A stretch of 64,000 nt of DNA from Lachnospiraceae bacterium JLR.KK002. GTDB lineage: Bacteria > Bacillota > Clostridia > Lachnospirales > Lachnospiraceae. Positions within the stretch are counted from its first letter, which is position 1; the number at the start of each line of letters is the position of its first letter. The notes beneath the pieces were generated by a model that saw nothing but the letters and a program-made list of their open reading frames with translations, was not told the DNA's origin and did not search any database. The position numbers and the translations under genes were made by a program. The DNA is taken from assembly GCA_036941025.1 (NCBI GenBank), contig JAYMNP010000001.1:992001-1056000 (forward strand), in the 5' to 3' direction. Below, in pieces: positions 1 to 64,000 of the stretch.

Positions 1-85
1 GCGATATACCAAAAAATGTAAAAATAGTTGCAAACTTGCATGTTGTATAATAGTAGATAGTTGATTCAACGAAGAAACATCAAAC

Positions 86-105
86 TTTCCTGTGCGCACG
101 GGAAA
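86..105. promoter_or_regulatory. Near-perfect palindrome in the leader of the first cassette
   Basis: A 20-nt palindrome with one mismatched pair lies upstream of the first gene; its core is GTGCGCAC flanked by TTTCC and GGAAA. A TATAAT at 46-51 lies upstream, without a well spaced -35 box, so the promoter is only suggested. The palindrome would be transcribed and could be an operator or an RNA hairpin. Function is inference. Confidence 0.35.
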
Positions 106-159
106 ACCGAAAAGTGGATTTTTAATGAAGTATCAATTTTTTATTAGGAGGTTGTCAAA

Positions 160-519
160 ATGAACATTGTTAAATTTGTAAAACCAAAGGTGAGAGAAAA
201 TAAATGGTACAAAGGTGAGATTGTAGATTACTCGCTGGATATGGAAAAAAATACGCTGAGGATTTATGTAATAGTAGATAAAGAGCCGACAATTCGATTC
301 ATGAGAAAAATAGATGTGAGGCTTGAAGTGAATTCCCATTTTTATAAATTGTGCTATGAGCTTGATTTGTTTAATGATGACCTGTCGGCTGATTTGGATT
401 TGCTTATAGAAACCAGGGTGCTGGTGACTTTTCATCAGGGAGATAACGGTCAGTTCTTCATTGACAAGATAAAACTGGATGCTGAATTCTATGAACAGGA
501 GGAGCAGGATGAAGAATAA
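160..519 (+). CDS. Small uncharacterised cassette protein, first of a paralogous pair
   Basis: A 119-residue acidic protein of unknown function. The start is well supported by AGGAGG at 147-152. There is no signal peptide or membrane segment. Its pattern (GEIVDYS near the N-terminus, then hydrophobic strands, then an FFIDKIKLDAEFY ending) matches the next gene loosely, so the two look like diverged paralogues of one small, probably beta-rich fold. Position directly ahead of a P-loop ATPase suggests a role in DNA transactions of a mobile element, but that is inference from context. The downstream gene overlaps its last codons. Confidence 0.7.
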   Translation: MNIVKFVKPKVRENKWYKGEIVDYSLDMEKNTLRIYVIVDKEPTIRFMRKIDVRLEVNSHFYKLCYELDLFNDDLSADLDLLIETRVLVTFHQGDNGQFFIDKIKLDAEFYEQEEQDEE

Positions 520-823
520 ATGCAGGAGAAGGGATTGTTATGGCACAGTAGAAAGCTATAGCTACAGGAAGAAGCATGTAATATTACATTTGTCATTTTA
601 TGATAGTAACAGACATAGAAAGAACCTTGCTTACAAAATACCAGTATGGAGACTGAATCACAGGCTCCAGAACCTTCCAGTTTTCAGAAAGGATGGCTCA
701 TTGGACTTTGGAAGTCTGGAAGGTATGCCAGTATCTATTGAGATAATTCAAAGCGGTAACAGGGTATTTGTGAAAAAAATAGCCTATGACGTATCTTATT
801 ACGGAATAGAAAGTGGGGACTGA
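509..823 (+). CDS. Small uncharacterised cassette protein, second of the pair
   Basis: About 104 residues. ATG 509 is preferred because AGGAGG lies just upstream and the gene overlaps the preceding stop by 11 nt, which suggests translational coupling. The N-terminus is basic with two cysteines (KNKCRRRDC). The C-terminal half (LPVFRKDGSLDF, then VFVKKIAYDVSYYG) is clearly shared with the truncated protein at 23875-24126 in the second cassette, and more weakly with the gene upstream. No known domain is recognised. The pairing of this family with a P-loop ATPase in both cassettes argues that it belongs to the element rather than to cargo. Confidence 0.7.
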   Translation: MKNKCRRRDCYGTVESYSYRKKHVILHLSFYDSNRHRKNLAYKIPVWRLNHRLQNLPVFRKDGSLDFGSLEGMPVSIEIIQSGNRVFVKKIAYDVSYYGIESGD

Positions 824-825
824 AA

Positions 826-2271
826 ATGGGTAAAAATTCAGATTTAACAGAAAACGTTCAGGAACTGGTAAACAAAAGGCTTTTAAGCTTTGCGAAAGAC
901 ATCAGGGGAAATTACTATGGACTGATAAACAATGAAAAAAATAGTACGATGGCTTATCCAATTTACGAAAATGACTTCAGGACAGCCTTCAAAAAGTTAT
1001 ATTACCAGCAGTTTCAAAAAGTGCTTCTTATGCAGGAGGTACAGAATGCAGTGGACATAGCCGAGATTCTTGGGGCAGATAACCTGCAGGAGGTAGAGGT
1101 ATGCAAGAGGATTTATAACAATGGTTCCCAATATGCTTACGAATTAAACAGGGAAAATGGAACCGTTGTATGGATTGAAAACGGGAAGGCGTCCATAGAA
1201 ACAGTAGAAGGCGTCATTTTCCGGCATTCCGCCAATTACGCAGACCAGGTAAAGCCCGACCTGAGAATCAAGCCGGGAAGACTGCTTCACTATGTAGGAA
1301 AGAATTTCAACCTGAAATCTGACAGGGAGGTAAAACTTCTTACGCTGTTCCTTGTCACATCATTCTGGGGGCTGGGCATTAACCATCCCATGCTGGTGCT
1401 GACAGGTGAGAAAGGCGCGGGAAAGAGCTCGACTCTTCGGAAACTGGAAAGCCTTATCGACCCCAAAGCCACGGATGTAGGCGGCGGCATTCCAAAAGGA
1501 AGTGACGGTCTGGAATTGAAGCTGAACAACAATTATTTTACCTCATTGGATAATTTATCATCCTTAAGCCGGAGAGTGTCTGATATTTTGGCAGTTGCAG
1601 TGACAGGGGGCAGCGTATCAAAGCGCGCCCTGTATCAGAATACAAATGAAATCGTATTGGATTTGAAATCAGTGGTCGCCATGAACGGGGTTTCACTGGT
1701 TGCAAAGGAAAGCGATTTGCTCGACCGTTCCCTGATTATCGCGCTCAAAAGGATAGAACCGGATGAAATCGTGACGGAGGAAGCGTTACAGAACCAGTTT
1801 GAAGAAGACAGACCCAAAATATTAGGCTGTATTTTTAAGGTACTGGCAGCAGCTTTTTATGATAAAAAACCTGTGGGAAAACAGAAGCTGATACGTATGG
1901 CTGATTTCCATGTTGCATGTATCAAAGCGGGCAGAGTTTTGGGCATGGCGGAAGAAGAAGTTTCGGAGATACTATGGGAAAACCAGAAAAATATTAACAG
2001 AAGCACGTTGGACGGGGACATTGTTGCACTGTGCATTATAGAATTGATGAAGAAAAGAAAAAGATATACAAATTCTATGTCAATGTTACTATGCGACTTG
2101 CAGGACATTGCGGCAGAGAACGGAATGGCAGGGAATGTGCTTCCAAAGACACCCAACCACTTAAGAATCAGGATTGACAAGATAAAAAGCAATCTGGAGA
2201 ATGAGTCCGGCATCCATTATGAAGTGAAGCCAACCTCAACCTTCAAAGAAATAACGATTTGGAAGAAATAA
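826..2271 (+). CDS. P-loop ATPase of a mobile element
   Basis: A 481-residue protein with a Walker A motif GEKGAGKSS near residue 197, a hydrophobic strand before it, and NNYFTSLDNLSSL about 45 residues later where a Walker B acidic pair is expected. The arrangement resembles the helicase or primase-associated ATPases of plasmids, phages and integrative elements, which often lack a recognisable primase domain. It follows two small genes in one operon, and a diverged homologue sits at 24113-25567 with the same neighbours. Probable role: ATP-driven DNA unwinding or loading in element replication or transfer; this is inference from the motif and context. Confidence 0.7.
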   Translation: MGKNSDLTENVQELVNKRLLSFAKDIRGNYYGLINNEKNSTMAYPIYENDFRTAFKKLYYQQFQKVLLMQEVQNAVDIAEILGADNLQEVEVCKRIYNNGSQYAYELNRENGTVVWIENGKASIETVEGVIFRHSANYADQVKPDLRIKPGRLLHYVGKNFNLKSDREVKLLTLFLVTSFWGLGINHPMLVLTGEKGAGKSSTLRKLESLIDPKATDVGGGIPKGSDGLELKLNNNYFTSLDNLSSLSRRVSDILAVAVTGGSVSKRALYQNTNEIVLDLKSVVAMNGVSLVAKESDLLDRSLIIALKRIEPDEIVTEEALQNQFEEDRPKILGCIFKVLAAAFYDKKPVGKQKLIRMADFHVACIKAGRVLGMAEEEVSEILWENQKNINRSTLDGDIVALCIIELMKKRKRYTNSMSMLLCDLQDIAAENGMAGNVLPKTPNHLRIRIDKIKSNLENESGIHYEVKPTSTFKEITIWKK

Positions 2272-2275
2272 AAAA

Positions 2276-2460
2276 TTTTGCAAAACCTTGCGAAATTTGC
2301 GAAAGGCTGAAAAACCATACAGATAAACTAAGGCGGGATATAGTTTCGCAACAGCCGCAAAAAAATCAAAAATTTTTCTGCTTTACCAGCCAGCGGAACA
2401 AACAGGGATATCAGGTATATATTATATCTTTGGCTGACTGATAATAGGTAATTGCGAAAC
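2276..2460. repeat. Iteron-like cluster of TTGCGAAA words in both orientations
   Basis: The gap of about 330 nt after the ATPase contains no convincing gene. TTGCGAAA occurs at about 2288-2295, 2297-2304 and 2452-2459, and inverted as TTTCGCAA at 2344-2351. A related TTTCGCAAACG lies at about 4189 on the far side of the inserted transposase gene. Clustered short repeats beside an ATPase suggest a replication or transfer site, or a recombinase binding region. No function is proven. Confidence 0.4.
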
Positions 2461-2603
2461 AAGTTCAAAATCTTGATTCCAATAGGGCAAAGGCCCGGTT
2501 GAGCCGGACTTACAGGAGGTGGATGTGGATAACAAGGATTTTAAGACATGAAAACAAAGCAGATAAGGATATCTGCCCGTGAAATGGTATGCGGTATGTA
2601 AGG

Positions 2604-4061
2604 TTATGCAATCAGAGGTTTTAAACTGCGGATATATTCATGCCTGTGCAGTTTATCAGCCACCATTACAGTAATAAGCTGGGTAATCCCGGCGAGAAGC
2701 AGGTCAGCATGAAGCGTTTTTTCATTCTGCGTTTTACGCCCGGCAACACAGAAGCTGTCCTTGAAATGGTTGATTGATTTCTCAACATTTACTCTGATCT
2801 TATAGGTGGAATCCCATTCGGCCGTACTACGGAGCGTACCAGGATAGGCGCGCAGGTTTTTCTCGGGATAAATATAAAACATCCTGCCGCAGGGGGATTC
2901 AGTACAGGGATTTTCACAGTGGCAGACGCGTTTGCTCTTACCGGTTGATTTATCATATTCCCATTTCATTTTCGGGCATACAAACTTCATGGTTGGCAGT
3001 CCGCAGCGGAGATGGGATTTGCTTCCTTCCCGTTTCATTGGAAGGGATGGGTCTTTGGGGCAGCAGGGGATGCCGTCCTTATTCAGCGGGCAGTCGGATT
3101 TTGGAAGGGAGATTCTGCCGTTGAGGGGAATGTAAGCCTGCTCAAAGGAAGCTTCCTGTAACAGGTATTTGTAGATTTCAATGGAATCAAATGCGGCGTC
3201 TCCCAGAAAAGTTTTCGGATTGATAAGCGGATGCTTGCGAAAGAAATCCTTTAAAGTGGGAATCAATGCCCTGGAATCGGCAAGACTCTTATCTTCATCC
3301 GGGGAATCAGATTTTTTTCCAACAATGATGTCAGGATGAGCCGCAAGAAAGTCCTTGTTATAAAAGGAAATATCCCGGACAATGCCGAGTCCGTTGGTAA
3401 TAATGCCGAATTTATAAGCATAACAGAAATGCCCGTTAATGTACATCTGCTGAATGGCTGGACTGGCGGCAGCATGGGAAGGCATGGAGCCGTAGGCGGC
3501 TTTATAAGGGTCAAAGGAATCGGCCATCCCTTTTGCTTTTTTGAAGGCTTTCAGCTGTTTGATGATACGGTTGGCATATTTGGGATTGTTTTCTGTAACC
3601 CATGCCTCAATGCCGGAGGTGTCAAAGAGAAGCATGGAAGCTTTCTGTGTATCAATACAATGGCAGATCGGTTCGGTCAAGTCAGCAAGATGATCGAACA
3701 TGGATTGTAAGTCCGATAAAAAATCCTGTTTGAACCGGGTGAATTTAGAGGCATCCGGGACAACATCAAACCCACAGAAGTCCCGCAGTTCCTGGGAGTA
3801 TTTCAGGAATATGATCAGCAGGGATGTTGTTGGGATTGAGAAGATAAGCTGTAATAACAGAGCCCTGAGCATTGGATAAAGCAGATGCTTACGGGGCCTG
3901 CCAGTGGCAGCATGGAAATGAGAAATAAAGGACACTGGGACCATTTCATCTAAGTTGATGGTATTTTCGAGAAGTGCAAGGAACTGATATTTATCATTAT
4001 CAAATTTATTTTGGCAATCGGTAAAAATATCTGCCAAAGAGAGCTGTTTATGTGTTATCAT
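2604..4061 (-). CDS. IS1182-like DDE transposase
   Basis: A 485-residue transposase. The N-terminal part (GRPRKHLLYPMLRALLL, later PDASKFTRFKQDF) is the InsH/DUF772-type helical region. The catalytic core shows DDE candidates in LLFDTSGIEAW, FLGDAAFDS and the INVEKSINHFKD segment, and a cysteine-rich insertion (CHCENPCTESPCGR) lies before the last acid. The gene is full length and opens with AAAGGAG upstream of its ATG on the minus strand. It lies inside the left cassette, separating the ATPase from the SHOCT and recombinase genes. Exact inverted repeats could not be fixed by eye, so the element ends are not given. Confidence 0.85.
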   Translation of the reverse strand: MITHKQLSLADIFTDCQNKFDNDKYQFLALLENTINLDEMVPVSFISHFHAATGRPRKHLLYPMLRALLLQLIFSIPTTSLLIIFLKYSQELRDFCGFDVVPDASKFTRFKQDFLSDLQSMFDHLADLTEPICHCIDTQKASMLLFDTSGIEAWVTENNPKYANRIIKQLKAFKKAKGMADSFDPYKAAYGSMPSHAAASPAIQQMYINGHFCYAYKFGIITNGLGIVRDISFYNKDFLAAHPDIIVGKKSDSPDEDKSLADSRALIPTLKDFFRKHPLINPKTFLGDAAFDSIEIYKYLLQEASFEQAYIPLNGRISLPKSDCPLNKDGIPCCPKDPSLPMKREGSKSHLRCGLPTMKFVCPKMKWEYDKSTGKSKRVCHCENPCTESPCGRMFYIYPEKNLRAYPGTLRSTAEWDSTYKIRVNVEKSINHFKDSFCVAGRKTQNEKTLHADLLLAGITQLITVMVADKLHRHEYIRSLKPLIA

Positions 4062-4230
4062 ATAGATACGACTCCTTTACTGGTGGATATGGATAATTGT
4101 TACTGGAGATTTCAATTATACCACAGACCAGTGAGGAGTTGTTTTATTTTGTAACAAAGAGAATCCCGTATTTATGTGGGTTCTGGCGTTTCGCAAACGC
4201 CTATGACTGATAAGGCGGAAAGGAGGTCTT

Positions 4231-4446
4231 ATGAATGGAAAACAGCAGAAGAATCAAATGGAGGAATTATTTTCTGCCCGGCTGCTTAAGATGCTGTTCT
4301 ATGGAAAAGCCATCAACCAGCCAACTTATGACAGGGCTGTGAAAAGCCTGAAAAGAAAGGAGGAGGCACAGTCAGATGGGGGATTTGACAATGAAAAAGC
4401 TGCAGAGCCATACCAGCAACAAATACCGGACTTCACCGCTGGATAA
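4231..4446 (+). CDS. Small SHOCT-like protein
   Basis: A 71-residue protein starting after GGAAAGGAGG. The central segment (MEELFSARLLKMLFYGKAI followed by a predicted short helix) resembles SHOCT-type small helical proteins commonly encoded just ahead of large serine recombinases in Firmicutes elements. It overlaps the recombinase gene by about 70 nt in a different frame, a strong sign of co-translation. Likely an accessory of the recombinase, although no biochemical role is known for these proteins. The SHOCT assignment is by pattern only. Confidence 0.6.
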   Translation: MNGKQQKNQMEELFSARLLKMLFYGKAINQPTYDRAVKSLKRKEEAQSDGGFDNEKAAEPYQQQIPDFTAG

Positions 4447-6169
4447 AGTGCGCGTATGCTTCTATGGGAGGGTTTCCACACAGCATGAAGCGCAGATGAA
4501 CGCACTGGAAAACCAGATACAGTGGTATGAAAGCATTTTGTCAGACCATCCAAACTGGGAAAAAATAAATGTCTATGTGGATAAAGGGGTTACCGGTACA
4601 CAGGCGAAGAAACGCCAGGGCTTCATGCAGATGATAGAGGACGCTTCCAAAGGCGAATTTGACTTAATATGTACCCGTGAGGTGTCAAGGTTCGCAAGGA
4701 ATACCCTGGACAGCCTGAACTATACCAGGCAGCTTGGCAGAATGGGTGTGGAAGTATATTTTTACAATGACAATATCTGGTCCTGTGAATCAGATGGGGA
4801 ATTAAGGCTCACACTTATGTCCGCCATGTCGCAGGAGGAATCCAGGCATATCAGCGAGCGGGTGCTTGCGGGGCAGTCCATATCCAGAAAAAAAGGCGTC
4901 CTTTACGGGAATGGGAACATCCTTGGCTACCGGCTTGTAAAAGGCAGCAAATCCAGTGAAAACACGTATGAGATTATAGAAGAGGATGCGGAGACGGTGC
5001 GCATGGTTTACGACTTCTATCTGGAAGGAATGGGGGTAAAAACCATTGCGGCAAAAATGCAGGAGCTTCACAGGCAGACAGCCAAATCCGGCTGTAAATG
5101 GGACGCAACAAAGGTTTTAAGGATTCTGGACAACAAGACCTATGCAGGCTATATCGGCTACCATAAATCCCATACCGCCAGCTTTTTAGACCATACAAGG
5201 GTTCCTGTAAGAGACCGTTCCCAATACGAGTATGTGAAAGGGGATTTCCCTGCAATCATCCCGGAAGAGAAATGGAACCGGGTGCAGTCCTTAAAACAGA
5301 AGAAAGTGACCTGTGCAGGGCAGGGAAAATATGGGAAGAAACGCTCCAAAGACCGCTGGGTGCGGGTTCTTGTCTGTGGGTGTGGAAGGACATACCATAA
5401 ATATAAGTGGAGAGTCAATAAATCCGGGGAGGAGTGCTGCGGCTACCAGTGCTGGAACCAGGTGAACAACCGGAAGAAAAGTTACAGAATTAAAAACGGG
5501 CTGGACGCAGAAGGGTACTGTGACGTGCCATCCATCTGTGAATGGAAGCTGGACTTCATGCTGAAACATATCTTACAGAAAATCTGGAAAAACCCAAAAG
5601 AGACCATCACAGTACTGACGGAAACCATCAAAGAAAACTATGTGGAAGGGCAGGAAACCAATACGGAATTGGGATGCCTGAAACGGGAGCTTGAACGTCT
5701 GAAATGCAGGAAAGAAAGGCTTCTGGATATGCGCCTGGATAACCAGATAGAAGAAAGCGCATTTGAGGAAAAAAGAAGGCAGATTCAGGAGCGAACCACA
5801 GAAATAGAAAAAAGGCTGGAAGCCAGCATAGGGCAGGAAGTGACAGAAAGCACAGAAGATATCAGCAGTGCCATACGGAAAGTAAAAGACGTGCTGGAAA
5901 ATGCCTGCAACCTGAAGCAGAAGAAAATAGATGGAAACCTGATAGAAGCATTGGTGGAGCGGGTGACACCGACAGAAGAAGGCGTTTTTAAATGGTATCT
6001 GAACTGCAAAGCCACAGAAGACGCAACATTTGATGAAAAAGAGTATACCTTTTGTGATTCCTTCTGCTTATGCTTTGAGGAAGCAAAGGCATACCGAAAA
6101 CAGTATGGGAATTTCATACGGGCGAACCAGTGGAGGGACTTACAGGTAGAAATCTTTATTGCAAAATAA
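4376..6169 (+). CDS. Large serine recombinase
   Basis: A 597-residue site-specific recombinase that would integrate or excise the element through a covalent phosphoserine intermediate. Visible parts in order: resolvase catalytic domain with CFYGRVSTQHEAQ carrying the nucleophilic serine, then REVSRFARN; a recombinase domain; a cysteine-bearing zinc ribbon (VLVCGCGRTYHKY with later cysteines); and a long charged coiled coil around residues 430-520. ATG 4376 is chosen for its overlap with the upstream gene; ATG 4391 is an alternative. It is intact, unlike the second recombinase at 25956, so it is the better candidate for current mobility. Confidence 0.9.
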   Translation: MGDLTMKKLQSHTSNKYRTSPLDKVRVCFYGRVSTQHEAQMNALENQIQWYESILSDHPNWEKINVYVDKGVTGTQAKKRQGFMQMIEDASKGEFDLICTREVSRFARNTLDSLNYTRQLGRMGVEVYFYNDNIWSCESDGELRLTLMSAMSQEESRHISERVLAGQSISRKKGVLYGNGNILGYRLVKGSKSSENTYEIIEEDAETVRMVYDFYLEGMGVKTIAAKMQELHRQTAKSGCKWDATKVLRILDNKTYAGYIGYHKSHTASFLDHTRVPVRDRSQYEYVKGDFPAIIPEEKWNRVQSLKQKKVTCAGQGKYGKKRSKDRWVRVLVCGCGRTYHKYKWRVNKSGEECCGYQCWNQVNNRKKSYRIKNGLDAEGYCDVPSICEWKLDFMLKHILQKIWKNPKETITVLTETIKENYVEGQETNTELGCLKRELERLKCRKERLLDMRLDNQIEESAFEEKRRQIQERTTEIEKRLEASIGQEVTESTEDISSAIRKVKDVLENACNLKQKKIDGNLIEALVERVTPTEEGVFKWYLNCKATEDATFDEKEYTFCDSFCLCFEEAKAYRKQYGNFIRANQWRDLQVEIFIAK

Positions 6170-6343
6170 AGAAGAACAGGCAGAAATTATTTGCAGCATA
6201 GAAAGCAGGTGGAAGCCCATATTACAGAAGAAAGCAGATAAAAGCCCGTATCAAAGAAGAACAGGCAGAAAAAATGCGGCGGTAAACATGGAAGTGACGT
6301 GTTGCCGCCGCTATTATGGTTCCAGAAAGAACAGGAGGGAAAT

Positions 6344-7006
6344 ATGGTAACAGAACGGTTTCAGATGGAGGTAACAGCAGTGGGTTCCGATGACGGGACG
6401 CATACCTATGAGATTCAGAGAAAGTGGAGAGAAAAAGGGAAGAAATCATTAGTGGTGGAACTGTACCCCACACTCACAGCCAGCAGGTGCGGCAGCATGG
6501 ACGTATCAACCATGCATTTAATGAACCATGTGCAGGAACTTGGGTGGGGAGAAGTGCGGATTGTGAACCTTTATTCCAAAGTGTTTTCCGAAAAGCCGAA
6601 GGTAAGCGAACTGGCGGAAGACAGCAGCAACATTTCCTATATCGAAGAGATTCTGGAAGAGCCGGACATTAAGGACTATGACATTATCATTGCATGGGGC
6701 AACACGCTTACCTCCCATACACAGACTATCCATGCAAAAGCAGACCTCCTTGCAATGATGAAAGGGAAAGGGCTTGTAAAACAGGTCAAATGCATTGTCA
6801 CCGATAATTTGAAAACAGAAGGCGTACACCCTCTGTATCTGGGATTGCGCCATTCCAAAGACGTATGGAAGTTAAAGCCATATCCATTGGAGAAAGCCCT
6901 CCAGGACTTAAAGGGCGGGGAGAAAAAGGCAACAAAAGAAAGCGAAGCTGTAAAAAAGAAAAAGGGGGCGAAAAAGGATGTACCAGAGGATAAAGAACAA
7001 ACTTGA
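6344..7006 (+). CDS. DUF1643-family protein
   Basis: About 220 residues. ATG 6344 follows ACAGGAGGGA. The segments LVVELYPTLTASRCGSMD, WGEVRIVNLYSKVF and IIAWGN match the conserved pattern of DUF1643, a family of unknown biochemical role often found on mobile elements. The C-terminus is a lysine/glutamate-rich tail that overlaps the next gene. About 170 nt between the recombinase and this gene hold a direct repeat (GAAGAACAGGCAGAAA at about 6170 and 6258) but no gene. Confidence 0.75.
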   Translation: MVTERFQMEVTAVGSDDGTHTYEIQRKWREKGKKSLVVELYPTLTASRCGSMDVSTMHLMNHVQELGWGEVRIVNLYSKVFSEKPKVSELAEDSSNISYIEEILEEPDIKDYDIIIAWGNTLTSHTQTIHAKADLLAMMKGKGLVKQVKCIVTDNLKTEGVHPLYLGLRHSKDVWKLKPYPLEKALQDLKGGEKKATKESEAVKKKKGAKKDVPEDKEQT

Positions 7007-7337
7007 CCTGGAAATCGTGAAAGAATCCCTGAAGGCTGAGAAGGTGGAAGACGCTGTATTAAGGCGCATGGAAGAACTGGTGGAGGTATTAGACCGTGAA
7101 TATGGCTGCTGCCGGGGTTCTTCTGATATGGGAGGCTATGTGCTGCTTTTCACAGAACGGGAAACATATGAGTGCTATTTTTCAAAACTTATGGAGTGTT
7201 ACCATCTTGAGAAAAACCTTTCGGAATATACAGAACGAATCAGCGGTACGGAAGATGGGAGAGCATGGCAGGAAGAACTTTACCTGCTGTCCTCAGATGA
7301 CGCACTGGTGCTGGTCTATCCTGCAGGGCAGGAATAA
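6978..7337 (+). CDS. Uncharacterised 119-residue element protein
   Basis: Starts inside the last codons of the DUF1643 gene, a 29-nt overlap that suggests coupling. The protein is acidic and probably largely helical at the N-terminus, with a central strand-rich part (YVLLFTERETYECYF). No signal peptide, membrane segment or known motif is visible. Function unknown; context places it in the accessory tail of the recombinase cassette. Confidence 0.6.
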   Translation: MYQRIKNKLDLEIVKESLKAEKVEDAVLRRMEELVEVLDREYGCCRGSSDMGGYVLLFTERETYECYFSKLMECYHLEKNLSEYTERISGTEDGRAWQEELYLLSSDDALVLVYPAGQE

Positions 7338-7405
7338 GAGAAAGAAAGATTATCCTGGCAGTTTTATACTGCCCGGCATAGAAAAACACAGGAAGGAGTG
7401 GTTTT

Positions 7406-7486
7406 ATGGAATACCTCATTTATGGTATATTGGCGGCATGTGTGGTAATTGCAGGAGCAGAATTGTTTTTGGCGTATGGAGAGTAA
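7406..7486 (+). CDS. 26-residue small membrane peptide
   Basis: A short reading frame after GGAAGGAG with ATG at 7406. Almost the whole peptide is one hydrophobic span (YLIYGILAACVVIAGA), ending in an acidic tail. It abuts another small gene 12 nt downstream with its own ribosome site. Such single-span peptides are plausible genes, but size makes the call uncertain. Confidence 0.45.
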   Translation: MEYLIYGILAACVVIAGAELFLAYGE

Positions 7487-7498
7487 GGAGGAAAGAAA

Positions 7499-7630
7499 AT
7501 GGCAAATGTATTTTTATTTTTACTGGGTTTTACCAGTGTGACAACAGTATATGAGATTGCTAAAACAGGAAAGCGCACAAAATCCGATAAGGTGAACCGT
7601 GCGGTGGATTCCTGGAAGAAAGGGAAGTAA
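7499..7630 (+). CDS. 43-residue small membrane-anchored peptide
   Basis: ATG 7499 follows GGAGGAAAG. The N-terminus is hydrophobic (VFLFLLGFTSVTTVYEI) and the C-terminus is basic (KTGKRTKSDK), the layout expected of a single-pass peptide with a cytoplasmic basic tail. It follows the 26-residue gene closely. No family is recognised. Confidence 0.45.
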   Translation: MANVFLFLLGFTSVTTVYEIAKTGKRTKSDKVNRAVDSWKKGK

Positions 7631-7680
7631 AGAAAAGGGTTCCCGGAAAGTATCAAAGAACCAGAAGGAGCATAGAAAAG

Positions 7681-7712
7681 CAGATACCGCAGGGATTCCT
7701 CTGTGGTATCTG
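7681..7712. terminator. Hairpin upstream of the SymE-like gene
   Basis: CAGATACCGCAGGG pairs with the CTCTGTGGTATCTG arm around a short loop. No long T tract follows, so it may be a processing or regulatory hairpin rather than a terminator. A sister hairpin with the same CAGATACC / GGTATCTG arms lies just after the SymE-like gene. Confidence 0.45.
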
Positions 7713-7781
7713 TAAACCAGTGTTTTATGTTTCAAAACCAGAACCAATGATACCGGGAAGTGAAAGAGAAGGAGACAGAAG

Positions 7782-8345
7782 ATGGGGCATGATTTGAACC
7801 AGTATATTGTAAGGGAATATGGAAGGCTTGAAACAGAGAGGGAGCAGAGGGAATTTGTGGAAAAGATACGTTTCCTGATGATGGCAGGTGAAAGGGAGTT
7901 TTCCGCTTACTATTCCAAAGGAATCCTGACCGGAAGGGAGTTCTATTCAGTGGCAGACACTTTATATGCACTGAATAATTTCTGGATGCTGTCAGGGTTT
8001 GTATATCAGAACAGGCAGCATTTGTTCCGTGAAATAAATGGGCAGAAAGAACCGCAGGAAACCCGTAATTTTATGGAACCCTGCAAGTTTGGGAAAGACA
8101 CCATACTGTCCAGGATGTTCCAGGTGATGAAGAACTCCGGCATGGATGGCAGCATGGTAAACGAATGCGAAGACTACAATGTAATCACCCGCAGGGTAAA
8201 AGTCTATGGAGCCACAGGGAGCAGAGGGGCTACCGTGCCGCAGATTGTACTGCAGGGAAATTGGGTGGAGCAGTGGGGCTTTGAAACAGGCTGCAGTGTG
8301 CGTGTGGAATGCTACCAGAAGAAGCTGGTTATCCTGAAAGAATAA
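7782..8345 (+). CDS. SymE-like C-terminal domain protein
   Basis: A 187-residue protein. The last 40 residues (VPQIVLQGNWVEQWGFETG then an RVECYQKKLVILKE ending) carry the SymE signature: strand, LxGxW, GF-x-G, strand. SymE proteins are AbrB-fold toxins of type I systems in which an antisense RNA blocks translation. The first 140 residues are unrelated to SymE and unrecognised. The gene is flanked by two matching hairpins, and its 3-prime end is duplicated at about 26481-26658. Whether it is toxic, or an antisense RNA exists, cannot be told here. Confidence 0.65.
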   Translation: MGHDLNQYIVREYGRLETEREQREFVEKIRFLMMAGEREFSAYYSKGILTGREFYSVADTLYALNNFWMLSGFVYQNRQHLFREINGQKEPQETRNFMEPCKFGKDTILSRMFQVMKNSGMDGSMVNECEDYNVITRRVKVYGATGSRGATVPQIVLQGNWVEQWGFETGCSVRVECYQKKLVILKE

Positions 8346-8380
8346 AAAGCAGGGGTATGGTAAGTGGTAGCATAAAAAAG

Positions 8381-8417
8381 CAGATACCATAGGAGTGAAA
8401 ATCTTTTGTGGTATCTG
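8381..8417. terminator. Hairpin downstream of the SymE-like gene
   Basis: CAGATACCATAGGA and TGTGGTATCTG form a stem with an A/T-rich loop. It lies between convergent genes (SymE-like on plus, XRE on minus), so it could end transcripts from either side. It is a near copy of the hairpin at 7681-7712. Confidence 0.5.
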
Positions 8418-8435
8418 CCATTGTAAATATAATCT

Positions 8436-8675
8436 TTATTTTTTCAGGTCAAATAAAGAGGTAATGTCAACGTCCAGTATATCAGCTATTTCAAAAAGTG
8501 TGTCCAAAGACACAGAAGTTGGGACATTAGGGGCTTCGATATTGCTCATATGCGTCCTGCTGATATTTACAGCTTCTGCTAACTGTAATTGTGTCATACC
8601 GCGCAGTTTCCTGTAATAAGCAATGTTCAATCCAATTCGTATATATTTTTCAGCATATTTTGTCTTTTTATCCAT
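8436..8675 (-). CDS. XRE-family helix-turn-helix regulator
   Basis: A 79-residue DNA-binding protein that is almost only an HTH_3 domain: RKLRGMTQLQLAEAVNIS is the helix-turn-helix, followed by RTHMSNIEAP and a C-terminal dimerisation helix. Divergent from the small genes that follow. The intergenic region has a perfect 8-bp inverted repeat and a good promoter toward the plus strand, so the regulator probably controls itself and its divergent neighbours. Target genes are inferred from position. Confidence 0.85.
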   Translation of the reverse strand: MDKKTKYAEKYIRIGLNIAYYRKLRGMTQLQLAEAVNISRTHMSNIEAPNVPTSVSLDTLFEIADILDVDITSLFDLKK

Positions 8676-8714
8676 TCTTTTTTCCTTCCAAGTAAAAGTA
8701 TAGTGAATAAAATT

Positions 8715-8745
8715 ATTTGCATAAACAATCTATACATATGCAAAT
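8715..8745. promoter_or_regulatory. Inverted repeat, likely XRE operator
   Basis: ATTTGCAT at 8715-8722 and ATGCAAAT at 8738-8745 are perfect complements separated by 15 nt. The site lies between the XRE gene and the divergent promoter at 8759-8787, the expected place for an operator. Confidence 0.45.
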
Positions 8746-8758
8746 GCAAATAGATATA

Positions 8759-8787
8759 TTGCAAAAGTCTAAATAATATGATATACT
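8759..8787 (+). promoter_or_regulatory. Sigma-A type promoter
   Basis: TTGCAA at 8759-8764, a 17-nt spacer, and TATACT at 8782-8787. It would drive the zinc-ribbon and membrane protein genes that start at 8829 and 8994. Confidence 0.6.
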
Positions 8788-8828
8788 TGGTAAAAGATAA
8801 AATGGAAAATGAACAGGAGGTAAGTTTA

Positions 8829-8966
8829 ATGAAAATGCAGCATTGGGTATGTACATACTGTGGAAGAAGATTGACGACAAGCGGGCGTCCGCTTCCAGGA
8901 ATTTGTGTTAAAAAAGGTAAAAACAGAGCAGGGATGCCAAAACCGCATAGTTGGGTTAAGGGATAA
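8829..8966 (+). CDS. 45-residue zinc-ribbon-like peptide
   Basis: ATG 8829 follows AGGAGG, which favours this start over an upstream ATG. The peptide opens with WVCTYCGRR and later GICVKKGK, giving a CxxC pair and one more cysteine near a histidine (PKPHSW), compatible with a small metal-binding ribbon. Basic overall. It precedes a membrane protein gene and sits downstream of a clear promoter. Function unknown. Confidence 0.5.
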   Translation: MKMQHWVCTYCGRRLTTSGRPLPGICVKKGKNRAGMPKPHSWVKG

Positions 8967-8993
8967 TATTTTTTAGTAAGCAAAGGAGAAAAA

Positions 8994-9212
8994 ATGGGAA
9001 TAATTATTGCTATTATAGTGATTGCTATTATATGGGGATTCATGACAAATTCGGATGAAGGAAAGGCAATTTTGTTTTTGGGGATTGTGGCATTATTGGC
9101 ATGGTTTGGCTCTAAGATTCTTTCATTCTTGATTTATATTACCTATGGAGCAATTTTGTTAATGCTTTTGTTAATAGGAGTTGTTATTTTTAAGGCGTTG
9201 TTTAAAGAGTAG
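8994..9212 (+). CDS. 72-residue membrane protein
   Basis: ATG 8994 follows AAAGGAG. Three hydrophobic spans are visible at about residues 2-15, 25-40 and 45-68, with only short polar links, so the protein is almost entirely in the membrane. No family is recognised. It probably shares the transcript of the preceding zinc-ribbon peptide. Confidence 0.55.
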   Translation: MGIIIAIIVIAIIWGFMTNSDEGKAILFLGIVALLAWFGSKILSFLIYITYGAILLMLLLIGVVIFKALFKE

Positions 9213-9255
9213 TTAATGCCAGTTCAGAATAAATACAGGTTTTCGAGATTGTTTA

Positions 9256-9290
9256 TGAGGGAGCTATCCTAATAATGGAGAGTTCCCTCA
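9256..9290. terminator. Strong hairpin after the small membrane protein gene
   Basis: TGAGGGA and TCCCTCA close a stem that continues inward with CT/AG and TCC/GGA pairs around a TAATAAT loop. The downstream sequence is A/T rich but lacks a clean T run, so termination strength is uncertain. Confidence 0.5.
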
Positions 9291-9370
9291 TATTGCTTAA
9301 AATACAACGATAGTTTTTATTGTAAGAAAAAAGGAATCGTGCTAAAATAAATAAAAAGGAAGTGAGAAAA

Positions 9371-9850
9371 ATGGGCAGGAAATTAAAAGTATATTTAGAT
9401 ACATCTGTTATCAGCCATCTGATGCAGGAAGATGTACCGGAAAAAATGGCAGATACAAGGAAATTGTGGGGAATGTTTCGGAGTGGTGTGTATGAGGTAT
9501 GCCTTTCTACGGTGACATTAAAGGAGGTTTCGGACTGTCCGGAACCGAAAAGAAGTGCATTGAGAGATTATTTGAAGCAGATAAAATATTCTACGATTGA
9601 TATTACGCAGGAAGTGTCAGAACTTGCAAAGCAGATTATCAGTATGGGCATATTGACAGAAAAGAGCCTTGATGATTGTCAACATATAGGTGCGGCTGTT
9701 TCAGGTAACTGCGATTGTATTATATCGTGGAATTTTAAACATATTGTAAATATTAAAACTATCCGTGGTGTGAGGGCTATCACAAATCTGGAGGGTTATA
9801 AACCGATAGAGATTTGGAGCCCGTCTGTATTGTTAGAAAGCGAGGGATGA
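9371..9850 (+). CDS. PIN-domain protein, probable toxin
   Basis: About 159 residues; ATG 9371 is preferred to a GTG 9 nt earlier because AAGGAAG is then correctly spaced. The PIN nuclease pattern is visible: VYLDTSVISHL with the first acid, KEVSDC, then LDDCQHIGAAVSGNCDCIIS with the later acids. PIN toxins cleave RNA and are blocked by a partner. The partner is the small gene starting 2 nt downstream. Toxin-first gene order is less common than antitoxin-first. Activity is inferred. Confidence 0.8.
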   Translation: MGRKLKVYLDTSVISHLMQEDVPEKMADTRKLWGMFRSGVYEVCLSTVTLKEVSDCPEPKRSALRDYLKQIKYSTIDITQEVSELAKQIISMGILTEKSLDDCQHIGAAVSGNCDCIISWNFKHIVNIKTIRGVRAITNLEGYKPIEIWSPSVLLESEG

Positions 9851-9852
9851 TT

Positions 9853-10029
9853 ATGGAAAAACCTGTTTTAAGCCCAGATTTTACAATTGAAGACATTCAT
9901 AAGTTACGGGAATATAATTACGAAATAACAAAGCACATGACAGACAAAGAAAGAATGGATTATTATAATCAGGCAGGATGGGCATTTCAACGTGAAATTG
10001 AGGAAACAAAATTACAGGAAATGCGTTAA
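9853..10029 (+). CDS. Probable antitoxin of the PIN toxin
   Basis: 58 residues starting at ATG 9853, 2 nt after the toxin stop. Acidic and helical, with FTIEDIHKLREYNYE followed by HMTDKERMDYYNQAG. This short pattern is typical of peptides paired with PIN genes in Firmicutes. No DNA-binding motif is evident, so the pair may not autoregulate. The role rests on size, charge and coupling to the toxin. Confidence 0.65.
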   Translation: MEKPVLSPDFTIEDIHKLREYNYEITKHMTDKERMDYYNQAGWAFQREIEETKLQEMR

Positions 10030-10147
10030 ACGATGAAAAATGAAAGCCTTATAATCATTCCAGTATTCCGAAATAAATTACCAGTATCTGGTATACCACC
10101 GACCGATAAACACTGCACAGGCAGCAGTTGTTTTTACCAGGTATATG

Positions 10148-10387
10148 ATGCTGTCCATCGAAAACAGGGAATCAAACGACAACCGCTCACTTGGAGAACT
10201 GTTTCTGTACTTTGCTGATGAAATGTCTGACATCACATGGATGCAGGCATTTCAAATGTTGCTTCAAATGTTCCGGAAACTTTTAGAGGAACACTGTGAT
10301 CTTGTTGATGAAAAGATAGATGAACTGGTTGACACTTTCATCAGCACCTTACCAGCCCTGCTACAATCCCAATTAGTAGCAGCATAG
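10148..10387 (+). CDS. Uncharacterised 79-residue helical protein
   Basis: An acidic, helix-rich small protein (MQAFQMLLQMFRKLLEEH, then VDEKIDELVDTF). The ribosome site is weak, so the start is uncertain between 10145 and 10148. The flanking DNA shows no other gene between 10030 and 10626 apart from a terminator, and this frame may be a remnant of a larger lost gene. Confidence 0.35.
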   Translation: MLSIENRESNDNRSLGELFLYFADEMSDITWMQAFQMLLQMFRKLLEEHCDLVDEKIDELVDTFISTLPALLQSQLVAA

Positions 10388-10523
10388 TGTTCCAAAAGGC
10401 TGTTCTTTGATAACTGAATCATTGCCAGATATTGAATTTTCAAGGTGCATAGCTAAAATCTATGTGCGAAGTTTGAGATAGTAATATAAAAATGATAAAA
10501 AAGAGCGTATAGAGAGATAAAAT

Positions 10524-10551
10524 AAAAAAGGCTGTTTTGGCAGCCTTTTTT
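10524..10551. terminator. Bidirectional rho-independent terminator
   Basis: AAAAAGGCTG and CAGCCTTTTTT form a stem around TTTTGG, with A and T tracts on both sides. It lies between convergent transcription units and can end both, including the AraC gene on the minus strand. Confidence 0.75.
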
Positions 10552-10626
10552 CTCATCCATTTCTTTATGCATGGAAACAGTATTACCACAAGAGCAACTT
10601 GTTTTAGAATGATGTGTTGCTCCCGC

Positions 10627-11529
10627 TCAATTCTTACGGTACTCTTTCGGTAGGACTTCAAAATATGTTTTAAATGCCGCAGTAAATTTGCTCTGGCTGT
10701 CATAGCCGACAGCCTGTGCGATTTCAGCTATGCTCTTATTCGTTTCTTTTAACAGTTTTGCAGCCTGTCGCATTCGATGTTCCTTGATATGTGCCGCAAT
10801 GGAAGTTCCATAGACTGACTTAAAAGCATTTTTCAAAGTTGTTGGATTGATGAGATATTGTCTTGAAAGTTCCTCTATGGTAATTCTCTGCTCCATGTGC
10901 TGCAAAAGCTGGTCATGGATTTTCCGGATCGTTTCAGTCAGCTCGAATTGATATTCAGCCAGTTTGTTTTGGGGCGTAAACTCCATTTTGACAAGGTAAA
11001 GCAGCAATTCCAAAATCTTGATTTTTTGGAATGGAAGCATAAGCGTTTCAGGCTGGTTATAAAATGCAGAAAAAATACTTTCTGTCTGTTCATTTCCGGC
11101 AAGAAAGACAGGTCTGTCATCTTTGCAGAATTTTTCGGGTAATATGGTTTCAAAAATACCAAAGTTTTTTAACAATTCGGGGGGAGTGTCAGAGGCTTCC
11201 TGCAGATCAATATAGATGCCAAGTCCCTGATACGTACCGTTTGGAAAGGTAAGTACGGAATCCGTACAGGCTTTCATGGTATGCAGGGAGAAATCTCCCG
11301 GGTTCAAATAAATTCGGTTTCCGTTTTTCATCTCCCACATCATCTGTCCGGCTTTGCAGTAGTTAATCTGAATGATGTGTGATAGAGCCTTATGCTGCAC
11401 AGAAAAAGAATCGGTTGAAAAAGTAAGATAACATAACTCTATACCGGGATAAAGCGGAATGCCAGCATTTGCTACCTTTTGATGAAATCTTTCCATTTCT
11501 TTTTGTATTTTTCTCAATTCCTCATTCAT
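10627..11529 (-). CDS. AraC-family transcription regulator
   Basis: 300 residues from the ATG at 11529, preferred because GAGG lies upstream of it. The C-terminal 100 residues carry two helix-turn-helix units (ITIEELSRQYLINPTTLK and KSIAEIAQAVGYDSQSKF) and end with a YFEVLPKEYRKN tail typical of AraC. The N-terminal half is a probable cupin-like ligand domain. It is co-directional with the ArsR gene just upstream, 10 nt away, so both probably share a transcript divergent from the metal operon. A link to metal or siderophore sensing is suggested only by its neighbours. Confidence 0.85.
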   Translation of the reverse strand: MNEELRKIQKEMERFHQKVANAGIPLYPGIELCYLTFSTDSFSVQHKALSHIIQINYCKAGQMMWEMKNGNRIYLNPGDFSLHTMKACTDSVLTFPNGTYQGLGIYIDLQEASDTPPELLKNFGIFETILPEKFCKDDRPVFLAGNEQTESIFSAFYNQPETLMLPFQKIKILELLLYLVKMEFTPQNKLAEYQFELTETIRKIHDQLLQHMEQRITIEELSRQYLINPTTLKNAFKSVYGTSIAAHIKEHRMRQAAKLLKETNKSIAEIAQAVGYDSQSKFTAAFKTYFEVLPKEYRKN

Positions 11530-11539
11530 AAGACAGACC

Positions 11540-11908
11540 TCACAATTCAGGGCAGGTGATTTCCATAACCTGCTCAATCATCTGATGCAGCAGACGCCCC
11601 TGTGGTGTATCTGCGGCACGATAGTAAACTTCTTTTCCTTCACGTCGGCAAATAATCAGACCGCTGTTTTTCAATGGTCTGAGATGATGTGAAACTGCCG
11701 GGCTTGACATATGGAGCATGTCTGAAATATTGAGGACACATTCCTCACAATGGCATAGGAGCCAGAAAATTCGGATTCTGGTGGTATCACCAAGCTGTTT
11801 GAAAACTTCAGCTACGGTTTGGAAATAGTCTACATGGTCTAATTGTTTCTGGATCAGTGCGGTCTGCGGTCCTTCTCCATGTTGGTGTGGTAATTTCATA
11901 TTGTCCAT
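11540..11908 (-). CDS. ArsR/SmtB-family metalloregulator
   Basis: 122 residues from ATG 11908 with AAGGAAA upstream. The winged helix is clear: HMSSPAVSHHLRPLKNSG is the recognition region and REGKEVYYRAAD the wing. Three cysteines in LLCHCEECVLNIS fall on the helix that holds metal in ArsR/CadC-type sensors. Divergent from the HMA and P-type ATPase genes, with an inverted repeat between them, so it should repress them until a thiophilic metal binds. The exact metal is not determinable. Confidence 0.85.
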   Translation of the reverse strand: MDNMKLPHQHGEGPQTALIQKQLDHVDYFQTVAEVFKQLGDTTRIRIFWLLCHCEECVLNISDMLHMSSPAVSHHLRPLKNSGLIICRREGKEVYYRAADTPQGRLLHQMIEQVMEITCPEL

Positions 11909-11990
11909 ATTATTTTTCCTTTCTTCTCGTTTGCATTTCGCCCAAACGGAAATACTTTTCGCCCGTTTAGGAAGGAATGCCTTAGGGATA

Positions 11991-12050
11991 TTGACGTGTG
12001 CCTTTCTCTGTATTATACTACGGCTATGATGATTAAACAAATACTTAATC
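11991..12050 (+). promoter_or_regulatory. Promoter and ArsR-type operator of the metal operon
   Basis: TTGACG at 11991-11996, 17 nt, TATACT at 12014-12019. Just downstream, GATTAA at 12031-12036 and TTAATC at 12045-12050 form an inverted repeat in A/T-rich DNA like other ArsR-family operators. A related GATTAAACAGTTAAG occurs at about 12380 ahead of the ATPase. Two copies of TTTCGCCC lie in the leader of the divergent arsR gene. Confidence 0.6.
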
Positions 12051-12083
12051 ACTGAATTTAAAAATAACAAGGAGGACTTTACA

Positions 12084-12302
12084 ATGAAAAAGACTTACAA
12101 AATCGAGGTAGACTGTGCCAACTGTGCAAATCTGATGGAGGATGCAGCCCGTAAAACAGCAGGAGTACAGAGCGCAACGGTCAATTTCATGACACAGAAG
12201 ATGATCGTGGAATTTGACGAAGGGCAGGAGCCGAAAGACGTTATGAAGAACGTGCTGGATGCCTGCAAGAAAGTGGAGCCGGACTGCGAGATTTTCCTGT
12301 AA
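12084..12302 (+). CDS. HMA-domain metal-binding protein
   Basis: 72 residues, a single heavy-metal-associated fold. The metal loop is VDCANCANLM with the CxxC pair, followed by the usual strand and helix pattern. ATG 12084 follows AAGGAGG. Such proteins carry soft or transition metals to P1B ATPases; here it supplies the domain that the ATPase at 12418 lacks at its N-terminus. A terminator follows, but the same family of regulator sites is found ahead of both genes. Confidence 0.85.
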   Translation: MKKTYKIEVDCANCANLMEDAARKTAGVQSATVNFMTQKMIVEFDEGQEPKDVMKNVLDACKKVEPDCEIFL

Positions 12303-12326
12303 GCCAGAGCTGCCTATGAAAAGGTG

Positions 12327-12370
12327 ACACCCTGAAAATGTCCGGCTGCAGTTTTGGGGTGTCTTTTTTA
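12327..12370 (+). terminator. Rho-independent terminator after the HMA gene
   Basis: GACACCC pairs with GGGTGTC, with a further GAAAAT/GTTTT inner arm, followed by TTTTTT. It would make the HMA message more abundant than the downstream ATPase message, which may be read-through or separately initiated. Confidence 0.7.
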
Positions 12371-12417
12371 TCAGAAACGATTAAACAGTTAAGCATATTT
12401 TGAAAGGAGTTTTTACC

Positions 12418-14433
12418 ATGCAGGAATTAGTAATCAGCATATTGCTGACAGTTGTTATTATAATGGCTGCTGTACTTCTTATTTTTGTCGGCAGCCGCAA
12501 GGATGGTATGACAAAAAAACAGAGGGTTATGATGATCCGTATTTTGATTAGCGCCGGAATCTTACTGGCACTCCAGTTTGTTTCAGCAGAGCTGTTTGAT
12601 AAGGCTGACAGTTATTTATTTCCGTCCGCAGGAAGGTGGATTCGTTTTGCGTGCTATCTGATAAATTATTTTATCATCGGATATGACATTTTAAGGAAAG
12701 CGGCAAAAGGCATCAGAAACCGTCAGGTATTTGATGAAAGTTTTCTGATGGCAGTGGCTACGATTGGGGCGATGGCGCTTGCTATTTATGAGAACGGTGA
12801 TTATCTGGAAGCGATTGCCGTTATGCTGTTTTACCAGATCGGGGAATGGTTCCAGGGCTATGCTGTGGGCAAGAGCCGCCGCAATATCAGTAACCTGATG
12901 GATATTCGTCCTGATTATGCAAATGTTGAGAGAAATGGGAAATTAGAGCAGGTTGATCCGGATGAGGTAGGGATTGGCAGCGTGATTGTTGTACAGCCGG
13001 GCGAGAAAGTGCCGATTGACGGCAATGTAGTTGAGGGATCTTCCAGCCTGAATACCAGCGCATTGACCGGGGAAAGTCTGCCCAGAGAGGCAAAAGTTGG
13101 TGATGAGGTAATCAGTGGATGTATCAGTATGACTGGAGTATTGAAGATACAGACAACAAAAGAATTTGGAGAATCTACGGTTTCTAAGATTTTGGATTTG
13201 GTGGAAAATGCAAGCTCCCGCAAATCAAAATCAGAAGATTTTATCTCGAAGTTTGCGAAAGTATATACTCCGGCTGTCTGCTACTCAGCATTGGCGTTGG
13301 CATTGCTTCCTCCAGTTGTCAGAATGCTTTTTATGGGACTGTCTGCTGATTGGGGTGTTTGGATTTACCGGGCATTGACATTCCTTGTTATCAGTTGCCC
13401 CTGTGCGCTTGTTATCAGTATTCCCTTGAGTTTCTTTGCAGGAATAGGAGGCGCAAGCAAAGAGGGCGTGCTGGTAAAGGGGTCCAACTATCTGGAAATC
13501 CTTTCACAGACCAGGTATGTTGTTTTTGACAAAACGGGAACGATGACAAAGGGTGTTTTTGAAGTAAATGGGATTCATCACTCCACCATAGACAATGAGA
13601 AACTGTTGGAATATGCGGCTCTTGCAGAGAGCGCTTCTTCCCACCCAATCAGCAAGAGCTTACAGCGGGCATATGGAAAAGAGATTGACAGAACCCGTGT
13701 GGCAGATATACAGGAAATCAGCGGAAATGGGGTGACTGCAAAAGTAGATGGCGTAAAGGTTGCCGCTGGTAATGACAAATTGATGAAGCACTTAAACATT
13801 CCTTATCAGGATTGTCATCAGACAGGTACGATTATTCACATGGCAATCAATGGGAAATATGCGGGACATATCGTAATCTCCGATATTATAAAGCCTCATT
13901 CTAAGGCTGCAATTGCGGAATTAAAGAAAGCAGGGGTAGATAAGACCGTCATGCTGACTGGGGATGCAAAGAAAGTGGCAAATCAGGTTGCCACATCACT
14001 TGGAATTGATGAGGTTTACAGTGAGCTTCTTCCGGCTGACAAGGTAGAAAAGGTAGAAGAACTTCTGCAGGTGAAGTTAGGCAAAGCAAAGCTGGCATTT
14101 GTTGGCGATGGTATCAATGATGCACCAGTGCTTTCCAGAGCGGACATAGGTATTGCTATGGGCGCAATGGGTTCAGATGCGGCAATCGAAGCGGCTGACA
14201 TTGTTCTGATGGATGACGATCCAATCAAGATAGCAAAGGCAATCAAGATTTCAAGGAAATGTCTGCGGATTGTTTACCAGAATATTTCGATGGCGCTTGT
14301 AGTGAAATTTGCCTGCCTTGTATTAGGGGCTGTGGGAATCGCAAATATGTATCTGGCTATTTTTGCGGATGTAGGTGTTATGATTCTTGCGGTGCTGAAT
14401 GCGATCCGCTGCCTGTTTGTGAAAAAACTGTAA
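12418..14433 (+). CDS. P1B-type heavy-metal ATPase, Zn/Cd/Pb-like
   Basis: 671 residues from ATG 12418 after AAAGGAGT. It exports metal ions using ATP. Motifs in order: TGESLPREA in the actuator domain, SCPCALVIS in the membrane metal site, DKTGTMTKG with the phosphorylated aspartate, SSHPISKS, and VGDGINDAPVLS. The CPC motif together with DVGVMILAVLNAIR in the last helix fits the Zn/Cd/Pb subgroup rather than copper pumps. There is no N-terminal metal-binding domain; the separate HMA protein probably serves. It is followed within 20 nt by a second ArsR gene and then FeoAB. Confidence 0.9.
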   Translation: MQELVISILLTVVIIMAAVLLIFVGSRKDGMTKKQRVMMIRILISAGILLALQFVSAELFDKADSYLFPSAGRWIRFACYLINYFIIGYDILRKAAKGIRNRQVFDESFLMAVATIGAMALAIYENGDYLEAIAVMLFYQIGEWFQGYAVGKSRRNISNLMDIRPDYANVERNGKLEQVDPDEVGIGSVIVVQPGEKVPIDGNVVEGSSSLNTSALTGESLPREAKVGDEVISGCISMTGVLKIQTTKEFGESTVSKILDLVENASSRKSKSEDFISKFAKVYTPAVCYSALALALLPPVVRMLFMGLSADWGVWIYRALTFLVISCPCALVISIPLSFFAGIGGASKEGVLVKGSNYLEILSQTRYVVFDKTGTMTKGVFEVNGIHHSTIDNEKLLEYAALAESASSHPISKSLQRAYGKEIDRTRVADIQEISGNGVTAKVDGVKVAAGNDKLMKHLNIPYQDCHQTGTIIHMAINGKYAGHIVISDIIKPHSKAAIAELKKAGVDKTVMLTGDAKKVANQVATSLGIDEVYSELLPADKVEKVEELLQVKLGKAKLAFVGDGINDAPVLSRADIGIAMGAMGSDAAIEAADIVLMDDDPIKIAKAIKISRKCLRIVYQNISMALVVKFACLVLGAVGIANMYLAIFADVGVMILAVLNAIRCLFVKKL

Positions 14434-14450
14434 GGAAGGAGGGGGTTCCT

Positions 14451-14771
14451 TTGACAGAATATCAGGATAGTCATTTTTCCAAAGAATTGAAGGAAAGTGA
14501 TTTGTATATATTAACGGAATTTTTCAAGGTGCTTGGGAACCCTACCCGTATCCGAATCCTGCTCCTTTTAATGGAGCAGGATTCATGTGTTGGTGATTTG
14601 GCAGAGCAGCTTGGAATTACGCAGTCTGCGGTGTCCCACCAGCTAAACCTTTTAAAGTCAAATAAGCTGGTGAGGCGGCGTAGGGATGGAAAAATGATCT
14701 TTTATACTTTAGTGGATGAACATGTGCAGATGGTTCTTGAAAAAGGAACAGAACACATTCTGCAACGGTAA
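14451..14771 (+). CDS. Second ArsR/SmtB-family regulator, CzrA-like
   Basis: 106 residues from a TTG start at 14451 with a strong AAGGAGGG ahead. Winged helix with ITQSAVSHQLNLLKSNK and the wing RRRRDGKMIFYTL. The last helix (VDEHVQMVLEKGTEH) keeps an aspartate and two histidines at CzrA zinc-site spacing, while the fourth ligand position is glutamine. It lacks the cysteine site of the first ArsR, so the two regulators probably sense different metals. Sandwiched between the exporter and FeoAB. Confidence 0.85.
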   Translation: MTEYQDSHFSKELKESDLYILTEFFKVLGNPTRIRILLLLMEQDSCVGDLAEQLGITQSAVSHQLNLLKSNKLVRRRRDGKMIFYTLVDEHVQMVLEKGTEHILQR

Positions 14772-14789
14772 AAATGAGGTGATGATAAG

Positions 14790-17171
14790 ATGACAATGGA
14801 TGAATTGAAGCCAAAGCAGAGCGCCTTTATCCGTTCCGTAGGAGGAACAGGCGCACTTCGGCATCACTTACTCGATATGGGGCTTACACCAAAAACGGAG
14901 GTTACGCTTCAAAAAATTGCACCTATGGGCGATCCGGTGCAGATTGAGCTAAGGGGATATGAACTGACATTGCGGCTTGATGAAGCGCAAAAAATCACAG
15001 TGGAGAAAGTCCATACAAAAGCGGAAAAAAACCATTCTACACAAAGGACAATGGCAGTGGAACATCCGGGAGTCGGTGAACTTGGAAGGGCGAACAGCTA
15101 TCATGTTCATAATGCAACGAATGAGATTCCAGAAGGTGCAAAGATTACTTTTGCGCTGGTAGGAAATCAGAACTGTGGAAAGACCACTTTATTCAATCAG
15201 CTTACAGGGGCAAACCAGCATGTAGGGAATTTTCCCGGAGTGACAGTTGACCGTAAAGATGGTACGATCCGCAAACACTCAGAGGCGGTTGTAACAGATT
15301 TACCAGGTATTTATTCCCTTTCCCCGTATTCCAGTGAGGAAATTGTGACAAGGGATTTTTTGATGGATACGCATCCGGACGGGATTATCAATATTGTTGA
15401 TGCTACCAATATGGAGAGGAATCTGTACCTTACCATGCAGCTCATGGAACTTGGCATTCCGATGGTGCTGGCATTGAATATGATGGATGAAGTCCGGGCA
15501 AACGGCGGCTCTGTCCGGGTAAATGCACTGGAAGAAATTCTTGGTATTCCGGTAGTGCCGATTTCAGCGGCAAAAAATGAGGGAACCACGGAACTGATTG
15601 ACCATGCACTTCATGTGGCGAGGCACAGGGAAAGTCCCGGTAGGGTTGATTTTTGTCCGGCAAGTAATAATGAACATGATTCCGTTGGTGCGGTACATCG
15701 GTGCATTCATGCGGCAATACATATATTGGAGCCGGAGGCAAAAGAAAAAGGGCTGCCAGTTCGCTTTACAGTAACAAAATTGGTAGAAAATGATCGCCTG
15801 ATGAAAGAGAAACTTACTATTGCGCCTGAAAAGGCTGACATATTTGAACATCTGGTTTCTGTATTGGAAACGGAAACAGGGCTTGACAGGGAGGCTGCAC
15901 TTGCAAATATGAGATTTTCATTTATTGAAGCTCTATGTGCAAAAACCGTAGTCCGCCCTCATGAAAGCAGAGAACACAAGCGCAGTATGGCGATAGACCG
16001 GATTTTAACAGGAAAATATACAGCGATTCCCTGTTTTATCGGGATTATGGCACTCGTATTTGTTATGACATTCAGCTTTATTGGTGCGGCACTGTCTGAC
16101 CTGATGGGTATGGGAATTGATATATTGATTGCTCTGCTTGATGGGGTACTTGCAAAGGCGCAGGTCAACCCGGTGGTTCATTCTCTCGTGATTGATGGCG
16201 TTTGCAGCGGCGTGGGAAGTGTACTCAGTTTATTGCCAACGATTGTTACCATGTTTTTCTTCCTTTCCATTTTGGAGGACACTGGATATATCGCAAGAGT
16301 GGCTTTTGTGATGGACAGGCTTTTTCGTAAGATTGGTCTTTCCGGAAGAAGTATAGTTCCTATGTTGATTGGTTTTGGCTGTTCTGTTCCTGCGATTATG
16401 GCTACCAGAACGCTTTCCAGTGAACGGGATCATAAGATGACAATTCTGTTGGTTCCATTTATGAGCTGTACTGCTAAGCTGCCAATCTACACACTAATGA
16501 TCAGTGCTTTTTTCCCAAGAAGCTATCAGGCGCTCATTATGGTTGGGCTGTATGCTCTGGGGATCATCTGTGGCATTTTATATGCGTTAATTTTAAAAGG
16601 GACGAAATATAAGGGAGCGCCGGTTCCCTTCGTGATGGAGCTTCCAAACTATCGGTTTCCTTCGGCAAAAAGCGTGTGGCAGCTTATCGTGGAAAAGGCG
16701 AAGGGCTTTGCTAAGAAAGCATTTACCATTATTTTTGTGGCTTCTCTTGTAATCTGGTTTTTACAGACCTTTGATATAAGGCTGAATGTTGCGGCTTCTG
16801 CGGAAGAAAGTCTTTTGGCATTGTTGGGCGGGGTGGTTGCTCCATTATTTGCACCGCTTGGATTTGGAGATTGGAGAGTTTCTACCGCATTGATTACCGG
16901 GTTTACTGCCAAAGAAAGTGTTGTATCTACGCTGACGGTTCTTTTGGGCGGGGATGTATCTTTGCTTGGAACACTGTTTACACCTTTTACCGCATTTGTA
17001 TTTCTTGTATTTACCTTGCTGTATACACCATGCGTTGCGGCGGTTGCAACTGTGAAACGGGAAATGGGCGGAGCTAAGGCGGCGGCTGGAACTGTAATCG
17101 TACAATGTGCAATCGCTTGGATTGTGGCATTTGCTGTTCACAGTGTAGGGGCTGCTGTTGGGCTTGTATAG
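14790..17171 (+). CDS. feoB: FeoA-FeoB fusion ferrous iron transporter
   Basis: 793 residues. Residues 1-75 are a FeoA (SH3-like) domain, normally a separate protein, fused to FeoB. The G domain begins at about residue 118 with VGNQNCGKTTLFNQL (G1), GNFPGVTVD, DLPGIYSLSP (G3) and LNMMDEV (G4). The membrane part has two Gate segments, with GFGCSVPAIMATR and FMSCTAKLPIY holding the conserved cysteines. It imports Fe(II). Its place directly after a metal exporter and two ArsR genes is unusual and couples uptake of iron with export of other metals. Confidence 0.93.
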   Translation: MTMDELKPKQSAFIRSVGGTGALRHHLLDMGLTPKTEVTLQKIAPMGDPVQIELRGYELTLRLDEAQKITVEKVHTKAEKNHSTQRTMAVEHPGVGELGRANSYHVHNATNEIPEGAKITFALVGNQNCGKTTLFNQLTGANQHVGNFPGVTVDRKDGTIRKHSEAVVTDLPGIYSLSPYSSEEIVTRDFLMDTHPDGIINIVDATNMERNLYLTMQLMELGIPMVLALNMMDEVRANGGSVRVNALEEILGIPVVPISAAKNEGTTELIDHALHVARHRESPGRVDFCPASNNEHDSVGAVHRCIHAAIHILEPEAKEKGLPVRFTVTKLVENDRLMKEKLTIAPEKADIFEHLVSVLETETGLDREAALANMRFSFIEALCAKTVVRPHESREHKRSMAIDRILTGKYTAIPCFIGIMALVFVMTFSFIGAALSDLMGMGIDILIALLDGVLAKAQVNPVVHSLVIDGVCSGVGSVLSLLPTIVTMFFFLSILEDTGYIARVAFVMDRLFRKIGLSGRSIVPMLIGFGCSVPAIMATRTLSSERDHKMTILLVPFMSCTAKLPIYTLMISAFFPRSYQALIMVGLYALGIICGILYALILKGTKYKGAPVPFVMELPNYRFPSAKSVWQLIVEKAKGFAKKAFTIIFVASLVIWFLQTFDIRLNVAASAEESLLALLGGVVAPLFAPLGFGDWRVSTALITGFTAKESVVSTLTVLLGGDVSLLGTLFTPFTAFVFLVFTLLYTPCVAAVATVKREMGGAKAAAGTVIVQCAIAWIVAFAVHSVGAAVGLV

Positions 17172-17182
17172 AGGAGGATTTG

Positions 17183-17326
17183 ATGATGAATTTGGCAAGT
17201 ATCGCTGTACTTTGCATTGTAGCTGGTCTGTTGATATTATCCATTGTTTATTTCCGAAGAAAGGGAATAAACGAATGCAATGGGAATTGTGCTGAATGTG
17301 TTGTTCATTGTACAGATAAAAAATAA
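17183..17326 (+). CDS. FeoB-associated Cys-rich membrane peptide
   Basis: 47 residues starting 11 nt after feoB with GAGGAGG. One membrane span (SIAVLCIVAGLLILSIVYF) followed by a basic RRKG and a cysteine cluster (NECNGNCAECVVHC). This matches the small FeoB-associated peptides found next to feoB in Firmicutes. They may act as cytoplasmic iron acceptors or FeoC-like parts, but their role is not established. Confidence 0.85.
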   Translation: MMNLASIAVLCIVAGLLILSIVYFRRKGINECNGNCAECVVHCTDKK

Positions 17327-17338
17327 ACTGATAAATTG

Positions 17339-17379
17339 AAATACCTCTGGCATAAGTTCTCTATTCCGGAGGTATTTCA
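17339..17379. terminator. Terminator between the feo operon and the Rrf2 gene
   Basis: GAAATACCTC and GAGGTATTTC are perfect complements around a 21-nt loop. It lies between convergent genes and can serve both directions. Confidence 0.65.
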
Positions 17380-17393
17380 ACCTGCCTTCTGTG

Positions 17394-17828
17394 TCAGTTA
17401 TCTGTCTGACCTGTTTTTGTGTGATACAGTTCGATTATATCCTGTAAAGAAATGCTGGACATATGTTTTTCGGTTCCTTTTTGTATTTCGTTGTAGTAAT
17501 CCTGCAGAGCCAGTTGGATATTAACCCCTACTCCGCATTCCGGATTGGTGTGGGTGTCCAGATGAAGAAGCGGCTTACTTCCCTCAACAGCTTTATAAAT
17601 ATCCAAAAGTGTGATTTCCTCTGTGGGTTTTGCCAGGGAAGGCTTTGCATGACCGTTTACGCTGGACATCAATCCTGCCTTTTTCAATTTCATCATGATC
17701 TGTCGGACAAAAGCCGGGTTTGTCTGAATACTGTCAGCAATTACAGTGCTGCTTAGGTCATACTCCTGATGGATTGCAATAAAAGCCATGATATGCACTG
17801 CGTCACTTAATTTTGTAGAATATTTCAT
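17394..17828 (-). CDS. Rrf2-family transcription regulator
   Basis: 144 residues with the winged-helix layout of Rrf2: YSTKLSDAVHIMAFIAIHQ, a recognition helix in QTNPAFVRQIMMKLKKAG, and the wing region SSVNGHAKPSLAKP. Only one cysteine lies in the segment where IscR or NsrR hold an iron-sulfur cluster, so a canonical cluster is unlikely and another signal is probable. The gene is divergent from the sirtuin operon and shares with it a promoter region bearing a near-perfect dyad, making it the likely regulator of that operon. Confidence 0.85.
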   Translation of the reverse strand: MKYSTKLSDAVHIMAFIAIHQEYDLSSTVIADSIQTNPAFVRQIMMKLKKAGLMSSVNGHAKPSLAKPTEEITLLDIYKAVEGSKPLLHLDTHTNPECGVGVNIQLALQDYYNEIQKGTEKHMSSISLQDIIELYHTKTGQTDN

Positions 17829-17867
17829 GAAAAACTCCTTTGCTGTAAATTTAATTTTAACAGCCGC

Positions 17868-17927
17868 TTGACTTGTTATATGGATAGTGCTATACTTCTA
17901 ACTGGTTGTTATTTATATAATAACAAC
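17868..17927 (+). promoter_or_regulatory. Promoter and dyad operator of the sirtuin operon
   Basis: TTGACT at 17868-17873, 17 nt, TATACT at 17891-17896. Immediately downstream, 17905-17927 is a 23-nt dyad with arms GTTGTTAT and ATAACAAC. A protein bound there would block promoter clearance. The neighbouring Rrf2 regulator is the obvious candidate. Confidence 0.65.
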
Positions 17928-17976
17928 AAATAGGATAAAAGTCAATAAAAAGAGTTGAAAGGAAAAGAAAGCAAAC

Positions 17977-18855
17977 ATGAATCGAAAATATGATAAAAAA
18001 GCGGAGATTCTGCTTGAACAGATGGAGTGGGCAGAAGCTGTCTGTGTAGGAGCGGCTGCGGGAATGTCTGTTGCTACTGGTTATGATATGGCATATCACA
18101 GCGATAAATATTTCAAGAAATATTTTGGAGAATTTGAAAAAAAGTACGGGTTTCAGGGGAGCTTTAACGGATATTATTACCCATACCCGACCAGTGAAGA
18201 ACGCTGGGCATTTCTGGCGACCTCCATCCATGCAAATCTGGAGCTTCCGGACGGCCCTGCCTATGAAAATCTGTTTGAACTTCTGAAAGGAAAGAATTAT
18301 TTTGTGGTGACAACCAATCAGGACACCTTATTTAGCAGACGCTTTCCGGAAGAAAGAGTCAGTACCATTCAGGGAGATTTCAGATGGCTTCAGTGTGTGC
18401 GTCCCTGTCATGACGAGCTGTTTGAAAGTAAAAGTATGATTGAGGAGATGTATGCAAATATAAAGGACTGCCGGATTCCTACAGAATTGATTCCGCACTG
18501 TCCGAAATGTGGAAGGGAACTGGAGCCGTGGGTTCGAGGCTACACGTTTTTGGAAGGCAGAAAATATAAAGAGGAATATGAAAAGTGGAATCATTTTCTG
18601 ATGGAAAATAAACATAAAAAAATACTTTTTCTGGAACTTGGAGTGGGGCGCATGACGCCCATGTTCATTCAGCAGCCCTTTTGGAATATGACATACTCCC
18701 TGCCGCAAGCCTATTACATTACAATCAACCCAAAAGATGCACTGCTTCCAAAGGAGTTAGAAGGAAAAGGAACTGCGATAAAAGAGGATATTGCAGTGGT
18801 TCTGGAAAGAACAGTTGAAAAAATAAAAAAATATGGTGCAAAGAATGAAGAATAA
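17977..18855 (+). CDS. SirTM-like sirtuin 1
   Basis: 292 residues. Sirtuins use NAD to deacylate or ADP-ribosylate proteins, releasing nicotinamide. Visible: GAAAGMS at 25-31 (NAD loop), TTNQD at 112-116, the catalytic position as Q132-G133 instead of His-Gly, and a zinc site with Cys 140, 144, 175 and 178. The Gln in place of His, and the LELGVGRMTP segment, are marks of the SirTM class, known for protein ADP-ribosylation. Unlike known SirTM operons, no macrodomain, GcvH-like or lipoate ligase gene is nearby. First of three paralogues. Confidence 0.85.
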   Translation: MNRKYDKKAEILLEQMEWAEAVCVGAAAGMSVATGYDMAYHSDKYFKKYFGEFEKKYGFQGSFNGYYYPYPTSEERWAFLATSIHANLELPDGPAYENLFELLKGKNYFVVTTNQDTLFSRRFPEERVSTIQGDFRWLQCVRPCHDELFESKSMIEEMYANIKDCRIPTELIPHCPKCGRELEPWVRGYTFLEGRKYKEEYEKWNHFLMENKHKKILFLELGVGRMTPMFIQQPFWNMTYSLPQAYYITINPKDALLPKELEGKGTAIKEDIAVVLERTVEKIKKYGAKNEE

Positions 18856-19723
18856 AGAAAATCTGGAACTCCTGGCAGAAAAAATCCGTCAGGTAGATGC
18901 AGTTGTGATTGGGGGTGGTTCCGGGCTTTCCAGCGCAGCAGGCTATAATCACTACCATTGGATGCCTTATCTGGAAGGACAGTTGCAGGATTTTAAAGAA
19001 GTATATGGCTTTCAATCTCCCTTTGCAGGATTTTATTATTGCTATTCTTCACCGGAACAACAGTGGGCATATTACGCACGTTATATACAAAGTCTGTGGG
19101 ATGCTCCAACGGGGCAGACCTATTATGACTTGGCGGAAATTGTAAGTGGAAAAGAAGTATTTGTATTAACAACCAATGTGGATATGCAGTTTGAACGGGT
19201 ATTTCCCCAAAATTCTATTTGCAGTTATCAGGGGAATGTGGGCTATTTTCAATGTAGCCAGCCCTGCCATGACCGGATTTATCCGAATGAGAACATCATC
19301 CGGGAGATGTGTGAAAATATGCTGGGGATGCGGATACCTTCGGAACTGCTTCCAAGATGCCGGGAATGTGGACGGATCATGGTTCCGTGGGTAAGAGATG
19401 ATACGTTTCTGGAGGGGCAGGACTGGAAAGATGGTGTAATACGCTACGAATCTTTTCTGAAACAATATCTGACAAAAGAAAATGCAAAAAGCGTTTTGCT
19501 GCTGGAATTAGGGGTAGGAGAAATGACGCCAGGTATTATTAAATTGCCCTTTTGGGAAATGGCATATAAAAATACAGGTGCTTTTTATGTCTGTATGAAT
19601 CAGGAAGATTCTTCTTCCCCGGAGCATTTGAAAAACAAAAGCCTGTATATAAATGATGATTTATTGAAAACCTTACGGGATTTAAAACAGATTATGAAAG
19701 GAAAGGCAGGGACAGGAAAGTGA
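18845..19723 (+). CDS. SirTM-like sirtuin 2
   Basis: 292 residues from ATG 18845, chosen because the N-terminus then aligns with its paralogues; ATG 18833 is possible. The start overlaps the preceding stop by 11 nt. NAD loop GGGSGLS at 23-29, TTNVD at 109-113, Q129-G130 at the catalytic site, zinc cysteines 137, 141, 172 and 175, and LELGVGEMTPG near the C-terminus. It is the most canonical SirTM of the three and the best candidate for an active ADP-ribosyltransferase. Substrate unknown. Confidence 0.85.
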   Translation: MKNKENLELLAEKIRQVDAVVIGGGSGLSSAAGYNHYHWMPYLEGQLQDFKEVYGFQSPFAGFYYCYSSPEQQWAYYARYIQSLWDAPTGQTYYDLAEIVSGKEVFVLTTNVDMQFERVFPQNSICSYQGNVGYFQCSQPCHDRIYPNENIIREMCENMLGMRIPSELLPRCRECGRIMVPWVRDDTFLEGQDWKDGVIRYESFLKQYLTKENAKSVLLLELGVGEMTPGIIKLPFWEMAYKNTGAFYVCMNQEDSSSPEHLKNKSLYINDDLLKTLRDLKQIMKGKAGTGK

Positions 19724-20559
19724 ATGTATATCAGAAAATAAAGCAAATCATCAGTGAAGCTGACGGGGTGTTGATCGGAGCCAGCAACGGATTATCCATA
19801 GCAGAGGGGTATCATTTATTTGCGGATGATGCGTGGTTTCGTGAAAGAATGGGTGATTTCAGGGAAAAATATGGTATTTACTGTATTTTGCAGGGGATGG
19901 CTGTTTCCTATTCTTCCGAGGAAGAAAGATGGGCATATTTCAGCCGGATCATCAAAGAAAAGTGTTTGCAGGATGAACCGACGCAGATTATGAAGGATAT
20001 GTATGAACTTGTAAAGGAAAAGGATTATTTTGTGGTCATGTCCAATGGGGAGGATCACTTTATCCCGGCAGGTTTCGAGGAAGAACGTGTATTTGAAATG
20101 GAAGGCAAGCTGACAGAAATGCGTTGCACAAAGGGCTGCTGTGATGATGTTTATTCGGACAGGGAGGCAGTTCTTCGCATGGCAGAGGCGGAAACAGATG
20201 GCAGAGTGCCGGAAAGACTTTTGCCCAGATGCCCAAAATGCAGTGGGAGTATGGAAGTAAATTATGGGGAGTACTCCTCTTTTCAGGGGAAAAAGAACTG
20301 GCAGGAAAAAGCTGCCCGCTATCAGGGATTTGTAAATCGTATGCATGGAAAAAACCTTGTCATTTTAGAGTTTGGTGTTGGCTGGCGCAATCAGATGATA
20401 AAAATGCCATTTATGCAGCTTACGGCAGCAGAACCTCATGCAAAGTATATTACTTTCAACAAAGGTGAGATTTACATTCCTGACGGGATACAGGAAAAGT
20501 CCATTGGTGTGGATCAGGATATTGCAGCGGCGTTGCGTGAAATCGTGAAAGCGGGGTAA
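19720..20559 (+). CDS. SirTM-like sirtuin 3, altered active site
   Basis: 279 residues from a GTG start that overlaps the previous stop by 4 nt (GTGA). The zinc cysteines remain (136, 140, 171, 174), but the NAD-binding TTNxD motif has become MSNGED at 107-112 and the catalytic Gln is Glu128. The NAD loop is GASNGLS. This pattern suggests a fold kept for structure or regulation, or a changed activity, rather than simple decay, because the frame and zinc site are intact. Possibly a regulatory or substrate-binding partner of sirtuins 1 and 2. Confidence 0.8.
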   Translation: MNVYQKIKQIISEADGVLIGASNGLSIAEGYHLFADDAWFRERMGDFREKYGIYCILQGMAVSYSSEEERWAYFSRIIKEKCLQDEPTQIMKDMYELVKEKDYFVVMSNGEDHFIPAGFEEERVFEMEGKLTEMRCTKGCCDDVYSDREAVLRMAEAETDGRVPERLLPRCPKCSGSMEVNYGEYSSFQGKKNWQEKAARYQGFVNRMHGKNLVILEFGVGWRNQMIKMPFMQLTAAEPHAKYITFNKGEIYIPDGIQEKSIGVDQDIAAALREIVKAG

Positions 20560-20563
20560 GGCT

Positions 20564-21676
20564 ATGCAGGAAAAATGGATGGAGGGATTACCGGAATGGA
20601 AACGGATAAAACCTGTATTTGATAAGTGGAATGATATTCTGGAAAATCAGGTTACGTTTACATTGGAGGACAGTGAAAAGCACACAGGCGCACATTGCAG
20701 GCGTGTAATGCTCTACGCATTAGCAATCGCACAGCGTCAGGGGTTGCCGGAAGAAGATAAGGATATATTGGGAGCTGCTGCGGCATTTCATGATTCCAGA
20801 CGGCTGGATGACTGGCTGGATGTTGGACATGGACAGCGTGCGGCAGATTATTATCGGGAATATTGTGTATCCCATGAACTGGAGTTTAAACAGAAGTGCT
20901 ATGATATTATTTATTATCATGATCGTGACGACCAGACTGGAATTGATGTCATTTCAGGAAGGAGTCCATTGGAGCAGAATAGAGCGGTGCTTTACAAGAT
21001 TTTTAAGGATGCAGATGCATTGGACAGATTCCGTCTGTCCGCCAATGGACTGGATATAAAATTTTTAAGGACAGAGGAAGCAAAAGGGATGGTAACTTTT
21101 GCAAAGAATTTAATCTGTCAAATGCAGGGGATAAAACCTGTGGAAAGTCCTGACTGCTATCTGATTGTCGTAGATATGCAGAATGATTTCGTATCAGGGG
21201 CACTTGGAACAAAAGAAGCGGAATCCATTGTAAATGCTGCTGCAAAAAAAGCCAGAGAATATCCCGGTTATGTGTTTTTTTCAATGGATACCCATACAGA
21301 AGATTATCTTTTTACTCAGGAAGGAAAGCTGTTGCCAATAAAGCATTGTGTAGCTGGCACAAAAGGATGGCAGTTAGTACAGGAGCTGGCAAAGGTGCAG
21401 GCGGAACGAAACGGAGCAGTATATTATAAGCCAACATTCGCATCGCAGCGACTTGCGGAGGATTTGAGGGAAATCCACAAAGAGCAGTCCATAAAGGAAA
21501 TTGAACTGATTGGGCTTTGTACGGATGTATGTGTGATTTCCAATGCTCTCTTACTAAAGGCATATATGCCGGAAGTGCCAATCTATGTGGATGCATCCTG
21601 CTGTGCGGGAATTACACCGGATAAACACAGGGCGGCATTACAGACGCTGGAGAGCTGCCATATCATGAAAAGATAA
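20564..21676 (+). CDS. HD-domain and nicotinamidase fusion protein
   Basis: 370 residues, starting 4 nt after sirtuin 3. Residues 1-190 form an HD phosphohydrolase-like domain: H44, HD at 76-77, HG near 89, YYHDRDD at 117-123, KDADALDR at 148-155. Residues 195-370 form an isochorismatase-fold nicotinamidase: D204 in VVDMQNDF, DTH at 242-244, PIKHC with H261, K289, and C323 in GLCTDVCVIS. Catalytic Asp, Lys, Cys and metal ligands are all present. It should hydrolyse nicotinamide, the sirtuin by-product and inhibitor, to nicotinate. The HD domain substrate is unknown. Confidence 0.88.
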   Translation: MQEKWMEGLPEWKRIKPVFDKWNDILENQVTFTLEDSEKHTGAHCRRVMLYALAIAQRQGLPEEDKDILGAAAAFHDSRRLDDWLDVGHGQRAADYYREYCVSHELEFKQKCYDIIYYHDRDDQTGIDVISGRSPLEQNRAVLYKIFKDADALDRFRLSANGLDIKFLRTEEAKGMVTFAKNLICQMQGIKPVESPDCYLIVVDMQNDFVSGALGTKEAESIVNAAAKKAREYPGYVFFSMDTHTEDYLFTQEGKLLPIKHCVAGTKGWQLVQELAKVQAERNGAVYYKPTFASQRLAEDLREIHKEQSIKEIELIGLCTDVCVISNALLLKAYMPEVPIYVDASCCAGITPDKHRAALQTLESCHIMKR

Positions 21677-22438
21677 CATTGATGATTTAAATGATGTGAT
21701 GAAACATATAGAAATTTGACAAACGGAATATCAGTATGATTGGAGCGGACTATTAGGTTGTTTGCTTTGTATCATAAGTATGCTTTTTGTTCGGGGATAG
21801 TTGAAAAAATATATGTACTTACTACGATGATAATCAACCGTAAAATTGGGAATAGGAGTGCGAAGTAGTTTTAAGTTGGAAGCAAAATATAAGAAAGAAT
21901 TAACAGGTAAGATTCTCTGATTTTCAGCGATTGGGAAGCGGGGAGTACGGGTATTTTTATGCAACAAAAGCAAAGAATTTAAGTACTTTCGATAATGGCT
22001 TGATGTGCTTATAGATAATAAAAGAATATTATGTATTTTGGAGGGCATACTGCGTTTCATTAATAAATGCGATTGCAGTATGCATTTCAATGTATGCGAA
22101 GTAATTAAGAAGGTAAAGGCTGTTGATTGGCATGGGAATCAGTCAGCAGTTTTGATATGCAAACGGAGAGTATTATGATAAAAGGACATTGGAATGTACG
22201 AAAGCGTATAGAGAAAAGTATTGGCGGACTACCGCATAATAAAAGGTGTATCGTGATGAAGTGAGTGATATGCAAAGGTGGGAAAGCGTACATTAAAATG
22301 CAGGGTGACAGTAGTAGTCTGCAAATAAAAAGTCAGGCAGAAATTTGTGAACTTGAAAATTTTATACAGGTTGAAAAATAAGCACTACAAAAAGGCAACC
22401 GCGATACGCTGGCCTGATGAATAGGCGATAGCATTGAT
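21677..22438. other. 760-nt gap without a convincing gene
   Basis: No frame here has a good start, ribosome site or recognisable product, and short frames on both strands are full of stops. A 9-bp perfect inverted repeat (GCATACTGC at 22045-22053, GCAGTATGC at 22075-22083) is the only clear structure. The stretch is A/T rich and probably the remains of older insertions between the sirtuin operon and the IS110 element. Confidence 0.5.
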
Positions 22439-23656
22439 TTAGATTTCTTCGGCTTCTGCAAGCGTAGAAAGATATTCCTTTACCCGACCGTAATAAATGC
22501 GGAGGAACTTGTTTGCCCCGGCAGTCATGTAGACGTAGTAAGGCTTGCCCTGTGCCCGTTTCTTATCCATAAAGGCGTAAACGGCATCATCAGCGGGGGA
22601 ACGCTTGATAAGCCCGTCCATGATTTGGAAGAGGGTCTTGCGAAGATAAGGAGAGCCTTTCTTTGTGGCAGGCACACTTTTACGGACACGCTGCCCGGAT
22701 TCATCCCTTCCGGGGTCGACACCTGCAAAAGCGGTCAGCGCCCCGCGGTGCGTGAAGTGTGTAACATCCCCGATTTCAGCCATAAGCTGTGGGCCAAGCG
22801 TGGGACCGACACCATTCATTGCCATGACAACCGGGTATTCCGGCAGGGTGGCGGCAAGCCCATCCATTTCAAGGCGGAGGGATTCCACGGTTTCGGATGC
22901 AGTGTCCAGCATCGTTACAGCCTGCCGTATCAGCATCTTTGTGTTATTATCTTTTGGGAATACGGCAATCAGGTCAGATGAGAGACGGTAGATTTTCTCC
23001 GCCTTGTCTGCACTGAAGTTATAGCCTTTGCGCCTGCACCAGTTCTGATAATGCACGGTAAAGGCCTTTAAGGATTTCGAGCGGACACAGTCCACATGCC
23101 AGTAGGTATGGATGAAATCCACCCATTTCTGGCTGCCGTCGCTGCGGGCCGGGCTGTCAAAGAAGTCATTGGCACCCGGGTAAGTCTGGTCGAGCAGGGC
23201 AATAAGGTTGTTCTTCATGGCAGTCTTTTGCGCCATGTAGAAGCCGAACTGCCGGTTCATTGTCTTTAGTTGGTTGCGTGTTTTATCCATGTTTCCATAT
23301 TGGCGCAGTTTGGACCAGCGGTCAAGGGTATAGCGGGCGATTTTTTTAGAATCAGCCTTGTCGGTTTTGGGAGAGCGCAGGGAATCGTCCCCGAAGTCTT
23401 TGATGAGGATGGGATTTACCGCACTGACGAAGATACCGGCGTCGGAAAGCCATGTGGCGACCGGCTCGTAATACCTTCCGGTGTGCTCCATGCAGACCTT
23501 TGTCTCCCCGTCAAGCCCCTGGATCTGTTCAATCAGGGCGTTGATTTCGGACTGCGTGTGTGGAATGTCACGGGGAGGCATGATAACGACATCCCCGGAT
23601 CTGCGGATGGTGACAGTGCTCTTGCCTTTGGAAACATCAATACCAACAGCGTTCAT
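22439..23656 (-). CDS. IS110-family DEDD transposase
   Basis: 405 residues from the ATG at 23656, favoured by AAGGAGT upstream. IS110 enzymes use a RuvC-like DEDD domain and a serine in the C-terminal Tnp domain. Visible: VGIDVSKGKS (first D), KVCMEHTGRYYE (E), SPKTDKADSKKIARY (D), and AFAGVDPGRDESGQR near the C-terminus holding the conserved Ser. Full length, so potentially active. It lies beside a truncated cassette gene. Confidence 0.92.
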   Translation of the reverse strand: MNAVGIDVSKGKSTVTIRRSGDVVIMPPRDIPHTQSEINALIEQIQGLDGETKVCMEHTGRYYEPVATWLSDAGIFVSAVNPILIKDFGDDSLRSPKTDKADSKKIARYTLDRWSKLRQYGNMDKTRNQLKTMNRQFGFYMAQKTAMKNNLIALLDQTYPGANDFFDSPARSDGSQKWVDFIHTYWHVDCVRSKSLKAFTVHYQNWCRRKGYNFSADKAEKIYRLSSDLIAVFPKDNNTKMLIRQAVTMLDTASETVESLRLEMDGLAATLPEYPVVMAMNGVGPTLGPQLMAEIGDVTHFTHRGALTAFAGVDPGRDESGQRVRKSVPATKKGSPYLRKTLFQIMDGLIKRSPADDAVYAFMDKKRAQGKPYYVYMTAGANKFLRIYYGRVKEYLSTLAEAEEI

Positions 23657-23870
23657 AACAGGTACTCCTTTGTAATGTATTAGCAATGGTCAATACCAGT
23701 TTTCCCATTGCCTGTTCAATCTACTGGGTATCACACGAACGCCTTTAGGTTCAACCTGCGTAAAACGAATGCTGCGAATGAGGGCTGGTTGGCTGACTTT
23801 TTTACGGACGCTAAGTCCTGAAAGGAGGAGGCCAGACCTATTGCCTTACTCATTCTAACAGCTTAAGCAA
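23657..23870 (-). ncRNA. Possible bridge RNA region of the IS110 element
   Basis: About 215 nt of non-coding DNA precede the transposase start on its own strand. In characterised IS110-family elements, the non-coding end upstream of the transposase encodes a structured bridge (seek) RNA that chooses target and donor sites. Position and length fit. Local complementarity is present but a fold was not computed, so boundaries are approximate. Confidence 0.4.
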
Positions 23871-23874
23871 CAAG

Positions 23875-24126
23875 ATGGGTAATTCCTTACTGGCTGTAAG
23901 GGGTATTAACCATAAATATATTGTAGTAGCCTGCAAATTTTTCAAAAATTTCCCAGCTTTTACGAAAGAAGGGAAGCTGGACATGGATTGGCTGGTTGGG
24001 ATGAGAGTGCTTATAAGACTTGCCAGTACAGAAAATGGATGGGAAATTGCAGGAGTTTCCTATGATTACCAATATTATGGTATGGATGAAGAACAGGAAA
24101 GCGGGGGAGAAAATGGCGAGAAATGA
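23875..24126 (+). pseudogene. N-terminally truncated cassette small protein
   Basis: About 83 residues. The part from about residue 20 on (FFKNFPAFTKEGKLDMDW, later VSYDYQYYGMDEE) aligns with the C-terminal two thirds of the protein at 509-823, but the CRRRDC-type N-terminus is missing. The break lies where the IS110 non-coding end begins, so insertion or associated deletion removed the 5-prime end. The gene overlaps the ATPase start by 14 nt, as its homologue nearly abuts its own ATPase. The ATG at 23875 is probably not native. Confidence 0.65.
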
Positions 24127-25567
24127 TATATCAATGGAGCAGATTATCAAAGAAGCAGAACAGGAGATTGAGTTAATCTGTTCCACTACAGGGCAGGCAT
24201 ATATCAGGGCTGCCAATGAGAAAGAGGGAATGCGCCTTATCGCAGTTGAAAGTGAATCATTCCAGCAATGGTTCCGTTCCTACTGCTATGACGGGTATGG
24301 GATAATACTGCCATCCGGCGGGCATATACAGGCACAGGCGCATATAAAAATGCTGGCAAAAAGGAATGGGAAGCGTTCCAGGATTCATAAACGTATTTAT
24401 GCCAAAACGGATACCGTCTATTATGATTTGGGGCGAAACGATGGAAAATACCTGAAAATAACTGCTGACGGGGTAAGGATGGCAAAAAATTCCCATATCC
24501 TGTTCCAGCGCAGTGAACTCTTTGCACCGCAGGTAGAACCGGAAATGCAACAGGTATGTGCAGGAGATGTAAAATATTTTATTGCACAGCATTTTAATTT
24601 CCACAGCGAAACGGACCAGATACTGTTTGCCGCTTTTTTGGCAGGCTGTTTTTTCGGGAAGCAGTTTTCAAAACCTGTGCTGGAAGTTTACGGTCAGAAA
24701 TCCAGCGCGAAATCTACCTGTTTAAAGAGGGTGCAGAATTTAATAGACCCGCTTACGGTCAATCCCCTGTTCTCCATGCCAAAGAGGGAAAATGAGGTGG
24801 CTATGTGCCTTGCGGCGGAATATATGGTATGTTTTGACAATATCAGCTTTATTTCCCAGAATACAAGCGATTTAATCTGCCGGAACTGTACGGGAGGTTC
24901 ACAGGTAAAGAGAAAACTCTTTACAGATGATTCCCGGTCTATTCTGGAACCGGACGCTGTTGTATGCTTCAACAGCACAAGACAGTGCATTGTAAGGAGC
25001 GATTTGGCTGACCGTGCGATTTTTCTTGAGCTTGCGCGTATCAGCCCGGAAAAAATGCAGGGGGATAAGGAACTGCAGAAAAAACGGGAAGATGACCTGC
25101 CCTTTTTCTTCGGCGCATTATGCCAGGCTGTCAGCGGGATATTGGGGGATAAAAAACCGGCTGTAAATTATTCCCCGGTCAGGCTGGTTGATTTTTACGA
25201 GATGGCAGTGAAAGCGGGCAGACAGATTGGTTATAAAGAAGAACAGGTACATGAAGCATTCTGCACCAATCGGAAAAAAATCAATGACTCCCTTGTTTCA
25301 GGAAATATTCTGCTTACCGTATTGGAAGGGTACATGAGCCAGAAGGGGATGGAAGAGGGTTTGAAAGCCAAAGTGTCAGAGTTTTACAGAGAAATGAAGC
25401 TGTATGCCCTGGAAGAGTATGGCATTGATGGTAGAAGATTTCCGGGTGCGCCGGAGGTTATAACAAGGAGAATGTCAGAGAACAGGAGCAACCTTGAGGA
25501 TATCGGAATCTTTTATGATGTAAGAAAAGGAAAAGACGCCGGATATATTGAGATATGGAAAGAATAG
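24113..25567 (+). CDS. P-loop ATPase of the second cassette
   Basis: 484 residues from ATG 24113 (an earlier in-frame ATG at 24020 would overlap far into the upstream gene). Homologue of the ATPase at 826-2271 by layout: hydrophobic strand, P-loop, then VCFDNISFIS as likely Walker B region and NSTRQCIVRSDLADRAIFL. The P-loop is GQKSSAKST, with Ala where Gly usually precedes the Lys; this variant occurs in plasmid and phage-type ATPases and need not abolish activity. Same neighbours as the first copy: a small beta-rich protein before and a serine recombinase after. Confidence 0.75.
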   Translation: MARNDISMEQIIKEAEQEIELICSTTGQAYIRAANEKEGMRLIAVESESFQQWFRSYCYDGYGIILPSGGHIQAQAHIKMLAKRNGKRSRIHKRIYAKTDTVYYDLGRNDGKYLKITADGVRMAKNSHILFQRSELFAPQVEPEMQQVCAGDVKYFIAQHFNFHSETDQILFAAFLAGCFFGKQFSKPVLEVYGQKSSAKSTCLKRVQNLIDPLTVNPLFSMPKRENEVAMCLAAEYMVCFDNISFISQNTSDLICRNCTGGSQVKRKLFTDDSRSILEPDAVVCFNSTRQCIVRSDLADRAIFLELARISPEKMQGDKELQKKREDDLPFFFGALCQAVSGILGDKKPAVNYSPVRLVDFYEMAVKAGRQIGYKEEQVHEAFCTNRKKINDSLVSGNILLTVLEGYMSQKGMEEGLKAKVSEFYREMKLYALEEYGIDGRRFPGAPEVITRRMSENRSNLEDIGIFYDVRKGKDAGYIEIWKE

Positions 25568-25657
25568 AAGGTCGCGCCGATGCAGCCGAAAAGGAAACTG
25601 CATAAGTTTAAGCAGGGAGTTTCCGGTTTGCCGCCACCGTCGCCATAGAGAAAGGGG

Positions 25658-25771
25658 ATGGAGCATATAGATAAAGAGTGGCTGGAAACAGTTATGGATT
25701 TAATGGCACAAATTGTAGCCACTGTTTATTCTAATGAGAAAAAGGCGAAGAAAGAACAGGAAGACAGGTAA
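25658..25771 (+). CDS. Possible 37-residue peptide
   Basis: Frame from ATG 25658, encoding KEWLETVMDLMAQIVATVY then a lysine-rich tail. The purine-rich AAAGGGG lies too close to the ATG for a normal site, so translation is doubtful. It sits between the ATPase and recombinase, where the first cassette has its SHOCT-like gene. The rest of 25568-25955 shows nothing else. Confidence 0.3.
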   Translation: MEHIDKEWLETVMDLMAQIVATVYSNEKKAKKEQEDR

Positions 25772-25955
25772 CTGTCCTGACAGAGAAAGCCGGATAATGG
25801 GATGGAATTGCAGGCATGCTGCAGGAAGTAAGTTTCCCTGTAATCCTGCCCCTTTATCTGGCAGCATATCCAAACATGGAAAAGAACCTGAATCAACTAT
25901 GATACCGGAATATATATTATAACTCTGAACCATGAAAGAAAGGGAGGGAAAGATT

Positions 25956-26597
25956 ATGAGCCATACAGAACAGAAAATAACCGCTGCTATTTACTGCAGG
26001 GTAAGCACCAGGGAGCAGGCGGAAGAAGGCTACAGTATCGGGGAGCAGGAGCGTCTGATAAGGGAATACTGCATGAAGCAGGGCTATGAAGTCTACAAGG
26101 TCTTTTCTGACGCCGGAATCAGCGGAAAAGACATTGCCCACAGGCCAGCCATACAGGAACTGTTAAAAGAAGCCGCAGAAAAGAAGTTTGATATCGTGAT
26201 GTCATGGAAAATCAACCGCTTAAGCCGGGAACTGGAAGACGCCATAAAGATTGTGAACACGCTGGACAGATACGGGATAGCTTACCGCTCTTATTCCGAG
26301 CCTTTTGAATCCGATATACCGGCAGGGAAAATGCAGTTCCAGATGATGGCATTGGTGGGGGAGTTTGAGCGAAATACCATTGCACAGAATGTAAAAATGG
26401 GGATGAAAGCCAAAGCCCGTGCAGGGGAGTGGTGCGGAGGGATTGCGCCTTTGGGTTACCATTGGGTTCCTATGGAGGGAACGGAAGATTTCCGTAATTA
26501 CCCGCAGGGTAAAGGCATATGCGGCCACAACAGGAAGTGGGAAAACTGTGCCGCAGATTATGCTGCAGGGAAACCGGGTCAGGAAATGGGGATTTGA
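25956..26597 (+). pseudogene. Serine recombinase, cut after the catalytic domain
   Basis: From ATG 25956 after AGGGAGGGAAAG. About 170 residues are a normal resolvase catalytic domain: AIYCRVSTREQAEEGYSIGEQ with the nucleophilic Ser, MSWKINRLSREL, and MMALVGEFERNTIAQN. The recombinase domain stops after about GIAPLGYHWVP, where the sequence becomes the 3-prime end of a SymE-like gene read in another frame, and a stop follows. Large serine recombinases need their C-terminal DNA-binding parts, so this one is probably inactive. It is unlike the recombinase at 4376 in sequence, so it came from a different lineage. Confidence 0.8.
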
Positions 26598-26658
26598 AGC
26601 GGGGTGCAGTATGCGTGTGGAGTGCTTCCCCAATAAGCTGGTTATTTTGAAAGAGTAA
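26481..26658 (+). pseudogene. 3-prime remnant of a SymE-like gene
   Basis: The last 180 nt match the end of the gene at 7782-8345 at both DNA and protein level: VITRRVKAYAATTGSG, VPQIMLQGNRVRKWGFEAG, and an identical NKLVILKE-type ending with KKLVILKE in the first copy. The 5-prime two thirds are missing and replaced by recombinase sequence. The conserved LxGxW motif has Arg for Trp here. This junction shows deletion between two neighbouring genes of a cassette like the one at 4.4-8.3 kb. Confidence 0.75.
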
Positions 26659-26792
26659 AAACCATAAAAGCAGAAGCATAGATGATTGTAATTTAGCCGG
26701 GGACTGTGTATAATAGAATCATAAGGAAAAAAGCAAGATTATGATATATACAGTTTCCCGGTAAGGAAGTGACAGAAAGCAGGTAAAACAAA

Positions 26793-27650
26793 ATGAATGG
26801 CAATGAAACAGAACAGATGGAAAGTATGGAAGACAGCCAAACAAGCTGGGAAGAATTAGGCATATCCAATGACTTCCTGTTTGGGAAAGTCATGCAGAAC
26901 CCGGAACTGTGTAAAGAATTGATACAGAGAATCCTGCCGGATTTAAAGATAGACCACGTAGAATACCCGGAATTACAAAAAAATATCAAACAGGATATAG
27001 ACGCAAAAAGTGTCAGACTGGATGTATATGTGAAAGATGAGAAAGCAGTTGTTTATGACATAGAAATGCAGGTAAGCGATACAAAAGAGCTTTCAAAAAG
27101 GAGCAGATATTATCAGAGCATGATAGACTTGCAGCTTATTGATAAAGGACAGTATTACAATGAATTAAACAGAAGCTATGTTATCTTTATCTGTCCGTTC
27201 GATGCATTTGGAAAGGGCAGGCACATCTATACATTTGAAAATATCTGTAAAGAAGATGACAGCATTTTTATGGGAGATGAAACAGTAAAGATATTCCTGA
27301 ACGCAAAGGGAACGATGGATGATGTCAGTAAGGAAGTAAAGGCATTTCTTGATTACATAACTGGTAAAAAACCAGCAGATTCCTATGTAGAGAAACTGGA
27401 AGAAGCGGTGAAAGAAGCAAAGAAAAACAGGGAATGGAGGCATGAATATATGACGTTGTTAATGAGAGACCAGGAAAATCAAAAAATTGGAGAAAAACGT
27501 GGAGAAAAACGTGGAGAAAAACGTGGAGAAGAAAAGATGTTTTTATTGATGGAAAGATTGATAGAAGATGGATGTTTTGATGATATTGCAAGAATGAAAA
27601 CAGATATTGAACATCGTCAAAAACTTTATGTAAAGTACCATATTATCTAA
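26793..27650 (+). CDS. Rpn-family PD-(D/E)XK nuclease
   Basis: 285 residues. Rpn proteins are DNA endonucleases related to transposases and linked to recombination and phage defence. N-terminal FLFGKVMQNPELCKELI is the family opener; the nuclease core shows KSVRLDVYVKDEKAVVYD then IEMQVSD with the catalytic D, E and Q. A 12-nt unit (GGAGAAAAACGT) repeats three times at 27489-27524, giving repeated GEKR in the hinge. GGAG at 27525-27528 lies ahead of an in-frame ATG at 27537, a possible internal start for a C-terminal fragment. Full length. Confidence 0.8.
   Translation: MNGNETEQMESMEDSQTSWEELGISNDFLFGKVMQNPELCKELIQRILPDLKIDHVEYPELQKNIKQDIDAKSVRLDVYVKDEKAVVYDIEMQVSDTKELSKRSRYYQSMIDLQLIDKGQYYNELNRSYVIFICPFDAFGKGRHIYTFENICKEDDSIFMGDETVKIFLNAKGTMDDVSKEVKAFLDYITGKKPADSYVEKLEEAVKEAKKNREWRHEYMTLLMRDQENQKIGEKRGEKRGEKRGEEKMFLLMERLIEDGCFDDIARMKTDIEHRQKLYVKYHII
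27489..27524 (+). repeat. Three tandem 12-nt units inside the Rpn gene
   Basis: GGAGAAAAACGT is present three times without change, followed by a diverged fourth unit. Each unit encodes GEKR, so copy number changes keep the reading frame and alter hinge length. Each unit also contains a GGAG ribosome-site core, just upstream of the internal ATG at 27537. Confidence 0.85.
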
Positions 27651-27753
27651 GAGCAGAAAGGAACAGGCAGAGCGTATCAAAATGTTCTGCCTTATCCGTA
27701 TTTCATAGCTTTTGGAAAGATGATCTTTAAAAGAGATTCATATTTAGGTATTT

Positions 27754-27777
27754 TACGTACTTAGGCATGTTATGGAC
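27754..27777 (+). repeat. Copy 1 of a CTTAGG intergenic motif
   Basis: Contains CGTACTTAGGCATGTTATGG. Related copies occur at about 27886-27918 and 29385-29420, each just downstream of, or between, Rpn-type reading frames. The common core is close to CRCTTAGGTAYG followed by TGTAGA or TATAGA. Probably duplicated together with Rpn units. Confidence 0.5.
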
Positions 27778-27932
27778 AGCCGTACCATAGGTAAAGGCGA
27801 AGTTTTGAGGAAGGGCAGAAAGTGCAGGAAAGCTAAGATTTAGGCGGGAAATAGAGGGTTGGCAAATGTTGTTTTAAGATAATATTTGACGAATTTATGC
27901 ACTTAGGTACGTTGTAGATGGGAGCGGAAATT

Positions 27933-28118
27933 ATGACATTGGAAATGCGGGATAGAGAAAAAAGGAAAGAAGGAGAAATTTATGGCATTATTAATGTGTG
28001 TAGAAAAAACAATTTTTCAGAAGAACGCATTATGAAAATATTGCAGGAAGAAGAAAAATTATCAGAAGAAAGTGCAAAAATATATCTTGAAGAAGCAGAA
28101 GAAGCTATAAAAAAATAG
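27933..28118 (+). CDS. Free-standing Rpn C-terminal module
   Basis: 61 residues from ATG 27933 with GGGAGCGG ahead. The end (FSEERIMKILQEEEKLSEES then a short helix) resembles the C-terminal helices of Rpn proteins, without the nuclease domain. In E. coli, a short C-terminal product made from within rpn genes inhibits the full nuclease. This orphan could be such an inhibitor or only a decayed tail; it directly follows an intact Rpn gene, preceded by a copy of the CTTAGG motif. Confidence 0.4.
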   Translation: MTLEMRDREKRKEGEIYGIINVCRKNNFSEERIMKILQEEEKLSEESAKIYLEEAEEAIKK

Positions 28119-28159
28119 ATAAGTATACAGTTTTCATAAAAAGCCTGTGTGAAATAATA

Positions 28160-28321
28160 TCAGATTTGAAAAAGGTAAATGCAGGTGATGATGCTATTGT
28201 ATTAAAGATACAGGATAAATTTCATTTTGATAAGGATGATGCAGAATTTTATTACGATTATGCTTTGAAAGCACATAAGGATAAAATAATGGGCGTCTAT
28301 GTTGTAGAGAGCTTAAAGTGA
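28160..28321 (+). pseudogene. Remnant of another Rpn C-terminus
   Basis: In one frame the DNA reads SDLKKVNAGDDAIVLKIQDK then FHFDKDDAEFYYDYALK, very like the end of the gene at 28385-29332 (LKDLQIADSIILNKIQEKFH). No start codon or ribosome site is present and no nuclease domain precedes it, so it is a fragment. Confidence 0.5.
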
Positions 28322-28384
28322 TAATAAGCTGGTTTGTTAGCATGGAATATGATAAAATGTAAACGAGAAGCAGGAGGTGAGGCC

Positions 28385-29332
28385 ATGAATACAGATGCTA
28401 CCATAGCGAAAAACATCCGTGTGGCTGATGAGAAAGCCAGTTATGATGCGGCCTGCAAGCGGCTGCTTTCGGAAAGGATTATTCTGGCATGGATTATGAA
28501 GAACTGCCTGGAAGAATACCGTGACTGTGATGTGGAAGAGATTGCGGAAAAATATATTGAAGGTACACCACAGGTGGGCGAAGTGGCAGTTGCCCCGGAT
28601 GAATCCAACCGTGTTTCTATGATACAGGGAGCCGGAAACGAAGATACTTCTCTAACGGAGGGAACTGTTACCTATGATATCCGCTTTCTTGCAATAGCTC
28701 CTGTATCCGGGGAATTGATTCGTTTAATTATCAATATAGAAGCCCAGAATGATTTTTATCCGGGTTATCCGCTGATAAAGAGGGGAATCTATTACTGTAG
28801 CCGGATGATTTCCGCCCAATATGGAACAGAGTTTACAAATTCCCACTATGAGAATATCAAAAAAGTATACAGCATATGGATTTGCATGAATCCGCCAAAG
28901 AGCCGTGAAAACAGCATTACACGTTATTATATTGCGGAAGAAAATCTGGTAGGCAGTGTAAAGGAACGAAAAGCAGATTATGATTTGATGGCGGCTGTCA
29001 TGATATGTCTTGGGAAAGAAGGAGATTCGGGTACAGATTTATTAAAACTGTTGAATGTGCTTCTGTCCACGGAGACAGGTTCACAGGACAAATGCCAGAT
29101 ATTGGAAGAAGATTTTCATATTAGAATGACTCAGACGTTGGAAAGTGAGGTGTCGCTTATGTGTAATTTAAGTAAGGGTGTGGAGGAGAAAGGAATTGAA
29201 AAGGGAAGACAGGAAGGAATAATAGCTATGGTATCAGCATTAAAGGATTTACAAATTGCAGATAGCATTATTTTGAATAAAATCCAGGAAAAGTTTCATT
29301 TGGCGGAAGAAACAGCAAAAATGTATTTGTAA
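28385..29332 (+). CDS. Rpn-like PD-(D/E)XK nuclease family transposase
   Basis: 315 residues from ATG 28385 after AGGAGGTGAGG. Family of putative transposases with a PD-(D/E)XK nuclease fold: KRLLSERIILAWIMKNCLEE at the N-terminus, then TYDIRFLAIAP and RLIINIEAQNDFYPGYPL with the catalytic D, E and Q, and GIYYCSRMIS. It differs in subgroup from the Rpn at 26793. An in-frame ATG at 29228 lies downstream of AGGAAGG, another possible internal start giving a 34-residue C-terminal piece. Role in recombination or defence is inferred from the family. Confidence 0.75.
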   Translation: MNTDATIAKNIRVADEKASYDAACKRLLSERIILAWIMKNCLEEYRDCDVEEIAEKYIEGTPQVGEVAVAPDESNRVSMIQGAGNEDTSLTEGTVTYDIRFLAIAPVSGELIRLIINIEAQNDFYPGYPLIKRGIYYCSRMISAQYGTEFTNSHYENIKKVYSIWICMNPPKSRENSITRYYIAEENLVGSVKERKADYDLMAAVMICLGKEGDSGTDLLKLLNVLLSTETGSQDKCQILEEDFHIRMTQTLESEVSLMCNLSKGVEEKGIEKGRQEGIIAMVSALKDLQIADSIILNKIQEKFHLAEETAKMYL

Positions 29333-29533
29333 GTATAATAGACAGAGCATTTATAGGTGCCCTGCCTTGTTTGAGAGAATAATATAGGGCTAATTTTCGC
29401 GCTTAGGTATGATATAGAGAACCATATCGTAAGCGTTAAATAAGAACGTGTAGTGAAATATTTAGCTTTCTCCTGTAAACTTAGGGTTAGAGTTTTTAGT
29501 GTTTTTTAATAAAACTGACACCACTTTACAACT

Positions 29534-30103
29534 TTATAAATAATATCCCTGATGCTGAATCAGTTGTTTTAAAACCTTAATGATAGCTTTTGATTTTATG
29601 TGTGTTTCGGCTTTTTTCACGAAAATGGAATAAAATACCTGCTGGCGAATTTGTTCGCTCAGTACGAAACGAAATTCCTGGACGCTTTCTGTCTGGTATT
29701 TGGAAAACGTCTTGTCCTGATACGGCAAAAGTTTCATTGCACAATACGCTATGTTGATTAGATTGACAAGCATTTCTATTCCTTTGCGGCTCCGCACCAT
29801 GTAGCTGCATAATGACCAGAAGGTTTTCTGTTCGTAATAACTAACTTCGATGTTCCACCGAAAAGCATAAAGCATCAGAGGTATAAACTGCATACGGCTG
29901 CTTCCTGTCTGATTCAGTGGGGATTTTTCCTGCCAGGCACAGAATATTTGCAGCTGTTCTGGAAAAACTGTGCTGAAATATAAACGCCTGCCACCATTTT
30001 CCTTGTCCGCTGATGTAACATATGCCAAGACTGTCCTTTTGCCAAAAATGTTTGTAAGGACACGACGCACAGCCATGTAATAGCCTCCAATTGATATTGT
30101 CAA
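29534..30103 (-). pseudogene. C-terminal part of a DDE transposase
   Basis: About 189 residues. FRWNIEVSYYEQKTFWSL carries the final catalytic Glu of an IS4-like DDE transposase; the part with the earlier acids is missing. The upstream end stops at the border of the IS3-family element at about 30108, so that insertion split or truncated it. No continuation was recognised beyond 31450, so additional deletion is likely. Confidence 0.65.
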
Positions 30104-30139
30104 TATTGGTTGACACTTTTTTTACAAGGATATGAACGC

Positions 30140-31048
30140 CTAAGCTGCAATCCCCAGAGATTCATAATATCTCTGTCGTTTAACCATAGGAGGAAGTCCC
30201 TCATTGGCTGAGCATATCCTCCTGTTATTCCAGTAGCTGATGAAGTATCTCCAGATGAGTGTCTTTAGTTCCTCAATGGTCATTTCTTCCGTATTATGAC
30301 GGTCATAGAGGAGTTCCTCCTTCATCCTCGCCCACATGCTCTCACACCGGGCATTGTCATGGCAGCGTCCCCCTGCACTGTTCATGCTCTGGCGGATGCC
30401 ATATTTGGCAGCTGCTTTCCGGTAAGCTTCGCTGGTGTACTGCGTTCCACGGTCAGAGTGGATAATGGCTCCCCTGAGCGCCGGATACGAGTGGACGGCA
30501 TTGTCAAGGGTTCGTTTACATAATACCGCTTTCATATTTGTATCCATCGCCAGCCCGAGGACTGCAGCATCATAGCAGTCAAATATGGCAGATACATAAA
30601 GTTTTCCGTCTTTTGCCTTGATTTCGGTTATGTCCGTGACGCATTTTTTCAGTGGCTCTGCAGATTTGAAATCCCGTTTCAGCAGGTCATCCGATTTGCG
30701 TGCTTCACGGTCAGCTTTGGTAATTCCGTTCGGTTTGCGTTTCGGGCGGTGGCTGAGTCCGGTTTCCTTCATGATGCGGTAAACGGTTCTTTCGCCGGGA
30801 ATGCGGACTCCTTCCGGCTGTTTCAGAAGAAGCGCCTGATACATACGGATTCTTCCGCAGGCATCGTTGCATTCATCCTCTGATACGATTGTCCGCATGG
30901 CATCAGCTAAAGCCTGATATTTCCACGGGCGGTCTTTGTTTGCCAGATATTTATAAAACCCCTGCCGTGTTACTTTTAACATCCGGCAGTAAAAAGAAAT
31001 CTTCCCCTTGATAACGCCGTCCTCGGTTTTTATAGCAATGAACATCAT
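30140..31048 (-). CDS. IS3-family transposase OrfB
   Basis: 302 residues, an rve-type integrase. Upstream HTH_21-like part (RIMKETGLSHRPKRKPNG), then KKCVTDITEIKAKDGKLYVS with the first D, GAIIHSDRGTQYTSEAYRK with the second, and SMWARMKEELLYDRHN with the Glu. It catalyses strand transfer. Its first codon overlaps the end of OrfA by 4 nt, a frame relation allowing a programmed -1 fusion product as in other IS3 elements, although a slippery site was not identified with certainty. Confidence 0.92.
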   Translation of the reverse strand: MMFIAIKTEDGVIKGKISFYCRMLKVTRQGFYKYLANKDRPWKYQALADAMRTIVSEDECNDACGRIRMYQALLLKQPEGVRIPGERTVYRIMKETGLSHRPKRKPNGITKADREARKSDDLLKRDFKSAEPLKKCVTDITEIKAKDGKLYVSAIFDCYDAAVLGLAMDTNMKAVLCKRTLDNAVHSYPALRGAIIHSDRGTQYTSEAYRKAAAKYGIRQSMNSAGGRCHDNARCESMWARMKEELLYDRHNTEEMTIEELKTLIWRYFISYWNNRRICSANEGLPPMVKRQRYYESLGIAA

Positions 31049-31386
31049 TCTCTGCCTTTTACAGACTTCCGACGGCTGGCGGCGAAAAAAGCGCTTGCTT
31101 CCTCAAGAAATTCATTTTCCTCTTTCAGACGGCGGATTTCTTTTTCCTGATCCCTGACCTGTCTGCGTAGAACTGTCAGTTCCTCTGCGAGACTCATGGC
31201 TGTCTGGGGCGTATGGGAACCAGGGCCGGCATCCAGCCGTCCTTCCCTGGCTGCTTTTGTCCATGCGTACATGGTATTTTCGGGAATTCCTAATTCAGCA
31301 GCCGCTTTTGCACCGCCGATTTCTTTTGCCAGTTTCACGGCCTGGATTTTGAAATCCATGTCGTATTTCCTTTGTTTTTTTGCCAT
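31045..31386 (-). CDS. IS3-family transposase OrfA
   Basis: 113 residues: a helix-turn-helix (KIQAVKLAKEIGGAKAAAEL then IPENTMYAWTKAA) followed by a leucine-zipper-like coil (LAEELTVLRRQVRDQEKEIR). It binds the terminal inverted repeats and modulates OrfB. The start has AGGAGG upstream on the minus strand. Intact. Confidence 0.9.
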   Translation of the reverse strand: MAKKQRKYDMDFKIQAVKLAKEIGGAKAAAELGIPENTMYAWTKAAREGRLDAGPGSHTPQTAMSLAEELTVLRRQVRDQEKEIRRLKEENEFLEEASAFFAASRRKSVKGRE

Positions 31387-31453
31387 TGTAGTTGCCTCCT
31401 TATTTCTCTTTGATTATACATCAAATCCTTGAGTATAAGATGTCAACTAAAAT

Positions 31454-31633
31454 GATACAACATCAAACCTGGAACTGTATCAGCTTCTTCTTGATATTGC
31501 CAATAAATCAGGAAAAATTGAGTGCGAGATACTGGAAGATGAAAACGTGATGTATATGGCAAACTGGACAGACGGATGGAGGACAACCATCACTCCCAAT
31601 CGTTTAAGTGGCAGCAGAATCAGAAAAAAATAA
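31454..31633 (+). pseudogene. Orphan C-terminal frame cut by the IS3 element
   Basis: An open frame beginning at the IS border reads ELYQLLLDIANKSGKIECEI then MYMANWTDGWRTT and ends with a lysine-rich tail at the stop 31631-31633. There is no start codon signal. It looks like the end of a gene whose front was removed by the insertion. No family is recognised. The rest of 31387-31790 holds the IS end, a terminator and a promoter. Confidence 0.4.
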
Positions 31634-31662
31634 AACCAGGAAAATAAACAGAAAACTAAAAG

Positions 31663-31709
31663 AACTGAACGTGCCTTAGAAGAGTTCATAAGGTGCGTTC
31701 AGTTTTTTA
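31663..31709 (+). terminator. Rho-independent terminator
   Basis: AACTGAACGTGCCTTA pairs with TAAGGTGCGTTCAGTT around a short loop, followed by TTTTTT. It marks the end of the accessory region and insulates the envelope locus. Confidence 0.85.
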
Positions 31710-31719
31710 TCATTTATTG

Positions 31720-31747
31720 TTGAATTATATCGTCAATATGATATAAT
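31720..31747 (+). promoter_or_regulatory. Promoter of the envelope locus
   Basis: TTGAAT at 31720-31725, 16 nt, TATAAT at 31742-31747, with the ATG of the first gene 44 nt downstream. Confidence 0.6.
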
Positions 31748-31790
31748 TTTACATGCAGGCTATAAAAAATGAAGAAGGAAGGAAAAGTTT

Positions 31791-33791
31791 ATGAAGAAAA
31801 AGAAATTTGCGGCTCGTATCTGTGCATGTTTACTGGCGGCAAGTCTCAGTGTTGCAGACACATTGCCGTCATTTGCGGCCTCCGTATGGAAAGAGTCGGC
31901 TGGGGATAAGCAGCAGACTGAGGAAGCAGCCGATGAAAACATCCGTTTTGCAGAAGATATGGAGACGGCCGCAGAACCGGAAGAAATTCAGCCGGAATCT
32001 GAAGGGGGAATATCTGACATTCCGGAGGCGGATTTGAAACAGACGAATGAAACCGGAACTGAAATCAGCTCAGAACCGGAAACTGCTTCAGAACCGGGAA
32101 CAGAAGCAGGACAGGAAACAGCATCCGGTCTGCAGGTGAGCAGCGACGGACAGGTTTATCTGGACGGCGTACTTTATAACGGTTATTATCTGGACAGTGC
32201 CGGAATTCTGTATCTGGCAGCCAATGGAGTACCGGCGGTAAAAACCGGAACCGTAAGCGCAGGAACTGCATATTACAGTATGCCGGAGAACGGAATGAAG
32301 ACATTTGCAGCTCAGACGGTATTTGTGGGAGGAAAGATTTATACCGGTTACTATCTGGATGTGGATGGAATTCTGTACACAGTGACCGGCGGAGCAGCAG
32401 AAGTGAAGACCGGAACGGTAGACGCCAGAAGTACATATTACAGTATGCCGGAGAACGGGATGATAACCCTGCCTGCCCGGACAGTGTACGTTGCAGGAAA
32501 GGTGTATACCGGATATTATCTGGACGCCGACGGAATTCTGTACACAGTAACAGGCGGAGTTCCGGAGCCGGAAACCAGAATTATGAGTGCGGGAACCGCA
32601 TATTACAGCATTCCGGACAATGGAATGGCCACGCTTCCGAAAGAGACTGTATATGTGGATGGAAACGTGTATACGGGGAATTATCTGAACAGCAAACAGA
32701 AGATGTACAGTGTGAAGAAAGGAACCCCCACCCTGAAAACCGGAATCCTGAAAAAAGGAAGTAAATATTACAGTTATAAGGATAAGAAGAAACAGAAGCT
32801 GTCGAAAGAGACCTTATATGTCAAAGGTAAAGCATATACAGGGAATTATCTGAACAGCAAACAGAAGATGTACAGTGTGAAAAAGGGAACCCGTACTCTG
32901 AAAACCGGAATCCTGAAAAAAGGAAGTAAATATTACAGTTACAGTGCGGGAAAAACCAGAAAGCTGTCAAAAGAAACCTTATATGTCAAAGGAAAAACTT
33001 ACACCGGGTACTACCTGAACAGTAAAAACAGGATGTACACTGCGAAAAAGGGAACATGTACCCTGGAAACCGGAATCCTGAAGGCCGGAACCCAATATTA
33101 TGGGTATAAAGCAGGAAAAAATCAGAAGCTGTCAAAAGATACTCTGTATGTGGATGGAAAAGTGTACACAGGATATTATCAGGACAGCGGAAATCTTATG
33201 TACAGTGTAAATAAAGGAACCTGCTCACCGGTTACTGCAACACTGAATGCCGGCACCGGTTATTACAGCCAGAATGCAAAAAAAATACAGACACTTTCCG
33301 CAACCACCGTGTATATAAATGGAAAAGCAATGGAAGGAATGAGTCCGGAATCCCTGGAAACGCTGCTGAGAGCGCAGGCGGTTGTGGCAGGTATCACAAA
33401 TGACAGCATGACGAAAGAACAAAAACTGAGAGTCTGCTTTGACTACGTGAAAGAGGCTTACCTGGAAATCAAGCCGAGAATCCCTCATTATCTTGGTATG
33501 GACTGGCCGGTGATTTATGCAAATGATATGTTTGTAAACGGAGCCGGCAACTGCTGCAGTTACGCGGCGGCATTTGCATATATGGCAAAGGCCATTGGAT
33601 ACGACGAAGTATACTGCTGCAACAGCGGCGGTCACGGATGGGCTGAAATTGACGGACTGATTTATGACCCGGAATGGAGCAAATGGCATCATGTCTATAA
33701 CTACTTTGCCCTCAGCTATGATACCCCTACGGACCAGGGCTACAAAGGAGCCATCGGAGCCGGAAAACCCTGGATGCGCGTGAAAATCTGA
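31791..33791 (+). CDS. Secreted repeat protein with transglutaminase-like domain
   Basis: 666 residues. A signal peptide (KKKKFAARICACLLAASLS, cleavage near FAAS) is followed by an acidic low-complexity linker, then about seven tandem repeats of about 55 residues from roughly residue 120 to 510. Each repeat follows LYVKGKxYTGYYLNS, MYSVKKGT, LKTGILKKGSKYYSY. The C-terminal 150 residues are transglutaminase-like: GAGNCCSYAAAFAYMAKAIG with the Cys, GGHGWAEIDG with the His, and LIYDPEW with the Asp. Probable role: wall-associated crosslinking or hydrolysis. The repeats are likely wall or glycan binding. Heads a four-gene envelope locus. Confidence 0.8.
   Translation: MKKKKFAARICACLLAASLSVADTLPSFAASVWKESAGDKQQTEEAADENIRFAEDMETAAEPEEIQPESEGGISDIPEADLKQTNETGTEISSEPETASEPGTEAGQETASGLQVSSDGQVYLDGVLYNGYYLDSAGILYLAANGVPAVKTGTVSAGTAYYSMPENGMKTFAAQTVFVGGKIYTGYYLDVDGILYTVTGGAAEVKTGTVDARSTYYSMPENGMITLPARTVYVAGKVYTGYYLDADGILYTVTGGVPEPETRIMSAGTAYYSIPDNGMATLPKETVYVDGNVYTGNYLNSKQKMYSVKKGTPTLKTGILKKGSKYYSYKDKKKQKLSKETLYVKGKAYTGNYLNSKQKMYSVKKGTRTLKTGILKKGSKYYSYSAGKTRKLSKETLYVKGKTYTGYYLNSKNRMYTAKKGTCTLETGILKAGTQYYGYKAGKNQKLSKDTLYVDGKVYTGYYQDSGNLMYSVNKGTCSPVTATLNAGTGYYSQNAKKIQTLSATTVYINGKAMEGMSPESLETLLRAQAVVAGITNDSMTKEQKLRVCFDYVKEAYLEIKPRIPHYLGMDWPVIYANDMFVNGAGNCCSYAAAFAYMAKAIGYDEVYCCNSGGHGWAEIDGLIYDPEWSKWHHVYNYFALSYDTPTDQGYKGAIGAGKPWMRVKI
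32152..33325 (+). repeat. Tandem 165-nt coding repeats
   Basis: About seven units of 165 nt within the secreted protein gene. Units 4 and 5 (about 32678-32784 and 32843-32949) are nearly identical at DNA level, indicating recent duplication, while the first three are more diverged. Unit number is likely to vary between strains and could confuse short-read assembly. Confidence 0.85.
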
Positions 33792-33830
33792 TGAGATAAT
33801 GTGAGATAGTTTCGGAACAGAGGAGAAAAA

Positions 33831-35255
33831 ATGGTTTTCAGTTCATTGGTGTTTTTATGCATATTTTTTCCGATTGTATTTTGTCTGCACAGTGTGCTCC
33901 CTTCCGTGAAGCTGAGGAATGCCCTTTTAATTCTGGCCAGCCTGATATTTTATGCTTTTGGCGAGCCGGTTTACGTGGTTGTAATGGTGATAAGTGCATT
34001 CCTCAACTACCTGTGCGCAGTACTTATGGAAAAAATAAACCGGAAGGCGGTGCTGACCGGGGCAGTTGTGCTTAATATCGGGATGTTAAGCGTATTTAAG
34101 TATACCGGATTTTTTATCACAACCATAAACAGCCTGCTGCATGTACATATAAAAGTTCCTCAGATAACACTGCCCATCGGGATTTCCTTTTTCACGTTTC
34201 AGGCATTATCCTATGTGATTGACGTATACCGGGGGCAGGTGGAAGTACAGAGGAAATTCAGCAAAGTACTGCTGTATATATCGTTCTTCCCTCAGCTGAT
34301 TGCCGGACCCATTGTAAAATACAGGGACATTGCCCTGGAAATTGACAGCCGCAAAGTGGAATTGCCGGAAGCTGCCGCGGGGCTGAGACGCTTTATCTGC
34401 GGCCTGGCAAAAAAAGTATTAATTGCCAATACCATGGCCCTGACTGCGGACCGGGTATTTGCACAGGACATGGCTTCCCTGAATATTCTGGGGGCATGGC
34501 TTGGGGCAGTTGCCTATACCATGCAGATTTATTTTGATTTCAGCGGCTACAGCGATATGGCCATCGGTCTGGGACGGATGTTCGGTTTTCATTTCAGAGA
34601 GAACTTTGAATATCCTTACGGCTCCCTTACCATTCGGGAATTCTGGCGCCGCTGGCATATCTCCCTGTCCTCATGGTTTAAGGAATATGTATATATTCCT
34701 CTTGGGGGCAACCGGAAAGGAAAAGTGCGGACAGGACTCAATAAGATGACGGTATTCTTTCTGACCGGACTCTGGCATGGGGCCAACTGGACCTTTGTGG
34801 TATGGGGGCTGTTCCATGGGGCTTTCAGCTTTCTGGAAGAATTCGTACCATCCCTGAGGAAAGTGCCCCGTGTGCTGCTCCATGTGTATACCATGCTGGT
34901 GGTCACCGTGGGATTTGTAATCTTTCGGGCAGACACCTTAAGTCTGGCCTTTTGTTTCATTGGAAAAATGTTTACGGGCTTCACATGTTCAGCAGCTTCC
35001 ATGTCCTTTGTATGTCAGCAGATAACGCCTTTTTTCCTTGCCATGCTGCTGGCGGCTGTACTTGGATGTGCTCCGGTCCGTCCCCTTACCCTGCGGTTAA
35101 GAGACATTTCCGGAAAGGAGGAAGCGACTGCAGTGACTGCAAAAGAAAAGGCGGTGCAGGCAATGCTGTACCTGGCTGCGTTTGTACTGCTTCTGTGGTG
35201 TATCATCAGACTGTCAGGAGGTTCCTATAATCCCTTTATTTATTTCAGATTTTAG
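33831..35255 (+). CDS. MBOAT O-acyltransferase, AlgI/DltB-like
   Basis: 474 residues with about ten membrane spans. The MBOAT signature is present: FWRRWHISLSSWFKEYVYIP, then GNRKG, and the catalytic His in FLTGLWHGANWTFVVWG. Such proteins move an acyl, often acetyl, group across the membrane to a surface polymer. The next gene encodes a DHHW/AlgJ-like partner that completes transfer outside. AGGAG precedes the ATG. The acceptor could be an exopolysaccharide, peptidoglycan or teichoic acid; not determinable here. Confidence 0.9.
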   Translation: MVFSSLVFLCIFFPIVFCLHSVLPSVKLRNALLILASLIFYAFGEPVYVVVMVISAFLNYLCAVLMEKINRKAVLTGAVVLNIGMLSVFKYTGFFITTINSLLHVHIKVPQITLPIGISFFTFQALSYVIDVYRGQVEVQRKFSKVLLYISFFPQLIAGPIVKYRDIALEIDSRKVELPEAAAGLRRFICGLAKKVLIANTMALTADRVFAQDMASLNILGAWLGAVAYTMQIYFDFSGYSDMAIGLGRMFGFHFRENFEYPYGSLTIREFWRRWHISLSSWFKEYVYIPLGGNRKGKVRTGLNKMTVFFLTGLWHGANWTFVVWGLFHGAFSFLEEFVPSLRKVPRVLLHVYTMLVVTVGFVIFRADTLSLAFCFIGKMFTGFTCSAASMSFVCQQITPFFLAMLLAAVLGCAPVRPLTLRLRDISGKEEATAVTAKEKAVQAMLYLAAFVLLLWCIIRLSGGSYNPFIYFRF

Positions 35256-35297
35256 GAAAGTCGGCAGGTGAATGTCTGCGCGGAGAGGAGAATGTAT

Positions 35298-36692
35298 ATG
35301 AAGAAAAATTTGATATTCATCCTGGCCTGCATGGGAGTCTGTCTGCTGCCGCTGGCAGGGATGACCGTACATCCCACAACGGTGAGTACGGAGAACAGAA
35401 CAATGTCGGAGTTCCCGGATTTGAAAAAGAAGGATGGCTCCTGGAATTGGGATTTTTTCCGGGAATTCGAGGAATACTTCAATGAGCATTTCGCATTCCG
35501 CAATGAACTGGTCTATGCGGATGCGGTAATTCAGACTTCCCTGTTCCAGGTTTCCAGTGTGGATACCGTAACGTATGGAACAGACGGATGGCTGTATTAT
35601 ACGTCCACGCTGGATGATTATCTGGGAACCGGCAGGATGTCAGACCGGAAGATATACAGCCTTGCCCATAATCTTTCTCTGGTTCATCAGTATGTGGAAG
35701 AAGCCGGAAGCGATTTTCTTCTGGCAGTTCCGCCCAATAAAAATACATTGTACGGGGAACATATGCCCTGGTATGATTCCTGGATTGTAGATTCGGTGCA
35801 CAATGTGGATTTGCTGGCGCCAAAGCTGCGGGAACTTAAGATTCCCTGTGCGGATTTGCCGGAACTGTTTCGGAAGGAAGACGAGGTTCTGTATTTAAAA
35901 CGGGATTCCCACTGGAACGGGAAAGGAGCTGTCCTGGCATACAACTGCATGATGGATGAGCTGGGATACGTCCATGAAGATTATGGAGACACTCCTGTGA
36001 GACGGGCAAAAGATGAAGACGGAGATCTGAACCGAATGCTCTATACCCTGTACGGTGAGAAAGAACTCAATTACAGATACGATACAAAGCAGAAATATAC
36101 CTGTACCAACGGGGCGGAAAGCGTGGAAGCCCCATGGATTGAAACGGCGGGCGGAGCCGGAAACGGCACACTGCTTATGTTCCGTGATTCTTTTGGAAAT
36201 ACGCTGCTTCCTCTGTTTGCAGACCAGTTTGAAAAAGCCTGGTTTACGAAAGAGGTTCCCTATGGACTGGAGAGCCTGATGGAACAGTATCATCCGGATA
36301 CGGTGATATTTGAGAAAGTGGAGCGCAACCTTTCCGAATACATTGATATGCCGCCGATTATTTCCGGAATGGAGACGGAGATTTCACAGATTGAGGAAAC
36401 TCTGAAATCCGGCGCCACGGTTTCCCTGGAGTCACTGGATTATGATTTTAACTATTATAAAATCAGCGGAAAGGTGGAAAAAGAGCTTCTGGGAGATGAG
36501 ACAGACATTGTGGTACGGATTAATGACACGTATTACAGGCCCTATTATACCGGAGAAAATAGTTATGAACTCTATATGAAGAAAGAAGAAATACGGATTT
36601 GGCCGGCGGAGCTTGAGATACTGACAGAGGAGCAGGGAATTTACAGGTCAGTGCAGAGAAAGAACATAGAAGAAGGAGAATTACTGCCATGA
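35298..36692 (+). CDS. DHHW-family (AlgJ/AlgX-like) protein
   Basis: 464 residues from ATG 35298, chosen because GGAGAGGAG is then 7 nt away. An N-terminal signal anchor (LIFILACMGVCLLPLAG) is followed by the family opening TENRTMSEFPDL, FREFEEYFNEHFAFRN, TDGWLYY, and the SGNH-like RDSHWNGKGAVLAYN and MFRDSFGNTLLPLF. It probably performs the extracellular O-acetyl transfer fed by the MBOAT partner upstream. Ends 4 nt into the next gene. Confidence 0.85.
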   Translation: MKKNLIFILACMGVCLLPLAGMTVHPTTVSTENRTMSEFPDLKKKDGSWNWDFFREFEEYFNEHFAFRNELVYADAVIQTSLFQVSSVDTVTYGTDGWLYYTSTLDDYLGTGRMSDRKIYSLAHNLSLVHQYVEEAGSDFLLAVPPNKNTLYGEHMPWYDSWIVDSVHNVDLLAPKLRELKIPCADLPELFRKEDEVLYLKRDSHWNGKGAVLAYNCMMDELGYVHEDYGDTPVRRAKDEDGDLNRMLYTLYGEKELNYRYDTKQKYTCTNGAESVEAPWIETAGGAGNGTLLMFRDSFGNTLLPLFADQFEKAWFTKEVPYGLESLMEQYHPDTVIFEKVERNLSEYIDMPPIISGMETEISQIEETLKSGATVSLESLDYDFNYYKISGKVEKELLGDETDIVVRINDTYYRPYYTGENSYELYMKKEEIRIWPAELEILTEEQGIYRSVQRKNIEEGELLP

Positions 36693-37639
36693 AAATAATA
36701 AAAAAAATACTGACGTCCGGTCTGGCCGTCTTTTTTCTGATGGGGCTGTGCGCCTGCGGAAAGGTGACCGTTCAGATTAATGATGGAGGCGTTGTGACAG
36801 AGCTGGAGGTTTCCTCCTCAAAAACGGTGGAACAGGCTCTGGAGGAAGGAGAAATTGCATTAAATGAAGGGGATGAGGTAAGCCCTGCCTCAGACACAAA
36901 GGTTTCTGAGGCGCAGGAGATTGTGATTTCCAGAAAAAATACCGTCAGCCTTTCTATGGACGGGAAGACCAGAGAAGTGGAGATGGTTGGAGGAACCGTC
37001 GGCGATCTGCTGGAGCAGGAGAAAATCACCCTGGGAGAAAAGCAGCACGTGAATTATGCGCTGGACGAGTATCTGACAGATGGAATGGAAATTAAAGTTT
37101 CGTATTCTTTCAGTATTGAGGTTCAGTGCGACGGGAAGACTTACAGCCAGGACATGGAGGCGGAAACCGTCGGCGACGTGCTGAAAGAACTGAATATTAC
37201 ACCGGGGAAAGACGACCGGGTTACTCCGGCAGTCACCGAAGCAGTGACAGAAGGCATGAAAATTGTGGTAAACCGGGTGACCTTTGACACAGTTGTGGAA
37301 ACAGAGGAAACAGAGTACGAAACGGTATATGAAGACGACAGCTCCATGGCAAAAGGGCAGGAAGAAGTCAGTGTCAAAGGGGAGAACGGCCAAAAGGAAG
37401 TGACTTATAAAGTTACCTATGTGGACGGAGTTGAAGAATCCAGAGAAGTGGTAAGTGAAACTGTCACAAAAGAACCGGTTCATAAGGTCGTGAAAGTGGG
37501 AACAAAAGAATCATCATCCTCCGGCGGTTCCGGAAGAGAGATTGTATCGAAAAAGGCATTTTATGACTGCGACGGTTCCGGACACGGGTATTATGAAATC
37601 ACATATTCGGACGGAAGCGTGGAATATGAAGAATTCTGA
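36689..37639 (+). CDS. Lipoprotein with DUF348 repeats and a G5 domain
   Basis: 316 residues, overlapping the DHHW gene by 4 nt. A lipobox (LCAC near residue 19-22) predicts lipid anchoring outside the membrane. Three DUF348-like repeats follow, each of the form TVxxxLxExxI then GDxVxPA, as in YabE and RpfB. A G5 domain comes next (ETEETEYETVYEDDSSMAKG then VTYKVTYVDG). G5 domains bind N-acetylglucosamine-containing polymers. There is no lytic catalytic domain, so it may be an adaptor or polymer-binding part of the acetylation locus. Confidence 0.8.
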   Translation: MKIIKKILTSGLAVFFLMGLCACGKVTVQINDGGVVTELEVSSSKTVEQALEEGEIALNEGDEVSPASDTKVSEAQEIVISRKNTVSLSMDGKTREVEMVGGTVGDLLEQEKITLGEKQHVNYALDEYLTDGMEIKVSYSFSIEVQCDGKTYSQDMEAETVGDVLKELNITPGKDDRVTPAVTEAVTEGMKIVVNRVTFDTVVETEETEYETVYEDDSSMAKGQEEVSVKGENGQKEVTYKVTYVDGVEESREVVSETVTKEPVHKVVKVGTKESSSSGGSGREIVSKKAFYDCDGSGHGYYEITYSDGSVEYEEF

Positions 37640-37707
37640 GAGACTTCCCGATATAATGAGAAAATGAGATGAGGGCAGAACAGCGAGGGGCATTGCATCC
37701 GGAAAAG

Positions 37708-37752
37708 CTGCTGCACCGGCGGTTGAGAAGCCGACGGTGCAGCAGTTTTTTG
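37708..37752 (+). terminator. Strong rho-independent terminator
   Basis: GCTGCACCGGCGG / CCGACGGTGCAGC stem closed by a short loop and followed by TTTTTT. It ends the envelope operon and immediately precedes copy 1 of the dispersed intergenic repeat. Confidence 0.9.
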
Positions 37753-37840
37753 TCTTATAGGAAATACCGTGTTACTGCGATGTGTTAAAGTGTATGAATT
37801 TCCTGTAAGATAAAAACAAATATGCGCTGCACACATTCTT
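37753..37840. repeat. Dispersed intergenic repeat, copy 1
   Basis: Starts with TCTTATAGGAAAT (37753-37765) and has the inverted match ATTTCCTGTAAGA (37798-37810), then TAAAAACAAATATGCGC. Between the arms is TGTGTTACTG. Two further copies lie at 48939 and 63208, all just after a terminator T tract. No coding potential. Confidence 0.7.
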
Positions 37841-37870
37841 TTTTATATGGGGACGCCGCAAAATGCAGCT

Positions 37871-38518
37871 TTATCGTTCCGCAGTCTTTTTTGCCTGTTT
37901 CCGGGTCCGGACTGTTTCGATATGCAGCAGCAGACCCACTACGTCCACACAGCCAAGGGATGGAAGGACAGATTCCCCTTCTGACCGTTCCAGATCATAC
38001 ATTCGGCCGTTTTTACCCTTACGGATAGCAAAATATCCATGTTCGTCGAAGTCAGGTATATCGGAAGAAAATGTCTGTCCAATCACATGGTATTCGGGTG
38101 TTCCGGTGTCGGACGGGAGTTTTCTGGCCGCAAGATAGCAGCCTCTGCATTGGTGTTCCGGGCCATGCTGCCGGCAGTCTGCGGCTGCATAATAGAAATC
38201 TGCATTCCGGGACAGCCTGTCCAGAATGTTGCATGTGCCGGAATGCAGGATGGAATCGGCGGATTCTGTTGTTTTATCGGGGTCTGCAGGAATTTCGCAG
38301 GAAACGAAGCCTGAATGTTTCAGACAATGCTGTAAGAGATACGTCCGGATGGCTCCGGCCATACTGTGATATGGATGAATCTGTACCGTTTCCAGCATAT
38401 TCCGGATTTCCTCCGGAAGGATATTCCCCTCAAAAGAAACAGAATACAGCATTTCATCACTGGCAAAATCAAACCGGTATTTCCATGCACTTATGGATTT
38501 CAGAATTGTGTCTGGCAT
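37871..38518 (-). CDS. Uncharacterised 215-residue protein
   Basis: An intact frame opening with AAAGGAGG upstream on the minus strand. Soluble, with scattered cysteines and histidines (HGPEHQCRGCYLAA, then HIETVRTRKQ), and a hydrophobic-poor profile. The C-terminal DEHGYFAIRKGKNGRMYDL suggests a small beta-sheet module. No family is recognised. It is divergent from an XRE regulator, so it may be its target. Confidence 0.65.
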   Translation of the reverse strand: MPDTILKSISAWKYRFDFASDEMLYSVSFEGNILPEEIRNMLETVQIHPYHSMAGAIRTYLLQHCLKHSGFVSCEIPADPDKTTESADSILHSGTCNILDRLSRNADFYYAAADCRQHGPEHQCRGCYLAARKLPSDTGTPEYHVIGQTFSSDIPDFDEHGYFAIRKGKNGRMYDLERSEGESVLPSLGCVDVVGLLLHIETVRTRKQAKKTAER

Positions 38519-38635
38519 AATAAACCAACCTCCTTTTAAATTGTAGGAAAATCATAACATTTTTGGCGGGCTGCTTATTTTGCAGACAATTACGGACAGG
38601 TTTCCAAATAAAGTATATCATACTGTTGTAACTTG

Positions 38636-38678
38636 TCAACAATACAGGATTACAAACAAGGCACATTGTTGATATAAT
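38636..38678 (+). promoter_or_regulatory. Promoter with flanking operator, XRE gene
   Basis: TTACAA at 38650-38655, 17 nt, TATAAT at 38673-38678. The inverted repeat TCAACAAT (38636-38643) and ATTGTTGA (38665-38672) brackets the -35 box and abuts the -10 box, the expected place for autorepression by the XRE protein. Confidence 0.6.
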
Positions 38679-38708
38679 TTAACATCAAAAGGAAAGGTGG
38701 AGAGAATA

Positions 38709-39047
38709 ATGGATGTAGAACTGTGCCTGAAGGAAATGGGGAGAAGAATTATGGAGAGGAGGAAGGGCATGGGATTGACCCAGGAAGCCCTTGCTGAGAA
38801 AAGTGATCTGACGACCCAGTTTGTTTCTTATGCAGAGAGCGGAAAGAGAGGCATGAGACCTGAGAATCTGATGAAGATGGCAGAGGCATTGGGCGTCAGC
38901 ACAGATTACCTTCTTACCGGTGACATTATTGACAAGGATAAGCTGCTGTTGTCACACAAACTGGACAGGCTTACACCCCGGCAGGTCAGACTGGTGGAAA
39001 GTATTGTAGATGAGTGTATCCTTCTTTATGGAGGGGAGAATTTATAA
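38709..39047 (+). CDS. XRE-family regulator
   Basis: 112 residues from ATG 38709 with AGGTGGAG upstream. HTH_3 domain with RKGMGLTQEALAEKSDLTT and FVSYAESGKRGMRPENLM. Followed 130 nt later by an ImmA/IrrE-type peptidase gene; such pairs work as repressor and repressor-cleaving protease in stress or element control. No mobile element is visible here, so it may act as a chromosomal stress switch. Confidence 0.85.
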   Translation: MDVELCLKEMGRRIMERRKGMGLTQEALAEKSDLTTQFVSYAESGKRGMRPENLMKMAEALGVSTDYLLTGDIIDKDKLLLSHKLDRLTPRQVRLVESIVDECILLYGGENL

Positions 39048-39176
39048 TTACGGTTAAAACCCTTACGGTGTTGAAAGTGAAATTTTGTCGACAGTATTTT
39101 ACAAATGCAGATAAGAGAGGTATGTCATATTATTGGTAATTCCTGGATTTATCAGAAAAAAATGACGAGGTAAGGT

Positions 39177-39842
39177 ATGAAAAGCAATATTATTGAATTT
39201 CAGAACTACCAGAGAAAATGCCCTGCGGGCGTAAAATATACGAAAAGAGAGAAACGGAAGGATATTTCCAGAGCAGACAAAAAGAAAATAGAAGCTGCTG
39301 TACGTGAACTTTTACAGGAAAAAGGTGTGGAAGCGGCCGGAGGCGTGGACATCGTTTCCATTGCGAAACGGGAAGGGTTTCTGGTACAGAAGGTGTATCT
39401 TCCCCCGGAAACGGTGGGATTTCTGGCGGTCAACGAGGAAGAGTTTATTGAAGGAACCGAGAGCCACAAATGGATTGTAATCAACAGAGGATTTGTAAAT
39501 GCGGAAAACGAGGCGGGGCTGGAACTGAAAAAGAGCCGGTTTATCGCAGCCCACGAATACGGCCACTATATGCTGCACCGGGGAAATTTAAAGAAATTTG
39601 CCCATAAAGATACGGGAGAAAGCAGCAGCCGGGAGGATTTGGAGGCAGATTATTTTGCCAGAAGTATGTTAATGCCGCTGGATATTTTTCAGATGGTGTG
39701 CAGAATGCTGGCGGGAAGTATTTCCAGGTCTGAGGAGGAAGAAAACTATGACCGGAAAGTGGAATATCTGTCTGATATTTTCAAGGTGACGCAGGAGTGT
39801 GTCAGAAGGAGGCTGGAAGATTTGCTGGAGTTGTCCAATTAA
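39177..39842 (+). CDS. ImmA/IrrE-family metallopeptidase
   Basis: 221 residues with the M78 zinc motif HEYGHYMLH in RFIAAHEYGHYMLHRG and a later DLEADYFARSMLMP that supplies the third ligand and typical flank. N-terminal basic segment (KREKRKDISRADKKK). Probably cleaves the XRE repressor encoded just upstream after a signal. Ribosome site GAGGTAAGG. Intact. Confidence 0.85.
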   Translation: MKSNIIEFQNYQRKCPAGVKYTKREKRKDISRADKKKIEAAVRELLQEKGVEAAGGVDIVSIAKREGFLVQKVYLPPETVGFLAVNEEEFIEGTESHKWIVINRGFVNAENEAGLELKKSRFIAAHEYGHYMLHRGNLKKFAHKDTGESSSREDLEADYFARSMLMPLDIFQMVCRMLAGSISRSEEEENYDRKVEYLSDIFKVTQECVRRRLEDLLELSN

Positions 39843-39943
39843 TCGGGAATGCTTGCCAGAATCCGGTATTTTTATTATACTGTATGATAGTGAAAACAGT
39901 TTCAGAACAGCTTGTAAAGAGCCGGAAAGGAAAGGTGAGTCGT

Positions 39944-41215
39944 TTGCAGACAAAAGCAGTGCGCATTTATGGAGTAAAAGATTTAAGACTGGAGGAATTT
40001 GAACTTCCGGTTATGGGAGAAGATGAAATACAGGCCCGTATTATAACAGACAGTCTCTGCATGTCCACGTACAAAGTGGCGAATCAGGGAGCCCGGCATA
40101 AAAAACTGCCGGATAACCTGGCGGAGAATCCGGTCATTATGGGTCATGAATTCTGCGGTGTGATTGAGGCTGTGGGAAAGAAATGGCAGCATCTTTACAA
40201 ACCGGGGGATAAATTTGTGGCCCAGCCCAATCTGGGACGGGCAGATACCTTTTCTCTTGGATATTCTTTCCCTTATGTGGGCGGTGAAGCCACAAAAGTT
40301 ATTATTATGAATGAGGCCATGGAAAAGGGCTGTCTCCTTCCCTACCAGGGAGAGAGCTTTTTTGAGGGTGCCCTGGTGGAGCCCCTTTCCTGTGTGATTG
40401 CAGGCTTTAAAGCCAATTTCCATCTGAGGGACCGGAACGAATATGACCATACCATGGGAATCCGGGAGGGAGGCGCCATGGCCATTCTGGGCGGAACAGG
40501 CCCCATGGGTTCTCTGGCAGTGGATTACGCCGTCCACGGGGAAAAGAAGCCTTCGGTGCTGGTGGTGACCGGAAGCACGAAAGAGAAGCTGGAACGGAGC
40601 CGGAAGCTGTATCCTCCGGAGGAAGCAGAGAAACACGGCGTCTCCCTTCATTATGTATTAACGCCCAGAGAGAGCGATTTTGTGGAAGAATTAAAATCTC
40701 TGACGCCTGGAAATCAGGGATTTGACGATATTTTCCTGATGGTGGCGCAGGAATCCATGGTGACAAAAGCAGAAGCTCTGCTGGCACCGGACGGCTGCCT
40801 GAATTTCTTTGCAGGTCCCGCAGATTCCGGATTTTCCGCCCGGATGAATTTTTATAACCTGCATTATAATGCCACCCATTTTGTGGGCACCAGCGGAAGC
40901 AATACCCAGGATATGAAAGACGCCATTGCCTGTATTGAGAAGAAAACGGTCAATCTGGCCAAAATTGCCACTCATGTGATGGGGCTCAATGATGTGTGTG
41001 AATCTATTCTGAAAATTCCGGAACTGCCCGGCGGGAAGAAGATTGTCTACTCTCAGAAAAATTATCCCATTACAGATGTGGGGGCATTTTCAGAGCAGGA
41101 TGAGCTGGGAGCGGCTTTGAAAGCCCTGGTGGAGAAACATGACGGTCTGTGGAATGCAGAAGCGGAAGCATATTTTCTGGAGCATTGCCCCAATATTCAG
41201 GAAAATGCCGATTAA
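39944..41215 (+). CDS. Zinc-dependent medium-chain dehydrogenase
   Basis: 423 residues from a TTG start at 39944 that follows GGAAAGGTGAG. Zinc alcohol dehydrogenase layout: GHEFCGVIEAVGKKW, VEPLSCVIAGFKAN, and the nucleotide loop ILGGTGPMGSLAVDYA. The length, about 70 residues above common alcohol dehydrogenases, and the central segments resemble L-sorbose-1-phosphate reductase-like enzymes. Substrate is probably a sugar phosphate or polyol, but no sugar transport genes are adjacent, so it remains unassigned. Confidence 0.75.
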   Translation: MQTKAVRIYGVKDLRLEEFELPVMGEDEIQARIITDSLCMSTYKVANQGARHKKLPDNLAENPVIMGHEFCGVIEAVGKKWQHLYKPGDKFVAQPNLGRADTFSLGYSFPYVGGEATKVIIMNEAMEKGCLLPYQGESFFEGALVEPLSCVIAGFKANFHLRDRNEYDHTMGIREGGAMAILGGTGPMGSLAVDYAVHGEKKPSVLVVTGSTKEKLERSRKLYPPEEAEKHGVSLHYVLTPRESDFVEELKSLTPGNQGFDDIFLMVAQESMVTKAEALLAPDGCLNFFAGPADSGFSARMNFYNLHYNATHFVGTSGSNTQDMKDAIACIEKKTVNLAKIATHVMGLNDVCESILKIPELPGGKKIVYSQKNYPITDVGAFSEQDELGAALKALVEKHDGLWNAEAEAYFLEHCPNIQENAD

Positions 41216-41284
41216 ACGTTTCCCGTATTTATCCGATATAAGTAGTGACATGGAGTACAGATTTATTTCAGGGAGGAAACAGAT

Positions 41285-42007
41285 ATGAACACTAACGGAA
41301 TCGGAAATGCGTACGCGCAGGCTGCAGCCGCAGCGAAACCCAGGGAAACTGCCAGAACAGGAAGAACCGGACAGAAGGAAATCGGCAATCCTCAGTTAAG
41401 TGAGAAAGCGCAGAAATATTACGACCAGTTACAGAAGAAATTTTCCAATATGGATTTTATTCTGGTCAGCAAAGATAAGAAAGAAGAAGTGCAGGCAAAT
41501 GCCGCTCAGTACGGCGGAAACAGCAATAAGAGCCTGACAGTGCTGATTGATGAAGAGAAAATTGAGAAAATGGCTGAAGACCCGGCGTATCGTGAAAAAT
41601 ATGAGAAGATACTGCGGGGCGCAACCACTCAGTTTGCCCAGATGAAGAGTGATTTGGGAAGCAATGCAGATATGGTGAAATCCTTCGGCATGAAAGTGAA
41701 TGATGACGGAACAGCTTCTTTCTTCGCGGTAGTTGACAAATCTCTGGCAGCACAGAAGAAACGGATTGAGGACAAAGCAGAGCAGAGGAGAGAAGACAGG
41801 AAGAAAACGGACGCAAAAGAGCAAAAGGAACGGGCGGAGGAGAAACGTGCAGACGCTTTGAAAGATAAAGATGATACTGTGACGGTGACAGCTTCCTCCT
41901 GGGACGAACTTCTGCGGAAAATCAATGATACGGTGTCCGCTTATGGGGATGATGTAAGAACCAGAGAAGAGACCTGGGTGGGCGGCCGGTTTGATTACAG
42001 TATTTGA
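41285..42007 (+). CDS. DUF6033-family protein
   Basis: 240 residues starting after GGGAGG. The conserved family region begins about residue 38: LSEKAQKYYDQLQKKFSNMD, then FILVSKDKKEEVQANA. The C-terminal part is a lysine/glutamate-rich coiled coil and ends TWVGGRFDYSI. DUF6033 proteins are common in Lachnospiraceae and of unknown role. The protein is predicted to be cytoplasmic. A small companion gene follows. Confidence 0.8.
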   Translation: MNTNGIGNAYAQAAAAAKPRETARTGRTGQKEIGNPQLSEKAQKYYDQLQKKFSNMDFILVSKDKKEEVQANAAQYGGNSNKSLTVLIDEEKIEKMAEDPAYREKYEKILRGATTQFAQMKSDLGSNADMVKSFGMKVNDDGTASFFAVVDKSLAAQKKRIEDKAEQRREDRKKTDAKEQKERAEEKRADALKDKDDTVTVTASSWDELLRKINDTVSAYGDDVRTREETWVGGRFDYSI

Positions 42008-42097
42008 TTTTTATTCTGTCGGAACTGAATATGGATGGCGTACACGGAAGTGCAGAAAAAGGCAGGTAAATCTGACGAACGGAAAGGAGACTGGAGG

Positions 42098-42292
42098 ATG
42101 GAGGCAACGGAACAGATGAACGAAAACGGGCAGAAGAAAGTAGCAATTGACAAGTACATGAATCTTTTAAGAATCGAGAAATACGGGAAAGAAGAATTTA
42201 ATTTCCAGAAAAGAGCTGCAAAGGTGGAACTTCAAATCCTCGGAATCCCAACAGAAGAACTGGAAGCTGAAGCAGGTGAGCAGACGGAATAA
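42098..42292 (+). CDS. 64-residue small protein
   Basis: ATG 42098 is preferred over ATG 42035 because GGAAAGGAG lies 8 nt upstream. Charged and helical: VAIDKYMNLLRIEKYGKEE then AAKVELQILGIPTEEL. Probably in one transcript with the DUF6033 gene. No family recognised. Confidence 0.55.
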   Translation: MEATEQMNENGQKKVAIDKYMNLLRIEKYGKEEFNFQKRAAKVELQILGIPTEELEAEAGEQTE

Positions 42293-42349
42293 AGAAGGAA
42301 AAAGGCAGAGGGTGTCCGGATACATGGCACCCCCTGCATACAGACTTAT

Positions 42350-42598
42350 TTATTTTGTCTGTTCCCGCTCCTTTTTATTGCTCAGCATGTCGATTTCCAC
42401 TTCATTCGGGTGGGCAAAGGCACACTGGGGAAGGAAGTTGTAAACATCCAGATAGGAATCCAGTTCCGCGCTGGTCTGCGGCGGCCTCGGCACTGCGCCG
42501 GTACAGTCCATGACAGAACTTGCTTTTAAATAATCATAATTTTCATCATGCAGGTCAGGCACCGGATGGGTGTCTTTTTTTCTGTCCATTTCACTCAT
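42350..42598 (-). CDS. 82-residue uncharacterised protein
   Basis: Opens with AAGGAGGG upstream on the minus strand. Polar, with HPVPDLHDENYDYLKAS and PRPPQTSAELDSYLDVYNFL, and no membrane segment. Convergent with the preceding small gene and divergent from metF. The balanced codon use and good ribosome site support a real gene of unknown function. Confidence 0.6.
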   Translation of the reverse strand: MSEMDRKKDTHPVPDLHDENYDYLKASSVMDCTGAVPRPPQTSAELDSYLDVYNFLPQCAFAHPNEVEIDMLSNKKEREQTK

Positions 42599-42657
42599 AA
42601 AATCCCTCCTTACAGTAACAGTATGACGAAAAAAGGAATTTTTATGCGGCAGGCAGT

Positions 42658-42686
42658 TTGACTTTTACGGGATAAATCCTTATAAT
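42658..42686 (+). promoter_or_regulatory. Promoter of the methionine operon
   Basis: A -35-like hexamer ends at about 42663 and TATAAT lies at 42681-42686, a spacing of about 17 nt. The leader to the ATG is only about 30 nt, too short for a SAM or cobalamin riboswitch. Confidence 0.55.
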
Positions 42687-42720
42687 ATAAAAAAATTATA
42701 AGGATTCAGAGGCATAAAAT

Positions 42721-43626
42721 ATGAAAATTTCAGAATTATTAAAAACAAAAGAAGTAACCATCAGCTGCGAATTGTTTCCCCCGAAAAAAGGTTCCGAACT
42801 GGCCAAAGCCCATGAGGTAGTCCGGGAAATGGCCAGGGTAAGGCCGGCGTTTATGAGCGTAACCTACGGGGCCAGCGGCGGCATCAGCGAGCATACGGTG
42901 GATTTGGCAAATGAAGTGCAGAATGTAAACGGTGTGCTGGCTCTGGCACATCTGACCTGTGCTTCTTCCGGGCGGGACAAGATTCAGGAAGTTCTGGGAG
43001 AATTACAGGAGAGGAAAATTGAAAATATTCTGGCGCTGCGGGGGGATATCCCGGCGGATCTTGATTTTCCGCTGCCCAATCAGTATCACCATGCCAGCGA
43101 GCTGATAGAGGAAATCAAAGCATTCGGAGATTTCTGCATTGGAGGAGCCTGTTATCCCGAAGGCCATCCGGAAGCAGATTCCATTGAGGCGGACATCGGA
43201 TATCTGAAACAGAAGGTGGAAGCAGGCTGCGAATTTCTCACCACTCAGATGTTCTTTGATAACAATATCCTCTATAATTTCCTGTACAGAGCTTTGAAAA
43301 AGGGGATTGAGGTGCCGGTGATTGCAGGTATTATGCCGGTAACCAATGTGAACCAGATTAAGCGGATTACTTCTCTGTCGGGAACCACGCTGCCTGCCCG
43401 GTTCCGGGCCATTGTGGAACGGTTTGCCGATAAACCGGCGGCTTTAAAGCAGGCAGGCATTGCCTATGCCACGGACCAGATCATTGATTTGATTGCAAAT
43501 GGAGTCAGCAACATACACATTTATACCATGAACAAGCCGGATGTGGCAGGAGCGATTTTCCGAAATCTTTCTGAAATCTACAGTTCGGAACAGGATGAGG
43601 AAGACGGAAGGAATCAGAATATATGA
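42721..43626 (+). CDS. metF: Methylenetetrahydrofolate reductase
   Basis: 301 residues, full length for MetF. It reduces 5,10-methylene-tetrahydrofolate to 5-methyl-tetrahydrofolate with FAD, feeding the methionine synthase downstream. Visible: SCELFPPKKGSELAKAHE at the N-terminus with the catalytic Glu, SVTYGASGG, ENILALRGDIP, and TTQMFFDNNILYNF. Overlaps the next gene by 4 nt (ATGA). Confidence 0.95.
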   Translation: MKISELLKTKEVTISCELFPPKKGSELAKAHEVVREMARVRPAFMSVTYGASGGISEHTVDLANEVQNVNGVLALAHLTCASSGRDKIQEVLGELQERKIENILALRGDIPADLDFPLPNQYHHASELIEEIKAFGDFCIGGACYPEGHPEADSIEADIGYLKQKVEAGCEFLTTQMFFDNNILYNFLYRALKKGIEVPVIAGIMPVTNVNQIKRITSLSGTTLPARFRAIVERFADKPAALKQAGIAYATDQIIDLIANGVSNIHIYTMNKPDVAGAIFRNLSEIYSSEQDEEDGRNQNI

Positions 43627-44276
43627 GAGCGGACAGAGCGGAAACGTTACGTTACCTGGGATACCGGGGCCAGGAAATTGACAGCCGGACACAGGAACTT
43701 CTGGATAAAATAAGCGCGGAACTGGAGCAAAACAGTTCCCCCGGAAGTATATACCGGGAATATGACTGCAGGGTCACGGACGACACCGTTTCCTTTGGAG
43801 GGCTTACCATTACCAGCAGGAATCTGGCCAGGAATCTGAGGGGATGTGAAAAGGTGGTGCTGCTGGCAGCCACCATTGGCCGGACTGCAGATTTGATGAT
43901 TCGGCAGTATTCGGTGACAAATCTGGCAGGCGCCGTGATTGTACAGGCAGCAGGAGCAGCCTGCATGGAAAGCTATGTGGACGAGGTGGAAGATTCCATA
44001 CGCCGGGAAGCGGAAAAGCGCGGACTGTATCTGAGGCCCAGATTCAGTCCGGGGTACGGAGATTTTGCCCTGGAATATCAGAAAGACATTTTTAACATGC
44101 TGGAATGCAGCAGGAGGGTGGGTATTACGCTGACGCAGGGGAATCTGATGCTGCCTTCCAAATCGGTCACCGCAATTATCGGGCTGACTACCCAGGAACG
44201 GGAATCCTGTCACAGAACAGACTGCAGCCAGTGTGGAAAAACAGACTGTGAATTCCGGCGGACGCAGGAGCAGTGA
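43623..44276 (+). CDS. Methionine synthase activation-domain protein
   Basis: 217 residues related to the C-terminal activation region of MetH, here as a free protein. It probably binds AdoMet and supports reductive reactivation of cob(II)alamin on the separate MetH. Visible: LAATIGRTADLMIRQYS, and RFSPGYGDFALEYQKDIFN, matching the PGYGD-type signature. Ends with a cysteine-rich tail (TDCSQCGKTDCEF), a possible metal or cluster site seen in Clostridia versions. Translationally coupled to metF. Confidence 0.88.
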   Translation: MRADRAETLRYLGYRGQEIDSRTQELLDKISAELEQNSSPGSIYREYDCRVTDDTVSFGGLTITSRNLARNLRGCEKVVLLAATIGRTADLMIRQYSVTNLAGAVIVQAAGAACMESYVDEVEDSIRREAEKRGLYLRPRFSPGYGDFALEYQKDIFNMLECSRRVGITLTQGNLMLPSKSVTAIIGLTTQERESCHRTDCSQCGKTDCEFRRTQEQ

Positions 44277-44349
44277 TACGGAAAAAAACGGTATGGGGTC
44301 AGGTGATTGCCCAATAACCTGAAAACAGACAAATTGAAAGGGGAACAGC

Positions 44350-46749
44350 ATGAATTTTACAGAACGGTTGAAAACGGAACTGTTATTTTTTGACGGTGCC
44401 ATGGGAACCATGCTGCAGGATCAGGGCCTGCAGCCCGGAGAACTGCCGGAAATCTGGAATGTAACCAGAGAAGATGTGATATTAAAGATTCATAAAAGCT
44501 ATCTGAGAGCCGGCTGCAACATCATAAAAACCAATACCTTTGGGATTAATCCATTTAAAATGAAAGACAGCGGGTATACCTGTGAAGAACTGACGGAAAA
44601 GGGAGTCCGTCTGGCCAGGAAGGCCATTACGGAGACCAGAACAAATGCGTATGCGGCACTGGATATCGGTTCCCTTGGAAGGCTGCTGAAACCTCTGGGG
44701 GATCTGCCCTTTGAGGAGGCATATAAAGCATTTCGGCCGGTGTGCCTGGCAGGAGAACAGGCAGGAGCTGATCTGTGCCTGATTGAGACTATGAACGACA
44801 CCTATGAGATGAAAGCAGCAGTACTGGCGGCCAAAGAAAATACCAGTCTGCCGGTGGTAGTCACCATGGTGTTTGACGAAAACGGAAAACTGCTGACAGG
44901 AGCGGATATGGAGGCCGCAGTAGCCATGCTGGAGGGACTGGGGGTGGACGCACTGGGGCTGAACTGCGGTTTCGGCCCGGATGTGATGAAAAAATTCCTT
45001 CCGAAGCTGCGGGAAATATGTTCTGTTCCTATCGTGGTAAATCCCAACGCAGGGCTTCCGGTGGTGGTGGACGGCAAAACTTCCTATCATGTGGGACCTG
45101 AAGAATTTGCCTCCGTTATGAAAGAAATTGCCCAGGAAGGAGTTTCCGCCCTGGGAGGCTGCTGCGGCACCACACCGGAACATATCCGGGAGCTGGTAAG
45201 GGCCTGCAAAGGAATGGAACCTCTGAAAATCACAGATAAAAACCGTTCGGTGGTTTCCTCCTACAGCCATGCGGTGGTGTTCGGAGATCATCCGAAAATC
45301 ATTGGGGAACGTATCAATCCCACGGGGAAATCCCGCTTCAAACAGGCACTGCGGGAACGGGACCTGGAATACATTTACAAAGAGGCTTTGAGCCAGCAGG
45401 ACAGAGGGGCCCATATTCTGGACGTGAATGTGGGACTTCCGGAAATCAACGAAGTGGAGATGATGAGGAAAGTGGTACCCGGACTCCAGGCAATCACAGA
45501 CCTGCCTCTGCAGATTGATACCTCTGACCCCAAAGCCATGGAAACAGCACTGCGCCTTTACAATGGCAGGCCTCTTCTGAATTCTGTCAACGGGAAACGG
45601 GAGTCCATGGATACGATATTTCCGCTGGCAGCCAGATATGGCTGTATGGTGGTATGTCTGACGCTGGATGAATCCGGTATACCGGATACGGTGCAGGGCA
45701 GAATTGAAATTGCTGAAAGAATCATCCGGGAAGCGGCGAAATACGGGCTTCGGAAAAAGGATTTGCTGATGGACACACTGACTATGACCATCAGCACCGG
45801 ACAGAGCAATGCAAAGATTACACTGGAAGCCCTGCGTCATGTACGTTATGTGCTGGGCGTCCATACCACACTGGGAGTTTCCAATGTTTCTTTCGGCCTG
45901 CCTCAGCGGGAAAAAGTCAATACAGCCTTTTTTACCATGGCATTGTCCCAGGGGCTCAGCGCCGGAATTATCAATCCAGGCAGCGACGTTATGATGTCAG
46001 CCTATGACGCTTTCTGCGCCCTGAACGGCAGCGACAGCCAGTGCAGGACCTATATCAGCCGCTATTCCGGCCAGACGCCCCAGCCCGGATTGCAGTCTTC
46101 CAAAAACAGGGAGATTACCTTGTTTGACGCTGTGGTGAAAGGACTTGCAGAAAGCGCCGGACAGGCAGCCCGCAAAGAGCTGGAAACCAGAGGGCCGCTG
46201 GAAGTGATAGACCAGGAACTGATTCCTGCCCTGGACGCGGTGGGGCAGGGATTTGAGAAAAAAACGGTGTTTCTGCCCCAGCTTCTGATGAGTGCGGAGG
46301 CAGCGAAGGCAGGATTTGACGCTGTAAAAGAACATCTGAAGTCCCAGGGCGGCAGCTCAGAATCCAAAGGCACGATTGTGCTTGCAACCGTAAAAGGAGA
46401 TATTCACGATATCGGAAAAAATATTGTGAAGGTACTTCTGGAAAATTATGGTTTCCAGGTTCTGGATCTTGGAAAAGACGTTTCGCCGGAACTGGTGCTG
46501 GAAACAGCCAGAGAGCATAAGGTCAGGCTGGTGGGCCTGAGTGCTCTGATGACCACCACAGTGGCAAATATGGAGCTGACTATCCGGATGCTGAAAAAAA
46601 AGCTGCCGGACTGCCGAATCATGGTGGGAGGCGCAGTACTGACCCAGACCTATGCGGACATGATTGGTGCAGATTTTTATTCCGGAGACGCCATGGGCTC
46701 CGTAAGATATGCCAACGAGCTGTTTGAAACAGAGGCCGGGAAAAAATAA
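44350..46749 (+). CDS. metH: Cobalamin-dependent methionine synthase, without activation domain
   Basis: 799 residues. Order: homocysteine-binding barrel with FDGAMGTMLQ, zinc cysteines in GLNCGFGPD and GGCCGTTPEHI; pterin-binding barrel from about residue 315 (GERINPTGKSRFK, DVNVGLPEIN); cobalamin cap; and the B12 domain with VKGDIHDIGKNIVKVLL supplying the axial His. It transfers methyl from methyl-tetrahydrofolate through cobalamin to homocysteine. The AdoMet activation domain of long MetH is missing and is supplied by the gene upstream. Followed by a hairpin that overlaps the next gene. Confidence 0.95.
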   Translation: MNFTERLKTELLFFDGAMGTMLQDQGLQPGELPEIWNVTREDVILKIHKSYLRAGCNIIKTNTFGINPFKMKDSGYTCEELTEKGVRLARKAITETRTNAYAALDIGSLGRLLKPLGDLPFEEAYKAFRPVCLAGEQAGADLCLIETMNDTYEMKAAVLAAKENTSLPVVVTMVFDENGKLLTGADMEAAVAMLEGLGVDALGLNCGFGPDVMKKFLPKLREICSVPIVVNPNAGLPVVVDGKTSYHVGPEEFASVMKEIAQEGVSALGGCCGTTPEHIRELVRACKGMEPLKITDKNRSVVSSYSHAVVFGDHPKIIGERINPTGKSRFKQALRERDLEYIYKEALSQQDRGAHILDVNVGLPEINEVEMMRKVVPGLQAITDLPLQIDTSDPKAMETALRLYNGRPLLNSVNGKRESMDTIFPLAARYGCMVVCLTLDESGIPDTVQGRIEIAERIIREAAKYGLRKKDLLMDTLTMTISTGQSNAKITLEALRHVRYVLGVHTTLGVSNVSFGLPQREKVNTAFFTMALSQGLSAGIINPGSDVMMSAYDAFCALNGSDSQCRTYISRYSGQTPQPGLQSSKNREITLFDAVVKGLAESAGQAARKELETRGPLEVIDQELIPALDAVGQGFEKKTVFLPQLLMSAEAAKAGFDAVKEHLKSQGGSSESKGTIVLATVKGDIHDIGKNIVKVLLENYGFQVLDLGKDVSPELVLETAREHKVRLVGLSALMTTTVANMELTIRMLKKKLPDCRIMVGGAVLTQTYADMIGADFYSGDAMGSVRYANELFETEAGKK

Positions 46750-46756
46750 TCAAAAG

Positions 46757-46811
46757 AACTCTCCAAACCTTTCTGACATATATTAGAAAAAAAGAAAGGA
46801 TTTGGAGAGTT
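46757..46811 (+). terminator. Hairpin that ends at the start codon of the next gene
   Basis: AACTCTCCAAA (46757-46767) pairs with TTTGGAGAGTT (46801-46811), and CCTTTCT (46768-46774) with AGAAAGG (46793-46799), leaving a single bulged A. The 18-bp stem encloses the purine-rich ribosome site, and TTG 46812 follows at once. It may terminate metH transcripts and block translation of the DUF4474 gene unless opened. Confidence 0.7.
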
Positions 46812-47723
46812 TTGAATATTAATTGGATTATTTTTGGTATTATCACAGCCGTTTTGCTGCTGTTATGCCTGTGGATATGGTACAGATACCGGTGCTGCCA
46901 GAAGGCAAAACGCCTGGTATGTACCAGGAGCGACTATGAAAAACTCACGGAACTTAATCAGGCACTGGCGCCTTTTGGTTTTGTATATGACCAGCAGAAA
47001 GATATTTTTTATTCCAGGAAAGACGCCTGGCAGCGCAAATTTGGATATGGGAAAATATATGATGAAATGGCTCCTGTTATGAATATGATTATCGACTGTG
47101 AGCCCATTTATTTTGAATATGACAACAAACGATGGATGATTGAATGCTGGAAAGGCCAGTACGGAATTACTACCGGAGCGGAAATCGGGCTCTATGTGGA
47201 ACGGGAACGGGGCAGCCAGCAGAATCCGGAAGATGTATTTTATGAATGCGTGTCAGAGGAAGAAGAACTTCCGATGGAAATGGTTCTTTACAAAAACGGC
47301 AGACAGGTGTTCCGGAGACAGGAAAATCACTGGTGGCTGACGGGCTTTGAACTGGGAGAATTTTCCTGGCCGGGAGAACTGATGATGAAAGTTGCCGTTA
47401 CATTCCGGAATCATGAAATGCTGGAAGCATTTCTGAAAGGCTGTTATCAGGCAGGCTATCAGCCGGAGGATATTCATGTCTGGGCCCAGCGGGCGGCATT
47501 TTCCATGTATCAGCCTGAAAGTTCCCGGAATTCTCATTACGGAAGGCTGTTTCGGAGACTGATTCAGTGGCAGAATCATCATAACTGCAACACGTATCAC
47601 AGAGTAACCAGGGATTTCACCAAAACCCTGGATAAACTGAATTATCTGATGCTGGCATATCCCCGAATATTTGCCATGATTACAAACACCGGAAGAATTG
47701 CCTGGGAGAAAAAAGGCTTATGA
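46812..47723 (+). CDS. DUF4474-family membrane protein
   Basis: 303 residues from a TTG start. One N-terminal membrane span (IIFGIITAVLLLLCLWIW), then a cytoplasmic or extracellular domain matching DUF4474: PFGFVYDQQKDIFYSRKDAW, YDEMAPVMNM, EYDNKRWMIECWKGQYG, TTGAEIGLYV. Function unknown. Overlaps the next gene by 4 nt, so both are translated together. A strong hairpin occludes its ribosome site. Confidence 0.85.
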   Translation: MNINWIIFGIITAVLLLLCLWIWYRYRCCQKAKRLVCTRSDYEKLTELNQALAPFGFVYDQQKDIFYSRKDAWQRKFGYGKIYDEMAPVMNMIIDCEPIYFEYDNKRWMIECWKGQYGITTGAEIGLYVERERGSQQNPEDVFYECVSEEEELPMEMVLYKNGRQVFRRQENHWWLTGFELGEFSWPGELMMKVAVTFRNHEMLEAFLKGCYQAGYQPEDIHVWAQRAAFSMYQPESSRNSHYGRLFRRLIQWQNHHNCNTYHRVTRDFTKTLDKLNYLMLAYPRIFAMITNTGRIAWEKKGL

Positions 47724-48637
47724 AGCGTACCGCCAGAAGGCTGGATAAAGCCTATGGGGAGGCTTTATGCGTTCCAGTCCATATGGGAAGCCGTATTGTG
47801 CTTATGAGTGACTGCCATCGAGGCGTGGGGAACTGGGGAGATAATTTTCAGGCCAACCAGAACCTGTATTTTGCGGCGCTGCAGTATTATAACCGCAGAA
47901 AATTTATATATATTGAACTGGGAGACGGTGATGAGCTGTGGGAAAACCGTAATTTACAGGAGATTGTGCGGATACACAGCAATCAGTTCTGGATGATGGG
48001 GAAATTTTACCAGGAAAACCGCATGTATATGCTGTATGGCAATCATGACCGGAAGAAAGAGAAAGAAAAGTATTTTAAAAACAAATGCAATTCCTACTAT
48101 TGTGAAGCTGAAAATGAGGAGGTGGCGCTGTTTCCCGGCATGAAGGTGCATGAAGCCATCCGTTTGCAGGACGCCTGCAGCGGAATGGAGTTATTTCTGG
48201 TTCACGGCCATCAGGGAGACTTGTGGAACGATACCCTCTGGAAGCTCACACGCTTTCTGGTGCGGTATCTCTGGCGCCCTCTGGAGCTGGCCGGAGGCAA
48301 TGATCCCACCAGCGCGGCCAAAAACTATCAGAAAATGGAGAGAATCGAAACGCGGCTGGCAGCCTGGGCACAGAAGCATGAGACCCTGCTGGTGGCCGGA
48401 CATACCCACAGGCCGGTATTTCCAAAACCCGGAGAAGGGTATTATTTTAATGACGGAAGCTGTGTACATCCCCGTTGTATTACCGCGCTGGAGCTGGAGC
48501 GCGGAGCTCTTTCCCTGGTAAAGTGGAGTATGAAAGTGCGGGAAGATAATATGGTCTATATTGGCCGGGACGTACTGGAAGGGCCGGAAACTCTGGCAGA
48601 TTACAGCAAAGCAAAGGCCGGGCTGCCAGGATTCTGA
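47720..48637 (+). CDS. Calcineurin-like metallophosphoesterase
   Basis: 305 residues. Metal motifs: SDCHRGVGNWGDN (D-x-H), IELGDGDELWE (GD), YGNHDRKKE (GNHD), LVHGHQGDLWN, and AGHTHRPVFP (GHxH). The set is complete, so it should be an active di-metal phosphoesterase. Overlaps the upstream DUF4474 gene by 4 nt, suggesting a shared task at the membrane, perhaps on a lipid or nucleotide substrate, which remains unknown. Confidence 0.88.
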   Translation: MKRTARRLDKAYGEALCVPVHMGSRIVLMSDCHRGVGNWGDNFQANQNLYFAALQYYNRRKFIYIELGDGDELWENRNLQEIVRIHSNQFWMMGKFYQENRMYMLYGNHDRKKEKEKYFKNKCNSYYCEAENEEVALFPGMKVHEAIRLQDACSGMELFLVHGHQGDLWNDTLWKLTRFLVRYLWRPLELAGGNDPTSAAKNYQKMERIETRLAAWAQKHETLLVAGHTHRPVFPKPGEGYYFNDGSCVHPRCITALELERGALSLVKWSMKVREDNMVYIGRDVLEGPETLADYSKAKAGLPGF

Positions 48638-48654
48638 CCGGCCGGAAGATAAAA

Positions 48655-48695
48655 AAGGAGCAGTTTCGTTCAGAATGAATGGAACTGCTTCCTTT
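48655..48695 (+). terminator. Hairpin after the phosphoesterase gene
   Basis: AAAGGAGCAGTT and AACTGCTTCCTTT form a stem with one mismatch around a 17-nt loop. A T run is short. Between here and 49143 there is no convincing gene: a second terminator, the intergenic repeat and the sigma gene leader fill the gap. Confidence 0.55.
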
Positions 48696-48905
48696 GGCGG
48701 GCCGGACAGGCTGCAGCTTTTTCATTTGATGATATCAATACAGAACAGGTTACATATGCAGCCGGTATATTTATAAAAAAGTTTAAAAATGCTTGAAGGA
48801 TTCAGGAACAGATGATATAAACGAAAAGGACGCAAAGGAGAGGGACAGGAAGATTGATGTAATGATTGAAGAAATTCAGCAGGATTTGGAGGACTGAGGA
48901 ACAGC

Positions 48906-48937
48906 AGAGAGCGGAACTTGCCACCGTTCTCTTTTTT
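48906..48937 (+). terminator. Rho-independent terminator before intergenic repeat copy 2
   Basis: AGAGAGCGG and CCGTTCTCT pair around ACTTGCCA-type loop sequence, followed by TTTTTT. It directly precedes intergenic repeat copy 2. A short frame ending at 48898 may be a lost gene tail. Confidence 0.75.
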
Positions 48938-48938
48938 A

Positions 48939-49015
48939 TTCTACAGGAAAGGCTTTTTCACGCTAAATCGTCAAAGTATCTTCCTATAAGATAAAAAATA
49001 ATATGCGCACTCGCA
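48939..49015. repeat. Dispersed intergenic repeat, copy 2
   Basis: Begins TTCTACAGGAAAG, has AAAGTAT, then the inverted arm CTTCCTATAAGATAA and ends with ATATGCGCACTCGC. Same order of words as copies at 37753 and 63208. Confidence 0.65.
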
Positions 49016-49143
49016 CAGGGGGAAAATTCCAAAAATCATTTAAGAAAAACTTAAGAATTAGAGAAAGAATTAATGAAAATAATTGTGATAGAATTAAAAC
49101 ATAAGAAACAGAATCCTTCCATGGCAGAAAGGCAGGTGTTTTT

Positions 49144-49809
49144 ATGAGGATAGGAAAAGACAACTTTATCGCACAGCTACAGCTTCATAATGAAAAAGCA
49201 TTGGAATTTCTGGTTCTGGAACATGGAGAACGCCTGATATCCATTATTCGGAAACATTTGTTCACGCTTCCTCACCTGCAGCAGGAATGTCTGACAGATA
49301 CCTTTGTTTCTGTCTGGAATCATATAGACAGCTTTGATTCGGAAAATGAATTTGAAAACTGGATTGGCTCTGTGGCCCGGTACCGCTGTCTGGAATATCT
49401 GGCCGCTCATCAGAAAGAAGCTACCATTGCATGGCTGATAGAAAAAGAAATTCTCGAAGAAAAAGAGATGATGCTGAGCTGCCTGAATGAACAGGAACAG
49501 GAACTGTTTTATCGGTTCTATGTGGGAGAAGAACCGGAGTGTACAGGAAAGAGAAACCGGAATATCCCCTGCCGCAATATGTATGAGCTGCTGAACCGTA
49601 TTGATACAGACATTTTCGAGTATGAAAAAGAGTGTATTACCATAGAAGAAAAGGAACAGATGGTTCATCAGTTACAGGAATTGCTGAGAGAAAAGAAACG
49701 CAGATTTTCTTTTCGGCGATATCTGAACAGCTCTTTTCGGAAAACAGCCCCTCTGGAACAGCTGAATCTCCGGAATCAAATACCCCACTGCAAGCAACGG
49801 GGTATTTGA
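49144..49809 (+). CDS. ECF-like sigma-70 family factor
   Basis: 221 residues. Region 2 is recognisable: LVLEHGERLISIIRKH, QECLTDTFVSVWNHIDSFD, and FENWIGSVARYRCLEYL. Region 4 is short and unusual: after LNEQEQELFYRFYVGEE the expected helix-turn-helix is replaced by a basic stretch (TGKRNRNIPC), so DNA recognition may differ or be weak. The gene is paired with a DUF4367 membrane protein, the usual anti-sigma for such factors. Confidence 0.75.
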   Translation: MRIGKDNFIAQLQLHNEKALEFLVLEHGERLISIIRKHLFTLPHLQQECLTDTFVSVWNHIDSFDSENEFENWIGSVARYRCLEYLAAHQKEATIAWLIEKEILEEKEMMLSCLNEQEQELFYRFYVGEEPECTGKRNRNIPCRNMYELLNRIDTDIFEYEKECITIEEKEQMVHQLQELLREKKRRFSFRRYLNSSFRKTAPLEQLNLRNQIPHCKQRGI

Positions 49810-49882
49810 CCCTCCATGCCAGCATGATTCGCACAGAATACAGGCTATGGCTGAACTGTTATAAAAAATTATACACAACATC

Positions 49883-50001
49883 TTGACGAATCCGCATATT
49901 AGTGATACTATATATACATAGCTACGATATATCAGCACTCTTTCCCCTCAGTTGATATATCAGCTTGCTCCCGATACTATTGGTATTGGGAGCCTCTTTT
50001 T
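49883..50001 (+). ncRNA. Candidate small RNA between sigma and anti-sigma genes
   Basis: TTGACG at 49883-49888 and a TACTAT -10-like box at 49906-49911 (17-nt spacer) precede two stem-loops: GATATATCA/TGATATATC (49926-49934, 49953-49961) and a terminator GCTCCCGATAC/GTATTGGGAGC (49967-49977, 49983-49993) with a T tract. The first loop holds TTTCCCCTC (49941-49949), a perfect complement of the GAGGGGAAA ribosome site at 50146-50154. It could act in trans or as a leader. Confidence 0.45.
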
Positions 50002-50155
50002 GTCTGAAATCAGAATTTGAATGTTACTATTTTACTATTTCTGATTATTTTATCAGAATATGTCATGAAAGGATATTCTGGATTGTTATTATAATATATG
50101 ATAGAATAGATTCAGAAACAGATAAACTACCATCATACATTTAAGGAGGGGAAAA

Positions 50156-50890
50156 ATGGCTGATATGGACAAGCTCTTAAAACAGGCATTTGATGAAATT
50201 GCAAAAGAAGAATTTGAAAATCGTCCGGAGGTAATACCGGAACATAAGTTTTCTCTGAAATTTCGGTGGAAAATGCACCGGATTTTACGGAAAATGAAAA
50301 CAGGGAAAGATAATTCCGGAGACGAAAAAGGCCATTCTCTTATGGGGCTGTATCGCTCCGTTCATTCCAGAAAGCGGAGAACAGCAATTATTCTGCTGAT
50401 TATCATGGTACTTGGCGGAACTGCATTTGCCACGGAACCAGTGATACGATGGCTGTGCAATTACTATGTGGACCAGTATGACGACCATGTAAAGATTCAG
50501 AGAGATAACCCGGAGGAAGCAGAGGACGGGGAAAGAGGTACATTTCGGAAGTATCAGTTGACGGAGATTCCGGAAGGGTATTCATTAGATATGGAAGAAT
50601 TTGATGAAAAATTGCAAAGATATCATATATTTTATAGTAGTGATGAAGAAGATGTATTATTCTTCCAACAAACTTGGCAAGGAGATGAAATACCAGAAAA
50701 TATTACATCTGACACAGAACCATTGAAAGATGTGGAGGTAGGTGGATTTACCGGTTACTATGCAGAAGATGGAGAAAATGGTTCATTGATACTTTCTAAT
50801 GGCGTTTATACTTTGGTGTTGTCCGGGCCTTTTTCAAAACAGGAATTGATAGAAATTGCAGGCAAACTGGAACTTGCAGATGAATCATAA
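50156..50890 (+). CDS. DUF4367-type anti-sigma membrane protein
   Basis: 244 residues with AAGGAGGGG ahead. A cytoplasmic N-terminus (MDKLLKQAFDEIAKEEFEN) would hold the sigma factor, then one membrane span (TAIILLIIMVLGGTAFA) and an extracellular DUF4367-like domain (YQLTEIPEGYSLDM, GFTGYYAEDGENG, LSGPFSKQELIEIAGKLEL). Probably inactivates the adjacent sigma until an envelope signal is sensed. The ribosome site is complementary to the loop of the candidate RNA upstream. Confidence 0.78.
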   Translation: MADMDKLLKQAFDEIAKEEFENRPEVIPEHKFSLKFRWKMHRILRKMKTGKDNSGDEKGHSLMGLYRSVHSRKRRTAIILLIIMVLGGTAFATEPVIRWLCNYYVDQYDDHVKIQRDNPEEAEDGERGTFRKYQLTEIPEGYSLDMEEFDEKLQRYHIFYSSDEEDVLFFQQTWQGDEIPENITSDTEPLKDVEVGGFTGYYAEDGENGSLILSNGVYTLVLSGPFSKQELIEIAGKLELADES

Positions 50891-51049
50891 ATGGAAAAGA
50901 TGAATTGTTTTGCATAGATTTATGCAGGAAAAATAAATATAAAAAAGTGGGCAAAAAGTGTCATATTTTTCCATACTCGGTTGTTATATTAAATGTAGCA
51001 GTATGCCTGTTACCAGATTATACAAAAGAGAAATGGAAGGAGAGATGTT

Positions 51050-51475
51050 ATGAAGCGAAAAGTATCAATGATGTTGGCAGTGCTGTGTTTACTGCTGAAT
51101 CTGTCCACGGTCAGCTATGCCGCAGGGGCTGCAGGTGTACAGCCCACAGCCGCAGGGGGAGGCGGAATCGCACAGCCTTATTATGTAAATACCTCAAAAA
51201 TCAGCGCCGGGTTAAAAATTGAGGGAAATACAGCCTATTGTAATGCAGAAGTTGCGGCAAAAAAAGTATGCTTTATCAATGTGGTTATGCGTCTGCAGCG
51301 GAAGGAAGGCAGTTCCTGGCATACGGTATCTTCCTGGGTGGAATCAGCGAATGCCGGGGGGAAAATTATGAATAAAACTTTTACGTTAAGTACCAGAGGA
51401 ACCTATCGCGTATATGCTATCTTTACTGTGGGAGGAGAAGAAGTATCCTGCAGCAGCGTTTCTAAAACATATTAA
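51050..51475 (+). CDS. Small secreted protein
   Basis: 141 residues with GGAGAG ahead. Signal peptide KRKVSMMLAVLCLLLNLST, cleavage near YAAG. The mature part is predicted beta-rich (NTAYCNAEVAAKKVCFINV, TRGTYRVYAIFTVGGEE) with three cysteines, compatible with a small extracellular domain. It follows the sigma/anti-sigma pair and may be a target of that factor. No family assigned. Confidence 0.7.
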   Translation: MKRKVSMMLAVLCLLLNLSTVSYAAGAAGVQPTAAGGGGIAQPYYVNTSKISAGLKIEGNTAYCNAEVAAKKVCFINVVMRLQRKEGSSWHTVSSWVESANAGGKIMNKTFTLSTRGTYRVYAIFTVGGEEVSCSSVSKTY

Positions 51476-51484
51476 GGGGGAAGA

Positions 51485-51613
51485 ATGATGAAGGGGGAAA
51501 TCGAAGAGACCGTAAAAGACCTGTTAAAAGGGATGGGAATCATACTGATTAACTTTTTCGGAATTATACTTTTGAATTATCTGGCAATATTGCTGGATGG
51601 AAAAGTTTTCTGA
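51485..51613 (+). CDS. 42-residue small membrane protein
   Basis: ATG 51485 follows AAGGGGGAAG, 9 nt after the secreted protein gene. Amphipathic start (KGEIEETVKDLLKGMG) then one span (IILINFFGIILLNYLAILL). Probably co-transcribed. Function unknown. Confidence 0.5.
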   Translation: MMKGEIEETVKDLLKGMGIILINFFGIILLNYLAILLDGKVF

Positions 51614-51829
51614 TTATTTCAGAACAGGATAAGGTAATTTTACAGAACAGAATGAAATGGTGAGCCTGCCGGGAGGGGTTCCTGTTTCATTCTGTTTTTG
51701 TCTGTGAACGGAGGAAATTCTGAATCCGGCCGGGAAATTGAAATTGAAAATGAAAATAATTCATGATAATATTGTTATGGGAAAAGGACTGTACGGGAGT
51801 TGAAATGATTGGAAGGGAAAGAAGAAAAG

Positions 51830-52672
51830 ATGAATGAGAAAGTGTCGAAATACACGATAAAGGACAGTGTATTTACATCTCTGTTCAGGGAAAAGAAATA
51901 CCTGATACAGTTATACAGAGCAATTCATCCGGAGGATGCGGAGGCCACAGAAGATGATCTGAAGGATGTTACGGTCAGCAATGTACTGGTAAATGATATC
52001 TATAATGATGTGGGGTTCAGAGTAGGAAGAAGGTTATTAATTCTGATAGAATGCCAGTCCACATGGACGCCCAATATTATATTCAGGGCTTTGATGTATC
52101 TGGTACAGACATACCGGGAATATTTCAGGGAAACCAGACAGGACATATATAAAAGCAGGAAACTGGAAATCCCCCGGCCGGAATTATATGTGATTTATAC
52201 AGGAGAGAGGAAGAAAAGGCCGGAAGAGATTAGTTTTTCAGAGGAATTTTTTGGAGGAGAGGAGATTTGTCTGGATGTAAAAGTCAGGATGATATACGAT
52301 GGCCGGGATGGAGATATAATAAATCAGTATGTGTCGTTTACCAGAGTGTGCAGGGAACAGGTGGAGATTTATGGAAGGACAGGGAAAGCCATAAAAGAAA
52401 CCATCCGGATTTGCAAGGACAGAGATGTACTGAAAGATTATCTGGAAAGCAGAGAACAGGAGGTGCTGGATATGTTGATGGAACTGTATGACCAGGAAGA
52501 AGTAATCAAATCATATGTGGAAAGTGAGAAATATGAAGCCGAAAATGCAATAAAAATGGAAACAGCAAAGAGGATGCTGGAAGATGGAACATTTTCAATG
52601 GATAAAATAGCTAAATTTTCCGACCTTCCAATAGAAGTTGTCCGGGAACTGGCAGGTTTGCAGTCTGTATAG
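51830..52672 (+). CDS. Rpn-family-like nuclease, third intact copy
   Basis: 280 residues from ATG 51830 (a TTG 21 nt earlier is less likely). Family pattern: KDSVFTSLFREKKYLIQLYR at the N-terminus, NVLVNDIYNDVGFRVG, RRLLILIECQSTWTPN with the E-x-Q of the PD-(D/E)XK core, and a C-terminal ETAKRMLEDGTFSMDKIA tail. Resembles the Rpn and DUF4351-like nuclease group. Intact and followed by a degraded tandem copy. Role in recombination or defence is inferred from family only. Confidence 0.7.
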   Translation: MNEKVSKYTIKDSVFTSLFREKKYLIQLYRAIHPEDAEATEDDLKDVTVSNVLVNDIYNDVGFRVGRRLLILIECQSTWTPNIIFRALMYLVQTYREYFRETRQDIYKSRKLEIPRPELYVIYTGERKKRPEEISFSEEFFGGEEICLDVKVRMIYDGRDGDIINQYVSFTRVCREQVEIYGRTGKAIKETIRICKDRDVLKDYLESREQEVLDMLMELYDQEEVIKSYVESEKYEAENAIKMETAKRMLEDGTFSMDKIAKFSDLPIEVVRELAGLQSV

Positions 52673-52724
52673 AGAAAAATCCGACAATACTGCCGGATGG
52701 AAAAGATTTCTGATTATTAGAATA

Positions 52725-53367
52725 GTAATATTGTTATAGGAAAAGGACTGTACGGGAGCTGAAATGATTGGAAGGGAAAGAAGAAAAACCTGATACAGTT
52801 ATACAGAGCAATTCATCCGGAGGATATGGAAGTCACAGAAGATGATCTGAAAGATGTTACGGTTTTATATTCAGGGCTTTGATGTATCTGGTACAGACAT
52901 ACCGGGAATATTTCAGGGAAACCAGACAGGACATATATAAAAGCAGAAAACTGGAAATCCCCCGGCCGGAATTATATGTGATTTATACAGGAGAGAGGGA
53001 GAAAAGGCCGGAAGAGATTAGTTTTTTAGAGGAGTTTTCTGGAGGAGATTTAGTCTGGATGTAAAAGTCAGGATGATATACGATGGCCGGGATGGAGATA
53101 TAATAAATCAGTATGTGTCATTTACCAGAGTATGCGAGGAACAGGTGGAAATATATGTTGATGGAACTGTATGACCAGGAAGAAGTAATCAAATCATATG
53201 TGGAAAGTGAAAGATATGAGGCGGCAGAAGAGGCTGAAAATGCAGCAAAAGTGGAAACAGCAAAGAGACTTCTGAAAATGGGAAAGCTCACTGTTGAAGA
53301 TATAGCTGTTGGTTCCGGTCTTACTGTTGAGGAAGTAGAGGAACTGGCAGGTTTTCAGTCTGTATAG
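52725..53367 (+). pseudogene. Deletion-degraded tandem copy of the Rpn gene
   Basis: Begins with the same leader (GGAAAAGGACTGTACGGGAG) as the gene upstream and keeps blocks of it at high identity, but at least three internal deletions break the frame: the start segment, the block after DVTV, and the block after EEQVE are gone. Remaining pieces include YLVQTYREYFRETRQDIYKS and a C-terminal ETAKRLLKMGKLTVEDIAVG. Fragments 52879-53064 and 53113-53367 remain open. Confidence 0.8.
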
Positions 53368-53412
53368 AAAAAATTGGATTTATTGTAGCAATATCTGCAA
53401 AAGGAGAACGAC

Positions 53413-53874
53413 ATGACAAATTATAAAATTTATCATGGAAGCAATGTAATCGTGAGCAGACCTGAAATTATGATAAATGGGCATTATAAAGATTTTGGAT
53501 ACGGGTTTTATTGTACGAATCTGGAGAAACAGGCAAAACGATGGGCATTGACAAGACATGGAGAATCTATTGTAAACCATTACTCCTATACAAAAAATGA
53601 CAGGTTAAAAATATGCATTTTCCAGCAGATGACAGAAGAATGGCTGCAGTTTGTTGTCAATTGCAGGAGAGGAATAGAACATCAGTATGATATTGTGGAG
53701 GGGCCGATGGCCGATGATCAGATATGGGATTATGTAGAGGAGTTTATGGAAAACAATATTTCAAAAGCAGCATTCTGGGAATTGGTAAAGTTTAAATACC
53801 CCACTCATCAAATTGTGTTCTGTACAGAATCTGCACTGAATACTCTGACCTTTGAAGGGAGCATAAAATTATGA
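53413..53874 (+). CDS. DUF3990-family protein, possible ADP-ribosyltransferase-fold toxin
   Basis: 153 residues after AAAGGAG. The DUF3990 opening KIYHGSNVIVSRPEI and DFGYGFYCTNLEKQAKRWA are clear, with VFCTESALNTLTFEG at the end. The family shares the fold of ADP-ribosyltransferases and is often encoded with a small partner. Here the partner overlaps by 4 nt. Toxin activity is plausible but unproven. Confidence 0.75.
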   Translation: MTNYKIYHGSNVIVSRPEIMINGHYKDFGYGFYCTNLEKQAKRWALTRHGESIVNHYSYTKNDRLKICIFQQMTEEWLQFVVNCRRGIEHQYDIVEGPMADDQIWDYVEEFMENNISKAAFWELVKFKYPTHQIVFCTESALNTLTFEGSIKL

Positions 53875-54341
53875 AAAACCGCTATTTCGCAGATGAAGAG
53901 ATAGAGAGTAATGATTTATATTTTATATGCTATATGATTGAGCGTGTTGCAAGGAAATTGCATCAGAAAAATAAGTATGTGGTAAATAAAATTGGTAAAG
54001 ATGAAATGTATCATTTAATCAGCGTTGCAAATGTACTTCATGCAGAAAATCCGTTATCTGTGGAAGATGAGTGGATTGCGTCCTATCATCTTCAGGACGG
54101 AGAGTTTGACGTGTTAAGGGTTGAAAAAGAACTGGTATCCCATGTGCCCACTGCCACACAGATGGGAAGGGTCTACAAGAGGTTGATCAGAGATACATCC
54201 CAGCAGGATGAGGATTACGTGGAAGGAATTTTCCGAGTTTATAATCATGAAATCTGTGACGTGCTGGATAACTATAACTGCAGCGCATATTTTGAGCCGT
54301 CTTATGTGATAGCAAGAGCGTATTTTGCAGGAGGGTTCTGA
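53871..54341 (+). CDS. Partner protein of the DUF3990 gene
   Basis: 156 residues, overlapping the DUF3990 stop by 4 nt. Helical N-terminus (DLYFICYMIERVARKLHQK), then YVVNKIGKDEMYHLISVANV, AENPLSVEDEWI, MGRVYKRLI and YNCSAYFEPSYVIARAY. This layout recurs beside DUF3990 and DUF3791 genes in Lachnospiraceae. Probable neutralising or targeting partner; inference from gene pairing. Confidence 0.65.
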   Translation: MKNRYFADEEIESNDLYFICYMIERVARKLHQKNKYVVNKIGKDEMYHLISVANVLHAENPLSVEDEWIASYHLQDGEFDVLRVEKELVSHVPTATQMGRVYKRLIRDTSQQDEDYVEGIFRVYNHEICDVLDNYNCSAYFEPSYVIARAYFAGGF

Positions 54342-54472
54342 ATCTGGACATAATTTTTGCAGGTGCTGAAGACAGATACCCCGCAGGCGTCTGTTGGTTT
54401 ATTGTCCGCGGGAATAAAAGCAGGATTCACAGAGATGTGTTCTCCTGCTTTTTACATACCCCTTAACGACCA

Positions 54473-55561
54473 TTACCTCATCAGACATTCCGCCAGCCTG
54501 TCATTCATGTCCCGGCTCATGAAGCAGAACCGGATATAACGGTTATCCAGAAAGGGGAAAGTGGAGCAGTCCCGAATCATCATTTTCTCCCGGATAGCCC
54601 GGTCGAACAGTTCTCCGGAGGTCATGGAATCCGACAGCAGGCGCACCAGTATAAAATTGCCGCTGGGAGGATAGGTTTTGAACCGGGGATCTTCGGAAAA
54701 GATTCGGTGAATCCGGGCTCGCTCAGCAGAAATCAGGCTTCTGGTCTTCTGAATATAATCGGTATCCCGGAACATAAGTTCTCCGGCAATTACAGCCAGA
54801 GAATTAATGGTCCAGGGATTCTTCCGGGTGTTGACCGCTTTGATAAAGTCCCGGTTTCCGGTTACCGCATAGCCCAGCCGGAGACCGGGAGCTGCAAAGA
54901 ATTTGGAAGTTCCCCGCAGAATCACAATGTTATTGTAGAAAGCGGTGAGGGGAACAGAGGTAATTTCCTCATAGTTGTCGGCGAATTCCACATAAGTTTC
55001 GTCCACCATCACAAAAATATCGTTTTGCTTGCATACGTCCAGAATCCAGCGCATGGTTTTGCGGGAAATGGCGCCGGAAGTTGGATTATTTGGATTACAG
55101 ATAACCAGAAAATCAATGCTTTCGTTGAGCTGAGAAGTAAAATGTTCCACATCCAGTTTAAAGTCCAGTTCCTCCTTCAGGGGATAATAAAGGCATGTGC
55201 CGCCCCCCAGTGCAATTTCCCTCTCGTATTCTGAATAGGTGGGGCCGATAATCAGAGCTTTTTTCGGGTGTTCAATCTGAATAAACAGAGAAATCAGCTC
55301 CGTGGAACCATTTCCCATGAGAATGGATTCATAATCCGTATCCAGATATGCTCCGATACATTTACGCAGGGAGAGATATTCCCGGTCCGGATAGGTGCTG
55401 ATGGCGTCAATATGGCTGGCCAGAGTTTCCCGCAGCAGGGGCGAAATCCCCAGAGGGTTCACATTGGCGCTGAAGCTGGTAATTTCTTCTTTGCGGATAC
55501 CGTAAATCTGTTCAATTTTTTCCAAATCACTTCCGTGAAAATGATCCTTATGCTGTAACAT
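54473..55561 (-). CDS. PLP-dependent aminotransferase, CobD/HisC-like
   Basis: 362 residues from the ATG at 55561 with GGAGG upstream. Fold-type I motifs: SFSANVNPLGISPLL, MGNGSTELISLF, VICNPNNPTSG, VDETYVEF, and the PLP lysine in LRGTSKFFAAPGLRLGY. The opening (HFHGSDLEKIEQIYGI) is like L-threonine-phosphate decarboxylase (CobD) used for the cobalamin aminopropanol arm, but HisC-type aminotransferase activity is also possible. No cobalamin genes adjoin it. Divergent from the DUF5717 operon. Confidence 0.8.
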   Translation of the reverse strand: MLQHKDHFHGSDLEKIEQIYGIRKEEITSFSANVNPLGISPLLRETLASHIDAISTYPDREYLSLRKCIGAYLDTDYESILMGNGSTELISLFIQIEHPKKALIIGPTYSEYEREIALGGGTCLYYPLKEELDFKLDVEHFTSQLNESIDFLVICNPNNPTSGAISRKTMRWILDVCKQNDIFVMVDETYVEFADNYEEITSVPLTAFYNNIVILRGTSKFFAAPGLRLGYAVTGNRDFIKAVNTRKNPWTINSLAVIAGELMFRDTDYIQKTRSLISAERARIHRIFSEDPRFKTYPPSGNFILVRLLSDSMTSGELFDRAIREKMMIRDCSTFPFLDNRYIRFCFMSRDMNDRLAECLMR

Positions 55562-55668
55562 AAATTTCCTCCAAAAATGTTTACACAAATGTTTGAATGG
55601 TTTATAATTAATACAATTGATATTATAACGAATACACACAAAAAAGCAACCACAAAGCAGGTGACGAT

Positions 55669-58600
55669 TTGCAGAAGAAATTAGAGGAACTGGCAGCCGG
55701 GAACTGCGGCAGCAATGCTTCCATTCTTCAGTTTTCCGCGGAGAAGCTGGAATTTGAAGTGGTGGAGGGAACCGATTATACAGGTGAATTTTCCATGGAA
55801 AGCACCAGCGAGATGCCGGTAAACGGTATTATCTATTCCTCCAGTCCAAGGATGGAGTGTCATAATCCAAAGTTTCAGGGAGTAAAAATTACGCAGACAT
55901 TTGAATTTCACAGCGAGGGCCTCACAGAAGGGGATGTGCAGAAGGGCAGTTTTCATATTGTCAGCAATCAGGGGGAATACGACCTTCCTTTTACTGTGTC
56001 TGTTTCCGGCAATTATGCGGACAGCTCCATGGGAAAAATAAAGAGCCTGTTTGAATTTGCCAATCTGGCCGGGAATTCTTATGAGGAAGCAGTGAAGGTT
56101 TTCAGCCAGCCGGAATTTATCCATGTTTTTAAGCCCCAGGAGACGGAAGAACGGCTGATTTACCGGATACTCAGGCGCAGGCCCTGTACTATGGGACAGG
56201 TGGAAGAATTTTTAATAGCCGTCCGGAAAAAGAACCGGGTCACTTTCCGGATTGAGGAAGCCCAACGGGAATTTTCAGGAATCCACGAGCCGGTAAAGCA
56301 GCATATCACGCTGAAAAAAGAAGAATGGGGCCATATTGCCATTGAGGTAATCAGTGATGCGACCTGGCTGCTGCCGGTAAAACATATGATTACTTCCGCA
56401 GACTTTGTGGGCGGCCATGGGCTGGCAGAATATATGATTGAGCCGGAATATCTTCATGCAGGTAAGAATTTCGGCAGAATTACCCTGCAGACGCCATTTC
56501 TGACCAGGAAGGTGGAGCTTGTGGTGGACCAGGGCAGCGGAGATCGGGAATCTTCCCGTCAGATAATCCGCAGGAAACAGGCGGAACTGGTCAGTCTTTA
56601 TATAGATATGGGGATAAAGAAAATCGTAACAGGGGAATGGGCGAAGCAGACGGTAAAGCGGGCGGAAGAACTTATGGCTCTGGAGCCTGACAACCTCTGG
56701 TACCTGCTGGCAAAGGCTCAGGCATTTCTGGTCAACCGGCAGCGGCAGGAAGGGGAATGGGCTCTGGATGCATTTCCCAAACATAAGGTGGACAAAGAAT
56801 CGCCCCTGTATGCCTGGTATATGTATCTGTGCACACTGCGGGAGCCGGAGCCGGTATATGTGAATAAATTAACGGGAAAAATCCGCAGGATATACCACAG
56901 ACATCAGGAAAATAATTTATTGCTGTGGATACTTCTGTTTCTGGACGAAGAATTAAATTACAGCAAAGGCAGAAAGCTGGAAGTAATTGCCAGGCAGATT
57001 GCAACAGGCGGGGAAAGCCCCATACTGTATCTGGAAGCCTGGCGGATTCTGGCCAGGGAGCCCTTTCTGATGTACCGGGCCGATGAATTTGAGCGGAAGG
57101 TACTGAACTGGTCTGTGAAGCATGAAGTCCTGACCAGAGGAATGGCGGAACAGGTCTGTCAGATTGCACCGGAGATTCCGTCATATCATCCCATCTGGTA
57201 TCAGATTCTGTGTGAATGCTACAGGGTATTTCCGGAAAAGGAAATGCTCCACGCCATCTGCAGCTGCTGTATGAAATGGAACTGTTACGGGAAATCTTAC
57301 TGGAGATGGTATCATCAGGGAGTGATTGAAGAGCTGCGCATAGCCGGGATTTATGAAGCCTGGATTCTGTCAGCGGGGAAGCAGCAGTTAAAGAGGATTC
57401 CCAAATCTGCCGTGCTCTATTTCCAGTATCACAATGAACTGGCATATCATCCCCGTACCATACTTTTCCGGACAATCATTGAGAATAAAACGTCCTGGAA
57501 GAATCAGTATCCTCATTATCTGAAAATGATGGAAGAGTTCGCAAAAAAGCAGATTTCTGCGGGCAGAATAGATAAGGATATGGCAGTGATTTATCAGGAA
57601 GTCCTGACGCCGGAGATGATAACCGAGGATTTAGTGGAACCGCTGGCCAGAATCCTGTTTGTGCATAAAGTCAGGTGTAAGGATGCGGGGGCGCTGCGTC
57701 TGGTGGTGCGCCAGCATCCGCTGAAGGCAGAGCAGACGGTTTCGCTGAATCACGGAATGGGTTACGTGAATCTGTACAGCAGTTCATACCAGATTTTGCT
57801 GGAAGATTCCAGAGGCGGGCGGTTTCTTCCGAAAGAAGAGATTTCTGTGACCCCGCTTCTGGACTGTGAAAAATTTCTGGAAAAGGGAATGAACTGTGCG
57901 GAGGAAAAGCTGCCCTGGCTTCTGAAATATTTTGACGGAAAGAAAATATGGCAGACCTTTGAAAAAAAAGACCTGCCATATCTTCAGATACTTATGGATT
58001 CTGAAGCAATCAGTGATGAATACCGGGAGGAGCTGCGGCCTCAGATGATTTCCTGGTATTACTATAATTATACCGGAGCTGAGCTGGATGAGTTTCTGCT
58101 GTCTCTGTCCTTTGAAGGAATGCAGAAGCGGGCAAGAGAGAAAATCATGGAGCTGCTGGTGGCCAGGCGCCATTATCAGCGGGCCTATGACCTGCTGTTA
58201 TCCTATGGATGTGAGAATCTTTCGGCTGCCAAACTGGTGCATGTTGTCTGCCACCAGATGGAACATCTGGAATCGGAAGATGAATCGGATGAATTTTTAC
58301 TTGGCCTGTGCCGGAGTGTTTTTCTGCGGGGCAAATATAATGAGCGGATCCTGAATTACATGTGCAGATTCTTTCATGGGACGCTGGATGAGATGATACA
58401 GCTATGGCAGGCTTCCTGTGATTTTGAACTGGATACTTACAGGCTGGAGGAACGCTGTATCGTACAGTTTCTGTATACGGAAGATTTTTCTCTGAGCGTG
58501 GAGAAAATATTTGAAAGCTATGGGGAAAATCTGGGCCGGGAGACGGTGGTGCAGGCATATCTTTCCTGGATGGCGCATCAGTTTGTCACAAAGGACGCGG

Positions 58601-59208
58601 TGGTGGCGGATTATGTATTTCAGAAAATTTTCCGCCTGCTGCAGGAAGGGCGGGAACTGAATCCGGTGTGCAGAATCGGATTTCTGAAATGGTGCGCTTC
58701 CGGCAGGGAGTTATCTCCGGAAGAAAAGCAGCAGGCAGAGATTATACTGGCGGAATGCAGTGCCAGAGAGTGCTGTTTTGCCTTTTTCCAGACACTTCCG
58801 CCGGAATTTGCCGGAAAATACCTGTATCACGACAGGGTATTTCTGGAATACCGCACCAGTCCGGGCAGCAGAGTTATGCTTTATTATCTTCCGGTGGGAA
58901 GCGAGGACTATGTGGAACTGCAGATGAAGGAAATGTATGACGGAATTTTTGTAAAAGAATTTCTGGTGTTTTACGGGGAGAAGATTCCCTATTATATAAA
59001 AGAGGAAAAAGAGGATACCTGGATGGTAACGGAAAGCGGACAGGTACAGACGCAGGAACTTTGCGTAAATGCAGAGGGAAGCCGCTATGACATTTTAAAT
59101 GATATGATGGTGAGCTGGCAGATAAAGGATGAGGCAACTCTTCTGGAACGGCTGGATGCCTATGGAAGGCTGGATGGAATGATAAGGGAACAGTTCGGTA
59201 TTTTATGA
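55669..59208 (+). CDS. DUF5717-family large protein
   Basis: 1179 residues from a TTG start with AGGTGA ahead. The N-terminus (SILQFSAEKLEFEVVEGTDY and later FHIVSNQGEYDLPFTVSVSG) looks like two beta-sandwich modules; the long middle is helical and may form solenoid repeats; the end (VEKIFESY to GMIREQFGIL) returns to mixed strands. It matches DUF5717, a Lachnospiraceae-type family next to Hsp70/actin-like DUF5716 genes. No enzyme motif is seen. Likely a scaffold or client-binding platform of the four-gene operon. Confidence 0.8.
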   Translation: MQKKLEELAAGNCGSNASILQFSAEKLEFEVVEGTDYTGEFSMESTSEMPVNGIIYSSSPRMECHNPKFQGVKITQTFEFHSEGLTEGDVQKGSFHIVSNQGEYDLPFTVSVSGNYADSSMGKIKSLFEFANLAGNSYEEAVKVFSQPEFIHVFKPQETEERLIYRILRRRPCTMGQVEEFLIAVRKKNRVTFRIEEAQREFSGIHEPVKQHITLKKEEWGHIAIEVISDATWLLPVKHMITSADFVGGHGLAEYMIEPEYLHAGKNFGRITLQTPFLTRKVELVVDQGSGDRESSRQIIRRKQAELVSLYIDMGIKKIVTGEWAKQTVKRAEELMALEPDNLWYLLAKAQAFLVNRQRQEGEWALDAFPKHKVDKESPLYAWYMYLCTLREPEPVYVNKLTGKIRRIYHRHQENNLLLWILLFLDEELNYSKGRKLEVIARQIATGGESPILYLEAWRILAREPFLMYRADEFERKVLNWSVKHEVLTRGMAEQVCQIAPEIPSYHPIWYQILCECYRVFPEKEMLHAICSCCMKWNCYGKSYWRWYHQGVIEELRIAGIYEAWILSAGKQQLKRIPKSAVLYFQYHNELAYHPRTILFRTIIENKTSWKNQYPHYLKMMEEFAKKQISAGRIDKDMAVIYQEVLTPEMITEDLVEPLARILFVHKVRCKDAGALRLVVRQHPLKAEQTVSLNHGMGYVNLYSSSYQILLEDSRGGRFLPKEEISVTPLLDCEKFLEKGMNCAEEKLPWLLKYFDGKKIWQTFEKKDLPYLQILMDSEAISDEYREELRPQMISWYYYNYTGAELDEFLLSLSFEGMQKRAREKIMELLVARRHYQRAYDLLLSYGCENLSAAKLVHVVCHQMEHLESEDESDEFLLGLCRSVFLRGKYNERILNYMCRFFHGTLDEMIQLWQASCDFELDTYRLEERCIVQFLYTEDFSLSVEKIFESYGENLGRETVVQAYLSWMAHQFVTKDAVVADYVFQKIFRLLQEGRELNPVCRIGFLKWCASGRELSPEEKQQAEIILAECSARECCFAFFQTLPPEFAGKYLYHDRVFLEYRTSPGSRVMLYYLPVGSEDYVELQMKEMYDGIFVKEFLVFYGEKIPYYIKEEKEDTWMVTESGQVQTQELCVNAEGSRYDILNDMMVSWQIKDEATLLERLDAYGRLDGMIREQFGIL

Positions 59209-59224
59209 AAGGCAGGTGCAGGAA

Positions 59225-60490
59225 ATGAAGCCGGCAGCAGGAGAATGGTACATAGGAATAGACGCAGGAAGCAGATGGACACAGATAAGCTGTTACCATG
59301 GGAACCTGACGGAGCCGGAAACCCGGAGCACCGTGGCGGGAACAGAACTGTACCGGATTCCCACAGCCATCTGTAAACGCAGAATCAGCGGAAAATGGTG
59401 TTTTGGCGAGGAGGCCAGCCGGATGGCAGAGACCGGAGAAGGGATTTATGTGGACGATTTATTAAATCGTGCTTTAAAAAAAGAAACAATTCTTCTGGAT
59501 AAAGAGTATCAGGCGGAGGACTTATTGTTGGTGTTTTTCCGGAAAGTGCTTCGGATTGCCCTTCCGGCCAAAGGCGTGGAGGCAGTTACCAGGTGCGTGT
59601 TTTCCATAAAAGAGGTGACGGACGAACTGGTGGCCCTGCTGAAGCATATGGGAAGAGAGCTTGGACTCACCGGGCAGCAGCTGGTGGTTCAGGATCATCG
59701 GGAAAGTTTTTATGCCTATGCAGTCTGCCAGGAACCGGAATTATGGCAGTATGACGTGGTGCTGTTTTCCTGCAGCGGCGAGGAAATCTGGATGAAACAT
59801 CTGGTCTGCAATAAGAAAACCCGGCCTGAAATTGCAGAAGTGGAAGAAGTGTGCCTGGGCAGGCTGCCGGAAGACGTGCGGGAATGGGATATTACCTTTG
59901 CCCATATGGTACAGAATGCCATGTCCGGCAGAATTGTATCTTCGGTATATCTGATTGGAAGCGGATTTGAAGGAAACTGGATGAAGGAATCTCTGCAGGT
60001 CATCTGCCGGGGCAAACGGGCTTTTCAGGGGAAAAACCTGTATACCAAAGGGGCCTGTTATGCCGGTATGCTGGAAGTACATCAGGAAGAAGCAGATACA
60101 GTCTATTTCTGTGAATACAAGATTCAGGAGCATATATTTCTGAAAGTGACAAGAGGAGACGATACGGGTTTTTATCCCCTGCTGGAGGCAGGCTGCAACC
60201 GCCATCAGATTGAGAAGAAACTGCGGATTCTTCTGGAAGGAGAGGGAACGCTGGATTTGTGGATGCAGAAACCCGGAAGCCGGGAAGCCAAAATTGAGAG
60301 CCTGGAACTGCCGGAGCTTTTGTCCTCAGACATGGAACGATATCGTCTGTCACTGTCTCTTTATTCCGGCGAAGAAGGAAAAATCCTCTTAAATATAAGA
60401 GATATGGGCTGGGGAGAACTTTTGCCCGGAACCGGCCGGGAATGGGAATATGAGATAGGAGAATGTTATGAGCAGAGTTTGGTTATGTGA
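59225..60490 (+). CDS. DUF5716-family actin/Hsp70-like ATPase protein
   Basis: 421 residues from ATG 59225. The phosphate-1 motif of the actin/Hsp70 fold is at the N-terminus (YIGIDAGSRWTQISCYHG), followed by FGEEASRMAETGEGIYVD. The second half has SSVYLIGSGFEGNWM, like an adenosine motif (GSGF). So it probably binds ATP as a chaperone-like or polymerising switch. It lies 16 nt after DUF5717 and overlaps the TPR gene by 23 nt. Partners and client unknown. Confidence 0.8.
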   Translation: MKPAAGEWYIGIDAGSRWTQISCYHGNLTEPETRSTVAGTELYRIPTAICKRRISGKWCFGEEASRMAETGEGIYVDDLLNRALKKETILLDKEYQAEDLLLVFFRKVLRIALPAKGVEAVTRCVFSIKEVTDELVALLKHMGRELGLTGQQLVVQDHRESFYAYAVCQEPELWQYDVVLFSCSGEEIWMKHLVCNKKTRPEIAEVEEVCLGRLPEDVREWDITFAHMVQNAMSGRIVSSVYLIGSGFEGNWMKESLQVICRGKRAFQGKNLYTKGACYAGMLEVHQEEADTVYFCEYKIQEHIFLKVTRGDDTGFYPLLEAGCNRHQIEKKLRILLEGEGTLDLWMQKPGSREAKIESLELPELLSSDMERYRLSLSLYSGEEGKILLNIRDMGWGELLPGTGREWEYEIGECYEQSLVM

Positions 60491-61214
60491 GGAACTGACA
60501 GCAGAGCATCCGTTTTTCCTGGAAGAAGAAAAGGTGAACCTGTACTCTTTTGAAGAATTGTGCTATTATCTGTATCGGAACACCGGTGTGCTGGAAGAAA
60601 GTTTCTTTAATGAGAGACTCTGTTTCTGGCTGGCGCAGGATGTGGGCCAGCCGGAGCTTTCCGACCGGCTCAGGAGAGGTATTGAGCAGGAACGGAGCGG
60701 CTGTTGGTGTATGGAACAGATTTTAAAAGCCGGAGGGTTTTACAGTTCTGAGGAACTGAAGCAGGTGCTTAAAACTGCGGAGCGGATGGAGCAGAAGACC
60801 CCTCTGGAGCGGGCAAAGCTCCGGGGAGACCGGCTGCTGAGGGCGGAGAAGTACCGGGATGCTGTTTCGGAATACCGCAGAATCCTTGGACAGGCAGATC
60901 AGGACAATGACCCGGTGCTGGGACTGATATGGCATAATATGGGTACCGCCTATGTTCGTCAGATGTTGTTTGCTCCGGCAGCAGAATGTTATGAGACTGC
61001 TTATGCAATAAGTAAAAGAGAAGAAAGCAGAGAATCTTATCTTATGGCCCTGGCCTGCAGGGACGGAAAAGAAATGACCGGTGAGGCGGACAGCCTGACG
61101 GAAGCCAGGCAGAAGCTGACGGAACAGAAACAGGCGGGGAACCGGGCCGGGTATGAGAGGATGATAGAGCGGCTGCTGGAGAATTTTAGATTAGAATACA
61201 GGAAAAGTGAGTAA
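60468..61214 (+). CDS. TPR-containing protein of the DUF5716/5717 operon
   Basis: 248 residues, overlapping DUF5716 by 23 nt. The N-terminal 100 residues are specific to this operon type (LYSFEELCYYLYRNTGVLEE). Residues about 120-200 hold TPR-like helices: RGDRLLRAEKYRDAVSEYRR and WHNMGTAYVRQMLFAPAAEC. Probably an adaptor linking the Hsp70-like protein with the other members. Next gene follows by 2 nt. Confidence 0.75.
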   Translation: MSRVWLCEELTAEHPFFLEEEKVNLYSFEELCYYLYRNTGVLEESFFNERLCFWLAQDVGQPELSDRLRRGIEQERSGCWCMEQILKAGGFYSSEELKQVLKTAERMEQKTPLERAKLRGDRLLRAEKYRDAVSEYRRILGQADQDNDPVLGLIWHNMGTAYVRQMLFAPAAECYETAYAISKREESRESYLMALACRDGKEMTGEADSLTEARQKLTEQKQAGNRAGYERMIERLLENFRLEYRKSE

Positions 61215-61216
61215 AA

Positions 61217-62419
61217 ATGGGATTATTCAGAAAAAAGAAAAAACCGGAATATGTAGAGGAAATACTGGAATTTGAAGGGGAGGTTCCGGCCAGACCGAAG
61301 CAGGAGACCAGGAAGAAGCAGAAGGAATCAAAAGGGCCGAAGCCGAAAGAGCCGAAAAAAAATCTTGCCTCGGAATATTGCGAGCAGATTAAGGATGCGG
61401 CGAAAAACCTGGAAGAAACAAAGCGGGAATATAAAATTGTCACGGATTATCTTACCGACATTCAGATGATTGAGAATCTTCCGGAGCCTGAGTTTGCAAA
61501 GATTCAGGAAACGGCCCAGAACGTTGTGAATCTGAATGAGGCCAGAGACGCGTATCTGAATAAGGCCAAAACCATTTCCGACAGCCAGTTTGCCCAGATG
61601 GAGCAGCTGGAAGGGGAAATGCCGGAAATCATCCGCCGCCTTCAGGAAAATGAATCTTATCAGACTGTGGTGAAACGGGATATGCAGTACCTGGAGGGAG
61701 AACGGGAAGAATGGCGCTATTACCAGGAATCTCTGGAGCAGGAAGAAAAAATTCTGCGCAGACTGCTGTTTGGGCTGCTGGGATTATTCGTTGTGGCAGC
61801 TACAGTGATTGTCATACTGGGAACCGTGATGAAATTTGACATTATCATGCCGTTTTTTATAGCTGCTCTGGTTGCGGGGGCCGCCGGCGGCCTTATGGTC
61901 TGGCGCCTTCAGAATGACGGAATGGAGAAGAAGAAATCCCAGGCCAATATCAACCGCGCCATTGTGCTGATGAACAAGGTAAAGTTCAAATATGTGAATG
62001 TAACAAATGCGGTGGATTATGCCTGTGAGAAATACCATGTAAAAAATGCCTATGAACTGGGCTATATCTGGGACCAGTATCTGGAAGCGGTAAAAGAACG
62101 GGAGAAATACCAGCGTACCAATGACGACCTGGAGTATTTTAACGACAAATTAATCCGCCAGCTCAAACGGTATAAGCTGTATGACGCCAAAATCTGGATT
62201 CATCAGGCCAGGGCGCTGCTGGAGCCGAAGGAAATGGTGGAAGTGAAGCATGAGCTTCTGGTACGCCGCCAGAAGCTGCGGGGCGGAATCGAACATCAGG
62301 TGGAAGATATGCGCAATGTGCGGAAAGAAATTGAAAATCTGGTAAAAAGCCGTCCGGGAGGCAGCAGAGAAATCAAAGAAGTTCTGGATTCTCTGGATGA
62401 GCTGTGCGGGATTGGCTGA
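61217..62419 (+). CDS. Coiled-coil protein with two membrane spans
   Basis: 400 residues. A basic N-terminus (GLFRKKKKPEY and a KPKEPKKN tract), a coiled coil at about 60-185, two membrane spans (LLFGLLGLFVVAATVIVIL and IIMPFFIAALVAGAAGGLM) with a tight turn, and a second coiled coil to the end. It probably anchors the operon products at the membrane. No known family beyond conservation with this operon. Confidence 0.75.
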   Translation: MGLFRKKKKPEYVEEILEFEGEVPARPKQETRKKQKESKGPKPKEPKKNLASEYCEQIKDAAKNLEETKREYKIVTDYLTDIQMIENLPEPEFAKIQETAQNVVNLNEARDAYLNKAKTISDSQFAQMEQLEGEMPEIIRRLQENESYQTVVKRDMQYLEGEREEWRYYQESLEQEEKILRRLLFGLLGLFVVAATVIVILGTVMKFDIIMPFFIAALVAGAAGGLMVWRLQNDGMEKKKSQANINRAIVLMNKVKFKYVNVTNAVDYACEKYHVKNAYELGYIWDQYLEAVKEREKYQRTNDDLEYFNDKLIRQLKRYKLYDAKIWIHQARALLEPKEMVEVKHELLVRRQKLRGGIEHQVEDMRNVRKEIENLVKSRPGGSREIKEVLDSLDELCGIG

Positions 62420-62560
62420 GCATAGTCAGGAAAAGGTGCGAACTGTCTCATGAATCCGTTACGCCGGGCTTGTAAAATGCGTTACTCTGTTGACTTCATT
62501 ACATGAAATGGATATAACATGGATAGAATATTACTATGTTTGATTTGAGGAGGTGCCGCT

Positions 62561-62847
62561 ATGAATATTCGTCCGTCAGCGGCAATCAGACAGAATTACA
62601 ATAAGATTGCCGAGCAGTGCAGAAAGACTGCAGAGCCGGTTTTCCTTACCAAAAATGGCGAGGGGATTTGGGTGTTATGGATATTGGGACGTATAACCGC
62701 AGGGAAAAGATGCTGAGGCTCCGAGAAGAACTTTTAGCAGCCCAGGAGGACAGAATGCGTGGCAGTAAAGGTTATTCCGTTGATGAAGCAGCTGCAATGA
62801 TGCGTAATGCAGTCAGAGAGGCGGCAGGTCATGGAACAGCGGAATAG
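62561..62847 (+). pseudogene. Phd/YefM-like antitoxin gene with one frameshift
   Basis: ATG 62561 follows GAGGAGG. It reads PSAAIRQNYNKIAEQCRKT and PVFLTKNGEG in one frame, then the family continues only in another frame (DLGVMDIGTYNRREKML, LAAQEDRMRGSKGYSVDEA). The slip lies at GAGGGGATT near 62655-62661, a G4 run, consistent with loss of one base or an assembly error. The downstream toxin is likewise shifted. Confidence 0.75.
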
Positions 62848-63152
62848 ATACCATGTCATTGTGTCAGAACGGGCAACGCAGATGCTGGTTTCCCATGCTG
62901 GATTTTTGGCGCAGGTGAACCCGGAAGCTGCGGAACAGCTGACCGCAGAATTTGAAAAAGCCGCAAATTCACAGGAAATTATGCCGCAGAGATGTTCGTG
63001 GCTCACACACAGGGGAATATATACCCGGAAACGCTTATCGGTTTATCATGTTTGAAAAACGGTATATGATAATCTTCCAGGTTGTGGATGATATTGTTTA
63101 TGCAGATTATGTAGTGGATTGCAGGCAGGATTATGGATGGCTGGTACGGTAA
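62831..63152 (+). pseudogene. RelE/ParE-like toxin gene with one frameshift
   Basis: ATG 62831 lies within the end of the antitoxin gene. First frame: YHVIVSERATQMLVSHAGFL and TAEFEKAANSQEIMPQRCSW. The family end (EYIPGNAYRFIMFEKRYMII then DDIVYADYVVDCRQDY) follows only in a second frame. The slip is near CTCACACACAGGGG at about 63000-63015. The pair is therefore probably inactive, unless the reads are wrong. Confidence 0.75.
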
Positions 63153-63176
63153 CAATGAAATAATCAGAAAAGGAAT

Positions 63177-63207
63177 CGTCACTTGTTGCAGAGTGGCGGT
63201 TTTTTAT
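63177..63207 (+). terminator. Rho-independent terminator after the TA pair
   Basis: CGTCACT and AGTGGCG pair around TTGTTGCAG, followed by TTTTTT. It directly precedes intergenic repeat copy 3. Confidence 0.7.
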
Positions 63208-63300
63208 CCTATAGGAACCACTGTGTTACTGTGAAGTACTAAGTATATAGATTTTCTATAAGATAAAGCCCTCCGGGCGGGATGCGCAGGCGCATTCTTT
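63208..63300. repeat. Dispersed intergenic repeat, copy 3
   Basis: Begins TCCTATAGGAACC, contains TGTGTTACTG and AAGTATATAG, then the inverted arm TTTTCTATAAGATAA and ends GATGCGCAGGCGCATTC, itself a small palindrome. Same word order as copies at 37753 and 48939. A partial echo (GTGGATTTCCCATATGATA) follows at 63311. The remaining gap to 63473 has no gene. Confidence 0.7.
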
Positions 63301-63473
63301 CTGTAAAGTGCGTGGATTTCCCATATGATATAGGGCATTGATTGAGGAAACAAACCCTGCCGCCTCTCTTTTTTGTGCAGAGATAGAGAGGATAAATTTA
63401 AGAATAAGAATTATAATGATAAAGACAAATATATGTCCACAAAGTACTGTATGTGCGGATAAGGAGGTATTTC

Positions 63474-64000
63474 ATGGAATGGGTCGAAAAATTAAACCAG
63501 AGCATGAATTATATTGAGGAACATTTGACAGATGAAATTGATTATGAACAGCTTGGGCGGATTGCCTGCTGTTTCGCTTATCACTATCAGAGGATGTTTA
63601 CTTACGTGGCCGGTATTCCTCTGGCAGAGTATATCCGAAGAAGAAAAATGTCTTTAGCGGCGGTGGACCTGCAGGGTGGGGAGGAACGGATTATTGATAT
63701 TGCAGAGAAGTACGGCTATCAGTCCCCCGACTGCATTTAACAGGGCGTTTCAGGCTTTTCACGGGATAGCCCCGTCATCCGTTAAGACTGCGGGCGTATC
63801 TGCGCCGCTTGATAAGGAAATCGAAACTAATTTTATGGTTGTGCCAAAAATGTGGCAGGATTTGTCTGCAAATGGAACCATACAGAAACTGGCAGGAATG
63901 ATGGATACGCCGCCAATGGGACTTTTAGGCGTGAGTGCCTGCAATGATGAGGAACAGTGGAAATATTTTATCGCCGTTTCCAGTACAAAAACAGGCGGGG
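63474..64000 (+). pseudogene. AraC-family regulator with effector domain, frameshifted, runs off the window
   Basis: ATG 63474 follows AAGGAGG. The AraC DNA-binding domain is clear (MNYIEEHLTDEIDYEQLGRI, RIACCFAYHYQRMFTYVAG, IIDIAEKYGYQSP), then the frame ends. The expected continuation (TAFNRAFQAFHGIAPSSVK) is in another frame, after a CCCCC run at about 63724-63728. Beyond it, a GyrI-like effector-binding part begins (NFMVVPKMWQDLSANG) and reaches the window end. Third single-base break in about 1.1 kb. Confidence 0.75.

Follow-up and report, generated by a model that had tools for sequence, protein, structure and literature searches.

SirTM sirtuins are defined by their macrodomain partner, and mutation of Gln137 or Arg192 in the S. 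pyogenes enzyme dramatically decreased its activity, according to the cited part of PMC4518038. The only known SirTM target was still GcvH-L in 2024, as stated in the cited part of PMC11490716. The SifR/YwnA class of Rrf2 regulators is described, in the cited part of PMC9218516, as having a single cysteine and operators of the type TGTAA-N9-TTACA.

The window, i.e., the whole 64-kb stretch of DNA that was analysed, comes from a gut bacterium and contains a sirtuin operon with the following features:

17394–17828, minus strand: rrf2, Rrf2-family regulator, divergent from the sirtuin operon
17844–17862: operator-like palindrome 1, TGTAA-N9-TAACA
17868–17896, plus strand: sigma-70-like promoter TTGACT-N17-TATACT for the sirtuin operon (consensus match only)
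17907–17925: operator-like palindrome 2, TGTTA-N9-TAACA
17977–18855, plus strand: sirA, SirTM-like sirtuin with the Asn/Gln/Arg catalytic set and a Cys4 zinc site
18833–19723, plus strand: sirB, SirTM-like sirtuin, a lineage-specific extra paralogue
19720–20559, plus strand: sirC, sirtuin of a separate clade, with Gln replaced by Glu (residue 128), Arg192 lost and a GVGxRN(Q/R) motif
20564–21676, plus strand: HD-nicotinamidase fusion gene, beginning 4 bases past sirC
20564–21133, plus strand: HD half of the fusion (PF01966), with the pattern H...HD...H...H...D
21146–21676, plus strand: nicotinamidase half of the fusion, isochorismatase fold (PF00857, E 1.2e-25)

The architecture given in the original prediction, with rrf2, three sirtuins and an HD-nicotinamidase protein, was borne out by the ORF positions, the overlaps and the 4-base gap. 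The start of sirB overlaps sirA, with a second in-frame ATG at 18845, and sirC has a GTG start and a 4-base overlap with sirB. Palindrome 2 has perfect 8-base arms, GTTGTTAT and ATAACAAC, at 17905–17927. Neither the gene list nor Pfam gave any macrodomain, GcvH-like or lipoate ligase gene in the operon, as had been claimed.

The proposed kinship of the operon sirtuins with SirTM was confirmed, as SirA matched the solved S. pyogenes SirTM 5a3a at E 1.3e-44, its best PDB match, and a 38-row SirC profile matched the same structure at 4.1e-63. Pfam SIR2 scores were 14.8, 13.0 and 18.0 bits for SirA, SirB and SirC, respectively, all under the cut-off of 24, and a SIR2 search of the own genome gave one match elsewhere. 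The Pfam model is too narrow for these sirtuins, since that search missed all three of them. The expected Cys4 site was found in each protein. The catalytic His is replaced by Gln in SirA and SirB and by Glu in SirC; both replacements had been foreseen, and they are not loose variation but separate two clades. QG stood in place of the catalytic HG in 55 of 55 SirA rows and 11 of 11 SirB rows, as well as in SirA and SirB of the window, while SirC had EG, not QG, in all 49 readable rows (2 of 51 rows were gapped). Arg192, the partner of the Gln, was found by alignment in 52/55 SirA rows, 10/11 SirB rows and 0/42 readable SirC rows. The SirA/SirB motif is GVGxMTP or close forms of it, not the published GVGx[NT]TP, and comparison SirTM rows mostly had GVGxNTP. 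In the clade analysis SirA, SirB and SirC each branched apart from the classic SirTMs, and by sequence SirC forms a distinct clade. Its AlphaFold2 model has a mean pLDDT of 92.9.

Loss of the Gln137 and Arg192 equivalents, together with the presence of SirA in 48 of the 50 loci with SirC, speaks for SirC being a catalytically dead sirtuin, a purely structural or sensing subunit of SirA. Against this, all 49 readable rows have both the catalytic Asn and the Glu that replaces Gln, and the new GVGxRN motif was nearly invariant, which looks less like decay than like an active site under selection. Among the best 120 SirC homologues the Asn was present in 120 and the Glu in 119. We consider a dead SirC a serious possibility, though somewhat short of probable; it would fit either of the readings of the HD domain given below.

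One genome scan was made, from which 80 HD-family loci were kept, with examples spanning Bacillota, Bacteroidota and Pseudomonadota. SirTM-like genes were present in 51 of them, SirC in 50, and SirA together with SirC in 48. In 43 of the 50 loci with SirC, at most 100 bases separate it from the HD gene. The conserved core is SirA-SirC-HD, while SirB (12 of 51 loci) and the HD-nicotinamidase fusion (few loci) are lineage extras, and the earlier view of three sirtuins plus the fusion as the hallmark was abandoned. A family draw, which took 190 genomes of the family around G306, contained SirC in nine genomes (479–490 bits; next match 250). In all nine a second SirTM-like match directly adjoined SirC, and in seven the HD family (at least 237 bits) was found directly downstream of it. 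The HD family was not detected at E<=1e-20 in any of the 181 genomes of the draw that lack SirC. The remaining two SirC genomes, G387 and G478, had SirA-SirC without HD, and the idea of HD as a strict marker of the system was softened on this ground. An HD profile at E 0.001 matched 105 of 291 class genomes; only G000 and G014 exceeded 200 bits (next 107), both with SirC beside HD (SirC of G014 in fragments), and 2 of 291 is a small number. Two further fusions were seen. Firstly, an ORF in L121 joins SirB to HD; this assignment comes from its phmmer scores of 264.6 and 174.5 bits with proteins of the window, and Pfam names neither half. Secondly, P0085 is an Rrf2-HD fusion.

In the homologue search the gene set recurred without macrodomain genes: a macrodomain was found within 6 kb in none of the 51 HD+sirtuin loci versus 17 of 20 comparison SirTM regions. 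Eight genomes of the family draw had another SirTM and no SirC; a macrodomain gene was adjacent in seven, and the eighth has its sirtuin near a contig edge, with 136 bases left downstream of it. No SirTM-like locus examined had HD and macrodomain together. An eraser could act in trans, because an unlinked Zn-type macrodomain gene lies at C1:3609485 of the own genome and a macrodomain of some kind was found in 28 of the 46 genomes that were searched. The same findings, and a fourth SirTM gene of the classic type outside the operon in the own genome, would fit an ordinary SirTM/Zn-Macro system with its macrodomain moved elsewhere in the genome. We consider this improbable, as PF01661 gave no match in 18 of the 46 genomes, several of them incomplete assemblies, and all three operon sirtuins are phylogenetically apart from the classic ones.

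The fusion scored 28.7 bits to the PF01966 HD model (cut-off 22), and the model of the whole protein has a mean pLDDT of 94.5. His40, His44, His76, Asp77, His89, His119, Asp149, Asp151 and Asp154 were invariant in the alignments A2 (51 fusion rows) and A4. His44, His76, Asp77, His89, His119 and Asp149/151/154 are candidate metal ligands. Sequence and profile searches of PDB both gave weak matches within the HD superfamily (best profile match E 0.00038 with a 9-row profile, 0.037 with a 47-row profile), and a PHROGs search of the HD part gave nothing firm. HD phosphohydrolases have an Arg roughly three positions ahead of their first metal-binding His, and the six-residue HD pattern is also present in MIOX and PhnZ, according to the cited part of the HD review PMC8177086. 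There was no conserved Arg at that place in the HD alignments, and Arg47 follows His44. Many of the carriers are gut Clostridia, which are strict anaerobes, and for this reason an oxygenase of the MIOX/PhnZ kind was rated unlikely. The suggested action of the HD domain on an ADP-ribose or nucleotide product is plausible. The gene for the fusion was cut or split in three near relatives.

The nicotinamidase half scored 91.1 bits to PF00857 (cut-off 27), with the nicotinamidases 1ilw and 3o90 among its PDB matches. As had been stated, its site is complete, with all catalytic and metal residues invariant in the 51-row fusion alignment: Asp204, Lys289 and Cys323, which we take to be the nicotinamidase triad, and Asp242, His244 and His261, presumably its metal site. 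Within 6 kb of the 51 HD+sirtuin loci, matches of the nicotinamidase type were found in 27, NAPRT in 21 and NadE (NAD synthase) in 6, compared to 0, 1 and 0 of the 20 comparison SirTM regions. The suggestion that the fusion deals with released nicotinamide was retained, while its mere removal was not, since recycling is probable from the NAPRT and NAD synthase genes located next to other copies. ORF P0090 joins a related nicotinamidase to lipoate ligase; its ligase part had no match in the 100 loci L062–L161. GcvH (PF01597), whose GcvH-L form is the target of lipoylation-dependent ADP-ribosylation by SirTM, had no match in the own genome, the one genome searched.

The HD domain need not serve ADP-ribosylation, because 29 of the 80 HD loci had no sirtuin nearby and four of these (L137, L143, L148 and L149) had nicotinamidase and NAPRT. 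The operon could then concern NAD economy, with HD as a hydrolase that salvages or cleans up nicotinamide nucleotides (e.g., NMN, NaMN, NADP or damaged NAD(P)H) and does not undo ADP-ribosylation, and with sirtuins that sense or regulate salvage. Sirtuin-free HD with nicotinamidase alone in L145 and with NAPRT alone in L133, the fusion of HD to two different nicotinamidase lineages, and the SirA-SirC pairs without HD in the family draw are all in line with this. The absence of HD at E<=1e-20 from genomes of that draw without SirC, the SirB-HD fusion and the lack of any examined SirTM-like locus with both HD and macrodomain argue against it, and we find it rather unlikely.

The Rrf2 protein matched PF02082 at E 1.4e-29. 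Its only cysteine is residue 98, in NPECGVG; all 21 aligned Rrf2 rows share it, and 12 of them carry further, non-conserved cysteines. Two sites of the TGT(T/A)A-N9-TAACA type flank the sirA promoter, and operator-type sites were present in 19 of 22 rrf2 upstream regions, 32 sites in total, where base shuffles expect 0.14. In these features the regulator resembles SifR/YwnA. HxlR-type regulators also occurred near 6 of the 20 comparison SirTM regions.

A defence role had been named earlier as a possibility, and an anti-phage module that depletes NAD was considered as well. A title cited in PMC9503650 has some bacterial sirtuins depleting NAD against phage, and an IS110 transposase and a resolvase are located downstream of the operon in the window. 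The sole PADLOC match was weak (PprRE, SirA, E 0.053), however, and the HD part had no match in 50,697 phage records. Viral contigs contained 12 HD relatives with 29–35% identity, and none of their loci matched a sirtuin. Regulators at the flanks are of redox types, and nicotinamidase, NAPRT and NadE rebuild NAD. PADLOC, phage records and viral contigs having given nothing in its favour, the defence role was rejected as very improbable.

The reading we put first, with an even chance of being correct, is a SirTM-like ADP-ribosylation module that is induced by stress, has no macrodomain and is coupled to the recycling of NAD. Judging from its family and motifs, an Rrf2 repressor would bind the two palindromes around the promoter and come off once an oxidant or electrophile modifies the conserved Cys. 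By the chemistry of SirTM, NAD-derived ADP-ribose would be put on a target other than GcvH-L by SirA and SirB, whose catalytic residues are those of SirTM, with SirC as their partner, either an active Glu variant or a regulatory subunit. The nicotinamidase half would convert released nicotinamide, which inhibits other sirtuins, to nicotinate, from which NAPRT, NadD and NadE would regenerate NAD; NAPRT and NadE are encoded in other copies of the operon. In the least certain step, HD as a two-metal-type enzyme may process an ADP-ribosyl or nucleotide product, in the place occupied by the Zn-macrodomain in classic loci.

Counted in favour of the module reading were the recurrence and close linkage of SirA, SirC and HD, the missing macrodomains, the NAD salvage genes nearby, the fusions, the regulator's Cys and operators, and the absence of a GcvH match in the own genome. 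Several observations were counted against it: 2 of 9 SirC genomes without HD, no nicotinamidase-type match within 6 kb in 24 of 51 loci and no NAPRT match in 30 of 51, as well as HxlR near comparison regions, the GVGxMTP motif, the missing HD Arg and the cut or split fusion genes.

More tentatively, and with some doubt, the locus may represent a second type of SirTM-like ADP-ribosylation system, with an obligate SirA-SirC pair, SirC as a new class of sirtuins with a catalytic Glu, a two-metal HD enzyme replacing the Zn-macrodomain as eraser or product processor, and NAD regeneration on site. In the recurrent set the sirtuin residues are retained and the macrodomain is gone, and a partner sirtuin has been added together with an HD enzyme and NAD salvage. 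The set provides candidates for a new ADP-ribose-processing enzyme and for a sirtuin class whose catalytic position is Glu, both testable via small proteins of soil Bacilli; carriers with a stand-alone HD protein from soil include Neobacillus drentensis and Lederbergia lenta.

Compared with known systems, the regulator shares with the SifR/YwnA class, as described in the cited part of PMC9218516, one conserved Cys near residue 98 and an operator of the TGTAA-N9-TTACA type, but is placed beside a sirtuin operon and has some relatives with further, non-conserved cysteines. The nicotinamidase half has the fold family and invariant site residues of the nicotinamidase PncA; unlike PncA, it sits behind an HD domain and is encoded with sirtuins. 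Two-metal HD enzymes such as YqeK, in the cited part of PMC8177086, have the same H...HD...H...H...D pattern, whereas clear sequence kinship beyond the HD superfamily is absent and the phosphohydrolase Arg is not at its usual place here. With the SirTM/Zn-macrodomain systems (Rack 2015, PMC4518038; PMC11490716), as presented in the cited parts of these papers, the locus has in common the sirtuin kinship, QG for HG, Asn and Arg in SirA/SirB and a redox-linked regulation. It differs from them in having no adjacent macrodomain, GcvH-L or LplA2, and in its motifs, GVGxMTP or GVGxRN rather than GVGx[NT]TP; instead, it usually has at least two sirtuin paralogues, including the EG-type SirC, and an HD enzyme, often with NAD salvage genes.

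All five genes of the operon were found on the window's open reading frames where the original prediction had placed them. The window (C1:992001-1056000) lies in a genome of 4.28 Mb on 5 contigs. The rrf2 gene is divergent from a four-gene run comprising sirA, sirB, sirC and the HD-nicotinamidase fusion, in which neighbours overlap or lie 4 bases apart. The operon and its surroundings in the window are as follows.

12400-17171: P-type ATPase, ArsR-like and FeoB-like genes
17394-21676: rrf2 (minus strand), then sirA, sirB, sirC and the HD-nicotinamidase gene (plus strand)
22439-23686 and 25932-26597, downstream of the operon: IS110-family transposase and resolvase-type recombinase

The Pfam SIR2 model scored 14.8, 13.0 and 18.0 bits on the three sirtuins, all below its cut-off of 24. 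Their proposed identity as sirtuins held at the level of homology, as SirA matched the S. pyogenes SirTM 5a3a (E 1.3e-44) and a 38-row SirC profile matched the same chain (4.1e-63). The near relatives of the operon at the DNA level were gut genomes: L083, labelled uncultured Eubacterium, was 98.9% identical to the window over 3,718 bases, Schaedlerella arabinosiphila (L084) 96-97%, and Acetatifactor muris (L152) 92-97%. The HD-nicotinamidase gene is a single open frame in the window and incomplete in these three loci. Identity of L083 and L084 to the window ends at position 21018, the L083 contig stopping about 250 bases further. In L152 the gene is split into ORFs of 115 and 272 aa. A P-type ATPase gene (assigned by Pfam in the L087 copy), accompanied by genes judged by eye to be ArsR-like and FeoB-like, adjoins the operon on either side in several Clostridia, namely in the window, L082-L084, L087, L089, L091, L092 and L152. 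In L092 (6627-8969), SirC and HD are separated by pieces of a fumarate-reductase-like flavoprotein and by an Fe-S protein, and behind the Rrf2 gene of L087 stand genes for a CbiA-type ATPase and a DUF3786 protein.

The nine-row HD-domain alignment A1 was scanned over the species collection, and the best 80 of 348 relatives were kept as loci. SirTM-like genes were present in 51 of these loci, many of which are MAG contigs of varying length and not all of which are independent (L126-L128 are near-copies, L104 and L106 come from the same genome), and absent from 29. SirC was found in 50 loci, SirA together with SirC in 48, and SirB in 12. One locus (L094) had SirA and SirB and lacked SirC, and two (L132, L139) had SirC without SirA, SirC of L139 being fragmented. 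Because the 80 loci had been chosen by HD similarity, 190 genomes of the family around G306 were searched with SirC and HD profiles. SirC was found in nine of them (479-490 bits; next match 250), in all nine immediately adjoined by a second SirTM-like match, and seven of the nine carried the HD family at no less than 237 bits, always directly downstream of SirC; G306 had been picked as a known operon carrier, and without it the counts become 8 and 6. G326 had an additional partial HD match away from SirC. None of the 181 family genomes without SirC matched the HD family at E<=1e-20. Genomes G387 and G478 had SirA and SirC, but no HD or macrodomain match within the 11 kb read. In a class draw of 291 genomes, HD scored above 200 bits only in G000 and G014, each time beside SirC.

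The gene set had been expected to recur without macrodomain genes, and this was the case: beside the 48 SirA-SirC pairs among the best 80 of 348 HD relatives, no macrodomain match was found in any of the 51 HD+sirtuin loci. The sole match among the 80 was in L129, a locus without a sirtuin. A macrodomain gene adjoins the sirtuin in 17 of 20 SirTM regions taken as comparison regions, the others being L062 (the fourth, classic-type SirTM gene of the window's own genome, C1:1802577), L063 (the HD locus of G014) and L066. Eight genomes of the family draw lacked SirC and had a SirTM match scoring 237-249 bits; a macrodomain gene adjoins it in seven, and in the eighth region (L208) the contig stops where it would be. 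Genome-wide, PF01661 was searched in 46 genomes, drawn from the carriers of 48 of the 51 HD+sirtuin loci plus the own genome; it matched in 28 and gave no match in 18, several of these being incomplete assemblies. The own genome holds one macrodomain gene (C1:3609485, L174), of the type found beside SirTMs; the surrounding 15 kb that were read showed no sirtuin. This gene is unlinked, and an eraser may therefore act in trans. A match to PF01597 (GcvH) is missing in the own genome, so that GcvH-L would not be the target there if the absence is true.

Genes of NAD recycling often accompany the operon. Representative NAPRT neighbours matched NF006697 at 910.6 bits (cut-off 776) and, for the short form, TIGR01514 at 338.4 (cut-off 269.55); a representative NAD synthase matched TIGR00552 at 169.5 (cut-off 63.65). 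Further neighbours are isochorismatase-fold proteins of the nicotinamidase kind, with nicotinamide as their putative substrate. At a distance of up to 6 kb from the anchor gene, 21 of the 51 HD+sirtuin loci had NAPRT, 6 NAD synthase and 27 a nicotinamidase-kind gene; among the 20 comparison regions, which include short ones, NAPRT occurred in 1 and the other two in none. Two annotated plasmids, of Mesobacillus foraminis and Paenibacillus sp. 37, have the order SirA, SirC, HD, NAPRT, isochorismatase-family hydrolase, with a small Spo0E-type gene preceding the hydrolase in the former. The own genome has NAPRT (C1:2590875) and a second nicotinamidase-type match (C1:102260) elsewhere. In P0090 a lipoate-protein ligase is joined to a related nicotinamidase. 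The HD protein could itself be a salvage enzyme, a rival reading that draws its main support from four loci (L137, L143, L148, L149) where HD stands with nicotinamidase and NAPRT and without sirtuins.

His40, His44, His76, Asp77, His89, His119, Asp149, Asp151 and Asp154 of the HD domain are invariant in alignments A4 (47 rows) and A2 (51 rows), with broken or gapped rows deviating in the larger set. The family thus carries the six ligands, H...HD...H...H...D, described in a review as marking a two-metal site; the Arg that the review places, typically, three residues ahead of the first His in HD phosphohydrolases (PMC8177086) was not found in the operon family. HD-nicotinamidase fusions occur in two lineages, their nicotinamidase halves being 28-31% identical (L143, L145, L149 against the window). 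A SirB-HD fusion is present in L121 (one ORF scoring 264.6 and 174.5 bits), and an Rrf2-HD fusion in P0085. In four Bacteroidota copies (L120, L125, L130, L160) the downstream gene belongs to one cluster, whose L160 member matches Fic/DOC.

The window Rrf2 has a single Cys, residue 98, which was kept in all 21 aligned rows, 12 of them with further Cys. In the class of SifR and YwnA, a single Cys is described as conserved (C102 and C97, respectively), and SifR binds TGTAA-N9-TTACA and is released from DNA when C102 is modified by quinones (PMC9218516). The pattern TGT[TA]A-N9-11-T[TA]ACA occurred 32 times in 22 rrf2 upstream regions against 0.14 expected from base shuffles, an excess inflated by kin loci, and at least once in 19 of the 22. 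In the window, two operator-like sites flank TTGACT-N17-TATACT. Rrf2 was found within 6 kb in 21 of 51 HD+sirtuin loci and 2 of 20 comparison regions, and an HxlR regulator, whose representative was closest to redox_TF_RrpA (134.5 bits, below the cut-off of 185), in 22 and 6, respectively; since both occur near both kinds of loci, regulator type does not discriminate between them.

For the proposed macrodomain-free ADP-ribosylation module we infer the following course as the most likely one. Oxidant or electrophile stress would release Rrf2, SirA with SirC would transfer ADP-ribose from NAD onto a target, nicotinamide, a sirtuin inhibitor in yeast (PMC4751566), would be hydrolysed and then recycled, and the HD enzyme would work on the product. 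No description of the operon was seen in titles and abstract starts among the matches listed from open-access literature without preprints; an earlier mention in subscription papers is possible.

In a maximum-likelihood tree of 131 rows, a single branch set each sirtuin group apart from the rest. The SH-aLRT support values come from a quick search, in which the program warned of long branches.

SirA: 52 rows, support 96
SirB: 12 rows, support 90
SirC: 47 rows, support 100
Classic SirTM: 20 rows, support 80

P0121, P0122 and P0123 are single chains of 458-460 aa that combine SirC residues 1-232 with another sirtuin part, which by eye resembles SirA. Mutation of Asn118, Gln137 or Arg192 dramatically decreased the activity of S. 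pyogenes SirTM; with His in place of the Gln, activity was abolished (PMC4518038). In a single alignment, the SirTM Asn and Gln were present in all SirA (55) and SirB (11) rows, and the Arg in 52 and 10 of them, respectively. SirC (51 rows) had Glu in all 49 readable rows and the Arg in none of 42 readable ones. The motif that is mostly GVGxNTP in the comparison SirTMs is GVGxRN(Q/R) in most SirC rows. Of the best 120 of 1,418 SirC homologues, a sample biased towards SirC, 119 keep the Glu, all 120 the Asn and 116 the new Arg.
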